A stretch of 50,250 nt of DNA, taken from Tepidimonas aquatica. GTDB taxonomy: Bacteria; Pseudomonadota; Gammaproteobacteria; Burkholderiales; Burkholderiaceae_C. The stretch covers positions 1 through 50,250 of the forward strand of contig NZ_VJNA01000021.1 in assembly GCF_007556585.1 (NCBI RefSeq), in the 5' to 3' direction. Within the stretch, counting starts at the first letter, position 1. Each line of letters begins with the position of its first letter. The translations under genes were made by a program, and so were the position numbers. Positions 1-50,250 of the stretch are shown one piece after another. The notes under the pieces were generated by a model. The model saw only the letters and a program-made list of their open reading frames with translations, made no database searches and was not told the origin of the DNA.

Positions 1-111
1 CTGTTCCGCCGTCTGAAAGGGTTCCGCCGCATCTTCAGCCGCTTCGACAAGCTCGACGTCATGTTCGCGGCCTTCATCCACTTCGCACTGATCGTCGAAT
101 CGTTGCGATAG
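1..111 (+). CDS. IS5-family transposase, C-terminal fragment (cut by window edge)
   Basis: An open frame runs from base 1 to a TAG stop at 109-111 and encodes 36 residues. They include FRRIFSRFDKLDV followed by a hydrophobic tail ending ESLR. This is the familiar C-terminal tail of IS5-family DDE transposases, which catalyse cut-and-paste movement of the element. Only the tail is visible, so neither the catalytic DDE residues nor intactness of the gene can be judged. The frame is continuous and gives no sign of decay. Confidence 0.75.
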   Translation: MFRRLKGFRRIFSRFDKLDVMFAAFIHFALIVESLR

Positions 112-123
112 TGTTAACAGGCC
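1..123 (+). mobile_element. Right end of an IS5-family insertion sequence (rest lies outside the window)
   Basis: The first 111 bases encode the C-terminus of an IS5-type transposase. The next 12 bases (tgttaacaggcc, 112-123) look like the terminal inverted repeat. They are followed at 124-127 by CTAG, which fits the YTAR target preferred by IS5. The left end and the second CTAG copy are outside the window, so the boundary is inferred. The element sits inside the 3' part of pelE and its transposase is transcribed against the pel operon. Confidence 0.7.
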
Positions 124-896
124 CTAGGCGCGAGTTCGCCTTGCCGCTGTTGCAGCGCCTGCAGCCAGTGCAGGGTCTGCTGCAGCGCGTGCTCGCGCAG
201 GTCATCGCTGGCGAGCCCTTGGTGCGCCAGCTCCCAGTGCAGCTCGGCCAGCAGCGCCCACAGCCGCGCCGGGTCGGCGGCGGCGGGCAGCGCTGCGCGC
301 GCTTGCGCAATCCAGTTCTGCAGGCGCTGCTGCTGGCGGTCGAGCACGCCGTAGGCCAGCAGCCGCACATCCTCCAGCTGGCCGGTTTCGCGCAGCGCAG
401 CCAGGGTTTGGTTGCCGGCGGCGGAGGGGCGCTGCGTCAGCAGGGTCAGCACTTGCTGCTGCAACGGCAGCGGCGCAGAGCCGCGCGCCACCTGCGCTCC
501 AAGCCCCGCCACGCGGCGCGCCAAGCGCCTGGGTTCGATGCGCTCCAGCGGCGGCAAGCGCACTTCGCCGAAGCGTTGGCGTGGCGGGCGGGGCTGCAGG
601 CGGCGCATTCGCCCTAGCGCCAGCGGCAACAGCGCCCAGCCCAGCACCGGCCAGGCCATCAACAGCGTACCAACCAGCGCCACCCCTGCCGGGCGACGTT
701 GCGTGCGCTTGCGGGCCAAGCCCAGTGCCAGAGCAGCGGCCAGCAACGCGCTGGCTGCCGTGTGCGCGGCCCAGAACGCGGGCAGCGATGCCCGATCCAG
801 CCCCTTCGCAAACCAGGTCGCCAGCGCTGCCAGTTCCAGGCCGATGCCGAGCACACCGGCCAGCGCCGCCAGCGCGCCTCGCGGCAGCCGTCTCAT
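114..896 (-). CDS. pelE: PelE, Pel polysaccharide inner-membrane protein, 3' end truncated by an insertion sequence
   Basis: PelE is an inner-membrane protein with TPR-like repeats that works with PelD, PelF and PelG in synthesis and export of the Pel exopolysaccharide. This reading frame has 260 residues, with hydrophobic segments near residues 8-27, 40-60 and 72-95. A soluble helical C-terminal part follows, consistent with TPR-like repeats. The ATG overlaps the pelD stop as ATGA. The Pseudomonas protein is longer (about 330 residues from memory). The last residues and the TAA stop here come from the insertion-sequence end at 112-123, so roughly 70 C-terminal residues appear to be lost. Assignment rests mainly on position after pelABCD and on topology. 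The truncated protein may be inactive, and the downstream pelF and pelG are not in view. Confidence 0.75.
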   Translation of the reverse strand: MRRLPRGALAALAGVLGIGLELAALATWFAKGLDRASLPAFWAAHTAASALLAAALALGLARKRTQRRPAGVALVGTLLMAWPVLGWALLPLALGRMRRLQPRPPRQRFGEVRLPPLERIEPRRLARRVAGLGAQVARGSAPLPLQQQVLTLLTQRPSAAGNQTLAALRETGQLEDVRLLAYGVLDRQQQRLQNWIAQARAALPAAADPARLWALLAELHWELAHQGLASDDLREHALQQTLHWLQALQQRQGELAPRAC

Positions 897-2197
897 GGGC
901 CCTCCGTGCCCCAGCGCAGCAGCTCAGCCGGCGGCGCATCCAGCGTGCGCACGCGCCAGCGCAAGCCTGCCTCAGACAAGCCGCCCCCTCCTTGTTGTTG
1001 CAGCCACTGCTCCAAGCGTTGAAAAAAGCCTTCGCTGCCTGCTCCGTGCGTCAGCGGCAACAACACCAGCAGACGACCTGGAGCCGGCTCGCAGCTGAGG
1101 TCGAGCGAGCGCAGTTGCGCTGCAATCCGCGGCAGCCAGTTGGCAGCCGCCGCGTCCCGGGCTTGCAGCACGCCCAGCGTCGAAGAAAGGCCCCAGCGCT
1201 GCTGCAGCCGATGCAGCCGCTGCAGCTCCAGTGCGAAATCCGCGGCGCAGCCAAGCTGCCGGCGCAGCACGTCGGCCGTGCTCAGACGCGCTTGGCGCAA
1301 CGCGGCGAAGTCGTCGCACAGCACCTGCAGCGCCACCAGCGTGCCATCGTGCAGCGCCAGAAACGGCAGGTGATGCACCGCCAGCAGCCACTGCGCCGCC
1401 TGACCGTCGAGCCCGAATGGCAGCACGACCCGGTAGCGCGAGGCGGCCAGCTCCGCGACGTCGCGCACGTGGGCGAGCCGGCCTCGCCGCAGCGCCTGGG
1501 TCACCATCGGGTCATCAGGATTGAGGGGCTGCGGCGGGCCCAAGTGCGCCAGCGGCGCGGGGTCAGGCCGGCCTGCCTCGTCGAGCCGGTGCAGCGTGGC
1601 CTGCTGCACCTTGGCAAAGCCGGCCAGCAGCTGCAGCAGCAGGCGGCCTGCCTCGCCATCGGGGGTATCCGGCCCCAGGCGGCGCAGCTGCTCCAGCGTC
1701 GCGCGCAGCGTCAGCGGCTGGTGCAGCAGCTCCTGTTCAAGTCGATCGTGCGACAGGCGCAGGGTGTAGTGCTGCCGGCTCAAGCGCTGCAGCTGATCTT
1801 GAGCGTAATCGCGCTCAATTTGATGCCGGCGCATCCGCTCGATCCAGCGGTCGGCGAACTCGCCCAGGATCAGGGTGACGATCCAGCCCCCCGCCCAGCC
1901 CGATCCGTCGTCCTGGGCGAAACTGGCGCCCAGCCATACCATGCCGACGGCGGTCAGCGCTGCGGCGGCCAGCGCGCCAGCCAGCGTGCCGTAGCGCAGT
2001 GTGACGATCCACGGCGCCAGCCACGCCCACGGAAAACCCGGCTGACCGCTCAACCAACCAGGGCTGCCCAGCCCCACGGCCAGCAGCCCGGCCAGCAGCG
2101 GCAGCGCCACGGCTTCGATCAGCGCCCACGGGCGCGGCTGGACGTGATCCCAACGCTGCGCCAGCGTGGGGCTGGCGCGCCAGACTAACGCCGTCAT
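893..2197 (-). CDS. pelD: PelD, c-di-GMP receptor of the Pel exopolysaccharide system
   Basis: PelD is the inner-membrane c-di-GMP receptor that switches on Pel synthesis. The 434-residue protein (455 in Pseudomonas aeruginosa) has hydrophobic segments in about residues 25-110. A coiled-coil-like stretch spans about 120-170, and a GAF-like middle and a degenerate GGDEF-like C-terminal domain follow. An RxxD motif (R363-S-L-D366) matches the inhibitory-site-like motif through which P. aeruginosa PelD binds c-di-GMP (R367/D370). Start and stop overlap the neighbouring genes by 4 bp (ATGA) on both sides, which shows tight translational coupling with pelC and pelE. Confidence 0.88.
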   Translation of the reverse strand: MTALVWRASPTLAQRWDHVQPRPWALIEAVALPLLAGLLAVGLGSPGWLSGQPGFPWAWLAPWIVTLRYGTLAGALAAAALTAVGMVWLGASFAQDDGSGWAGGWIVTLILGEFADRWIERMRRHQIERDYAQDQLQRLSRQHYTLRLSHDRLEQELLHQPLTLRATLEQLRRLGPDTPDGEAGRLLLQLLAGFAKVQQATLHRLDEAGRPDPAPLAHLGPPQPLNPDDPMVTQALRRGRLAHVRDVAELAASRYRVVLPFGLDGQAAQWLLAVHHLPFLALHDGTLVALQVLCDDFAALRQARLSTADVLRRQLGCAADFALELQRLHRLQQRWGLSSTLGVLQARDAAAANWLPRIAAQLRSLDLSCEPAPGRLLVLLPLTHGAGSEGFFQRLEQWLQQQGGGGLSEAGLRWRVRTLDAPPAELLRWGTEGP

Positions 2198-2715
2198 GGC
2201 GCCAGCGGCCCCAGCAGCTCACGCGCCAGCTTTTGCGCCACGCCAGCCAGCGATTCGCGCGAAAAGCCGCTCTTGCCGCCGACGGCGCTGTAAACACGCT
2301 GGCCGCTGCCGACATCCAGCACCGTCAGCGCCAGGCCCACGGCCGGCTCGCCATCGACGCCGACCTTGTAGCGCCACTCCGAAACCTGGCCGATGACCAG
2401 GTAGCGCGCGCCAGCGGACTGGGCCCATTGCAACAGCTCGGGCGTGCTGCGCAATTGGCCTTTTTCAAACAGGCTTTCATCCAGCCACTCCACCGGGGGC
2501 GTGACCACCGACGGCGACACGGACGCGGCCAGCCATTCGGTGACGATGCTCTGCGCACGACGGCCGGCCATGGGGGTTTCGGTGTGGTTGACAAACGGGG
2601 CCACGGCCCACACGGCGTTGGGCTGCAGCGTGGGGCGGCTGGAGCGCTGCACCGTGGAGCAGGCGCTCAAAGCCAGCGCAGCGGCGGTGGCGATCATCAG
2701 GGAGCGTCGTCGCAT
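2194..2715 (-). CDS. pelC: PelC, outer-membrane lipoprotein of the Pel export machinery
   Basis: PelC is a lipoprotein that in Pseudomonas forms a dodecameric ring under the PelB porin and guides the cationic polymer outward. The 173-residue product begins with a lipoprotein signal peptide: a basic start, a hydrophobic core and lipobox LSAC with the acylated cysteine at residue 19. The mature part contains the PelC-like core beginning AVWAVAPFVNHTETPMAG and a later YLVIGQVSEW segment. It lies 43 bp after pelB and overlaps pelD by 4 bp. Confidence 0.88.
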   Translation of the reverse strand: MRRRSLMIATAAALALSACSTVQRSSRPTLQPNAVWAVAPFVNHTETPMAGRRAQSIVTEWLAASVSPSVVTPPVEWLDESLFEKGQLRSTPELLQWAQSAGARYLVIGQVSEWRYKVGVDGEPAVGLALTVLDVGSGQRVYSAVGGKSGFSRESLAGVAQKLARELLGPLAP

Positions 2716-2758
2716 GGCGGGTTCCTTCGTCTGGGTTTGTTGGGGTTGAAGGCAAGGG

Positions 2759-5700
2759 TCACCAATCGACCCGGTAGCGCAGCAGCAGGCGGCGAGTCAG
2801 GCCAGGGTTGGCGCCGAGGTTGCGGTCGAGCTGAAGCCCAATCAGGCCGCGGTCGTGGCCCAGCACGCTGCCCGCGAGGCCCAATTGGCCGCCGAGGCCG
2901 ACCCCGAGTTCGCTGTCGGTGGACCAGGTCAGCGCCGCATACGGCAGCCAGCCCCGCCGCGGCTCGGCCTGCAGCGTCAGCCCGTGGCTGACGGTTAGCG
3001 CCCACTGCGTGCGGCTGCGCGGCACGAAGGCATCCGACGCAAACAGCGTGGCCCCTGTCGGCAGCAGCGCACGCAGCGCAGGCAGGGCGTTGGGGGCGGC
3101 GGCGCGGTAGCGCTGGCGGTTCCAGCCCAGATCGACGCGCAGGCCGTGCGGGTTGGCCTCGGCCTGCCAGCTCAGGATCACGTCCAGCCGCTGGCCGCGG
3201 CCAAGCGTGTCCCCGCCAGGTTGCGCCCGCCAGCGCGCGGCGCTGGCGCGCACGTTGAGCGCCAGCGTGGGCCGCAGCGGCCAGACCAGGTCGGCGCCGA
3301 GCCAGTCCTGCAGTCCGATCAGGCGCAGGTTGTCGCTGGCGCTGGCCGGCTCGGCCCAGCCGGCTTCCAGGCCAAGCTGCAGGCGATCCCAGCGGCGCTG
3401 CCAGCGCAAGCCCAGCGAGGCGTGCGTGCCCAGCGCTTCCAGCCAGCCCAAGCGCCACTGCCAGGATTCGCGCGCGTCGCCGGCGTCCAGACGCAGCTGG
3501 AGCTGCCGCTCATCCGGCGCGGCGCCCAGCAGATCGGGCCGCTGCAAGGTGCGGTTGAACCGCTGCAAGGTGACGCTGAAGCGCAGGTGCGGCGTCAGCA
3601 GCGCTTGCCAGTGCAGCAGCGTTTGCAGCTCGTCCCAGGCGAGGCGCTCGGTGCGTTGCAGCTCGACGCTGAAGCGGTTGCGCTGGCTGCGCGTGAGGGC
3701 CACCCACTGCTCGTGCAGCAGGTCGTCGTCGGGGTAGCGCTCCAGCCCCTCGGAGGCCAGCTTGGCGGCTTGCGCCTCGTCCAGCCGTCGGGCGGCTTGC
3801 ACGATGTCGCGCCGCGGCAGCGGGCGCGGGTCGTCCAGCAGACGCTGCAGGGTTTCGCGGTCGTCTTCGGCCAGGGCCACCGCCAGCTCGGCCCAGCCAG
3901 GCTGAGCCAGGCCCGGGGCCACTCGGCGCAGCATCCAGGCGCGCGCGGCGGAATACTGGCCGCGCTGGATCCACTGCGCCAGCAGCACGCTGCGCGCCGC
4001 GGCGGTGTCGGGCAGCGCGGCCACCTCGCGCAGCGCGGCCCACTCAGCGTCGCCGGGCTGCAAAAAGGCGCTCAGCCGCGCTCGCAGGATCGGCAGCATG
4101 GTCTGCGGCGCCAGCGGTTGGTGGCGCAGCTGGCGCCAGGTGTGCAGCCGCAGCTGCCAGGCTTCGTCGTGCCGATCCAGCGCTTGCAGGATGTCGGCGG
4201 CTTGGGTCAGCCACAGCGGGTCGTGGCGGCGCTCGCGCAGGGTAGGGGCGGTCAGGCGCCACGCTTCGGCCACGTCGCCCAGCGTGAGGGCCATCGCCAC
4301 GCGCAGCTCCAGCCGGTCTTGCACCACGGCGCCATGGCGGCTCCAGTGGCGGCGCACCGCGGCCACGTCCTGGGTGTCGAGCGTGAACCACAGGGCGGCC
4401 TCCACGATGTCGGCGTCTTGCGGCGCGCGTTGCAGCGCCAGGCCGTAGAGGCGGCGCGCCTCGGGCCATTGGCCCGTTTGCCATGCCTGGCGTCCGGCGG
4501 CCACCAGGTAGCGCGGGTTGCGCTCCAGCTGGGCGCGCTGCGCCTCGGTCAGCGAGGCCAGCAGCGTTTGCGCCGCATCCAGCCGAGCGTGGTTTTGCCA
4601 GCGGGTGACGGCGCGGATCAGCGCGTCCTCCTGCTGGTGGCGGTGCCACAGCAGCGCTGCGGCTTGCGCCGCATCCAGATCGCGCCCGGCCACTTCGAGG
4701 GCGTATTCCCAGTCGGCCAGGTCTTGCGCGCTGGCCTGCGGCCGCTCGGCCAAGACGCGCAGTTGGCGGCTCGCCTCGTCGGCGTCGCCGCTTTCCAGCG
4801 CGAGCTCGGCGCGCAGGCGGCGGTAATCGTCCGCTTCTGGCGCGTCGGCCTGGGGTTCCTGCGCTTGACGCAGCACCATGAGCGCCTGTTCGCGCTCGTC
4901 CAGCAGCAGGTGCAGCAGCGCCAAGCGAAGCGCCAGTTCCGCCGGCCAGGGCGGCGCGGCGCTGCGGCTCCACCAAACAAGGGCCTCGCGCGCGCGGCCC
5001 AGCCGCTCGGCCAATTCGGCCAGAGCGCGCGCCAGCGCCGCATCGGGCTGATGTTGCCAGCCGCGTTGCAGGGTTTGCCAGGCTGACTCCGGGTCGCCGA
5101 GCCGCTCCTGCACGCTGGCCAGCTCCAGCCAGGTTGGGCTTTCGGCGGGTTGGCGGCGCAGCCGCTGCTGCAGATAGGCGACGTAGGCGTCGTCGCGCAG
5201 CAGGCCGATCGAGAGGCGTCGCACGGCTTCCCAGGCGGCGGGTTCGTCGCTCAAGCGCGCCACCTGCCACCACGCATCCAGCGCCAGTTCGGGGCGCTGG
5301 TTCCATTCCGCCACTTGCGCCAGACGACGCTGCCAGCGCAGGTTGTCAGGGCGCTGCTGCGCCACGCGCTGCGCCAGCGCCAGAGCGTCGTCGAGCTTGC
5401 GGTTTTCCAGAAAGACCTGGTAGGCCAGCTCCATTACTTCCAAGTCAAGGGCTGGCTTGACGTGCGGCGCAGGCCGGGCAGAGGGCGCCGTTACCGAGGT
5501 TGGCCAGACGACGCGTCGCAAGCCGCCGGCCGATGCGGCTGCGTGGGCCTGCGCGCGTTGCCACGCCCACAGCCGCGGGCCCAGCGCCCAGCCGGGCATG
5601 GCGCTGGCGTCGCTCAAGCGAGCCGCTTGGGGTGTCGGCGCGGGGGCCGTCCGCTCGGTGAGGGCCAGCAGCTTGTTGACGTAGCGCAACGCCAATTTCG

Positions 5701-6550
5701 GCTGGCCGGCGGCGCGGCTGAGCCGCACCGCCTCGAGCAAGCTCTGACGGTCGTGGGCGAACCAATCCTCGTGGTCTTGCAGCCAGCGCAGCAGCAGCGG
5801 CCATTGGCCGGCGCTTTCCAGCGCGCGCAACGCTTGGCCCCAGGCGTGCAGCCGCTGCGCGCCGGGCGGGCTGAGCTCGGCGGCCCAGAGCCACAGCTCC
5901 GCGCTGCGCCGATGCAGCCCTGCCGCCAGCGCGGCCTGGGCGGCGCGGCTCAGGATCTCAGGCAGCGGCGCAAAGGCGGGGTTGGGGGCGGTGAGCGCCT
6001 GGGCTTGCGCGCGCAGCTGATCCAGCGGCGCGCGCTGCCAGAGCCACTGTTGCAACAGCTCGCGCATGGCGGGCGGCAGCGCGGTTTCGGGCTCCCGCAG
6101 CAGGGGCCAGGCGTCGGCGGTGAGCGCGCCGGCGTCGGCCTCGCACGCCACCGCCTTGTTTTTGGGGTCGGCGCAGCCCTGCGCGTGCCACAGCTGCCAG
6201 CGCGCATACCAAGCGCGCTGCCGGGCCCACGCTTGCTGTTCCACGCTGCCTTGGGCTTGCAGCGCCGTCAGCAGCGCCAGCGCCTCTGCCGAGCGGCGTT
6301 CCTGCAAGAGGCGTTCGGCTTCGGCCATCAGGGCCGTTGAATCCGAGCGCGGGTCTTCGGGGGCGACGGCTTGCACGAGGCGTTCGAGCGCCTGAGCCTG
6401 ATGGCTGGAGCCGCCGGCGTGTTGCCGCCACTGCAGCGCCGCCAGCGCTGCCGCCACCCCGAGCGCCAGCAGCGCGACGCTCCAAGGCGGCACGGCGCGC
6501 GCCGGACGCTCAGCGGGGCGTGCAGTCGATGTCCAGGGTGACCGTTGCAT
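2759..6550 (-). CDS. pelB: PelB, TPR-rich outer-membrane porin for Pel secretion
   Basis: PelB spans the envelope. An N-terminal membrane anchor is followed by many TPR repeats that bind PelA and a C-terminal beta-barrel through which Pel leaves the cell. The 1263-residue protein (1193 in P. aeruginosa) has a hydrophobic segment at about residues 24-41, then a very long helical TPR-type region. The last 300 or so residues have alternating barrel-like composition and end in RVDW, an aromatic C-terminus typical of BAM-assembled barrels. The ATG used here overlaps pelA by 41 bp. A GTG at 6493 lies just after the pelA stop and is an alternative start that would shorten the protein by 19 residues. 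Confidence 0.88.
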   Translation of the reverse strand: MQRSPWTSTARPAERPARAVPPWSVALLALGVAAALAALQWRQHAGGSSHQAQALERLVQAVAPEDPRSDSTALMAEAERLLQERRSAEALALLTALQAQGSVEQQAWARQRAWYARWQLWHAQGCADPKNKAVACEADAGALTADAWPLLREPETALPPAMRELLQQWLWQRAPLDQLRAQAQALTAPNPAFAPLPEILSRAAQAALAAGLHRRSAELWLWAAELSPPGAQRLHAWGQALRALESAGQWPLLLRWLQDHEDWFAHDRQSLLEAVRLSRAAGQPKLALRYVNKLLALTERTAPAPTPQAARLSDASAMPGWALGPRLWAWQRAQAHAAASAGGLRRVVWPTSVTAPSARPAPHVKPALDLEVMELAYQVFLENRKLDDALALAQRVAQQRPDNLRWQRRLAQVAEWNQRPELALDAWWQVARLSDEPAAWEAVRRLSIGLLRDDAYVAYLQQRLRRQPAESPTWLELASVQERLGDPESAWQTLQRGWQHQPDAALARALAELAERLGRAREALVWWSRSAAPPWPAELALRLALLHLLLDEREQALMVLRQAQEPQADAPEADDYRRLRAELALESGDADEASRQLRVLAERPQASAQDLADWEYALEVAGRDLDAAQAAALLWHRHQQEDALIRAVTRWQNHARLDAAQTLLASLTEAQRAQLERNPRYLVAAGRQAWQTGQWPEARRLYGLALQRAPQDADIVEAALWFTLDTQDVAAVRRHWSRHGAVVQDRLELRVAMALTLGDVAEAWRLTAPTLRERRHDPLWLTQAADILQALDRHDEAWQLRLHTWRQLRHQPLAPQTMLPILRARLSAFLQPGDAEWAALREVAALPDTAAARSVLLAQWIQRGQYSAARAWMLRRVAPGLAQPGWAELAVALAEDDRETLQRLLDDPRPLPRRDIVQAARRLDEAQAAKLASEGLERYPDDDLLHEQWVALTRSQRNRFSVELQRTERLAWDELQTLLHWQALLTPHLRFSVTLQRFNRTLQRPDLLGAAPDERQLQLRLDAGDARESWQWRLGWLEALGTHASLGLRWQRRWDRLQLGLEAGWAEPASASDNLRLIGLQDWLGADLVWPLRPTLALNVRASAARWRAQPGGDTLGRGQRLDVILSWQAEANPHGLRVDLGWNRQRYRAAAPNALPALRALLPTGATLFASDAFVPRSRTQWALTVSHGLTLQAEPRRGWLPYAALTWSTDSELGVGLGGQLGLAGSVLGHDRGLIGLQLDRNLGANPGLTRRLLLRYRVDW

Positions 6551-9245
6551 GGGGGCTCGTGACGCGAACGCGGTGACCTGCGGATGCGGTCACCGTGGCG
6601 GAAGTGGCAGGGATCAGGCGGCAGCCGTCCGGCACGCGCCATTCGGCTTCCACGGGGACGTGGCCTTGCAAGCGCCAGCGCCAGCGCTGCGCCGCCACGG
6701 CCTCGTGCTGGTCGATGGCGGCGTTGGCGCTGATCAGATAAGGGGGATCGTCGGTGCCGGCTGCCTCGCGCAGCGCGAGCTCAGCCGGCAGGCTGGCCAG
6801 ATGGACATACGTGCCGGAAGGATGGTCGGCGTAGCCGGCCACGCCTGCGCTGCGCGCCCAGTCGGGGCGGCTGCCCGGCGGCAGGCGCACGGTGCGCAGA
6901 TCGCCACGGCCCTTGAGCAGCCAGCGCCCGTCGGCCAGCCGCGCCACCGCGACGTGCTCAAAAAAATCTTCGACCTTGCGCACGTAGGCGCTGACCGGCT
7001 GCGGGTGCAGCGGCTGCGCGCGCGCCCACGCATAGACTTTTTCCAGCGCCTGCAGCGAGGCGGGCTTGGAGGCGGAGTAGGTGTGGTAGTAGATGCTGGC
7101 GGGTTTCAGGCGGCGGGGCCGCTCGGTCATTTCCAGCGTTTCGATAACGCGTTGATAGCCCCAGAACGGCCCAGTCCACAGGTTGGTGTAGAGGTTTTCG
7201 TTGGCCAGCGGGGCATAGACCTGCAGCTGTCCCTCCTTGACGATGCCCATCGGGGCCACGCAGGTCAGGCTTGGGCATTGCTGGCTTTTGGGGGTGTCGC
7301 CGCCGTTGAGGTTGAGCAGGCCGGCGCGTCGCACGTGGGCGATTTGGGCGGCGCTCGGGTTGCAGTCGCCGGACCAGAACAGCAGCCGCACGTCCTTGCC
7401 CGGCGGCAGCAGACGGCGGATGAACGCCACGCTGCCTTCGACCTCGCGCCGTAGATCGAACTGGTAGCCGGGGATGGTCAGGTTGTAGTTCAGCTCGGTG
7501 ACATCCTCGTCGTTGCGCGCGGCCTGCTCCAGCGGCTGCCAGCGGTAGGGGTGGCTGAAGGTGTGGGTGGCCGCTTCCACCCACGGCAGCTCGAACAGGC
7601 GGCGCGCGATGCGCTGCGCTTCGTCCGCGGTGGCCGGGTAGGGGCCTTGCGGCGAGAGTTCGGCCTCGATCAGCGACATGCTGTGCGGCCAAGGGTGGCG
7701 CTCAATGAAGCGCCGCAGCACCTCGCCCGCCAAGGGGCGCTCGGGCCATTCGCCGCGGTTGACGAAGCCGTCGCCGTCGATGTGGATGGTCAGCAGCCGC
7801 CGCCCGCTTTCGGTGGTGACGTCCGGCGCCGGCATCGGCGGCAGCCGCAGCGCTTCGGTCAGCAGCGCAAACGGATCGGGCAGCCAACGCACCTGCTTGA
7901 AACCTGGCACGAAATCCACCAGCGCCGGCTGCAGCGCAAAGCCGCCCCACGGCGCGGCGCCGACCAACGCCCCCGTCCCGGCCCACGCCCAGCGGCGCAG
8001 GTCGGGGCCGGCCAGGCCCGTCGCCGGCCCCGGCAGTCGGGCCGGCGGGCGGGTTTCAGCGCCGAGCCGCTCGTGCTGCAGCGGGGTCTGCGCCGCGATG
8101 CGCACCGTGCGCAGCGCTGGATCCAGCACGCGCGGATCCAGCGTCCACTCGTTCAGCACCAGGATCGGCAGCCCTTCGGCCCGCGCGCGGCGCAAAAAGG
8201 CGTGCAATCCCGCCGGATCGGGCGCCGGGCCCTCGCCCCACACGATGACGCCAGCCACATGTCCGCCGAGCGGCTCTTGCGGAAAGGGGCCCTGCAGCGC
8301 TACCACTTCGGTGCGGTAGCCCAAGTATTGGGCCGGCATGTCGAGCCAGCGCAGCATCGGCGTGGTTTGCAAATCGGGGTGGCGCTGGCGATCCAGCACG
8401 ATCAGCAACGTGCGCGGCAGGCTTTCCACTCGCCCGACGCCGACGCCTTGCAACAGCCCGTCGGTGACGTAGGGGATGAAGCCCAGCTGCTCGATGCGCT
8501 TGGCCACTTCGCGCGCCTGCGCGCGTTCGGCGGGCGCGACGTAGTCGATCACCACCACCGGCTTGCCATAGCGCTGCTGCGCCTGGCGCAGCTGCTGCAG
8601 CAGCCACTGCTGGTCGGCCTCGGACGTGGGGCTGTAAGCGCCGCGGGCGGCGTCGAAGCGGTGCAGCAGCGATTCCGCCGCCACCAACTCCACCGCGTCG
8701 GCCACCTGCGGCAAAAGCTCAAAGCCGCGGTTGAGCATCAGGCGCGCTTGAGGGGCGCGTTGCCGGATGGCGCGGATGAGTTCCGCCAGAGCGGCTTGCT
8801 GGCGTGTGGGGTCGAGTTGGGGGTCGAGCCGGTAGCTGTCCAGCGTGTCGAGAAAAAACCCGCGCCAGCCGCGCTGCCACAACGGCGCAAAGACCTGCTC
8901 GATCCAGAATCCGCGGCACGCCGCCTCGGCGTGGTTCCAGATCCGTGCGCCCCAGTGCGGGTTGCGCACCGACGAGAGGCACCCGGCTGGCGCTTGCGCG
9001 GCGCCGGGGTGGTGGTCGGGCAGCTCCCCTACGCTGACGTAAGCGAACGGCTCCATCCCCGGCGCGCGCAGGCGCTGGGGATCGTGGCCGTAGGCGGGTT
9101 CCAGCACGACGATGTCGAACGCCGTCAGCTCGGGCCGCCAGGTCTCGCCGTAGTACAACGCCACCGACGGCGCCTGTGCCCAGCCGCCGAGGTGGGCGAG
9201 CAGAGCGAGGATTCCGAGGCTGAATCGGCCTAGATTCAAGAACAT
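6510..9245 (-). CDS. pelA: PelA, periplasmic Pel deacetylase and glycoside hydrolase
   Basis: PelA partially de-N-acetylates the GalNAc-rich Pel polymer and can also hydrolyse it. The 911-residue protein starts with a Sec signal peptide (about residues 1-24, cleavage near WAQA). Residues about 25-280 resemble the GH166 (PelA-type) hydrolase domain. From about 485 comes a carbohydrate-esterase-4 domain. It has the motif HIDGDGF (residues 488-494) for the catalytic base, and an H-x3-H metal site in HTFSHPY (H561, H565). It is the first gene of the pel operon and faces a divergent spherulin-4-like gene 155 bp away. The ATG has no strong ribosome binding site, and a small palindrome sits 15 nt before it. 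Confidence 0.92.
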   Translation of the reverse strand: MFLNLGRFSLGILALLAHLGGWAQAPSVALYYGETWRPELTAFDIVVLEPAYGHDPQRLRAPGMEPFAYVSVGELPDHHPGAAQAPAGCLSSVRNPHWGARIWNHAEAACRGFWIEQVFAPLWQRGWRGFFLDTLDSYRLDPQLDPTRQQAALAELIRAIRQRAPQARLMLNRGFELLPQVADAVELVAAESLLHRFDAARGAYSPTSEADQQWLLQQLRQAQQRYGKPVVVIDYVAPAERAQAREVAKRIEQLGFIPYVTDGLLQGVGVGRVESLPRTLLIVLDRQRHPDLQTTPMLRWLDMPAQYLGYRTEVVALQGPFPQEPLGGHVAGVIVWGEGPAPDPAGLHAFLRRARAEGLPILVLNEWTLDPRVLDPALRTVRIAAQTPLQHERLGAETRPPARLPGPATGLAGPDLRRWAWAGTGALVGAAPWGGFALQPALVDFVPGFKQVRWLPDPFALLTEALRLPPMPAPDVTTESGRRLLTIHIDGDGFVNRGEWPERPLAGEVLRRFIERHPWPHSMSLIEAELSPQGPYPATADEAQRIARRLFELPWVEAATHTFSHPYRWQPLEQAARNDEDVTELNYNLTIPGYQFDLRREVEGSVAFIRRLLPPGKDVRLLFWSGDCNPSAAQIAHVRRAGLLNLNGGDTPKSQQCPSLTCVAPMGIVKEGQLQVYAPLANENLYTNLWTGPFWGYQRVIETLEMTERPRRLKPASIYYHTYSASKPASLQALEKVYAWARAQPLHPQPVSAYVRKVEDFFEHVAVARLADGRWLLKGRGDLRTVRLPPGSRPDWARSAGVAGYADHPSGTYVHLASLPAELALREAAGTDDPPYLISANAAIDQHEAVAAQRWRWRLQGHVPVEAEWRVPDGCRLIPATSATVTASAGHRVRVTSPHATVTLDIDCTPR

Positions 9246-9260
9246 AACCCCATCATCATA

Positions 9261-9275
9261 TCAGCCTAAAGCTGA
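9261..9275. promoter_or_regulatory. Palindrome TCAGC-N5-GCTGA upstream of pelA
   Basis: A perfect 5-bp dyad with a 5-bp centre (ctaaa) lies exactly 15 nt before the pelA ATG. The same half-sites recur at 9373-9385, 15 nt before the divergent gene. It could be a protein-binding site or a small mRNA hairpin near the start codon. No binding protein can be named. Confidence 0.4.
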
Positions 9276-9372
9276 CAAGCTCCTCTTGGCGACGCGCCGG
9301 CGTAGGGTGAAGCGTTGAAGCGGTCGTAGTGGGCTGGCTGCGGTGCCGCTCTTCATCATCCGCCTCAATCAG

Positions 9373-9385
9373 TCAGCATAGCTGA
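9373..9385. promoter_or_regulatory. Palindrome TCAGC-N3-GCTGA upstream of the spherulin-4-like gene
   Basis: This has the same dyad arms as the site before pelA, here with a 3-bp centre (ata). It lies 15 nt before the ATG at 9401. Its placement mirrors the pelA site, which suggests shared control of the two divergent genes. This is an inference from sequence alone. Confidence 0.4.
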
Positions 9386-9400
9386 ATGCCATAGCAAATC

Positions 9401-10246
9401 ATGAAGAATTGGTACAAACAAAAGCCGGATCTGTTTTGGAAGCGGCCTTGCAGCTGCCCGCAACGGTATTTCGAAAACGCTCTGACACGTCGCCATGTCC
9501 TGGCGACAGGGTTGGGCTTGGCCGCAAGCAGTTTGGCCGGCTGTGGCGGTGGCGGCGATGATGCGGATGCGTCAGCGATCGCGCGCCCACGGTTGCTGGT
9601 GCCGGCGTATTTCCGCGAGACGGCGCTTTGGGCGGCGGTCAGTACACCGCGCGATCCGGCGCACTGGATCATCGCCAACGCCGCCAGCGGCCCGGGAAGC
9701 CGGCGCGATGAAGTACTGGCGGGTTTCATTGCGCAGGCGCGCCAGGGTGGCCATCAGGTGTTGGGTTATGTCGCCACCAACTACACCCGCGTGCCGCTGG
9801 CCACGGTGCTGGATGCGGCGGCGCGCTGGGATCAGCTCTACGGGGTAGGCCATCTGTTCGTCGATGAAGTGGCTGCGCAGGCCAGCGGCCTGGCGTATTA
9901 CGCCGATTTGATCGCGGGCTGGCGGCGGTTGCAGCCGGGTGGCTTGATCGTGCTGAATTCAGGCACGACCCCGGACCCGGGCTATTTTCGGCTCGATCCG
10001 GCGTTGGAAATCGTGGTGTTCGAAGATCGCTGGACGGCGTTTGCGGCCTACCGCTTTCCGGATACGCTGAGGCCATGGCGCGCGCGCAGCCATCTGATCG
10101 TGTATTCGGCACCACAGGAGGCACTGCTTTCCGTGTACGACTTTGTGCGACGGCAGGGGCTGCACGGCTTTTTTGTCACCGACACCAGCTCGGCCGAATA
10201 CCACCTGCGGCTGCCATCGTATTGGGCGCAGCAGGTGGCTCTCTGA
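9401..10246 (+). CDS. Spherulin-4 (GH135-like) secreted putative glycosidase, lipoprotein
   Basis: The 281-residue protein matches the spherulation-specific family 4 pattern: LLVPAYF, then HWIIANAASGPG, GYVATNY and HLFVDEV. The family includes fungal Sph3 (GH135), an endo-acting enzyme on GalNAc-containing galactosaminogalactan. The acid pair D155-E156 and E208 have about the same spacing as the Sph3 active-site acids as I recall them. The N-terminus carries a twin-arginine-like motif (TRRHVL, residues 29-34), a hydrophobic stretch and lipobox LAGC (C48), so it is probably an exported lipoprotein. It is divergent from pelA, whose product acts on another GalNAc-rich polymer. A role in trimming or remodelling Pel is therefore inferred. 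No clear ribosome binding site supports the start, and an internal start is possible. Confidence 0.75.
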   Translation: MKNWYKQKPDLFWKRPCSCPQRYFENALTRRHVLATGLGLAASSLAGCGGGGDDADASAIARPRLLVPAYFRETALWAAVSTPRDPAHWIIANAASGPGSRRDEVLAGFIAQARQGGHQVLGYVATNYTRVPLATVLDAAARWDQLYGVGHLFVDEVAAQASGLAYYADLIAGWRRLQPGGLIVLNSGTTPDPGYFRLDPALEIVVFEDRWTAFAAYRFPDTLRPWRARSHLIVYSAPQEALLSVYDFVRRQGLHGFFVTDTSSAEYHLRLPSYWAQQVAL

Positions 10247-10372
10247 ATCGGCGATCCGTGTCCGTCAACATTGCCGAGCGCGCCCGAATCGGCTCAAGGT
10301 CGAAGTCGGGCGGTTGAGGCCATCTTGCGGGCAGTCGGCTGCGCATCGATCAGCGCCGCCACCGCCTGCCCT

Positions 10373-11500
10373 TCACGAGAAAAAATCGCGCGCCTTCTCG
10401 AACCAGCTCTTCTCGTGCGGGCTGTGCTTGGTGCCGCCCTTGCGGAAGGACTCGTCCAGTTCGCGCAGCAGGCGGCGCTGGTGCTCGGTCAGCTTGACCG
10501 GGGTTTCCACGACGATGTGCGCGTACAGGTCGCCGGGGTAGCTGGAGCGCACGCCCTTGATGCCGCGGCCGCGCAGGCGGAACGTCTTGCCGGTCTGCGT
10601 GCCCTCGGGGATGTCGATGACGGCCTTCTGGCCGTCCAGCGTCGGGATCTCGACCTCGCCGCCGAGTGCCGCGGTGGTGATGCTGACCGGCACCTGCACG
10701 TGCAGGTCGTCGCCGTCGCGCTCGAAGATTTCGTGGCGGCGGATGCGGATCTCGATGTAGAGGTCGCCGGGCGGGCCGCCGTTGCGGCCGGGCTCGCCGT
10801 TGCCGCTGGAGCGGATGCGCATGCCGTCGTCGATGCCGGCCGGGATCTTGATCTCCAGCGTCTTGTGGCGCTTGACGCGGCCCTCGCCGTGGCAGGTGGG
10901 GCAGGGCTCGGGGATGATCTTGCCGCTGCCGTGGCAGTGCGGGCAGGTCTGCTGCACGCTGAAGAAACCTTGCCGCATCTGCACCACGCCGTTGCCGTGG
11001 CAGGTGGGGCAGGTGCGCGCGCTGGTGCCGGGCTTGGCGCCGCTGCCGTGGCAGGTGTCGCAGGTTTCCCAACTGGGCACGCGCACCTGGGTTTCTTTGC
11101 CGCGTGCGGCTTCTTCCAGCGTGATTTCCAGCGCGTACGACAGGTCCGCACCGCGGTACACCTGGCGCCCGCGCGCGCCGCGCGGCGCGCCGAAGATGTC
11201 GCCGAAGATGTCGCCAAAGGCTTCGGAGAACCCGGCAAAGCCGTCGGCGCCGCCGGCGCGCATGTTGGAGTCAACCCCCGCGTGGCCGTAGCGGTCGTAG
11301 GCGGCGCGCTTGTCGGCGTCCGACAGAATTTCGTAGGCCTCTTTGACTTCCTTGAACTTTTCTTCGGCGGCCTTGGCGGCCTCACCCTGGTTGCGGTCCG
11401 GGTGGTATTTCATCGCCAGCTTGCGGTACGCCTTTTTGATGTCGTCTTCGCTGGCGTTGCGGGGTACCCCCAGCACCTCGTAGTAGTCGCGTTTGGCCAT
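10373..11500 (-). CDS. dnaJ: DnaJ, Hsp40 co-chaperone
   Basis: DnaJ delivers unfolded proteins to DnaK and stimulates its ATPase. The 375-residue protein starts at [11 protein letters not shown] (ATG at 11498-11500). The frame is open 10 codons further upstream, but only this start gives the canonical N-terminus. The J domain carries HPD (residues 33-35). A Gly/Phe-rich linker follows, then four zinc-binding CxxCxGxG repeats and the C-terminal substrate-binding domain. The gene follows dnaK by 98 bp that hold a terminator-like hairpin. Confidence 0.97.
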
Positions 11501-11533
11501 GGGCAGGACAAAGGGTGTCGATGTGGACAAAAG

Positions 11534-11568
11534 CCGCGCCGGGGCCTGGCACAGGCCACCCGGCGCGG
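11534..11568 (-). terminator. Hairpin between dnaK and dnaJ, probable intrinsic (partial) terminator
   Basis: The arms CCGCGCCGGG (11534-11543) and CCCGGCGCGG (11559-11568) pair perfectly, with an inner GCCTG/CAGGC pairing. On the minus strand the stem is followed by GCTTTTGT. This is the form of a rho-independent terminator lying inside the operon, which would lower dnaJ transcription relative to dnaK. Confidence 0.65.
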
Positions 11569-11598
11569 CGGTGGGCGATCACGCTAGCTGCGGCGCGC

Positions 11599-13530
11599 TC
11601 AGTCGCGCTTGACCTCCTTGACCTCGGCGTCGACGACATCGTCGTCGCTGGCTTTGGCGCTGCCACCGCCGCCCGCGGCCTGGGTGCCGGCGGCACCCTG
11701 GGCCGCTTGCATGTCGGCGTACATTTTTTCGCCCAGTTTTTGGCTGACGCTCATCAGCGCTTCGGTCTTGGCTTCGATGGCGGCCTTGTCGTCGCCCTTG
11801 ACGGCGTCTTCGACCTCCTTGATCGCCGCCTCGATCTTGTCACGCTCGGCGGCGTCGAGCTTGTCGCCGTATTCCTTGAGGCTCTTGCGCACCGAGCTGA
11901 CCAGCGCGTCGGCCTGGTTGCGCGCCTGCACCAGCTCGACCTTTTTCTTGTCCTCGGCGGCGTTGAGCTCGGCGTCTTTCACCATGCGCTGGATTTCCTC
12001 CTCGGTCAGACCCGAGTTGGCCTTGATGGTGATCTTGTTTTCTTTGCCGGTGCCCTTGTCGCGCGCCGACACGTGCAGGATGCCGTTGGCGTCGATGTCG
12101 AAGGTCACCTCGATCTGCGGCACGCCGCGCGGCGCGGGCGGAATGCCCTCCAGGTTGAACTCGCCCAGCAGCTTGTTGTGCGCAGCGATGTCGCGCTCGC
12201 CCTGGTAGACCTTGATCGTCACCGCCGGCTGGTTGTCCTCGGCGGTCGAGAAGATCTGCGAGTACTTGGTCGGGATCGTGGTGTTTTTCTTGATCATCTT
12301 GGTCATGACCCCGCCCATCGTCTCGATGCCCAGCGACAGCGGCGTCACGTCCAGCAGCAGCACGTCGGTGCGCTCACCCGACAGCACCGAGCCCTGGATG
12401 GCCGCGCCGATGGCCACCGCCTCGTCGGGGTTGACGTCCTTGCGCGGATCCTTGCCGAAGAACTCTTTGACCTTTTCCTGCACCTTCGGCATGCGCGTCA
12501 TGCCACCCACCAGGATGACGTCGTCGATGTCGCTGACCTTGACGCCGGCGTCCTTGATGGCGATGCGGCACGGCTCGATCGTGCGCTCGATCAGGTCCTC
12601 CACCAGGCTTTCCAGCTTGGCCCGCGTCAGCTTGATGTTGAGGTGCTTCGGCCCGGTGGCGTCGGCCGTGATGTACGGCAGGTTGATTTCGGTCTGCTGG
12701 CTCGACGACAGCTCGATCTTGGCTTTTTCGGCCGCTTCCTTGAGGCGTTGCAGCGCCAGCACGTCCTTGGACAGGTCAACGCCTTGTTCTTTTTTGAACT
12801 CGGTGATGACGTAGTCGATGATGCGCTGGTCGAAGTCTTCGCCGCCCAGGAAGGTGTCGCCGTTGGTGGATAGCACTTCGAACTGCTTTTCGCCGTCGAC
12901 GTCGGCGATTTCGATGATCGAGATGTCGAACGTGCCGCCGCCGAGGTCATAGACGGCGATCTTGCGGTCGCCCTTGCCCGCCTTGTCCAGCCCGAACGCC
13001 AACGCCGCCGCGGTGGGCTCGTTGATGATGCGCTTGACCTCCAGCCCGGCGATGCGGCCCGCGTCCTTGGTCGCCTGACGCTGCGCGTCGTTGAAGTAGG
13101 CCGGCACCGTGATGACGGCCTCGGTCACCGGCTCGCCCAGGTAGTCCTCGGCGGTCTTTTTCATCTTGCGCAGCACCTCGGCGCTGACCTGCGGCGGCGC
13201 CAGCTTCTGGCCGCGCACTTCGACCCAAGCGTCGCCGTTGTCGGCCTTGACGATCTTGTACGGCATCAGGCCGATGTCTTTTTGGACTTCTTTTTCTTCG
13301 AACTTGCGACCGATCAAGCGCTTGACCGCAAACAGCGTGTTTTTGGGGTTGGTGACGGCCTGGCGCTTGGCCGGGGCGCCGACCAGGATTTCGCCGTCTT
13401 CCAGGTAGGCCACGACCGATGGCGTGGTGCGCGCGCCCTCGGAGTTTTCGATGACCTTGGGCGTGTTGCCCTCCATGACGGCGACGCAGGAGTTGGTCGT
13501 GCCCAGGTCGATGCCGATGATCTTGCCCAT
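11599..13530 (-). CDS. dnaK: DnaK, Hsp70 chaperone
   Basis: DnaK is the cytoplasmic ATP-dependent Hsp70 that binds exposed hydrophobic segments and cycles with DnaJ and GrpE. The 643-residue product begins [15 protein letters not shown] (ATG at 13528-13530, preceded by AGGAG), the standard start. The phosphate-binding loops, the [11 protein letters not shown] motif, the interdomain linker near [13 protein letters not shown] and the acidic/basic tail ending EVKRD are all present. Length matches the family (638 in E. coli). It lies between grpE and dnaJ. Confidence 0.98.
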
Positions 13531-13586
13531 GTTGGTGCTCCTATGGAAATACGGTGTGCAACCGTGCAATCGTTGAACTGTTGCCT

Positions 13587-13615
13587 ATGTAGGGCTGGGG
13601 GCGCCGACTTTCAAG
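13587..13615 (-). promoter_or_regulatory. Candidate sigma32 promoter in front of dnaK
   Basis: On the minus strand CTTGAA (13610-13615) matches the heat-shock -35 element and overlaps the grpE stop codon. After a 15-bp spacer comes CCCTACAT (13587-13594), a partial match to the CCCCATnT -10. It lies about 56 bp before the dnaK ATG. The -35 is exact and the -10 weak. Confidence 0.45.
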
Positions 13616-14177
13616 CCCCGCTGCCGTCGGTTTGGGGCGCGGCCACCGTGACCAGCGCCGGGCGCAGCACGCGTTCGTTGATCAGGTAGCCCTTTTGCAG
13701 CGTGGCCACCACGGTGTTGGCGGGCTGGTCCGACGGCACCGCGCTGATGGCTTGGTGCTGGTGCGGGTCGAAGCGCTCGCCCGCCGCCGGCGCGATCGGG
13801 GTGACCTTGTGGCGCTGCAGCGCAGCCAGCAGTTGGCGCAGCGTGGCTTCGGTGCCTTCGCGGATTTGCTGCAGCGTGGCATCCTGCACGCTCAGCCCCG
13901 CCTCCAGGCTGTCCACCACGGGCAGCAGGCTTTCGGCAAAGGCCTCGACGGCGAACTTGCGCACCTTGGCGATTTCTTCCTCGGCACGGCGCCGGGTGTT
14001 GTCGGCGTCGGCCAGCGCGCGCAGCAGTTGTTCGTTGAGCTCGGCGTTGCGCTGGCGCAGCGTTTGCAGCTCCGCTTGGAGGTCGACCGCCGGGCTTTCG
14101 GTCGCGGCTTCGGTGCCGCTGTCGGCGGCCGCGGTGGGGGCTTCGGTTTCGGCGCGCGGGGTGGTGTGGTCGTTCAT
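13611..14177 (-). CDS. grpE: GrpE, nucleotide exchange factor for DnaK
   Basis: GrpE releases ADP from DnaK. The 188-residue protein has an acidic, disordered N-terminus (about 1-35) and a long coiled-coil helix (about 35-75). The C-terminal beta domain carries the family pattern FDPHQHQAI and ends near [20 protein letters not shown]. It is the first gene of the grpE-dnaK-dnaJ set and is preceded by a good sigma32-like promoter. Confidence 0.96.
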
Positions 14178-14234
14178 GGTGTCGTGTTTCGATGGGGGTG
14201 ATCAGGCCAACAAGGTGTCACGTACAAGTCAGCC

Positions 14235-14263
14235 AGCTGGGGGCACCTGGGCCCGCTTTCAAG
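14235..14263 (-). promoter_or_regulatory. Sigma32-type heat-shock promoter of grpE
   Basis: On the minus strand CTTGAA (14258-14263), a 15-bp spacer and CCCCAGCT (14235-14242) closely follow the heat-shock consensus CTTGAA-N13-17-CCCCATnT. It lies about 58 bp before the grpE ATG and shares the 127-bp divergent gap with the FAH-family gene. Confidence 0.6.
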
Positions 14264-14304
14264 GGGCGTGCCACAATCGCGCTGACCGACCAGGAGACGT
14301 GGCG

Positions 14305-15165
14305 ATGAAACTCTTTCGTTATGGCCCGCCCGGCGACGAACGCCCCGGCCTGCTCGACGCCCATGGCGTGCGGCGCGACCTCAGCGGCGTGCTGGGCGAC
14401 ATCACTCCCCACACGCTGGGGCCGGATGCGTTGGCCCGGCTGGCGCGGCTGGACACGCAGCGTTTGCCCGAAGTCGACCCGGCCGTGCGGTTGGGGCCGC
14501 CCGTGGGGCAAATCGGCAACGTGCTGGCCATCGGCCTCAATTATGCCGACCACGCCGCCGAAGCGGGGCTGCCCTTGCCACGCCAGCCGATCGTGTTCAG
14601 CAAACACACCGCGGCCATCGCCGGCCCGCACGACGAGGTGTGGGCGCCGCCCGGGGCGGCCAAGCTGGACTGGGAGGTGGAGCTCGCCGTCGTCATCGGC
14701 CGCAGCGCCTGGCACGTGCCCGAGGCCGACGCGCTGGGCTACGTGGCCGGGTACTGTCTGGCCAACGATGTGTCGGAGCGCGCCCACCAACTCGAAATGG
14801 ACGGCCAGTGGATCAAAGGCAAGAGCTACCCGACCCACTGTCCGCTGGGACCGTGGCTGGTCACCACCGACGAGGTACCCGACCCGCAGGCGGTGGACCT
14901 GTGGCTGGACGTCAACGGCCAGCCGCGCCAGCGCGGCAGCACGCGCACGATGGTGTTCGGGGTGGCGTACCTGGTCAGTTACCTGAGCCGCTTCATGCAC
15001 CTGCTGCCCGGTGACGTCATCCTGACCGGTACCCCCCCGGGGGTGGGCATGGGCCACAAGCCGCCGCTGTTTCTGCGGCCGGGTGATGTCGTCGCGCTGG
15101 GCGGCGGCGTGCTGGGGGAGCAGCGCCAGCGCGTGGTGGCAGCGCCGTTGGGCGCGGCGCCCTGA
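14305..15165 (+). CDS. Fumarylacetoacetate hydrolase (FAH) family protein
   Basis: The 286-residue protein belongs to the FAH superfamily of metal-dependent C-C hydrolases, isomerases and decarboxylases. Visible marks are GLNYADHAAEAG near residue 73, the metal-binding glutamates in DWEVELAVVIG and the C-terminal DVILTGTPPGVGMG typical of the family. The ATG at 14305 follows a clear ribosome site (caggagacgtggcg). Members act on 2-hydroxyhepta-2,4-diene-1,7-dioate, acylpyruvates, ureidoglycolate and similar compounds, so the substrate cannot be named. It lies next to an aromatic-catabolism region, divergent from grpE and convergent with the MarR gene. Confidence 0.85.
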   Translation: MKLFRYGPPGDERPGLLDAHGVRRDLSGVLGDITPHTLGPDALARLARLDTQRLPEVDPAVRLGPPVGQIGNVLAIGLNYADHAAEAGLPLPRQPIVFSKHTAAIAGPHDEVWAPPGAAKLDWEVELAVVIGRSAWHVPEADALGYVAGYCLANDVSERAHQLEMDGQWIKGKSYPTHCPLGPWLVTTDEVPDPQAVDLWLDVNGQPRQRGSTRTMVFGVAYLVSYLSRFMHLLPGDVILTGTPPGVGMGHKPPLFLRPGDVVALGGGVLGEQRQRVVAAPLGAAP

Positions 15166-15202
15166 GCGTCGGGGGGGCGGGCATCGGCGGCCCCAGGGCG
15201 TG

Positions 15203-15685
15203 TTATGCCGCTGCCGGGCCTTGGTACACCTTGCGCAGCAGCGCGATCAAGGTGGCTCGCTCGGCGGCGTCGAGGTGGGTGACGTCGGAGCATTCCACGG
15301 CCGCCACCGCTTGCTGTGCCTGCGCCTGCAGGTGCGCGCCCGCGTCGGTGACGTACAGCCCCTGGGCGCGGCGGTCGCCGGGGTGGGCGCGTTTTTCGAT
15401 CAGTCCCCGTTGTTCGAGCCGCCGCAACAGACCCACCAGGTTGGGCGGCAGGATGTCCAGCGCCGCGCACACCTGGCGCGAGGTGACGCCGGGGTTGTGC
15501 GCGATCACCGTCAACACCGAAAACTCCACCACCCGCAGGCCGTACGGCTGCAGCCGCTGCAGCACGTGGCCGATGATGGCCAGTGCGGCGCGGCGGGCGT
15601 TGTAGCCGATGAGCGACTCCAAAAAACCCGTGTCGACGGGGGCGGCCTGAAGGGGCCTTTCGGGTAGGGCGTTCACAGTGCGCAT
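15203..15685 (-). CDS. MarR-family transcriptional regulator
   Basis: The 160-residue protein has the winged helix-turn-helix pattern of MarR regulators. A recognition region VTSRQVCAALDILPPNLVGLLRRLE is followed by the wing DRRAQGLYVTDAG. Flanking helices at both ends would form the dimer. Ferulate operons in Sphingobium and Pseudomonas are controlled by MarR-type repressors that sense hydroxycinnamoyl-CoA thioesters. Proximity to the feruloyl-CoA synthase operon (16.7-23.7 kb) makes that role plausible here, but it is inferred. The start ATG at 15685 is chosen because it opens the continuous frame. Confidence 0.85.
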   Translation of the reverse strand: MRTVNALPERPLQAAPVDTGFLESLIGYNARRAALAIIGHVLQRLQPYGLRVVEFSVLTVIAHNPGVTSRQVCAALDILPPNLVGLLRRLEQRGLIEKRAHPGDRRAQGLYVTDAGAHLQAQAQQAVAAVECSDVTHLDAAERATLIALLRKVYQGPAAA

Positions 15686-15961
15686 TTTCCGCCATAGTTC
15701 ACCCTTGGTCGTGCAGTCGGGCAAGCAGGCCGAATCGCTGCTCGAGGCCAAGAGCCGCGGCCTGTACAAGCCCTTCACCGTCGCGGGACTACTGCAGGCG
15801 GTGCTGGCATGCTGGGTGCCGGCGGACCCGCCAGCGTCCGCCGCGCCGATGGCCCCGGCGGTGCGGTGGCCAGGGACGGCCACAGGGTGTCGATTGGCAC
15901 CCAGGGGGGCGTTGGCAGTGGCCCCGCGGGCGGGGCGTGACGCCTTAGCATCGGCGCCATC

Positions 15962-16714
15962 ATGGCGACCCTGACCCCCCCTGCGGCCGGTGAAACGGCC
16001 GACGTGCTGGTGCTGCAACACACGCTGGAAGACACCCCGGGCTACCTGGCCACGTGGCTGGATGCCGTCGGCGCGCGCTGGGATGTGTTTTGCGCCGAGG
16101 CGGGCCAGGCGTACCCGGCGTCGGTGGCGGGATACCGGGCGCTGGCGGTGTTGGGGGGCGAGTGGAGCGCCAACGACGACCGTCCCTCGCTGCGCCACGC
16201 CGAAGCGCTGATGCACGAGGCCGACGCGCTGGGCATACCGGTCATCGGCCACTGCCTGGGCGGGCAACTGCTGGCGCGCGCCTTTGGCGGCCGCGTGGCG
16301 CGCCTGCCGCAGCCGGAGGTAGGCTGGCTGCCGATCGAGCACGACGGCAGCGCCAGCGCCCGCGCGTGGCTGGGCGACGACCCCCGGCCGGTCGTGTACC
16401 AGTGGCACTACGACGGGGTGGTGGTGCTGCCGGCGGGCGCGGTGGTGCTGGCGTCCTCGTCGGCCTGTGCGGTGCAGGCGTATGCGTTGGGGCCGCACCT
16501 GGGCATGCAGTTTCACGTCGAGATCACGCCGCTGAAAATCGAAACCTGGCTGGCCGACCCTGGCACGGTGTACCCCGACGCGATTGGCCGCCACCCCGAC
16601 ACGGTGCAAGACCCCGAGGCGATGCGGGCCGCAACGCAGCGGCACCAAGCCGCCAGCTACCGCTTGGCCGACCGCATTTACGCCGAGTGGCGGCGCCGCT
16701 GGCGCACGGGCTGA
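15962..16714 (+). CDS. Type 1 glutamine amidotransferase domain protein
   Basis: The 250-residue protein carries the class I glutamine amidotransferase triad: the nucleophile in GHCLGGQ (C98) and the His-Glu pair in FHVE (H186, E188). It resembles the stand-alone GMP-synthase-like amidotransferases whose acceptor is often unknown. It stops one base before the convergent acyl-CoA dehydrogenase stop. Upstream, 276 bp separate it from the MarR gene, and no convincing promoter was found there. Its link to the surrounding aromatic pathway is unclear. Confidence 0.82.
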   Translation: MATLTPPAAGETADVLVLQHTLEDTPGYLATWLDAVGARWDVFCAEAGQAYPASVAGYRALAVLGGEWSANDDRPSLRHAEALMHEADALGIPVIGHCLGGQLLARAFGGRVARLPQPEVGWLPIEHDGSASARAWLGDDPRPVVYQWHYDGVVVLPAGAVVLASSSACAVQAYALGPHLGMQFHVEITPLKIETWLADPGTVYPDAIGRHPDTVQDPEAMRAATQRHQAASYRLADRIYAEWRRRWRTG

Positions 16715-18342
16715 TCAGGCCCGTGCCAGTGCCTGCTCGACCATCTGGCAGTGCCAACCCTGCTGCGGCCACACCCAGCGGTCGAACGCCGCGCCGGCCC
16801 CGGCGTCCCAAGTGGCGTCGGTGGCGCCCAAGCGAGCCCGCGCCCACCCCATCAGCGTGATGGCGACGGCGCGCAACCAGTCGCCAGCCACCGGGTACAA
16901 CGCCAAGCGCTGCGCTTCGCTGGCCGCGGCCAGCGCACCGAGCAGCTCCAGCAGCCGCTGACAACCGTCGAGCCACGCGGGTGTGGCGGCCGCTTGGGGA
17001 TCGCCGCGCAGCCCCTCCAGCAGGGCGCGCAGCGCCGCGCCGCCGTCCGGCAGGGTTTTGCGCAGCAGCAGGTCTTGCGCCTGGATTTCGTTGGTACCCT
17101 CGTAAATCATCGTCACGCGCACGTCGCGCACGATCTGCTCGATGCCCCACTCGCGCACGTAGCCATGGCCGCCGAACACCTGCAGGCAATCGCTGGCGCC
17201 GTGGAAGGCCTGCTCGGTCCAGGCGGCCTTGAGCACCGGCGTGGCCAGCGCGCACCAGGTGTGGGCGGCGCGGCGCACGGCAGGGTCCGGGTGGTGGTGG
17301 GCTACGTCCAGCTGCAGGGCGGTGTGGTAGGCCAGCACCCGCCCCGTGTCGACCCAGGCGCGTTGGGTGTCCAACAGCCGCTGCACCGCCGGGTGGTCGA
17401 TGATCGGGTCGGCTGCCTGGGTCGGGTCGCGCCGCCGTGGCGCGCGCATCTGCTGGCGCTGCTGCGCGTAGTCGTGTGCCTTTTGCCAGGCCGCATCCAG
17501 CAGGCCGATGCCCTGCAGCGCCACGTGCAGACGTGCGGCATTCATCATCACGAACATCGCGGCCAGCCCTTGGTGCGGTTGGCCGACCAGCCAACCGGTG
17601 GCGCCGTCGAAACGCAGCACACAGGTGGGGCTGCCGTGCAGGCCCATTTTGTCTTCGATGCGCTCGCAAACGATGGCGTTGCGCTGCCCGTCGGGCAGCC
17701 ACTTCGGCGCCAGCAGCAGCGTCAGACCCTTGGCCCCGGCAGGGGCGTTGGGCAGCCGCGCCAGCACCAGGTGCACGATGTTGTCGGTGAGGTCATGCTC
17801 GCCGCCGGAGATGAAGAGCTTGGTGCCCTCGATGCGGTAGGTGTCGCCGTCGCACGGCGTGGCCCGGGTGCGCAGCAGGCCCAGGTCGCTGCCGGCGTGG
17901 GGCTCGGTCAGGCACATCGTGGCCAGCCACTCCCCGCTGGCGAGTTTGGGCAGGTAGCGTGCCTGCAGCGCCGCGTCGCCGTGGTGGGCCAGGCACTCGT
18001 AGGCGCCGTGCAGCAGCCCGGGGGCCATGGTCCAGGCGTGGTTGGCGGCGCTGAGCCATTCGTACAGCACGAACGACAGCGCCACTGGCAAACCCTGCCC
18101 CCCGTGTTCGGGGGCGGCTGCCAGGGCGGGCCAGCCCGCCTGCCAAAACGCCCGGTAGGCATCGGCAAAGCCGGGCGGCATCGTCACGGCACCGTCGCGC
18201 CAGCGTGCGCCCACCTCGTCGCCGACGCGGTTGAGCGGCGCCACCACCGCGTGCACGAAGGTGGCCGCTTCGTGCAGCACCTGGCGCACGAGAACAGGTG
18301 GTGCGCGGCGGCGTCCGGGTCGGGGTGGTAGGGTTGGCTCAT
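16715..18342 (-). CDS. Acyl-CoA dehydrogenase, N-terminal reading frame disturbed
   Basis: The protein is an FAD-dependent acyl-CoA dehydrogenase of the long type with an extended C-terminus. Clear motifs are WLATMCLTEPHAGSDLG, GTKLFISGGEHD, QVFGGHGYVREWGIEQ and MIYEGTNEIQ. The expected start (ATG at 18342, MSQPYHPDPDAAAHHLF) is one frame away from the rest. The frames meet near 18284-18292 and one extra base would join them. Otherwise translation could begin at GTG 18289, giving 524 residues without the first helix. It is the last gene of the hydroxycinnamate operon and would introduce the alpha-beta double bond in saturated phenylpropanoyl-CoA. That role is inferred. Confidence 0.8.
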
Positions 18343-18347
18343 GGGGG

Positions 18348-18773
18348 TCAGCCTCCGCACAGGGCGCGGATGTCCGCGGGGATCGGGATGGCTTTGATGC
18401 GGCCCGGGTCGTCCGGGTGACGGATGCAAAAGGCGCGCGTTTCGCGCCCTTCGCACAGCAGCTCGTCGCCACGGCGCACCTGATGGTGCTGGATGAAGAC
18501 CTTGTCGCGCCACTCCTGCACGCGCGTGTGCACGTGCAGCCGCTCGCCGTAGGTGGCGGGGCGGTAAAAGTGCGTATGGATTTCCAACAAGGGCGTGCCG
18601 ATGATGCCGGTGGTTTTGACGAGTTCGCGCCACGGCGGCACGCCACACTGCACGAAGAAGTGCAGCGAGGCGGCGTCCATCCACTTGCAGAAGTTGGGAA
18701 AAAAGACGATACCGGCGGGGTCGCAGTCGCCAAACAGGACGTCGACCTCCCACACGGTGGTTTTGCTGCTCAT
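18348..18773 (-). CDS. 4-hydroxybenzoyl-CoA thioesterase family protein
   Basis: The 141-residue hotdog-fold protein closely follows the Pseudomonas sp. CBS3 4-hydroxybenzoyl-CoA thioesterase as I recall it. It has FGDCDPAGIVFFPNF, with D18 at the catalytic aspartate position. Further shared features are the DAAS segment, CGVPPWRE, a G-GTP motif and EWRDKVFIQHH. It would hydrolyse aromatic acyl-CoA, here probably vanilloyl-CoA or 4-hydroxybenzoyl-CoA, to the free acid. It lies 16 bp after the SDR gene, inside the feruloyl-CoA operon, and supports the beta-oxidative rather than the retro-aldol route. Confidence 0.88.
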   Translation of the reverse strand: MSSKTTVWEVDVLFGDCDPAGIVFFPNFCKWMDAASLHFFVQCGVPPWRELVKTTGIIGTPLLEIHTHFYRPATYGERLHVHTRVQEWRDKVFIQHHQVRRGDELLCEGRETRAFCIRHPDDPGRIKAIPIPADIRALCGG

Positions 18774-18789
18774 GCCGGGCTCCAGGGGG

Positions 18790-19578
18790 TCAACGCGGCG
18801 GCAGGCGCAGCGCGCCGTCCAGCCGGATCACCTCGCCGTTGAGGTGGCCGTTGGTGACGATGTGGCAGGCCAGCTCGGCAAACTCCTCGGGTTTGCCCAG
18901 CCGGGGCGGGAAGGGGATGCTGGCCGCCAGCGACTGCTGCACCGCCTCGGGCAGGGTGCGCATCAGCGGCGTGTTGAACAAGCCTGGCGCGATCGTGCAA
19001 ACGCGGATGCCATGCTGCGCCAGGTCGCGCGCCATCGGCAGCGTCATGCCGACCACGCCGCCTTTGGAGGCGCTGTAGGCCTGTTGGCCGACCTGGCCGT
19101 CGAACGCCGCCACCGAGGCGGTCAGCACCATCACGCCGCGTTCGCCGTCGGCCAGTGGCGGCAGCTTGGCGCACGCGGCCGCGAACAGGCGCGCGGCGTT
19201 GTAGCTGCCGATCAGGTTGACGCGCACGACGCGCTCGAAATCTTCCAGCGGCGCGGGCTGGCCGTCTTTGCCGACGATGCGCCGCGCGCTGCCGATGCCG
19301 GCCACATGCATCAGGATGCGGGCCGGCCCCAGGGCGGCCGCGGCCTGCTCGAACGCGGTCTGCAGGCCGACCGGGTCGGTCACATCGGCGGCCAGGGCCA
19401 GCGCGGTGCCGGCGCCGTGGGCGTGGTTGAGTTCGTCGGCCACGCGTTGCGCGGCACTTGCCGACAGGTCGATGGCGGCCACGCGCACGCCGCGCTCGGC
19501 CAGGGCGCGCGCGGTGGCTTCGCCGAGACCGGAGCCGGCGCCGGTGACCAGGGCCGTGTGTCCTTGCAGGGGTTGCAT
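18790..19578 (-). CDS. Short-chain dehydrogenase, probable 3-hydroxyacyl-CoA dehydrogenase
   Basis: The 262-residue protein is a classical SDR with the NAD-binding TGAGSGLG motif (residues 12-19) and catalytic S155, Y168 and K172 (YSASK). The C-terminal pattern NGHLNGEVIRLDGALRLPP and overall form resemble type II 3-hydroxyacyl-CoA dehydrogenases (HSD10-like). The start at 19578 follows GAGGAG. The upstream in-frame ATG at 19626 has no such site. In the operon it would oxidise the 3-hydroxy-3-arylpropanoyl-CoA produced by the hydratase. Confidence 0.87.
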   Translation of the reverse strand: MQPLQGHTALVTGAGSGLGEATARALAERGVRVAAIDLSASAAQRVADELNHAHGAGTALALAADVTDPVGLQTAFEQAAAALGPARILMHVAGIGSARRIVGKDGQPAPLEDFERVVRVNLIGSYNAARLFAAACAKLPPLADGERGVMVLTASVAAFDGQVGQQAYSASKGGVVGMTLPMARDLAQHGIRVCTIAPGLFNTPLMRTLPEAVQQSLAASIPFPPRLGKPEEFAELACHIVTNGHLNGEVIRLDGALRLPPR

Positions 19579-19641
19579 AGGTGGGACTCCTCGAAAAGGG
19601 CTACGTACGGATAAAACGGCAAGCACAGGCCCGGGCAGCGC

Positions 19642-20919
19642 TCAGGCGTCGGGGTTTTCCAGCAGCAGCGCGATGCCCTGGCCACCGCCGATGCAGGCCG
19701 AGGCCACGCCCCAGCGGCCGCCGCAGGCGCGCAACGCCCGTGCGCAGGTCAGCGTCAGCCGCACACCGGTGGCCGCCAGCGGGTGGCCCAGCGCGATGGC
19801 GCCGCCGTGGACGTTGAGCCGCTCGGTGTCCAGCCCGAGTTCGCGCGCCACGGCCAGCACCTGCGCGCCTTGGGCTTCGTTGATTTCGAAGCGCGCGATG
19901 GCGTCCAGCGTCAGCCCGGTGCGCTGCAGCAGCAGCCGGATGGCCGGGGCTGGGCCGATGCCCATGATCTCCGGCGGCACGCCAACCACCGCCGCCGCCA
20001 CCACGCGTGCCAGCGGCGCGCGGCCGCTGCGGGTGCGCCAGTCGCGGGCGTAGGCGTCGCTGGCCACCACGGCCGCCGCGGCGGCGTCAACCAACGCGCT
20101 GCTGTTGCCGGCGGTTTGCACGCCGCCCGGGTGCACCGGGCGCAGCCGCGCCAGCGCCTCCACCGGGGAGGGGCGCGGGTGCGTGTCGGCTTCCAGCCGC
20201 TCGACCTTGGGAGGAAGCTGCAGCCGGCGCGCGGCGTAGCCTTCACGCTCGAAGGTCGTGCTGACGACCGGTTCGATTTCCCCAGCCAGGTAGCCGGATG
20301 CCTGGGCCGCCAGCGCCCGCTCGAACGAGCGTGCCGCCCAGGCGTCCACCTCGGCGCGCGTGATGCCGTAGCGGCGCGCCAGGTTCTCGGCGGTGCCGAT
20401 CATGTCGACGCCGGCGGCCGGGTCCTTGAGCGCTTCCCACATGAAGTCCTCGAACTTGACCGGTGCGCCGAGCTTGAAGCCGGTGCGGTGTTCGAACGCG
20501 GCGATGGGGTTGCGCGTCATGCTCTCGGTGCCGGCCACCAGCGCCACGTCGATGCCGTCGCGCAGGTGCAGGCCGGCTTGGCGGAAGAGTTCAAAGCCGG
20601 TGCCGCAGATGCGCTGCACCATCAGCGCCGGCACCTCGATCGGCACACCGGCGTACAGGCCGATGTGGCGCGGCAGCATGTACTGGAAGCTGTCGCCCGG
20701 GGCCATGTTGCCGGCCAGCACGGTGCCCACGTTGCCGGCGTCCACGCCGGCGCGGGCCAGCGCTGCGCGCGCCGCGTGGATGCCGAGGTCGGTCGGGGAT
20801 ACACCGCCCAGCGCACCGCAGTAATCCACCATGGGGGTGCGGGCGCCGTCGAGGATCCAGCAGCCGTCGAAGGTGTTGAACAGGCCGTGGGGGTTGCGCA
20901 AGGGGTCGGTCATCGTCAT
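19642..20919 (-). CDS. Thiolase family protein (beta-ketoacyl-CoA thiolase)
   Basis: The 425-residue protein has the thiolase signature elements: the acyl-accepting cysteine in QRICGTGFE (C105), NEAQGAQVL, GGAIALGHPLAATG with the catalytic histidine, and the second cysteine in ASACIGGGQG. It would cleave 3-aryl-3-ketopropanoyl-CoA with CoA to an aroyl-CoA plus acetyl-CoA. A thiolase gene (aat) also accompanies fcs and ech in the Pseudomonas sp. HR199 ferulate cluster. It lies 19 bp downstream of the feruloyl-CoA synthase gene. Confidence 0.9.
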   Translation of the reverse strand: MTMTDPLRNPHGLFNTFDGCWILDGARTPMVDYCGALGGVSPTDLGIHAARAALARAGVDAGNVGTVLAGNMAPGDSFQYMLPRHIGLYAGVPIEVPALMVQRICGTGFELFRQAGLHLRDGIDVALVAGTESMTRNPIAAFEHRTGFKLGAPVKFEDFMWEALKDPAAGVDMIGTAENLARRYGITRAEVDAWAARSFERALAAQASGYLAGEIEPVVSTTFEREGYAARRLQLPPKVERLEADTHPRPSPVEALARLRPVHPGGVQTAGNSSALVDAAAAAVVASDAYARDWRTRSGRAPLARVVAAAVVGVPPEIMGIGPAPAIRLLLQRTGLTLDAIARFEINEAQGAQVLAVARELGLDTERLNVHGGAIALGHPLAATGVRLTLTCARALRACGGRWGVASACIGGGQGIALLLENPDA

Positions 20920-20938
20920 GGTGGGGCTGCCGGTCGGT

Positions 20939-22837
20939 TCAGATGGAGGGTTTGAGGATGTGGTGCAGTGCGTCGGCGTAGAGCTTGTCCACCGTGTCGG
21001 CGCGGTGAGCCAACACGGCGCGCTGGTTGATCGAGCCTTTGTCGGTGATTTCGCCGCGGTCCAGGCTGGGCGGGTCGGCCAGCAGGATCAGCCGTGCGAC
21101 GCGGTTGGCGCTGCCGGTGGCCTGACGCGCCAGCTCGTCGACCACGCGCTGGAAGTGCGCCAGCACCGCGGGGTGCTCCAGCACCTCGTGCAGCGAGGCT
21201 TCGGGCGGCAGCGGGGCCAGCTCGCGCACGCGTGCGGTGGGGAACACCAGGGCGCCGACGTCGTGTCGGTTCAGGCCGGTGATGACCACGTCTTGCACGT
21301 AGGGCGCACCCGCCGCGATGATGCGCGCGCGCAGCGGGCCGACGCTGACGAACGTGCCGGTGGCGAGCTTGAAATCCTCGGCGATGCGGCCGTCGAAGCG
21401 CAGCCCGCGGTGCACGTCGGTCTCGTCGATCCAGGCCACCGCGTCGCCGGAGCGGAAAAACCCTTCTTCGTCGAAGGCCGCTGCGGTCTCATCGGGGTTG
21501 CGCCAGTAGCCCGGGGCGACGTTGGGGCCGCGGTAGCGCACTTCGGTCTTGCCGTCCACGTCCACCAGCTTGACCTCCAGCCCCGGCGTGGGCAGCCCCA
21601 GGTCGCCGGCGCGCACCTCGGGGCTGGTGACGAACAGCGCAAACGGGCTGGTTTCGGTCATGCCCAGGCCCGAGGTCATCGGGATGCGCATGCCCAGCTC
21701 GCGCACCTCGCTGGCGTACAGGCTGTCCCACACCGGTTGCGCCAGCGCCGCGCCGGCGTAAAAGAACATGCGCACCCGCGACAGCAGGTTGCGCCGCAGC
21801 ACCGCATCGGTCTGCATCGCGTTGGCGATGGCCTCAAACCCCACCGGCACGTTGAAGTACACGGTGGGCGCGATCTCGCGCAGGTTGCGCAGCGTCTCGT
21901 GGATCAGCGCCGGCGTGGGCTTGCCGTCGTCGATGTACAGCGTGCCGCCGTGGTACAGCACCATGCCGAAGTTGTGGTTGCCGCCAAACGTGTGGTTCCA
22001 CGGCAGCCAGTCCACCAGCACCAGGTCTTCTTCGGCCAGCACCGGCATCGACTGCGTCATTTGCTGCTGGTTGGCGCACCACATGCGCTGGGTGTTGATG
22101 ACGGCCTTCGGCGCCTTCGTCGAGCCGCTGGTGAAAAGAAACTTGACGATCGTGTCCGGCCCGGTGGCGGCGATGGCGGCCTCCACCGCCGCCGTGGCCG
22201 GGGTCGCCGCCAGTTCGGCCCACGGCGTGCTGCGGCGGCCGGGCAGTTGCCCCTCGGCCAGCACCACCTCGACCTCAGGTGGCACCACGGCTTCGATGGC
22301 GCGGGCGTAGCGGGCGTCTTGCGCAAACACCAGCCCCGGCGTGACCGTGGCCCACACATGGCGCAGCTTGGCATGGTCCTGACTGACCAGCGAATAGGCC
22401 GGCGACACCGGCGCCCACGGCACCCCCGCCACCATGCAGCCCAGCGCCAGCAGCGCGTGTTCCAGGCTGTTCTCGCTCAGGATCAGCACTGGCCGCTCGG
22501 GGCTGAGGCCGCGCTGCAGCAACGCCTGCGCGACGTTGCGTGCGGTGTGCCACGCTTGCGCGTACGTGACGTGCTCCCACTCACCCAGCTCGATGCGTCC
22601 ATCGGCCAGCGCTTGGCGCCGGCGGCGCGCCAGCAGCGTGCGCTCGGGCTGCGTCTGGGCCCAGTGACGCAGCCGGTCGGTCAGCCGCTCGGGGTACGGC
22701 TGCAACGGCTGCTCGGCGCGCAGGTAGTGCACGCCGGGGGCGCCGTCGCGCACCAGCACACGGGTCACACCAAAGCGCAGCGGTCGAAACGGTGCCTGCG
22801 CCACGTCCAACGCCGTCGGTGTCTCGGGGGCGTTCAT
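20939..22837 (-). CDS. fcs: Feruloyl-CoA synthase (hydroxycinnamate-CoA ligase)
   Basis: The 632-residue protein is an AMP-forming acyl-CoA ligase with the phosphate loop TSGSTKAPK (residues 236-244). Features I associate with feruloyl-CoA synthases are NTQRMWCANQQ, WNHTFGGNHNFG, the YIDDGKPTP segment and a NLREIAPTVYFNVPVGFE stretch. It activates ferulate, p-coumarate or caffeate with ATP and CoA in the cytoplasm. The ATG follows AGGAGA. It sits 25 bp after an enoyl-CoA hydratase gene and before the thiolase, SDR and thioesterase genes, which gives a complete side-chain shortening route. Confidence 0.9.
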   Translation of the reverse strand: MNAPETPTALDVAQAPFRPLRFGVTRVLVRDGAPGVHYLRAEQPLQPYPERLTDRLRHWAQTQPERTLLARRRRQALADGRIELGEWEHVTYAQAWHTARNVAQALLQRGLSPERPVLILSENSLEHALLALGCMVAGVPWAPVSPAYSLVSQDHAKLRHVWATVTPGLVFAQDARYARAIEAVVPPEVEVVLAEGQLPGRRSTPWAELAATPATAAVEAAIAATGPDTIVKFLFTSGSTKAPKAVINTQRMWCANQQQMTQSMPVLAEEDLVLVDWLPWNHTFGGNHNFGMVLYHGGTLYIDDGKPTPALIHETLRNLREIAPTVYFNVPVGFEAIANAMQTDAVLRRNLLSRVRMFFYAGAALAQPVWDSLYASEVRELGMRIPMTSGLGMTETSPFALFVTSPEVRAGDLGLPTPGLEVKLVDVDGKTEVRYRGPNVAPGYWRNPDETAAAFDEEGFFRSGDAVAWIDETDVHRGLRFDGRIAEDFKLATGTFVSVGPLRARIIAAGAPYVQDVVITGLNRHDVGALVFPTARVRELAPLPPEASLHEVLEHPAVLAHFQRVVDELARQATGSANRVARLILLADPPSLDRGEITDKGSINQRAVLAHRADTVDKLYADALHHILKPSI

Positions 22838-22862
22838 GGTGGTCTCCTCTGCGTAGGGGCCG

Positions 22863-23651
22863 TCAGGCGTCTTGGCGCACCTTGGCGGCCTTGCCTTCCA
22901 GAAAAGCGCGCAGCCGGGCCTTGGCCTCGGGCGCGGCCTGCGCCACGGCGGCCATCAGCGCTTCGGTGAACAGGCCGTGGTCGCTGGCCTGCTCGGCGAT
23001 GCGCGGCAACGCATGCATCAGTGCGAAGTTGGTCAACGGCGCGTTGTCGGCGATGCGCCGCGCCAGCGCCAGCGCCTTGTCCAGCGCCTGCCCAGCACCG
23101 ACGCGGTACTGCACGAGCCCAATGCGCTCGGCTTCGTCGGCGCCGACCACACGTCCGGTCAGCATCATGTCTGTCATGCGCGCCACCCCGATCAGCTTGG
23201 GGATGCGCACCGAGCCGCTGCCCCCGACGAAAATGCCGCGCGAGCCCTCGGGCAGCGCGAAGTAGGCCGTGTCGTCCGCCACACGGATGTGGCAGGCGCT
23301 GGCCAGCTCCAGACCGCCGCCCACCACCGCGCCGTGCAGCGCCGCCACCACCGGCACGCGGCCTTTTTCCACCGCCTCCAGCGCGGTGTGCCACATGCGC
23401 GAATGCAGCACGCCTTCGGCGGCGTCACGCTCGCGCAGCTCGCTCAGGTCCAGCCCGGCGCAAAAGTGCTCGCCTTCGCCGCAGACCACGGCGGCGCGGG
23501 CCGCCTCGGGCAGCGTTTCGAAGGTGTGGCGCAGCGCCAGGATCAGACCGTCCGACAGCGCGTTGCGCTTGGCCGGGCGCCGCAAGCGCACCACGGCCAC
23601 CGGGCCGTCGAGGGTGCATTGGATCGCGTCGAGGTCGGGTTGGGGTTGCAT
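22863..23651 (-). CDS. Crotonase/enoyl-CoA hydratase of the hydroxycinnamate operon
   Basis: The 262-residue crotonase-fold protein has HFCAGLDLSEL for the first oxyanion-hole loop and VVGGGLELASACHIRVAD for the second. It is the first gene of the operon and would hydrate feruloyl-CoA or coumaroyl-CoA. It lacks the motif I remember for hydroxycinnamoyl-CoA hydratase-lyases (a tryptophan-containing loop ending GMDL). No vanillin dehydrogenase is present, so hydration followed by beta-oxidation is favoured over direct cleavage to vanillin. The start at 23651 has no ribosome binding site in front and directly abuts a palindrome. The reading frame continues upstream without a better start. Confidence 0.85.
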   Translation of the reverse strand: MQPQPDLDAIQCTLDGPVAVVRLRRPAKRNALSDGLILALRHTFETLPEAARAAVVCGEGEHFCAGLDLSELRERDAAEGVLHSRMWHTALEAVEKGRVPVVAALHGAVVGGGLELASACHIRVADDTAYFALPEGSRGIFVGGSGSVRIPKLIGVARMTDMMLTGRVVGADEAERIGLVQYRVGAGQALDKALALARRIADNAPLTNFALMHALPRIAEQASDHGLFTEALMAAVAQAAPEAKARLRAFLEGKAAKVRQDA

Positions 23652-23652
23652 G

Positions 23653-23663
23653 GTAATGATTAC
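23653..23663. promoter_or_regulatory. Palindrome GTAAT-G-ATTAC at the start of the hydratase operon
   Basis: A perfect 5-bp dyad around one base lies 1 bp before the hydratase ATG, where a ribosome site would be expected. It is A+T-rich in a G+C-rich region. It is a possible binding site for the nearby MarR regulator, which is inferred. Confidence 0.35.
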
Positions 23664-23753
23664 AAAGAATAACGATATGGGAAGCTTAGCGCATCCTCGA
23701 CGCCGACTGTACTGGGGTAAACCCTGAGTTCGGCTGGGGCATACTCGCGCGCC

Positions 23754-24545
23754 ATGCATACCCCCTCCGGCCCTCCGCAGTGGGCGCTGGCCGACGGCGT
23801 GGCCACCATCACCCTGTGCCGGCCGCAGCACCACAACCGTTTGCATCTGGACGATTTGCAGCGGCTGCGCGAGCTCGTGCAGCGCGCCAACGACGACGCA
23901 CAAGTGCGCGTGTTGGTGTTGGCCGCACGCGTGCGCGCGGGTGCGCGGCCGGTGTTCAGCGCAGGGTTTCACCTGGGGGATTTCGAGCAGGCCGATGGCG
24001 GCGCTGGGGCGGCGGCGGATGCGTTTGTGCAGGCCGCCGACGCGCTGGCCGCCGCCCGGCCGGTGACGCTGGCGGCGCTGGGCGGCAGCGTCTATGGGGG
24101 CGCGGTGGACCTGGCGCTGGCGTGTGACCTGCGCATTGGCGTGCTTGGCATGGAAGCGCGCGTGCCGGCGGCGGCACTGGGGCTGCACTACGGCAGCAGC
24201 GGGCTGCGCCGCGCGGTGGCGGTGTTGGGCCTGCCGGTGGCGCGGCGGCTGTTCGTGGCGGCCCATACCCTGGGCGCCGACGAGTTGCTGGCAAGTGGTT
24301 TTTTGGACGCGCTGGTGGCGCCGTCGGCGCTGGCGGCCGAGGTGCAGCGCCGCGCACAGGCGCTGGCCGCGCTGGCGCCGCTGGCGGTGCAGGGCATGAA
24401 GCGCACGCTGCTGGAGCTGGCCACCGGCACCGGCGATGCGGCGACGTGGCGACAGCGCGAGCGGCTCACCCAAGCCAGCGCCGACTTCGCTGAGGGCCGC
24501 GTGGCGGCGCTGCAGCGGCGTGCGCCCCGTTTCGTGGGGCGCTGA
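23754..24545 (+). CDS. Enoyl-CoA hydratase/isomerase family protein
   Basis: This is a second crotonase-fold protein (263 residues), divergent from the hydratase operon. The oxyanion-hole loops are FSAGFHLGDFE and GGSVYGGAVDLALACDLRIG. The C-terminal helices end in RRAPRFVGR. Its sequence differs strongly from the first crotonase in this window and it lacks the double-glycine GGG loop. Substrate and exact reaction (hydration, isomerisation or C-C cleavage) cannot be told from sequence. The 102-bp divergent gap suggests control shared with the feruloyl-CoA operon. Confidence 0.8.
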   Translation: MHTPSGPPQWALADGVATITLCRPQHHNRLHLDDLQRLRELVQRANDDAQVRVLVLAARVRAGARPVFSAGFHLGDFEQADGGAGAAADAFVQAADALAAARPVTLAALGGSVYGGAVDLALACDLRIGVLGMEARVPAAALGLHYGSSGLRRAVAVLGLPVARRLFVAAHTLGADELLASGFLDALVAPSALAAEVQRRAQALAALAPLAVQGMKRTLLELATGTGDAATWRQRERLTQASADFAEGRVAALQRRAPRFVGR

Positions 24546-24550
24546 AGCGG

Positions 24551-24584
24551 CGACACAGGCGCGGCCGCGCGCCTGCCAGTGTCG
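24551..24584. terminator. Hairpin between convergent crotonase and IclR genes
   Basis: The arms CAGGCGCG (24556-24563) and CGCGCCTG (24568-24575) pair perfectly around GCCG. An outer CGACA/TGTCG pairing (24551-24555 and 24580-24584) extends the stem with a small bulge. It has no uridine run, so it is either a weak bidirectional terminator or an RNA 3'-end stabiliser. Confidence 0.4.
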
Positions 24585-24606
24585 GGCGCGGGGCCGTGGC
24601 CGCTGT

Positions 24607-25440
24607 TTACGCTATGCCTTGGCCTGTGTAGCCCAGGCGCCGCGACAGCTGCTCGCCGCACGCGCGCAGCGCCTGCGCTTGCGGGCTGCCCACGCCAAGG
24701 TCCAACAAGGCGCTGGGGCCGATCGCGGCCAGCGCCAGCGCCAAGCGCCCAAAGCCGTCGAACACCGGCACCGCCATCGCGCTGATGCCTGGCAGCAGCT
24801 CGTCACGCACGCGGCTGAGCCGCTCGCGCCGAATGTCTTGCAGCTCGGCGGCAAAGGCGGGGTCGTCCAGGGCGGCGGCTTCACCTTCGCGCGCCAGCGC
24901 CTCAGCCACCGCCTGCGGCGGCGCGAAGGCCGCAAACACCTTGCCGGTGCCGGTGTGCCGCAGTGACGCCGGCGTACCGTGCCGCATGGCCACGTGCACC
25001 GGCGTGGGCCCGTGCTCGACGTGCACGATGATCGGGCCCATCGGCCCCCACACCGCCGCCGACACCGTGCAGCCCAGCTGCGCGGCCAGCGCGGGCAGCT
25101 GTGCCACCGCCAGCCGCACCGGGTCCACCTGCTGCAGCCCGATCAGCCCCAACTGCAACGCCAGCGGCCCCAGCCCGTAGCGCCCGCTGACGGCGTCTTG
25201 TTCCACCAAGCCCAGTTTGCCGAAGCTGACCAGGTAAGGATGGGCCTTGGCCGGGGTCATGCCCGCCGCGCGGGCCAGGTCTTTCAGGGCCAACGCGCTG
25301 CCGGCGCGCACCAGGGCTTTGAGCAACTGGCCGCCCACTTCGATGCTTTGGATGCCGCGCGGGCTGCGGGCATCGCCGTCGTCGTCGGTGCCGCCGTTCG
25401 TCGCGGCGGGGTGCAGCGTGGGGTTGTTCATGCGCATCAT
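24607..25440 (-). CDS. IclR-family transcriptional regulator
   Basis: The 277-residue protein has an N-terminal winged helix-turn-helix (about residues 32-90, with LKDLARAAGMTPAKAHPYL as recognition part). A C-terminal IclR effector-binding domain follows, with RHGTPASLRHTGTGKVFAAF and GISAMAVPVFDGFG. IclR regulators of this kind control aromatic-acid pathways (PcaR and PobR types). It is divergent from the monooxygenase cluster at 25604. The 163-bp gap contains a strong promoter overlapped by a tandem 20-bp repeat, so this gene is the likely local regulator. Three possible ATGs are clustered at the start (25440, 25437, 25431). Confidence 0.88.
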   Translation of the reverse strand: MMRMNNPTLHPAATNGGTDDDGDARSPRGIQSIEVGGQLLKALVRAGSALALKDLARAAGMTPAKAHPYLVSFGKLGLVEQDAVSGRYGLGPLALQLGLIGLQQVDPVRLAVAQLPALAAQLGCTVSAAVWGPMGPIIVHVEHGPTPVHVAMRHGTPASLRHTGTGKVFAAFAPPQAVAEALAREGEAAALDDPAFAAELQDIRRERLSRVRDELLPGISAMAVPVFDGFGRLALALAAIGPSALLDLGVGSPQAQALRACGEQLSRRLGYTGQGIA

Positions 25441-25481
25441 TGTCGCTGCGCGCCGGTCCGCGTGAGCGGGTCGGCCTCTAC

Positions 25482-25520
25482 GGGTTTATACCTATACAAA
25501 TGGGTTTGACATGGTACAAA
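25482..25520. repeat. Two tandem 20-bp repeats GGGTTT-N7-TACAAA, candidate operator
   Basis: Copy 1 has GGGTTT at 25482-25487 and TACAAA at 25495-25500. Copy 2 has GGGTTT at 25502-25507 and TACAAA at 25515-25520. The period is exactly 20 bp (two helical turns). The second copy overlaps the -35 box of the promoter at 25506. This suggests binding of two regulator dimers on one face of the DNA, probably the divergent IclR protein (inferred). Confidence 0.6.
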
Positions 25521-25535
25521 AACCTCGCGTAAGAT
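25506..25535 (+). promoter_or_regulatory. Sigma70-type promoter of the monooxygenase cluster
   Basis: TTGACA (25506-25511) is a perfect -35. After an 18-bp spacer, TAAGAT (25530-25535) is a good -10. The predicted start is about 60 bp before the first ATG (25604). It overlaps the tandem repeats at 25482-25520. Confidence 0.65.
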
Positions 25536-25603
25536 CTGGATCAATGTATGACAAACGCGTTCGGTATGGTTGAATCACCGTGCCGACCTTCCAGGAGTTT
25601 CCG

Positions 25604-26560
25604 ATGAGCACCAAAGCCTTTGCCAGCCAGGCCGACCTGCAGGACAAGCAAGTCAGCTTCACCAAGCTGTCCGACCACGCCTACGCCTACACCGCCGAGG
25701 GCGACCCCAACACCGGCGTCGTTATCGGCGACAACGCCGTGATGGTCATCGACACCCAGGCCACGCCGGCCATGGCGCAGGACGTCATCCGCCGCATCCG
25801 CGAAGTCACCGACAAGCCCATCAAGTACGTGGTGCTGAGCCACTACCACGCGGTGCGGGTGCTGGGCGCCAGCGCTTATCAGCCCGAGCACATCATCGCC
25901 AGTCAGGACACCTACGACCTCATCGTCGAGCGTGGCGAGGCCGACAAGGCCAGCGAGATTGGCCGCTTCCCGCGTCTGTTCCGCGCGGTCGAAACCATTC
26001 CGCCGGGGCTGACGTGGCCCACCATCACCTTCACCGGCAAGATGACCCTGTGGCTGGGCAAGCTGGAGGTGCAACTGCTGCAGCTGGGCCGCGGCCACAC
26101 CAAAGGCGACACGGTGATCTGGTTGCCGCAGGAGCGCATCCTGTTCAGCGGCGATCTGGTCGAGTTCGACGCAACCCCCTACGCCGGTGACGCCTACTTC
26201 CGCGACTGGCCCAAGACGCTGGACAACATCGCCGCGCTGCAGCCGGCCAAGCTGGTGCCGGGGCGAGGTGCTGCGCTGATCACGCCCGAGCATGTGCAGG
26301 CCGGCTTGGCGGGCACCAAGGCGTTCATCGAAGACGTGCGCGCCGCGGTGGAAGAGGGCGTGCGTGCCGGCAAAGACCTGCGCGCCGTGTACAAGGAAAC
26401 CTACGCCCGGCTGCAGCCCAAGTACGGCCGCTGGGTCATCTTCGACCACTGCATGCCGTTCGACGTCACCCGCTGCTACGACGAAGTCACGCAGTACCCC
26501 GACCCGCGCATCTGGACCGCCGAGCGCGACCGCCAGATGTGGGAGACGCTGGAAGGTTGA
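25604..26560 (+). CDS. Metallo-beta-lactamase-fold hydrolase with altered metal motif
   Basis: The 318-residue protein has the MBL fold: VVIGDNAVMVIDTQ, VVLSHYHAVRVLGA, LGRGHTKGDTVIWLP, FSGDLVEF and a late VIFDHCMPF. The usual HxHxDH is HYHAVR here, so the aspartate and the last histidine are missing, while the GHTxGD histidine and GD aspartate remain. It may bind one metal or use another ligand set. The start at ATG 25604 follows ccaggagtttccg, and a second in-frame ATG at 25580 lacks such a site. It is the first gene of a cluster with a VOC protein, an FAD monooxygenase and fumarylacetoacetase, so a hydrolytic step in ring degradation is likely. The substrate is unknown. Confidence 0.85.
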   Translation: MSTKAFASQADLQDKQVSFTKLSDHAYAYTAEGDPNTGVVIGDNAVMVIDTQATPAMAQDVIRRIREVTDKPIKYVVLSHYHAVRVLGASAYQPEHIIASQDTYDLIVERGEADKASEIGRFPRLFRAVETIPPGLTWPTITFTGKMTLWLGKLEVQLLQLGRGHTKGDTVIWLPQERILFSGDLVEFDATPYAGDAYFRDWPKTLDNIAALQPAKLVPGRGAALITPEHVQAGLAGTKAFIEDVRAAVEEGVRAGKDLRAVYKETYARLQPKYGRWVIFDHCMPFDVTRCYDEVTQYPDPRIWTAERDRQMWETLEG

Positions 26561-26606
26561 CCCAACGCCCAGCCCGTCGCAACCACCCCGCCGCAGGAGA
26601 CACGCC

Positions 26607-27152
26607 ATGCGTATCGAACGCATCCACCACGTCGCTTACCGCTGCAAGGACGCCAAAGAGACCGTCGAGTGGTACGTCAAGCACCTGAACATGAAGTTCG
26701 TGCTGGCCATCGCCGAAGACCAAGTGCCCTCGACCAAGGCACCGGATCCCTACATGCACGTCTTCCTGGACGCCGGGCAGGGCAACGTGCTGGCGTTTTT
26801 CGAGCTGCCCAACTCCCCCGCGATGGGCAGGGACCCCAACACGCCGGAGTGGGTGCAGCACATCGCCTTCAAGGTCGACAGCGTGCGCACGCTGGAAGAG
26901 ACCAAGGCGCGGCTGGAGGCGGCCGGCATCCCGGTGGTGGGCATCACCGACCACACGATCTTCAAGAGCATTTACTTCTTCGACCCCAACGGCCACCGTA
27001 TCGAGCTGGCCGCCGACGTCGGCACGCCCGACATGTACGAGCGGCTCGACGCGGTCAAGTGGGACATGCTCAACGAGTGGGCGCAGACCAAGCGCGCACC
27101 GCGCCACGCCGCCTGGATGCACGAAAAAGAGTTCCACGCGGTGGACGGTTGA
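26607..27152 (+). CDS. VOC-superfamily protein, candidate extradiol-type dioxygenase
   Basis: This single vicinal-oxygen-chelate protein has 181 residues. H8 (in RIHHVAY), H85 (in EWVQHIAFKV) and E133 (in FDPNGHRIEL) form a 2-His-1-Glu metal triad. Residues 114-133 fit the extradiol ring-cleavage dioxygenase signature as I remember it: a histidine, then I-Y, then D-P-x-G and the metal-binding Glu. Some VOC members are instead epimerases, lyases or glyoxalases, and the short length is closer to those. A C-terminal helical tail rich in W, H and K follows. The ATG has a clear ribosome site (gcaggagacacgcc). The context suggests a ring-degradation step. Confidence 0.82.
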   Translation: MRIERIHHVAYRCKDAKETVEWYVKHLNMKFVLAIAEDQVPSTKAPDPYMHVFLDAGQGNVLAFFELPNSPAMGRDPNTPEWVQHIAFKVDSVRTLEETKARLEAAGIPVVGITDHTIFKSIYFFDPNGHRIELAADVGTPDMYERLDAVKWDMLNEWAQTKRAPRHAAWMHEKEFHAVDG

Positions 27153-27249
27153 GCGCGCGCCGCTGGCCGTTTCATCCTGCTGATGTCCACACGCCCAACG
27201 CTCCCCGCGCGGGTGGCGTGGGGGTGGCTTTGCCCGGAGGCTCCCCATC

Positions 27250-28857
27250 ATGCTGCACACCTACACCTACCCGCAGTACGCGTACCGCCCCAGCCCGGAG
27301 CAGGCCGAGGGCCGCCGCACGCGCCACCCCGTGGTCGTCGTCGGCGCCGGCCCGGTGGGCATGACGCAGGCGCTGGACCTGGCCGCGCGCGGCGTGCCGT
27401 GCGTCGTGCTGGACGACAACAACACGGTCAGCGTCGGCTCGCGGGCGGTGTGTTACGCCAAGCGCCCGCTCGAAATCTGGGACCGCCTGGGGCTGGGCGA
27501 AGCCTTGGTGGAGCAGGGCGTGCAGTGGAAGGTGGGCAAGGTGTTTTTCCGCGACGAGCTGGTGTACCAATTCGACCTGCTGCCGGAAGACCACCACAAG
27601 ATGCCGGCGATGATCAACCTGCAGCAGTACTACCTGGAAGAGCGGCTGGTGCAGGCGTGCGAAGCATCACCACGGGTGGACCTGCGCTGGAAGCACAAGG
27701 TGCTGGCGGTGGAGCCACAGCCCGACCACGTGGTGCTGACGGTGGAAACACCGGACGGCATTTTCAAGATGGAGGCCCAATGGCTCATCGCCTGCGACGG
27801 CGCGCACAGCGACGTGCGCCGCATGATTGGGGCGGACTTCACCGGGCAGTTTTTTCAGGACCGGTTCCTCATCGCCGACGTGGTGATGAAGGCCGACTTT
27901 CCGACCGAGCGCTGGTTCTGGTTCGACCCGCCGTTCCACCGCAACCAGAGCGTGCTGCTGCACAAGCAGCGCGACAACGTCTGGCGCATCGACTTCCAAC
28001 TCGGCTGGGACGCCGACCCCAACGAGGAAAAAAAGCCCGAGCGCGTCATTCCGCGTATCCAGGCCATGCTAGGGCCGGACGTGCCGTTCGAGCTGGAGTG
28101 GGTGTCGGTGTACCAGTTCGCCTGCCGGCGCATCGACAACTTCCGCCACGGCCGTGTGCTGTTTGCCGGCGATGCGGCGCACCAGGTGTCGCCGTTTGGC
28201 GCGCGTGGCGCCAACAGCGGCGTGCAGGATTGCGACAACCTCAGCTGGAAGCTGGCCGCCGTGCTGGCCGGCGACGCGCCCGAAGCGCTGCTGGACACCT
28301 ACCACTGGGAGCGCGCGCTGGCGGCCGACGACAACATCCGTAACTCGACGCGCTCGACCGACTTCATCACGCCCAAGAGCCGCGCGTCGCTGCGGCTGCG
28401 CAACGCCGTGTTGGAGCTGGCGCGCGCCGAGCCGTTGGCGCGCCCGCTGGTCAACAGCGGCCGTCTGTCCACGCCGACGCCGTACTTGGGCTCGCCACTC
28501 AACACCCCGGACAGCGAGCCGTTCGCGGGCCGCATGGTGCCCGGCATGTTCTGCGCCGACGCCCCGTTGCAGGTGCAGGGGCGCCCAGGGTGGCTGCTGG
28601 AGCAGCTCGGTCGCGGCTTCGTGCTGCTGAGCTTTGGCGCCGGCGCCGAGCCGGTGCGGGTGGGCAACGTGCAGGCCGAAGTGCTGGAGGTTGGCCGTGA
28701 CGTGCACGACCGCCTGGGCGTACTGACCGAACGTTACGACGGCCGGCCCGGCACTGTTTACCTGATCCGGCCCGACCAGTACGTGGCGGCCCGCTGGCGT
28801 CGCTTCGACGCGCAGGCAGTGCGCGCCGCGCTGTCCCGCGCCCTGGCGTTGGCCTGA
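27250..28857 (+). CDS. FAD-dependent aromatic monooxygenase (MhpA/PheA-like)
   Basis: The 535-residue flavoprotein hydroxylase belongs to the class that hydroxylates phenolic acids using NAD(P)H and O2. The dinucleotide motif GAGPVG lies at residues 32-37, the DG motif is in WLIACDGAHSDVRR, and the second FAD motif is GRVLFAGDAAHQVSPFGARG with the following NSGVQD. A C-terminal thioredoxin-like domain is consistent with the length. Annotation of relatives as 3-(3-hydroxyphenyl)propionate hydroxylase is common, but the substrate cannot be told. It lies downstream of the MBL and VOC genes and upstream of a DUF2783 gene. Confidence 0.87.
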   Translation: MLHTYTYPQYAYRPSPEQAEGRRTRHPVVVVGAGPVGMTQALDLAARGVPCVVLDDNNTVSVGSRAVCYAKRPLEIWDRLGLGEALVEQGVQWKVGKVFFRDELVYQFDLLPEDHHKMPAMINLQQYYLEERLVQACEASPRVDLRWKHKVLAVEPQPDHVVLTVETPDGIFKMEAQWLIACDGAHSDVRRMIGADFTGQFFQDRFLIADVVMKADFPTERWFWFDPPFHRNQSVLLHKQRDNVWRIDFQLGWDADPNEEKKPERVIPRIQAMLGPDVPFELEWVSVYQFACRRIDNFRHGRVLFAGDAAHQVSPFGARGANSGVQDCDNLSWKLAAVLAGDAPEALLDTYHWERALAADDNIRNSTRSTDFITPKSRASLRLRNAVLELARAEPLARPLVNSGRLSTPTPYLGSPLNTPDSEPFAGRMVPGMFCADAPLQVQGRPGWLLEQLGRGFVLLSFGAGAEPVRVGNVQAEVLEVGRDVHDRLGVLTERYDGRPGTVYLIRPDQYVAARWRRFDAQAVRAALSRALALA

Positions 28858-28895
28858 CGCCGCCCGCCAAGCGGCCCTCGATGGAGAAACCGACC

Positions 28896-29102
28896 ATGCC
28901 CCTGATGCGACTGCCCAACATCGTCGATCACGACGCCTTTTACGAGGAGCTGATCGACGCCCAGCGCGACATGAACGACGAGCAGGCCGACATGTTTCTG
29001 GCCAAGCTCGTGCTCATCCTGGCCAACCACGTCGGTGATCGCGAGGTGCTGAGCCAGGCCATCCAACTGGCGCGCGCCAACACGCTGGCGCAGCGCGCTT
29101 GA
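28896..29102 (+). CDS. DUF2783 small protein
   Basis: This short (68-residue), mostly helical acidic protein recalls the DUF2783 family: NIVDHDAFYEELIDAQRDM followed by a helix containing FLAKLVLILANHVGD. The start at 28896 is preferred because GGAG lies 9 nt before it. An in-frame ATG at 28881 is possible. Its function is unknown. As I recall, relatives often sit next to FAD monooxygenases of the type directly upstream here, which hints at a partner or stabilising subunit. Confidence 0.7.
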   Translation: MPLMRLPNIVDHDAFYEELIDAQRDMNDEQADMFLAKLVLILANHVGDREVLSQAIQLARANTLAQRA

Positions 29103-29135
29103 CGCGGCGCCACGCGTGCGCTACACCCCCACCGC

Positions 29136-30455
29136 ATGATGACCGTCAACGAAACCCACGACCCAGCACTGCGCAGCTGGGTTGCCTCGGCACAGGCGCC
29201 GGGCACCGACTTTCCGATCCAGAACCTGCCGCTGGCGATTGTTCGCCGCCGCGGCCGTGGCGAACCTTGGCGTGGCGGCGTGGCCATCGGCGACCAGATC
29301 GTCGACCTGGCCGCGCTGCACCGCGCGCACCCGTGGGAGGGGCTGGCGGCCGAGGCGCTGGCCGCCGCGGCGCAACCCAAGCTCAACGCGCTGATGGCCC
29401 TGGGGCCGGCGCACTGGAGCGCGTTGCGCCGCGCGCTGTCGCACGCGCTGCGCGAGGGCAGCGCGCTGCGCGCCACCGTCGAGCCGTGTCTGCTGCCCCA
29501 GGCCGACGCCGAGTACGACCTGCCGGCGCACATCGGCGACTACACCGACTTTTACACCTCCGTGCACCACGCCACCAACATCGGCAAGCTGTTTCGGCCG
29601 GACAACCCGCTGCTGCCCAACTACAAATGGGTGCCCATCGGCTACCACGGGCGCTGCTCCAGCATCGGCGTGTCGCCGCAAGCGTTTCGGCGCCCGCGCG
29701 GGCAGATCAAGGTGCCCGATGCCGCCGCGCCGGTGCTCGCGCCCAGCCGGCGGCTGGACATCGAGCTGGAAATGGGTGTGTTCGTTGGGCCGGGCAACCC
29801 CTTGGGCGAGCCCATCCCCATCGAGCGGGCCGAAGACCACGTGTTCGGCGTCGTGTTGCTCAACGACTGGTCGGCGCGCGACATCCAGGCCTGGGAGTAC
29901 CAGCCGTTGGGGCCGTTTTTGGCCAAAAATTTCGCCACCACCATCTCACCGTGGGTGGTCACGTGGGAGGCGCTGGCACCGTACCGCGTGCCGTTCGAGC
30001 GGCCCGCGGATGACCCGCCGCCGTTGCCCTACCTGGACGGTGGCGCCAACCGGCGCGCCGGTGGCGTCGACATCCACCTCAGCGTCGAGCTGCGCACGGC
30101 GGCCATGGCCGCGTGCGGCATGGCCGCGCATACCGTGGCCACGACCAACCTGCGCTACACCTACTGGACGGTGGCGCAAATGGTGGCCCACCACACCGTG
30201 GGGGGGTGCAACCTGCAACCGGGCGATTTGCTCGGCACCGGCACGCTGTCCGGACCCGAACCGCACCAGGCCGCGGCGCTGATCGAGTTGACGCAAGGCG
30301 GCAAGCAGCCGCTGGAGCTGCCCAGCGGCGAGCGGCGCACGTTTCTGGAAGACGGCGACGAGGTCATCCTGCGCGGCTGGTGTCAGGCGCCGGGGGCGGC
30401 GCGCATCGGCTTTGGCACCTGCATCGGCACGGTGTTGCCTGCGTTGGCGGGCTGA
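29136..30455 (+). CDS. fahA: Fumarylacetoacetase
   Basis: The 439-residue protein hydrolyses fumarylacetoacetate to fumarate and acetoacetate, or a close analogue. The N-terminal beta domain is followed by the catalytic domain with YTDFYTSVHHATNIGKLFRP, GYHGRCSSIGVS, ELEMGVFVG and LLNDWSARDIQAWEYQPLG. These carry the metal-binding acids and the catalytic histidine of the family. Length matches eukaryotic-type FAH (about 420). No maleylacetoacetate isomerase, homogentisate dioxygenase or gentisate dioxygenase is present in the window. The ring-cleavage product feeding this enzyme must therefore come from elsewhere or from the unusual proteins upstream. Confidence 0.93.
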   Translation: MMTVNETHDPALRSWVASAQAPGTDFPIQNLPLAIVRRRGRGEPWRGGVAIGDQIVDLAALHRAHPWEGLAAEALAAAAQPKLNALMALGPAHWSALRRALSHALREGSALRATVEPCLLPQADAEYDLPAHIGDYTDFYTSVHHATNIGKLFRPDNPLLPNYKWVPIGYHGRCSSIGVSPQAFRRPRGQIKVPDAAAPVLAPSRRLDIELEMGVFVGPGNPLGEPIPIERAEDHVFGVVLLNDWSARDIQAWEYQPLGPFLAKNFATTISPWVVTWEALAPYRVPFERPADDPPPLPYLDGGANRRAGGVDIHLSVELRTAAMAACGMAAHTVATTNLRYTYWTVAQMVAHHTVGGCNLQPGDLLGTGTLSGPEPHQAAALIELTQGGKQPLELPSGERRTFLEDGDEVILRGWCQAPGAARIGFGTCIGTVLPALAG

Positions 30456-30667
30456 TGGCCAGCCATGCCGTTTTGCAATAGCAGCTTGACCGCGCTCGGG
30501 CGCCCGATGTGCGCGCACCGCTCTACAGTGTGCTGTGGCGAGCGGTGCTGCCGGGGGTCGTGCGGCATGCGGGAAAACCCCGATGCCGTTCCCCTGGCGG
30601 CGTAATCCGTTAGTACAGATAATCATCAGTGTGCATTTGGTTTGCCCCAACCCGAAGGAGACTCCCG

Positions 30668-31714
30668 ATGAAAACACCTTGGACCCTGCGTGCCATGTCC
30701 GTGGCTTTGGGCGGCGCCGTGCTGGCCGGCGCCGCATGGGCGCAGCAGGTGACGCTGCGCGTGCACCACTTCCTGCCGGCCCAAGGCTCGATTCCGAAGA
30801 CGGCCATCGAGCCCTGGGCCAAGAAAGTCGAGGCCGACTCCGGCGGTCGCATCAAGGTGCAGGTGTTTCCGGCGATGCAGCTGGGTGGTACGCCGGCGCA
30901 ATTGTTCGACCAGGCGAAGGACGGCGTCGTCGACGTGTCGTGGACGGTGCTGGGCTACACGCCGGGCCGTTTCCCACGCATGGAGGTCTTTGAAATCCCG
31001 TTCATCGCACCGTCGCACGACCGCTCGGCCGAGGTGATGTCGAAAGCCGCGTGGGACTTTGCCAACAAGTTCGCGGCGGAAGAGTTCAAAGACGTCAAGC
31101 TACTGGCCGTGCACACCCACGGGCCCGGTCTGCTCCACACCAAGCAACCGGTCACTGGGCTGGAGAGCCTGCGCGGCATGAAGATTCGCGGCGGCACGCG
31201 CATCGTCAACAACATGCTGGTCAAGCTGGGCGCCACGCCGGTGGGTATGCCAGTGCCGCAGGTGACCGAGGCACTGTCCAAGGGCGTGCTCGATGGCACC
31301 ACGATTCCGTGGGAGGTCGGCCCCTCGCTGCGCGTGCACGAGATCGTCAAAAACCACACCACTTTTGGCGGTGACCGGGCGCTGTACACGATGGCCTTTG
31401 CGTTTTCGATGAACAAGGCCAAGTACGAGTCGCTGCCGCCGGACCTCAAAAAGGTCATCGACGCCAACAGCGGCGCGGCGCTGTCGGCAGCGTTTGGCAA
31501 GGCCATGGACGAAGCGGACAAAATCGGCCGCGACATCGCGCTGAAGGCCGGCAACAAGATCACCCAGCTCGACGTCGCCGAAACCCAGCGTTGGCTGCGC
31601 ACCGCCAGCAGCGTCGAAGACGATTGGGTCAAGGAAGTCAAAGGCAAGGGGATCGACGGCGCGGCCCTGCTGCGTGAGGCACGCGCCATGATCAAACAGC
31701 ACGACACCAAGTAA
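30668..31714 (+). CDS. TRAP transporter solute-binding protein (DctP type)
   Basis: The 348-residue periplasmic binding protein begins with a Sec signal peptide (about residues 1-24, cleavage after AAWA). It has the TRAP binding-domain pattern VTLRVHHFLPAQGS, then LGGTPAQLFDQAKDGVVDVSW and LRGMKIRGGTRIVNNM, where the conserved arginine binds a carboxylate. The start ATG is preceded by AAGGAG. Together with the DctQ and DctM proteins downstream it would import an organic acid, probably an aromatic acid given the context. It is 212 bp downstream of the fumarylacetoacetase gene, so it may have its own promoter. Confidence 0.93.
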   Translation: MKTPWTLRAMSVALGGAVLAGAAWAQQVTLRVHHFLPAQGSIPKTAIEPWAKKVEADSGGRIKVQVFPAMQLGGTPAQLFDQAKDGVVDVSWTVLGYTPGRFPRMEVFEIPFIAPSHDRSAEVMSKAAWDFANKFAAEEFKDVKLLAVHTHGPGLLHTKQPVTGLESLRGMKIRGGTRIVNNMLVKLGATPVGMPVPQVTEALSKGVLDGTTIPWEVGPSLRVHEIVKNHTTFGGDRALYTMAFAFSMNKAKYESLPPDLKKVIDANSGAALSAAFGKAMDEADKIGRDIALKAGNKITQLDVAETQRWLRTASSVEDDWVKEVKGKGIDGAALLREARAMIKQHDTK

Positions 31715-31735
31715 ACTGGCTGGCCCCACCTGCGC

Positions 31736-31773
31736 GGGCGCGCAGCGTGCCAATCCCTTGGCTCTGCGCGCCC
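31736..31773 (+). terminator. Strong intercistronic hairpin between dctP- and dctQ-like genes
   Basis: The arms GGGCGCGCAG (31736-31745) and CTGCGCGCCC (31764-31773) pair perfectly, with an inner GCCAA/TTGGC stem. The sequence after it is GTGTCTTTGGG, so it is not a classical terminator. It probably stabilises the dctP transcript or attenuates transcription, giving more binding protein than permease. Confidence 0.45.
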
Positions 31774-31843
31774 GTGTCTTTGGGGGGGCGGCGGGGGTCG
31801 TTGGGACAGTTTCGTTCATCGCACAACGCAAACGGCAATCGAC

Positions 31844-32365
31844 ATGACGGTATGGGTCTTCCGGCTGGCCAAGTGGTCGGCCCTCGTGGGTGGGTTGGTG
31901 CTGGTGGCACTGACCCTGATGAGCGTGGCCAGCATCACCGGCCGCGCGCTGATTGGCCTGGGCCTGGGGCCGGTGCCGGGTGATTTTGAACTGGTCGAAA
32001 TCGGCACCGGTGTGGCGGTGTTTTTATTCTTGCCCTGGACCTATTTGCGCGGCGGCCACGCCACCGTGGATTTGTTGTACGACCGCATGCCGGCTGCGGC
32101 GCGCAAGGCGGTGTCGATGGCCTGCGACCTGCTGATGCTGGCGCTGTGGGTCGTGCTGACCTGGAAACTGTGGGACGGCATGCTGGAAAAACGCGAGTAC
32201 CTGGAAACCTCGTTCATCCTGCAAATGCCGGTGTGGTGGGGGTACGCGGCTTCGCTGGTGGGCGCGCTGATTGGTTGCCTGGCGTACCTGACGAAAACCC
32301 TCATCAACCTGGGCTTGGCGCAGTACCCGCAGGGCTGGCCGGTGCAACACGCGGGGGGGCACTGA
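31844..32365 (+). CDS. TRAP transporter small permease (DctQ type)
   Basis: The 173-residue inner-membrane protein has four predicted transmembrane segments (about 10-35, 50-70, 88-110 and 130-152). Family marks are GDFELVEIGTGVAVFLFLPW and the following YLRGGHATVDLLYDRMP. DctQ proteins pair with the large DctM subunit in Na+-driven TRAP importers. It ends 1 bp before the DctM start, so the two are coupled, and it is 129 bp downstream of the binding protein gene with the hairpin between. Confidence 0.9.
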   Translation: MTVWVFRLAKWSALVGGLVLVALTLMSVASITGRALIGLGLGPVPGDFELVEIGTGVAVFLFLPWTYLRGGHATVDLLYDRMPAAARKAVSMACDLLMLALWVVLTWKLWDGMLEKREYLETSFILQMPVWWGYAASLVGALIGCLAYLTKTLINLGLAQYPQGWPVQHAGGH

Positions 32366-32366
32366 C

Positions 32367-33689
32367 ATGTCCAGCATCGAACTGGCCGCGTGGTCGTTTC
32401 CCATCTTGCTGGGCTTGATCTTCATTCGGGTGCCGATCGGCCTGGCGATGGCCTTGTGCGGGGTCGTAGGGGCGTATTTCATCTACGGCACGCCGGCGCC
32501 GCTTCTCAACCAGCTCAAGCATGTGGGCTACACGACGTTTGCCAACTACAACCTGTCGGTGGTGCCGCTGTTTTTGCTGATGGGGCAGTTTGCCGCGCTG
32601 GGTGGGCTGTCGCGCTCGCTGTTCAAGGCCGCGGAGGCCTGGGTCGGCCACTGGCGCGGCGGCGTCGCCATGGCCGCGGTGGGCGCCTGCGCGGGCTTTG
32701 GCGCGATCTGCGGCTCGTCGCTGGCCACCGCGGCCACGATGGGGCAGGTCGCATTGCCCGAGCTGCGCCGCGCCGGCTACAGTGGGGCGCTGTCGACGGC
32801 CTGCCTGGCCGCGGGGGGGACGCTGGGCATCCTGATCCCGCCGTCGGTGGTGCTGGTCATCTACGCCATCCTGACCGAGCAGAACATCGCCAAGCTGTTT
32901 CTGGCGGCCTTCATTCCCGGCATTCTGGCGGCGGTCGGCTACATCATCGTGATTTCCGTCTACGTGCGCCTCAAGCCCGACAGCGCCGGCCACATGGAGC
33001 CGGCCCCGATGGCCGAACGCTGGCGCGCGCTGGCCAGCACCTGGCCAGTGATCGTGATCTTCCTGGCGGTGGTCGGCGGCATTTACAGCGGCGTGTTCAC
33101 CCCGACCGAAGGTGCCGCCGTGGGGGCGTTTGGCACCGGCTTGGTGGCATGGCTGTCGGGGGGGCTGAACCTCAAGACGCTGCGCGAGTCGATCTACGGC
33201 ACCGCGGTGGCCACCGGCATGATCTTCATGATCGTGCTGGGCGCTGGCCTGTACAACACGTTTTTGGCGTTGTCACAACTGCCGCAGGAGCTGGCGCAGT
33301 GGGTCATTGGCATGGGCTTGAGCCCCTGGGTGGTGCTGGCCATCATCTTGGTGCTGTACCTGTTGCTGGGCTGCGTGATGGACTCGCTGTCGATGATCCT
33401 GCTGACCATCCCGATCTTTTTCCCGATGATCATGGGGCTGGATTTCGGCTTGCCGCCCGACGAAAAAGCCATCTGGTTTGGCATCCTCGTGCTGATCGTC
33501 GTCGAGGTGGGCCTGATCACGCCGCCGGTCGGCATGAACCTGTTCGTCATCAACAGCCTGGCGCGCGACGTGCCGATTGCCCACACCTACCGGGGGGTGA
33601 CGCCGTTTGTGCTGAGTGACCTGGTGCGCACGGCGATCTTGGCGGCGTTCCCAGCAATCACCTTGTTCGCGTTGCGGATCACATCCTGA
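32367..33689 (+). CDS. TRAP transporter large permease (DctM type)
   Basis: The 440-residue, very hydrophobic protein has the repeated DctM architecture with about 12 membrane segments. Recognisable motifs are VPLFLLMGQFAALGGLSRSLF, GGTLGILIPPSVVLVIYAI, TPTEGAAVGAFG, LLGCVMDSLSMILLTIPIF and VGLITPPVGMNLFV. It forms the Na+/solute transport path. The ATG follows the DctQ stop by 1 bp (tgacatg). The dehydrogenase-like gene begins 30 bp further on and probably belongs to the same transcript. Confidence 0.93.
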   Translation: MSSIELAAWSFPILLGLIFIRVPIGLAMALCGVVGAYFIYGTPAPLLNQLKHVGYTTFANYNLSVVPLFLLMGQFAALGGLSRSLFKAAEAWVGHWRGGVAMAAVGACAGFGAICGSSLATAATMGQVALPELRRAGYSGALSTACLAAGGTLGILIPPSVVLVIYAILTEQNIAKLFLAAFIPGILAAVGYIIVISVYVRLKPDSAGHMEPAPMAERWRALASTWPVIVIFLAVVGGIYSGVFTPTEGAAVGAFGTGLVAWLSGGLNLKTLRESIYGTAVATGMIFMIVLGAGLYNTFLALSQLPQELAQWVIGMGLSPWVVLAIILVLYLLLGCVMDSLSMILLTIPIFFPMIMGLDFGLPPDEKAIWFGILVLIVVEVGLITPPVGMNLFVINSLARDVPIAHTYRGVTPFVLSDLVRTAILAAFPAITLFALRITS

Positions 33690-33719
33690 CGACCTGCGTC
33701 GGACACGACCGGAGGTGAT

Positions 33720-34661
33720 ATGCTGGCACCGCAAGACACCACCCTCCCGCAGCCGCCGTCGCGGGTCGGGTTGATCGGTTTGGGCGAGGTCGGCACCATC
33801 TTCGCCCGGGCGCTGGCGCAGCTCGGCGTGGCATGGGTCGGTGGTTGGGATGTCAAGCTCACCCCCGGCCACCCCGAGGCCGACGCGATGCGCGCCCGGG
33901 CGGTGGCCGCCGGCGCGACGGTCTGCGCCGACGTGGCCGCGCTGTGCGCCCAAGCGCAGCTGATCATCAGCGCCGTCACCGCGGCCAACACGCTGGCGGC
34001 GGCCGAGCTGCTGGCCGCGCAGCTGCGGCCGGGCACGTGGGTGCTGGACCTCAATTCGGCGTCGCCCGGCACCAAGCAACAGGCCGCCGCCGCCATCGAG
34101 GCCACCGGTGGACGCTACGTCGAAGCGGGCGTGATGACCTCGGTGCCGCCCTATGGGGTACGGGTGCCGATGCTGCTGGGCGGTCCGCACGCCGCAGCGT
34201 TGGCCCCCGTGCTGCAGGGCTGGGGCATGCAGGTGCAGGTGGCCAGCGACCGCTACGGCGTGGCCAGCGCCACCAAAATGTGCCGCAGCGTCATCATCAA
34301 AGGGCTCGAGGCGCTGGTCATCGAAAGCTTCACCGCGGCGCGCCACTACGGTGTGGAAGACGCGATGATTGCCACCCTGCACGAGACCTTCCCCGGCATC
34401 GACTGGGCGGCGCAGGCGGCGTACTTTTACAGCCGTGTGGCCCAGCACGGCCAGCGCCGCGCCGAGGAAATGCGCGAAGTGGCGCGCACGGTGGTCGAAG
34501 CGGGCTTCGAGCCGGTGATGGCCGACGCCACCGCCCGCAAGGACGACGGGATGGCCGCGTTGCGCCGCGCCGGCGCACTGGACCACGTGGCGGCCGACGC
34601 CCCCTGGCAAGTCTGGGCCGACGCGCTGCTGGCGGCGCGTGCGTCCAAGACGACGTCGTGA
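33720..34661 (+). CDS. NAD(P)-dependent 3-hydroxyisobutyrate-dehydrogenase-like oxidoreductase (DUF1932 type)
   Basis: The 313-residue protein has an N-terminal Rossmann domain (VGLIGLGEVGTIFARAL, residues 16-32) of the 6-phosphogluconate/3-hydroxyisobutyrate dehydrogenase superfamily. The catalytic-loop region DLNSASPGTKQQ and a helical C-terminal domain of the DUF1932 kind follow (KMCRSVIIKGLEALVIES). It would oxidise a beta-hydroxy acid or reduce a keto acid. The start is supported by ggaggtgat directly before ATG. It closes the TRAP operon and converges with a LysR gene. Substrate unknown. Confidence 0.82.
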   Translation: MLAPQDTTLPQPPSRVGLIGLGEVGTIFARALAQLGVAWVGGWDVKLTPGHPEADAMRARAVAAGATVCADVAALCAQAQLIISAVTAANTLAAAELLAAQLRPGTWVLDLNSASPGTKQQAAAAIEATGGRYVEAGVMTSVPPYGVRVPMLLGGPHAAALAPVLQGWGMQVQVASDRYGVASATKMCRSVIIKGLEALVIESFTAARHYGVEDAMIATLHETFPGIDWAAQAAYFYSRVAQHGQRRAEEMREVARTVVEAGFEPVMADATARKDDGMAALRRAGALDHVAADAPWQVWADALLAARASKTTS

Positions 34662-34683
34662 CGTCTGCGGCCAAAGCGCGCTG

Positions 34684-35619
34684 TCAGGCGCTGGTGGCGG
34701 ACGGTGCGGCGCTGGGGGCGCCGAACCGCTCGGCGCACAGGGCGCGGATCAGGTCGGCGGCGGCCTGCTGGGTCAGCGTGGCAGGCCGGCGGTCGCTGCA
34801 GGCCAGCATGACGTGCGCGTGCAACGCGGGCTCGCTCAGCGGGCGGGCGATCAGTTCGTCGGCATGGGCGGCGGCCACCAGCGCGTGCGGCGACAGGATC
34901 GCCACGCCGACACCGTCGGCCACCAGTTCGAGGATGGCCGCCACGCCGTCGATTTCCAGCTCTACCTGCGGTTTGAGCCCCAGCATCGCCAGGGCCGCCT
35001 CCACCTGCACGCGCAGCGCGTTGGGGCGGCTGGGGATGATCAGCGGCAGCGTGGCCACCTCGCGCAGCGGCACCGGCAACGGCGGATCTTCGGCCAGCCC
35101 CGGCTGGCGCCGCTGCACCAGCGCCAGCGGCTCGTCGAACAACGGCTGCAACGTGATGTCCGGCAGCGGCGGGGGGTTGTAGGCCAGCACCAGGTCCAGG
35201 TGGCCCTGCGTGAGCGCATCCAGCATCGCCACGGTCAGCCCCTCGCTGATCGACAGCGTGGCCTGCGGCAGCGCGCGCCGAAACGCGCGCGTCAGCGGCA
35301 CCGCCAGCGTGCGCGCCAGGCTGGGCGGCAGCCCAATGGCCACCCGCCCGGCCAGCGCCCCGCGCACGCGGCCCAGTTCCTCGCGCGCGCGCTGCACCTG
35401 GTGCAGGATGCCGCGTGCGTGCGCCAGCAACACCTTGCCGGCTTCGGTGGGGACGGCGCCGCGTCCGTTGCGTACCAGCAGGTGCTGGCGTAGCTCCACC
35501 TCCAGCGCGCGGATTTGGCGGCTGAGGGCCGGCTGCACCACCCCCAGCGCGTGCGCAGCGCGGGTGAAGCTGCCCAGCTCGGCCACGCGCACAAAATATT
35601 CCAGTTGCCTGAGGTCCAT
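34684..35619 (-). CDS. LysR-family regulator of the protocatechuate 4,5-cleavage genes (probable)
   Basis: The 311-residue protein starts MDLRQLEYFVRVAELGSFTR, a classical LysR N-terminal helix-turn-helix. Its recognition helix region is AAHALGVVQPALSRQIRALE. The effector domain begins near residue 90. It is divergent from the operon that contains ligJ, ligK, ligI and ligABC, and a T-N11-A box lies in the 136-bp gap. In Comamonas and Sphingobium the homologous operons are controlled by LysR regulators (PmdR, LigR). The same role is inferred. Confidence 0.85.
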   Translation of the reverse strand: MDLRQLEYFVRVAELGSFTRAAHALGVVQPALSRQIRALEVELRQHLLVRNGRGAVPTEAGKVLLAHARGILHQVQRAREELGRVRGALAGRVAIGLPPSLARTLAVPLTRAFRRALPQATLSISEGLTVAMLDALTQGHLDLVLAYNPPPLPDITLQPLFDEPLALVQRRQPGLAEDPPLPVPLREVATLPLIIPSRPNALRVQVEAALAMLGLKPQVELEIDGVAAILELVADGVGVAILSPHALVAAAHADELIARPLSEPALHAHVMLACSDRRPATLTQQAAADLIRALCAERFGAPSAAPSATSA

Positions 35620-35678
35620 GGCAGCGGCCTCGCACCAAGGTCGTGAGGAATGCCGATTGTAGCCACCACGGTGCCAAT

Positions 35679-35697
35679 CTATTACATTGTGCGATAG
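35679..35697. promoter_or_regulatory. LysR-type box CTAT-N11-ATAG
   Basis: An inverted repeat CTAT (35679-35682) and ATAG (35694-35697) with an 11-bp spacer fits the T-N11-A LysR motif. It lies 60 bp upstream of the LysR start and 58 bp upstream of the divergent operon start (35756), which suits autoregulation plus activation. Confidence 0.5.
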
Positions 35698-35755
35698 CAG
35701 CTAGTGCGGCCATGCTGCGCGTTGACCCACCAACCCCTGCACAATCGGCGCTGCC

Positions 35756-36481
35756 ATGTCCGCATCCAGCCCCATCCACCCGCCTGCGGCCGCGCCGACG
35801 CTGCGCGGCATTTCGTCGATGGCCACGCGGCTGCTGCTGGCCGAGCTGGCGCAGGCCTGGCAGGCCAGCGGGGGCGAGCCGCTGCTGATCGAATCGGTTG
35901 GTGGGGTGGATGCCGCGCGGCGCGTGGCCGCCGGCGAGCCGTTCGACGCGGTCTTCCTGGCCCGCGATGCGCTGCAACGCTTGGCCGCCGACGGCCACGT
36001 CTGCGTCGACAGCATCGTCGACCTGGTGCGCTCGCCGGTGGCGGTGGCGGTGCCGGCCCACGCCGCGCGGCCCGCGCTGGACAGCGCCGCCGACGTGCGC
36101 GCGGCGGTGCAGCAGGCGCGGCGCATCGGCGTGTCCACCGGCCCCAGTGGCCAGGCGTTGCAGCGTTTGTTCGACGACTGGGGGCTGGGCGAGCTGGTGC
36201 GCCAGCGTTTGGTCGTGCCGCCGCCCGGTGTGCCGGTCGGCAGCTTGGTCGCGTCGGAGGACATCGACCTGGGTTTTCAACAGCTCAGCGAGCTGATTCA
36301 CATCCCCGGCATCCAGCTGGTTGGCACGTTGCCGCCCGAGTTGGGGTTGGTGACCGTGTTTGCCGGTGCGGTGGCGTGCCGCAGCCCCCATGGCGATGCC
36401 GTGCGCCGCGTGCTGGCGTTCATGGCCTCGCCAGCCGCCGACGAGGCCAAACGCCGTCAAGGCATGGAGCCAGCCCGATGA
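35756..36481 (+). CDS. Solute-binding-protein-like (ModA-type PBP2) protein without signal peptide
   Basis: The 241-residue protein has the type-2 periplasmic binding fold of molybdate-like substrate-binding proteins: IESVGGVDAARRVAAGEPFDAVFLARDAL, VRSPVAVAVPA, IGVSTGPSGQALQRLFDDWG and GIQLVGTLPPELG. No signal peptide or hydrophobic N-terminus is visible. It begins MSASSPIHPPAAAP and the fold starts at once, so it is predicted to stay in the cytoplasm. It is the first gene of the protocatechuate operon, 67 bp before ligJ. A role as an intracellular ligand sensor or carrier for a pathway acid is possible but unproved. Confidence 0.7.
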   Translation: MSASSPIHPPAAAPTLRGISSMATRLLLAELAQAWQASGGEPLLIESVGGVDAARRVAAGEPFDAVFLARDALQRLAADGHVCVDSIVDLVRSPVAVAVPAHAARPALDSAADVRAAVQQARRIGVSTGPSGQALQRLFDDWGLGELVRQRLVVPPPGVPVGSLVASEDIDLGFQQLSELIHIPGIQLVGTLPPELGLVTVFAGAVACRSPHGDAVRRVLAFMASPAADEAKRRQGMEPAR

Positions 36482-36548
36482 AACGTGCCATCCCCGCCCT
36501 GCACGGCACCCCAACACGCTTTTTGGATTCGTCCCTTTGGAGCACCCT

Positions 36549-37589
36549 ATGAGACCCCCGCTCGTCATTGACGTCCACGGCCACTACACCACGGCGCCGA
36601 AGGCGCTGGAAGCATGGCGCAACCGTCAGATCGCGGCGCTGAACGACCCCAGCCTGGCCCCGTCCCCGGCCGAGCTGCGCATCAGCGACGACGAGATCCG
36701 CGAGTCGATCGAGACCAACCAGCTGGCCAAGATGCGCGAGCGCGGTGGTGACCTGACCATCTTCAGTCCGCGCGCCAGCTTCATGGCGCACCACATCGGC
36801 GACTTCAACACCTCGGCCACCTGGGCCGCCATCTGCAACGAGCTGGTTTACCGCGTCACGCAACTGTTCCCGGAACATTTCGTTGGTGCGGCGATGCTGC
36901 CGCAGTCGCCTGGGGTGGATCCGCGCACCTGCATCCCCGAGCTGCGCAAGTGCATCGAGCAGTACGGTTTCGTCGGCATCAACCTCAACCCCGACCCCTC
37001 CGGCGGGCATTGGAAAGAGCCGCCGCTGACCGACCGCTGGTGGTACCCGATCTACGAGGTCATGGCCGAGTACGACATCCCCGCCATGGTGCACGTCAGC
37101 ACCTCGTGCAACGCGTGCTTTCACACCACCGGCGCGCACTACATCAACGCCGACACCACGGCGTTCATGCAGTTGATCCAGGGCGATCTGTTCAAGGACT
37201 TCCCGACGCTGCGCTTCATCATCCCGCACGGGGGCGGCGCCGCGCCATACCACTGGGGCCGCTACCGTGGGCTGGCGCAGGAGCTCAAAAAGCCGCCGTT
37301 GCAGCAACACCTGCTGGGCAACGTGTTCTTTGACACCTGCGTGTACCATCAGCCGGGCATCGATTTGCTGACCAAGGTCGTGCCGGTGGACAACATCCTG
37401 TTTGCCAGCGAGATGATCGGCGCGGTGCGCGGCATCGATCCCGAAACCGGCCACCACTACGACGACACCAAGCGCTACGTGCTGGCCACGCCGCACCTGG
37501 ACGATGAGGCGCGCCGCAAGGTGTTCGAGACCAACGCGCGGCGGGTCTTCCCGCGCCTGGACGCCAAGCTCAAGGCGCGCGGCCTGTGA
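36549..37589 (+). CDS. ligJ: 4-oxalomesaconate hydratase (LigJ/PmdE)
   Basis: The 346-residue amidohydrolase-superfamily enzyme adds water to 4-oxalomesaconate to give 4-carboxy-4-hydroxy-2-oxoadipate in protocatechuate 4,5-cleavage. The metal motif is DVHGHY (H10, H12). Other family features are FVGINLNPDPSGGHW, FIIPHGGGAAPYHWGRYRG and VPVDNILFASEMIG. The start ATG at 36549 follows ctttggagcaccct. Frames further upstream belong to the preceding gene. Length agrees with LigJ (about 340). It is followed 30 bp later by the aldolase gene. Confidence 0.9.
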   Translation: MRPPLVIDVHGHYTTAPKALEAWRNRQIAALNDPSLAPSPAELRISDDEIRESIETNQLAKMRERGGDLTIFSPRASFMAHHIGDFNTSATWAAICNELVYRVTQLFPEHFVGAAMLPQSPGVDPRTCIPELRKCIEQYGFVGINLNPDPSGGHWKEPPLTDRWWYPIYEVMAEYDIPAMVHVSTSCNACFHTTGAHYINADTTAFMQLIQGDLFKDFPTLRFIIPHGGGAAPYHWGRYRGLAQELKKPPLQQHLLGNVFFDTCVYHQPGIDLLTKVVPVDNILFASEMIGAVRGIDPETGHHYDDTKRYVLATPHLDDEARRKVFETNARRVFPRLDAKLKARGL

Positions 37590-37619
37590 CCCACCCCCAC
37601 TGACGCAGGAGGACTCCCG

Positions 37620-38306
37620 ATGCACTACGAACTCGGTGTCGTGTACCGCCGCATTGAGCGCGCCCCACGCGATGTCGCCGACGCGCTGGCTGCCTTTGGC
37701 AGCGCCACCGTGCACGAGGCCATGGGCCGCGTTGGCCTGATGAAGCCGTACATGCGGCCCATTTACCCGGGCGCGCAGGTGTCCGGCACCGCCGTCACGG
37801 TGCTGCTGCACCCGGGCGACAACTGGATGATGCACGTGGTGGCCGAGCAAATCCAGCCCGGCGACATCGTCGTGGCCGCCATCAGCGCCGAGTGCTGCGA
37901 CGGCTACTTTGGCGACCTGCTGGCGACCAGCTTTCAGGCCCGTGGCGCGCGCGCGCTGGTCATCGACGCCGGCGTGCGCGACGTCAAAACGCTGACCGAG
38001 ATGCGCTTTCCGGTCTGGAGCAAGTGCATCAGCGCCAAGGGCACGATCAAGGCCACGCTCGGGTCGGTCAATATCCCGGTGGTGTGCGCCGGGGCCTTGG
38101 TGCACCCGGGGGACGTGGTCGTGGCCGATGACGATGGCGTCGTCGTCGTGCCGCGCGACAAGGCCGCCGCCACGCTGGAGGCCGCCCGCAAGCGCGAAGC
38201 CAACGAGGCGGGTAAACGTGCCAAGCTGGCTGCCGGCGTGTTGGGGCTGGATATGTACGACATGCGCCCGGCGCTGGCCCAGGCGGGCCTGCGCTACATC
38301 GACTGA
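37620..38306 (+). CDS. ligK: 4-carboxy-4-hydroxy-2-oxoadipate aldolase (LigK/PmdF)
   Basis: The 228-residue class II aldolase of the HMG/CHA family cleaves 4-carboxy-4-hydroxy-2-oxoadipate to pyruvate and oxaloacetate, the last step of the pathway. Family features are [18 protein letters not shown], the phosphate/carboxylate loop [19 protein letters not shown] and [12 protein letters not shown], where the Asp of RD binds the divalent metal. A clear ribosome site (gcaggaggactcccg) precedes the ATG. It stands between ligJ and ligI as in pmdE-F-D clusters. Confidence 0.93.
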
Positions 38307-38323
38307 AGCGGGGGAGGGTTGCG

Positions 38324-39268
38324 ATGGACCGACCCACCACCGGTGGCTTTGTCAAAACGCCCGGCTGGCTCGACTGGTACGACGGCCCGAGCCAGCCGCA
38401 CTTCCAGTTGCCCCCCGGCGCCGTGGACGCCCACTGCCACGTCTTCGGCCCGGGCGAGCGTTTCCCCTACGCGCCCGAGCGCAAATACACCCCCTGCGAC
38501 GCCAGCAAGGAGCAACTCTTTGCCCTGCGTGACCACCTGGGCTTTGCGCGCAACGTCATCGTGCAGGCCACCTGCCACGGCGCCGACAACCGCGCGTTGG
38601 TGGACGCCTGCGTCGCCAGCGGCGGGCGGGCGCGTGGCGTGGCCACCGTGCGGCGCAGCGTCACCGACGCCGAACTGCAGACCCTGCACAGCGCCGGCGT
38701 GCGCGGCGTGCGCTTCAATTTTGTCAAGCGCCTGGTGGACTTCACGCCCAAGGACGAGCTGCTGGAGATCGCGCAGCGTATCGCGCCGCTGGGCTGGCAC
38801 GTGGTGGTGTACTTCGAGGCGCAGGACCTGCCGGAGCTGTGGGACTTTTTCACCGCGCTGCCCACCACCGTCGTCGTCGACCACATGGGCCGCCCGGACG
38901 TGCGCAAGCCGCTGGATGGCCCCGAGTTTGGCCTGTTCGTGCGGCTGCTGCGCGAGCACCCCAACATCTGGACCAAGGTCAGCTGCCCAGAGCGGCTGTC
39001 GGTGTCCGGCCCGCCGGCGCTGCCGGGCCGCTGCGGGCCTGAGCAGCCGCCGTACGCCGACGTCATCCCGTTTGCGCGTCACCTCGTGCAAACCTTCCCC
39101 GACCGCGTGCTGTGGGGCACCGACTGGCCGCATCCCAACCTCAAGGACCACATGCCCGACGACGGGCTGCTGGTGGACTTCATCCCGCACATCGCGCCGA
39201 CGCCCGAGCTGCAGCGCAAGCTGCTGGTGGACAACCCGATGCGCCTGTATTGGCCGGAAGAGTGTTAA
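38324..39268 (+). CDS. ligI: 2-pyrone-4,6-dicarboxylate hydrolase (LigI/PmdD)
   Basis: The 314-residue amidohydrolase opens 2-pyrone-4,6-dicarboxylate to 4-oxalomesaconate. The N-terminal pattern DAHCHVFGPGERFPYAPERK (H37, H39 as HxH) and the catalytic aspartate in WGTDWPHPN (D267) are typical of LigI, which works without a bound metal. It follows ligK by 17 bp. Its stop at 39268 is followed at once by DNA of lower G+C carrying a tannase-family gene, which separates it from ligA. Confidence 0.93.
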   Translation: MDRPTTGGFVKTPGWLDWYDGPSQPHFQLPPGAVDAHCHVFGPGERFPYAPERKYTPCDASKEQLFALRDHLGFARNVIVQATCHGADNRALVDACVASGGRARGVATVRRSVTDAELQTLHSAGVRGVRFNFVKRLVDFTPKDELLEIAQRIAPLGWHVVVYFEAQDLPELWDFFTALPTTVVVDHMGRPDVRKPLDGPEFGLFVRLLREHPNIWTKVSCPERLSVSGPPALPGRCGPEQPPYADVIPFARHLVQTFPDRVLWGTDWPHPNLKDHMPDDGLLVDFIPHIAPTPELQRKLLVDNPMRLYWPEEC

Positions 39269-39280
39269 AGAGAGGAGACA

Positions 39281-41011
39281 ATGATTATGATGACTATAAC
39301 GCGGAAGCTGTGGGTGGTACTTGTGTGCGTAGTGGCGCAATACGGCTGGGCCGATTCGCCAAGACTGGATGCGCCCCGCACGTATAACGAGCTTCCGCAA
39401 CGCTGCGAGGCTTTCAGGGGGGCTACGATCGATGCCGGCCTCATTGGCGCGGATACCGGCACTGGCAGTGGCCCCGCGACGGTTATAGAAGCCAGCTGGG
39501 AGGAATCGAAATCCCTTCGTGTCAGCGATGGAGGGCCAACGCCGGCCGCGCGTATCCAGCCTGCCTTGCCTGCTTACTGCAGGCTTATAGGGCGTATTGC
39601 GCCGGTTAATGCGGGCTCGTCAGAAATTTTGTTTAGAGTGAACCTCCCGCTGACATGGAATGGACGGTTGGTCCAATACGGTGGCGGCGGGTTTAATGGG
39701 GTCTTGATCACAGGAACCGGGCTGGTGCCTGGGCAGCCTTATGACTACCCGGTTCCGTTAGCCCGCGGGTTCGTTACTGTGGGTACCGATTCTGGCCACC
39801 AAAACAAACCGGGTGAGCCACTGCAGCGCTTTGCGCTGGATGATGAAGCGCTGGTCAACTTTGCTCACGCTTCATACAAGAAAGTGCGCGACGTTGCTAT
39901 TGAGCTTGTACGTCGCGCGTATGGTGCTCCGCCAGAGCGCCAATATTTCGTCGGTAGTAGCGAGGGTGGGCGAGAGGGCCTCGTGATGGCGCAGCGCTAT
40001 CCGGATGCTTTTGATGGCATCTATTCACGCGTGCCTGTTCTTAACTGGACGGGACTTCAGCATACTGGATTGCGCGATGGCCTGGCGCTGGCTCGTGGCG
40101 GGTGGATGAACCGTGCTCACACGGAGCTCGTCGGTCGCGCGGTGCTCGCTGCCTGCGATGCGCTCGACGGTCTTGCCGATGGCATCGTCGGTGATCCGCT
40201 AGCTTGCCGCGAGCGCTTCGATATTGACGCTCTTGCTTGCGGTGCGGTGGGTGCAGGTACGCCCCCGCACGGTTGCCTGACACAGTCGCAAATCGCAGCG
40301 ATACGCACCCTAATGAGTCCGCTCGTTATGCCGTTCGGTCTTGCTAACGGCGTGCGCGAGTATCCGGGTCGCGGACCGAGTGGCGAGGCGATTCCGGCAT
40401 CCGGGGCAGCCGGTGGTTGGGTGAGCTGGTGGCTGGGCGAGATGCCTCCCGATTTTCCGCCTTCCGCACCACCCAAGAACGGCATCGCGTGGTATTACGG
40501 CGCTGGTGCTATACAGTATTTCTTCGCGCGCGACCCTGCGCTCGACGTTCGAAAATACGATCCGCGCGAATATCGTGATCGTGTTATGTACATATCTCGT
40601 CTAATGGATGCAACTGATCCTGATCTCTCGGCGTTTGCGGCTCGCGGCGGCAAGTTAATTATGTTTGAGTACATGGGCGATTATGCACAAAGTCCTTACG
40701 CGGGTATCCAATATTTTGAGGGTGTTGAACGACGGCTCGGTGCAGATCGAGTCGCGGAGTTTGCCCGTCTGTATGTCGCTCCAAACGTCGACCACGTCGG
40801 CACTGGTGCACCTGCACTAGTAGACATGCTGGACGTACTGGTAGATTGGGTCGAGCGCGGGCGCGCCCCAGCGACGCTCACGGTGGTCGAACAGGCCGAT
40901 AAGCCGCCGTTTGCAGTGATCCGTAGTCGTCCGCTTTGTCGTTGGCCTGAGGTCCCGCGCTATCGGGGCGGAGATCAAACGAAGGCAGAGAGTTTTGTTT
41001 GTACCCGCTAG
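39281..41011 (+). CDS. Tannase/feruloyl esterase family protein, low-GC insert in the protocatechuate operon
   Basis: The 576-residue secreted serine esterase has a short Sec signal peptide (about 1-24). The catalytic serine S227 is in VGSSEGGREG, the aspartate is probably in the segment LMDATDPDLSAF, and H505 is in NVDHVGTG. Fungal and bacterial members (tannase, feruloyl esterase B, MHETase) carry cysteines beside the serine and histidine (CS-D-HC). Here those positions are serine and valine, so the active-site disulfide is missing. Base composition differs sharply from neighbours: 40561-40620 has 27 of 60 G+C, against 41 of 60 at 41041-41100. This suggests acquisition by transfer. It would cleave phenolic esters and feed the pathway around it, which is an inference. 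Confidence 0.85.
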   Translation: MIMMTITRKLWVVLVCVVAQYGWADSPRLDAPRTYNELPQRCEAFRGATIDAGLIGADTGTGSGPATVIEASWEESKSLRVSDGGPTPAARIQPALPAYCRLIGRIAPVNAGSSEILFRVNLPLTWNGRLVQYGGGGFNGVLITGTGLVPGQPYDYPVPLARGFVTVGTDSGHQNKPGEPLQRFALDDEALVNFAHASYKKVRDVAIELVRRAYGAPPERQYFVGSSEGGREGLVMAQRYPDAFDGIYSRVPVLNWTGLQHTGLRDGLALARGGWMNRAHTELVGRAVLAACDALDGLADGIVGDPLACRERFDIDALACGAVGAGTPPHGCLTQSQIAAIRTLMSPLVMPFGLANGVREYPGRGPSGEAIPASGAAGGWVSWWLGEMPPDFPPSAPPKNGIAWYYGAGAIQYFFARDPALDVRKYDPREYRDRVMYISRLMDATDPDLSAFAARGGKLIMFEYMGDYAQSPYAGIQYFEGVERRLGADRVAEFARLYVAPNVDHVGTGAPALVDMLDVLVDWVERGRAPATLTVVEQADKPPFAVIRSRPLCRWPEVPRYRGGDQTKAESFVCTR

Positions 41012-41021
41012 TAGGTTTGAG

Positions 41022-43322
<2,301 letters not shown>

Positions 43323-43328
43323 ACCGCC

Positions 43329-44411
43329 ATGGCTGCGTCGACGTCTTCGACATCCGACGGAGTTGCCGCGACCCCAGCGCAGCCCCTGAAGGCGCCGCCG
43401 ACCCCGCTGCCGCAGCGGCGGTTGGGGCCGTTCAGCGTTTCGGCCATCGGGCTGGGCTGCATGAACATCTGCCACGCCTACGGGGAGCCAGTACCCGAGG
43501 CCGACGCCGCGCGACTGCTGCTGGCGGCGCTGGACGCCGGCGTGACGCATTTCGACACCGCAGCGCTGTACGGCTTTGGCCTGTCGGAAACGCTGATCGG
43601 CAAGTACCTGGCCCCGCACCGCGACCGCTTTGTATTGGCCAGCAAGTGCGGCATGACCGGCGTGGACCTGCGCGGCGATGGCAAGCGCGTGCGCGTCATC
43701 GACGGGCGGCCCGCTACCCTGAAAACCACCTGCGATGAAGCGTTGCGGCGCCTGCGCACCGACGCCATCGACCTGTACTACCTGCACCGCTGGGACAAGC
43801 GCGTGCCGATCGAAGACAGCGTCGGCGCCCTGGCCGACCTGGTGCGCGAGGGCAAGATCCGCGCCATTGGCTTGAGCGAAGTGTCCGCCGCCACCCTGCG
43901 CCGAGCCCACGCCGTGCATCCGATTGCCGCGGTACAGTCGGAGTATTCGCTGTGGACGCGCAACCCCGAAATCGCTGTGCTGGATGCCTGCCGCGAGCTG
44001 GGGGTGGCCTTCGTGGCGTTCAGCCCGCTGGGGCGTGGCGTGTTCACCAGCACCCCGCCCGACCCCCAGGCGTTGCACGCGCAGGACATCCGCCGCGCGA
44101 TGCCGCGCTTTGCCCCCGAGCACTGGCCGCGCAACCTGGCGTTGCGTACGCGCCTGGTGGCGCTGGCCGAGCAAGTGGGTTGCACCCCGGCGCAGCTGGC
44201 GCTGGCGTGGGTATTGGCGCGCGGGCAGCACGTGCACGCGCTGCCCGGTACCACGCGTGTGGCGCATCTGCTGGAAGACCTGGGTGCGCTGCACGTGCAG
44301 CCGGGCGCGGCGGTGCTGGCCGAGCTCGACGCCATCTTCGTCCCCGGCGCGCCCAGCGGCGCGCGCTACAACGCGCAGGGCGAAGAGGAAGTGGACACCG
44401 AGCGTTTTTAG
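43329..44411 (+). CDS. Aldo/keto reductase
   Basis: The 360-residue AKR has the tetrad D76, Y81, K106 and H153 and the NADPH-binding end segment FSPLGRGVF. An N-terminal extension of about 25 residues (AASTSSTSDG...) is low in complexity and may be disordered. It starts 6 bp after ligC and ends in a 4-bp overlap with the convergent LysR gene. It could reduce an aromatic aldehyde or pathway semialdehyde. Its substrate is unknown and it is not part of the standard lig or pmd pathway. Confidence 0.85.
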   Translation: MAASTSSTSDGVAATPAQPLKAPPTPLPQRRLGPFSVSAIGLGCMNICHAYGEPVPEADAARLLLAALDAGVTHFDTAALYGFGLSETLIGKYLAPHRDRFVLASKCGMTGVDLRGDGKRVRVIDGRPATLKTTCDEALRRLRTDAIDLYYLHRWDKRVPIEDSVGALADLVREGKIRAIGLSEVSAATLRRAHAVHPIAAVQSEYSLWTRNPEIAVLDACRELGVAFVAFSPLGRGVFTSTPPDPQALHAQDIRRAMPRFAPEHWPRNLALRTRLVALAEQVGCTPAQLALAWVLARGQHVHALPGTTRVAHLLEDLGALHVQPGAAVLAELDAIFVPGAPSGARYNAQGEEEVDTERF

Positions 44412-45310
44412 CCGGCGACGGTGGCGGCCACCTCCACCAGCTGCGCGCGCAACCAGCGCAATGCCGGGTCGTCATGGTCGCGCCGGTGCCACACCAGGTA
44501 CATCGGCAACGGTGGGCAGGGCAGCGGTGGCTCGACCCACGCCAGTCCGGCCAGCAGGTGCTGGGCCAGACGCGCCGGGGCGGTGGCCAGCAAGTCGCTG
44601 CCGCGCAGCAGCGCGCCCAGCCCCGCAAACCCCGGCACCGTCACGCGGATGCGCCGCCGCACCCCACGCCGCAGCAGCGCATCGTCCAGCGCCAGCGTGC
44701 GCCGTGGCTCGTACACCACGGTGGCGTGCTCCGCCGCCAGATAGTCCTCCAGCGTCGTGGGGGCAGGGCGCTGGGTGGGGTCGTGGTACACCACCCAGCG
44801 GTCGACGAACAAGCGCCGTTGCAGCAAGTCGTGCACCTGCGGTGGGCGCGGTGTCAGCAGCAGGTGTGCATGGCGGTCGCGCAGCAGCTCCGGCGTCGGC
44901 GCGCCAGAGGGCACAATGCGCAGCGTCACCCCGGGCGCGGCCGCGCGCAAGCGCGCCAGCAGCGGCGGCACCAGCACGTCGCGCTGCAAATCGTTGGCCG
45001 CGATCGTGATTTCGGCCTGCCAGCGCGCCGGGTCGAAGGCGTGCGCGTGCGCCAGCCGCTGCAGCGCGGTCAGCAGCTCACGCGCCGGCTCCGCCAGGCT
45101 TTGCGCCCGTGCGGTGGGCACGATGCCGCGTCCGCTTTTGACAAACAGCGGGTCCCCCAGCGCCTGACGCAGCCGCTGCACACCGTGGCTCACCGCCGAT
45201 TGCGTCAAGCCCAGGTGTTGCGCCGCGCGCGTGAACGATCCCGTCTCCAGCACCGCCAGCAGCAACCGCAACGAGCGCGGGTCCAGTGCCGACTCATCAA
45301 TTTCATTCAT
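44408..45310 (-). CDS. LysR-family transcriptional regulator (second)
   Basis: The 300-residue LysR protein has helix-turn-helix TGSFTRAAQHLGLTQSAVSHGVQRLRQ near residues 20-45 and an effector domain from about 85. The start is set at ATG 45310 (MNEIDES), and the frame is open to an earlier ATG at 45346. It resembles the NahR/NodD-type subgroup (RLLLAVLETGSFTRAA). It is divergent from the second ligAB pair, 115 bp away, so regulation of that pair is likely. No convincing T-N11-A box was found in the gap. Confidence 0.83.
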   Translation of the reverse strand: MNEIDESALDPRSLRLLLAVLETGSFTRAAQHLGLTQSAVSHGVQRLRQALGDPLFVKSGRGIVPTARAQSLAEPARELLTALQRLAHAHAFDPARWQAEITIAANDLQRDVLVPPLLARLRAAAPGVTLRIVPSGAPTPELLRDRHAHLLLTPRPPQVHDLLQRRLFVDRWVVYHDPTQRPAPTTLEDYLAAEHATVVYEPRRTLALDDALLRRGVRRRIRVTVPGFAGLGALLRGSDLLATAPARLAQHLLAGLAWVEPPLPCPPLPMYLVWHRRDHDDPALRWLRAQLVEVAATVAG

Positions 45311-45425
45311 GTGTCGTATCTTGATGGATCGGTTTACACGATGCAAGCCCTGCGCGACACTGGGCCGGCGGCACGGTGGTGACTTGCCACCCCGCCGCTG
45401 AGTTTTTCCAGAGGAGACCGGCCCG

Positions 45426-45782
45426 ATGAGCCAACCGCATCACCGTCCCATCCCGGGCACGCAGCCGTTTGACGCCACGCTGGCGCAGCGCGGCTACGCG
45501 CTCAACAAAATGTGCTTTTCGTTCAACGACGCCGCCAACCGCGAGGCGTTTCGCAACGACCCCGAGGGCTACATGCAGCGCTATGGCCTGACCGAGGCGC
45601 AAAAACAAGCTGTGCGCAGCGGCCAGGTGCTGGCGATGCTGGCCGCCGGTGGCAACGCCTACTACCTGGCCAAGCTGGCTGGCATCTTTGGCTGGGACAT
45701 GCAAGACATTGGCGCGCAGCAAACCGGCGTCACCAAGGCCGAGTTTCAGGCCAAGCTCGTCGCGGCCAACCAGCAGTGCTGA
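45426..45782 (+). CDS. LigA-type extradiol dioxygenase alpha subunit (second copy)
   Basis: The 118-residue small subunit is homologous to LigA but shorter and divergent: GYALNKMCFSFNDAANREAF, then YGLTEAQKQAVRSG and GGNAYYLAKLAGIFG. A good ribosome site (agaggagaccggcccg) precedes the ATG. It pairs with the LigB homologue 41 bp downstream. The pair may prefer a relative of protocatechuate such as gallate, 3-O-methylgallate or another dihydroxybenzoate. Sequence alone does not decide. Confidence 0.85.
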   Translation: MSQPHHRPIPGTQPFDATLAQRGYALNKMCFSFNDAANREAFRNDPEGYMQRYGLTEAQKQAVRSGQVLAMLAAGGNAYYLAKLAGIFGWDMQDIGAQQTGVTKAEFQAKLVAANQQC

Positions 45783-45822
45783 CCCCGCTGCCCTTCCAAC
45801 CCACGCACAGGAGCACGTTGCC

Positions 45823-46674
45823 ATGGCCCAGATCGTCGGTGGCTTGGCCACCTCGCACATCCCTGCCATCGGTGCCGCCATTGCCAAAGGGCGGCAGGCC
45901 GAGCCGTACTGGAAGCCGTTTTTCGATGGCTTTCCCCCGATTCACACGTGGCTGCAGCAGGTGCAGCCGGAGGTGGCCGTGGTCTTTTACAACGACCATG
46001 GGTTGAATTTTTTCCTCGACAAGCTGCCGGTGTTTGCCATCGGCGCGGCGGCCGAGTACCGCCACGCCGACGAAGGCTGGGGTATCCCGACCACCGCACC
46101 GCTGGCGGGCTGCCCCGAGCTGTCATGGCACCTGGTCGAACAGCTGACCGCGGCCGAATTCGACCTGACCGTCTGCCAGGAGATGCTGGTCGACCACGCC
46201 TGCACGATCCCATTCCAGCTGTTTTGGCCCGACCAACAGCCGGCGCCGGTGCGCATCGTGCCGATCCACATCAATACCGTGCAGTTTCCTTTGCCGACTG
46301 CCCGCCGCGTCTACGAGCTGGGCCGCGCCGTTGGCCGCGCGATCGGCTGCTGGGACGATGCCCGCCGCGTGGCCGTCATCGGCACCGGCGGGCTGAGCCA
46401 CCAATTGGAGGGTGAGCGGGCCGGCTTCATCAACAAGCGCTTCGACCTGCAATTTCTGCAAAGCATGGAGACCAACCCGCAATGGGCCACCCAGTTCACC
46501 GACCGGGAGCTGGTGGAACTCGCCGGCACCCAGGGGGTGGAGCTGCTGATGTGGCTGGCCATGCGCGCCGCGCTGACCGAGGCCGGCAGCGGCGTGCGCC
46601 TGGTGCACCGCAACTACCATATCCCGATCTCGAACACCGCCACGGGGGTCATGGCGCTGGAGGTGCAGGCCTGA
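45823..46674 (+). CDS. LigB-type extradiol dioxygenase beta subunit (second copy)
   Basis: The 283-residue catalytic subunit has the same ligand set in the same positions as the first LigB (H12, H59, E240, base H193). It differs widely elsewhere, for example VGGLATSHIPAIGAAIAKGR and FQLFWPDQQPAPVRIVP. An intact active site argues for a working type II extradiol dioxygenase. The pair is transcribed apart from the main operon, behind its own LysR gene, so it probably serves another substrate or inducer. Confidence 0.88.
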   Translation: MAQIVGGLATSHIPAIGAAIAKGRQAEPYWKPFFDGFPPIHTWLQQVQPEVAVVFYNDHGLNFFLDKLPVFAIGAAAEYRHADEGWGIPTTAPLAGCPELSWHLVEQLTAAEFDLTVCQEMLVDHACTIPFQLFWPDQQPAPVRIVPIHINTVQFPLPTARRVYELGRAVGRAIGCWDDARRVAVIGTGGLSHQLEGERAGFINKRFDLQFLQSMETNPQWATQFTDRELVELAGTQGVELLMWLAMRAALTEAGSGVRLVHRNYHIPISNTATGVMALEVQA

Positions 46675-46682
46675 TCGCCGTA

Positions 46683-46741
46683 CCGTGCCGACGCCCCCAC
46701 CTGCCGGGCCTGCATGCCCAGCCGTGCGGGGTGGGGCACGG
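46683..46741 (+). terminator. Inverted repeat after the second ligB
   Basis: The arms CCGTGCC (46683-46689) and GGCACGG (46735-46741) pair perfectly around a G+C-rich loop with further pairing possible. No uridine tract follows. A weak terminator or 3'-end stabiliser is possible. Confidence 0.3.
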
Positions 46742-47246
46742 CTACCGCGCGCGCACGTCCCACCCGACGACCTGCCGCCGCGTGCGGCTGAACTCCACAC
46801 CAACCTCGATGACGCGCTCGATGCCGGGCGCGCCGCGGTACTTGGCCGCGTAGTTGCGCGCCTGCAGCTGGCGCAGCGCCTCACCCGTGCCTTGGTCGCC
46901 ATCGACCACCTTGAACTCAAATACCCAGGCGATGCCGGCGTGCTTGACGGTGAGGTCGCACTGCCCTTCGTGGCTGACGTCTTCGGTGTAGCCGCACAGC
47001 GTGCCATACTGTGCCGACAGGGTGATGTCGCGCAGGTTGTTGAGCCCGGAAAAGATCGACACCTTGGAAAACTTGCTCACACCCGTCAGCATGGCAAAGC
47101 GCACGTCGGCGTCGCGCCCTTGAATAGTACTTGCCGCTGTGGGTCAGTTGCGCCACCAGCGGCGTTTTGTCGACGTAGTAGTAACCGCCGTCGCGGATGT
47201 CGCGCAGGGTTTGGATGCCGATCGGCAGCTTGCGACGCAGGGTCAT
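46742..47246 (-). pseudogene. Remnant of an AAA-ATPase-like/PD-(D/E)XK nuclease family gene
   Basis: Two pieces of a DUF1703-type protein are visible in different frames. The N-terminus is MTLRRKLPIGIQTLRDIRDG followed by GYYYVDKTPLVAQLTHSGKYY (from 47246). The C-terminal part includes MLTGVSKFSKVSIFSGLNNLRDI and a nuclease core with WVFEFKVVDG. Full members have about 500 residues with an AAA-like domain in between. Here the frames break near 47120 and most of the ATPase middle is missing, so this is a deletion and frameshift relic. Such genes are often expanded in symbionts and mobile regions and their role is poorly known. Confidence 0.75.
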
Positions 47247-47335
47247 GCCGACGATCTTAGCCCAACGGCTTGCCGTGTGGCGGGACGCCCCGGGGTGGGC
47301 GGCGTGGTGGGCTGCTCACCCGGGGCAGGTGCCGA

Positions 47336-49624
<2,289 letters not shown>

Positions 49625-49949
49625 GGCAAACGCTCTCCATCCGGCGCGGGGCCGGCAGGGTTCAGGTCAACACGACGATCCAAGCGTGGTGGGGTCCAAA
49701 GCAGGCCAAGCGGGCGGACGCCATGGCGGCGGCCAGCCCCAACCACGCGCCCGGGCAAGGTGGGGGCGTGGTCGATATTTCGCAAGCCGGTGGGCGAACA
49801 TTTGGTGTGCAGCCCTTGCGGAATCGGCGCGGGGCGCCATCAGCCTGCGGTCGTGCTGCCGCGGCGCCGGGGTGTGCGGGCTTGGTGGTTCAAGCGGGCC
49901 CGGCGGGCTCTGTCCGGAGGTGCTGCTGTCGCACTTGCGAAGCTTTTCA
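49625..49949 (-). other. dnaG-rpoD intergenic region (325 bp), rpoD leader
   Basis: No gene is visible. It starts just after the dnaG stop, which overlaps a TATAAT box, and ends at the rpoD GTG. If that promoter is used, the transcript has a leader of about 315 nt, unusually long and G+C-rich with several possible stems. A CTTGAA on the minus strand (49889-49894) recalls a heat-shock -35, but its -10 (CCCCGGCG) is poor. Confidence 0.5.
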
Positions 49950-49976
49950 TTATACCGCATCCTCGCCTTCGAGCAA
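49949..49976 (-). promoter_or_regulatory. Promoter of rpoD overlapping the dnaG stop codon
   Basis: A perfect TATAAT (49949-49954 on the minus strand) overlaps the TAA stop of dnaG. A weak -35, TTGCTC (49971-49976), lies at a 16-bp spacing. An rpoD promoter inside the upstream gene is known from the E. coli rpsU-dnaG-rpoD operon. Confidence 0.55.
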
Positions 49977-50250
49977 GGCGCGCCGCTCGGCCTGCACACG
50001 CCGATAGTCCGCCAACGCGGCGGGGTCGTGCGCGGCACGCGCCAGCAGTTCGGTCTCGCGCGCCTTCAGGTGTTCGATACGCAGCCGCCGCATCAGTTCA
50101 TGCAGCTCCTGGCGCAATTCCTCGGCGCTGCTGGCGCCGTCGGTGGCCTCGCCCAGCACCAACGTGCTGTCGTGCAGCGCCGTGGCCAGGGCTTCGAAAG
50201 GCTGGCCACGCAGCGCCTCGCGCAGCGCCGCCCATGGTTGGGCGCCGTGG
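49950..50250 (-). CDS. dnaG: DnaG primase, C-terminal end (cut by window edge)
   Basis: The last 99 codons and the TAA stop of an open frame run off the window edge. The residues ELRQELHELMRRLRIEHLKA, then ETELLARAAHDPAALADY and RRVQAERRALLEGEDAV, form the helical C-terminal DnaB-interaction domain of bacterial primase. Position directly before rpoD fits the conserved dnaG-rpoD order. The primase catalytic core lies outside the window. Confidence 0.9.
   Translation of the reverse strand, partial: HGAQPWAALREALRGQPFEALATALHDSTLVLGEATDGASSAEELRQELHELMRRLRIEHLKARETELLARAAHDPAALADYRRVQAERRALLEGEDAV

Follow-up and report, generated by a model that had tools for sequence, protein, structure and literature searches.

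The gene divergent from pelA in the window (the whole 50,250-nucleotide stretch analysed, which is the entire contig C14 of a 2.67-Mb draft genome, G000) probably encodes an endo-alpha-1,4-N-acetylgalactosaminidase of the GH135/Sph3 family that is exported and anchored in the outer membrane, and which would act as an accessory part of the Pel module and trim the cell's own Pel beside the GH166 hydrolase domain of PelA. The computed support comes from the family assignment, the predicted fold, the catalytic residues, an export signal read by eye, purifying selection, gain or loss in one block with pel, and repeated linkage to pel in relatives. Some bacteria therefore probably carry a second, dedicated hydrolase for their own biofilm polymer.

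Pel is synthesised as acetylated poly-GalNAc that PelA partly deacetylates and cuts. In the mechanism that we propose, the GH135 enzyme would most likely cut the stretches left acetylated, as preferred by fungal Sph3. Cutting would take place at one face of the outer membrane, the periplasmic or the outer one, would set the Pel chain length and the balance between cell-bound and released polymer, and would clear under-deacetylated polymer.

The GH135 gene and its predicted product

The gene is a single open reading frame of 281 codons (Table 1). A first-pass annotation had described its product as an exported Spherulin-4/GH135-like protein facing the pel operon, and the profile search upholds this: residues 66-280 match Spherulin4 (PF12138, GH135) in Pfam with an E value of 1.8e-24 and 87 bits against a cut-off of 30.2, placing the protein within the family. 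The only meaningful kin in a sequence search of the PDB were the Sph3 entries 5c5g and 5d6t (E 2e-4), and no further Spherulin4 copy was found in the genome. A Methyltransf_24 match of the same protein was under its cut-off and was set aside. Within the first 50 residues, a twin arginine (R30-R31), a hydrophobic stretch and a lipobox running to Cys48, with Gly following, can be recognised by eye. We take this to be the N-terminus of a Tat-exported lipoprotein that lacks the inner-membrane retention Asp, for which anchoring in the outer membrane is presumably to be expected.

Table 1. Positions of the GH135 gene, the pel genes and their neighbours in the window
Feature	Position	Strand	Basis
sph-like gene (GH135/Spherulin4 Tat-type lipoprotein, 281 aa)	9401..10246	+	ORF list, Pfam, PDB sequence match, modelled fold
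Codon of lipobox Cys48 (LAGC-G)	9542..9544	+	Read by eye in sequence
D155-E156 codons, aligned with the FFDE acids of Sph3	9863..9868	+	
E208 codon, aligned with the VFE glutamate of Sph3	10022..10024	+	
pelA/GH135 divergent intergenic region, 155 bp	9246..9400	.	Non-coding
pelA: GH166 hydrolase with D133 and E191 intact; deacetylase motifs HIDGDGF and THTFSHP intact	6510..9245	-	
pelB: TPR and C-terminal beta barrel	2759..6550	-	
pelC lipoprotein	2194..2715	-	Synteny and 48-54% identity to PelC of five relatives; no Pfam match
pelD: PelD_GGDEF domain	893..2197	-	
pelE (contig end here)	114..896	-	Synteny and 24-32% identity to five relatives; no Pfam match
dnaJ: right-hand flank of the pel-GH135 block	10373..11530	-	

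The GH135 domain is under purifying selection: comparison with the congener G399 over 222 codons gave a dN of 0.055 and a dS of 0.58 (NG86), a dN/dS of about 0.09, which rules out a spurious or chance open reading frame. The intergenic region separating the gene from pelA is of similar length in G399 (158 bp) and is poorly conserved. No sigma-70-like site was found in the 155 bp of the window, and a promoter and terminator scan over 9200-10420 returned nothing.

The GH135 domain was modelled with AlphaFold2 (mean pLDDT 93.4, pTM 0.91), and Foldseek comparison of the model with the PDB placed the Sph3 structures 5c5g and 5d6t at ranks 1 and 2 (E 3e-13, 3.2e-13 for 5c5g; 24% identity), with a TM score for 5c5g of 0.82 by query length (0.82/0.72 as a pair). 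Two mannanase chains came after Sph3, and Pseudomonas PelA (9cgy) stood at rank 5 with an E value of 6.6e-4. The protein is thus predicted to be a TIM barrel closest to Sph3, in agreement with the relationship first proposed for it. The numbering given in the first-pass annotation for the catalytic acids was also right, as D155, E156 and E208 align with those of Sph3 in the PDB sequence alignment. In an alignment of 62 rows (the window protein and 61 of 77 relative loci, from the best 80 of 256), which also underlies the AlphaFold2 model, the position of D155 is D in 62/62, and those of E156 and E208 are E in 61/62 each. The window protein stands far apart from the rest of the family, with 22-33% identity to the 61 relatives and a very long tree branch, and its substrate may therefore have shifted.

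Co-occurrence of GH135 and pel in Burkholderiales

Behind pelA lie pelB, pelC, pelD and pelE; pelF and pelG are found at the left end of contig C25 (369-3241) of the same genome, completing the pelABCDEFG set. Among 11 genomes of the genus, Spherulin4 occurs in three and the PelB barrel in exactly those three (G000, G399 and G402). In G399, dnaJ, the GH135 gene and the divergent pelA to pelF (the edge of the stretch examined) share one 162-kb contig, which rules out a contig artefact as the source of the adjacency. In the five examined of the eight pel-less congeners (G400, G401, G403, G406 and G408), the gene directly after dnaJ is, as its start shows, identical in kind in all five. In G000 this gene comes after pelG on C25, and there it scans as a beta-CASP metallo-hydrolase; GH135 and pelABCDEFG were therefore gained or lost as one block. 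By genus distribution and empty site, the GH135 gene belongs to the pel locus through co-inheritance.

In the third carrier, G402, pelA and the GH135 gene are on separate contigs, each at a contig end that bears pieces of an IS-like element (L155 1-505 and L156 1-732; an rve integrase domain on one contig end, weak helix-turn-helix matches on the other). Both junctions have in common 6 bp that correspond to window positions 9390-9395, just before the GH135 start codon, and, given these and the IS pieces, the layout was probably as in the window before insertion. Since an IS-like element lies between the two genes in G402, co-regulation is not obligatory. From about 8600 to 11014, the window and G402 do not differ over the 5' part of pelA, the GH135 gene and the 3' part of dnaJ; the stretches beside this tract do differ, with about 96% over whole alignments, and the tract is likely the product of recent recombination.

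In the wider family sample of 399 genomes, GH135 (Spherulin4) was found in 45, the PelB barrel over its cut-off in 55 and both in 34 (Fisher 2e-25, with kinship ignored); counted by genus, 12 had both, 8 GH135 only, 12 PelB only and 109 neither (2e-6). Both profiles matched 0/14 control genomes, a named set which therefore holds no positive control; given this, and with a ceiling of 5 PelB candidates scored per genome here and in the order sample, PelB may be undercounted. These family statistics, along with the genus distribution and the empty site, rule out a chance neighbour, and the expectation that the family would co-occur with pel in other genomes was borne out (3/3 GH135 genomes in the genus and 34/45 in the family carry PelB). 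PelB accompanied GH135 in 11/12 GH135 genomes of the order sample, where 44/399 genomes had PelB over the cut-off. In a class sample of 170 genomes, two had GH135, seven had PelB over the cut-off and only the window's genome had both; class-wide linkage was not seen, and the link is therefore seen only within Burkholderiales.

GH135 and PelB lay within 30 kb of each other in 22 family genomes. In 18 of these, GH135 shared the strand of the pelB barrel and lay 6-8 kb 3' of it, and the three inspected (G171, G204 and G377) have it directly behind pelG; the genes were divergent in two (G000 and G399) and 22 kb apart in two of one genus. In the other 12/34 family genomes with both genes, G402 among them, these were apart or on different contigs. 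GH135 occurred without PelB in 11/45 family genomes and PelB without GH135 in 21/55, so GH135 is accessory to Pel.

The latter count also bears on the strongest of the alternatives, an unlikely one, in which GH135 is a periplasmic housekeeping enzyme that destroys undeacetylated Pel stuck in the periplasm and keeps export through PelB unclogged, with no shaping of the matrix. An anti-clogging idea has been put forward for Sph3 next to its synthase, together with specificity for fully acetylated polymer (PMC12054363), and the lipoprotein anchor of the window protein could face the periplasm. However, PelA is itself active as a hydrolase in the periplasm (PMC12022489) and retains its residues in the window, and the 21 pel genomes lacking GH135 manage without it.

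Pel-linked GH135 genes in named relatives

A motif scan of GTDB genomes for GH135 gave 77 loci, drawn from the best 80 of 256 that were confirmed, with up to 10 kb on each side and some short contigs. The scan motifs are ones that the window protein lacks, so its own divergent type was sought only by profile searches of genome samples; searches of its own genome and of the genus, family, order and class samples found no kin closer than the two congeners.

Among these 77 loci from the best 80 of 256, GH135 stands behind pelG on the same strand in 29, which belong to Xylophilus, Acidovorax, Paracidovorax, Giesbergeria, Simplicispira, Paenacidovorax and unnamed bins. The gap to pelG is too short to hold a further gene, except in six loci where it is filled by a second GH135 copy, and tandem GH135 pairs occur in 10/29 (L060-L065, L067-L069 and L092). 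In the 17 readable loci that have no intervening copy, 20-180 bp separate pelG from the likely GH135 start (starts chosen by script), which suggests a single operon in these relatives. A lipobox was readable by script in 20 of the 29, all of them C-G-G as in the window, and unreadable in nine. A weak Big_1-like domain, below the Pfam cut-off, precedes GH135 in 3/4 scanned members behind pelG and is absent from the window protein. The divergent arrangement of the window recurs in 2/77 loci from the same best 80 of 256, those of Paraburkholderia bryophila (L126) and Caballeronia sp. (L132).

No pel gene was found by tblastn and profile searches with Pel queries within the flanks of up to 10 kb in the other 46/77 loci (best 80 of 256), except for a partial PelA-like match in L108. 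In one of them, from Delftia (L085, apparently the same contig as that of genome G133), pelB lies 22 kb off, beyond these flanks. In G133 (L047 and L048), GH135 has kept its hisA-like neighbour, as seen in Acidovorax, and the position of pelB, at this distance and on the opposite strand, would fit an inversion that separated the two. In two relatives, a gene that by eye reads as a galE-like epimerase is divergent upstream of pelA (L044 2-883 and L045 2-808); galE also flanks Gram-positive pel operons (PMC7112168).

The 46 loci, some of them in Planctomycetota and Verrucomicrobiota, and the 11 family GH135 genomes without PelB are what would be expected if GH135 were a weapon or scavenger that digests GalNAc polymers of other microbes (fungal GAG or foreign Pel), its proximity to pel being incidental. 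We consider this quite improbable, in view of the gain or loss in one block with pel, the exact co-distribution in the genus and the position right behind pelG in several genera.

A tree of 66 rows was built, which includes 17 of the 29 members behind pelG (best 80 of 256). All 17 fall in one starred group of 26, along with nine rows that have no pel nearby, and the Paraburkholderia/Caballeronia pair falls in a different group. The window protein and that of G399 form a branch of their own, about 4.8 changes per column in length (3.44 plus 1.33 across the drawn root), and the place of this type in the tree is unsure because of the very long branch and a flagged odd composition. The tree gives no support for one shared origin of the GH135 genes linked to pel, and fits repeated recruitment of GH135 to pel. 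We consider it about as likely as not that Burkholderiales contain a class of Pel systems with two hydrolases, where a GH135 lipoprotein with specificity for acetylated stretches would work beside the GH166 domain of PelA. GH135 would then have joined pel repeatedly (in Comamonadaceae behind pelG; in Paraburkholderia/Caballeronia and the window's genus in divergent orientation to pelA), rebuilding the two-hydrolase logic of the fungal galactosaminogalactan cluster.

PelA as partner, and comparison with known systems

Window PelA aligns with Pseudomonas PelA (9cgy) over residues 26-880 of 911 (E 3e-171). Its Asp133 aligns with the FLDTLDS Asp of 5tcb, and its Glu191 with the Glu that reads Ala in 5tsy. 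With these GH166 residues intact in the window, GH135 would add a second hydrolase to PelA and not replace it, and the earlier proposal of a second, pel-dedicated glycosidase is the best-supported reading. Of nine PelA proteins compared, the GH166 Glu is present in 9/9 and the Asp in 8/9; both residues are present in the window, in G399 and in five further PelA proteins of the family. The exception is Paraburkholderia bryophila (L126, 6205-8979), where Glu takes the place of the catalytic Asp and a divergent GH135 gene lies alongside. The DS[YF] motif next to this Asp is lost in both L126 and Caballeronia L132 (6595-9435), and L132 keeps the Asp. A handover of the hydrolase role from PelA to GH135 is possible in these two; as a general explanation, with GH135 standing in for a PelA hydrolase domain that is failing, it is the least probable of the alternatives, given the intact Asp and Glu in the window, G399 and five further family proteins and the Asp kept in L132, and simple replacement of a dead domain does not hold in the window.

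It is an open question why exopolysaccharide systems retain their own hydrolases, and one that becomes testable, by gene removal, in a clade where a second hydrolase is encoded separately and is expected to differ in specificity. Such an enzyme beside PelA would suggest that the acetylation pattern of the Pel differs as well. Bacterial GH135 enzymes are now also placed next to a known substrate pathway; in the available part of PMC12054363, only a fungal GH135 member is named as characterised.

A pel locus with a GH135 partner had been thought undescribed, and no description of a pelABCDEFG locus with a GH135 gene came up in a literature search that covered subscription papers thinly. A survey of pel operons (PMC7112194) reports locus gains and rearrangements, and the word "spherulin" is absent from its main text. 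Some agd3 operons of Actinobacteria contain spherulin-4 genes, and Gram-negative agd3 operons contain genes for the outer-membrane part of Pel export (PMC7229062); these are Agd3-type clusters, and the part of that paper available makes no mention of a pelABCDEFG locus with GH135.

A separate glycoside hydrolase gene at the pel locus, often divergent and flanking, is known from Gram-positive bacteria, as in pelAH of B. cereus (BCE_5582), loss of which raises biofilm mass, and SIR_1591 of Streptococcus intermedius (PMC7112168, PMC12345266). A hydrolase gene of its own at a pel locus is therefore not new in kind; what appears to be new is GH135 as the partner. Gram-positive PelA is described as lacking the hydrolase domain (PMC7112168), and the separate gene encodes either a PelA-hydrolase-like protein (BCE_5582) or another TIM-barrel enzyme with DUF4832 (SIR_1591). 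The pelAH arrangement, in which a PelA-hydrolase-like domain replaces the one missing from PelA, was not found in the window, where the partner is GH135 and PelA retains its GH166 residues. The GH166 domain of Pseudomonas PelA (5tcb, 9cgy) resembles the GH135 protein in being a TIM barrel and a hydrolase of the polymer from the same type of locus, the latter role being predicted for GH135, but is of another family and fused to the deacetylase. In P. aeruginosa, the PelA hydrolase gives rise to released Pel of low molecular weight and less adherent biomass (PMC9894940).

The closest counterpart is Sph3 of the fungal galactosaminogalactan cluster (5c5g, 5d6t), which the window protein resembles in family, predicted fold and catalytic acids. 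Sph3 cuts within acetylated GalNAc stretches, whereas PelAH also cuts within partly deacetylated ones (PMC8546845). The action of Sph3 on Pel, presented in the first-pass annotation as disruption of Pel biofilms, stands in part: Sph3 dissolves the GalNAc-rich Pel aggregates of Streptococcus intermedius, but the A. clavatus enzyme is reported to fail on Pel biofilms of P. aeruginosa (PMC12345266). The window protein differs from Sph3 in being a bacterial Tat-type lipoprotein in a Pel rather than a GAG cluster, with 24% identity in the structural match. Like the GH135 gene of the window, Sph3 is encoded with the machinery for a GalNAc polymer that is deacetylated in part, and has next to it a second hydrolase from a different family (PMC11356417, PMC7229062), which in fungal GAG clusters is a GH114 enzyme (PMC11356417) and in the window is the GH166 domain within PelA.
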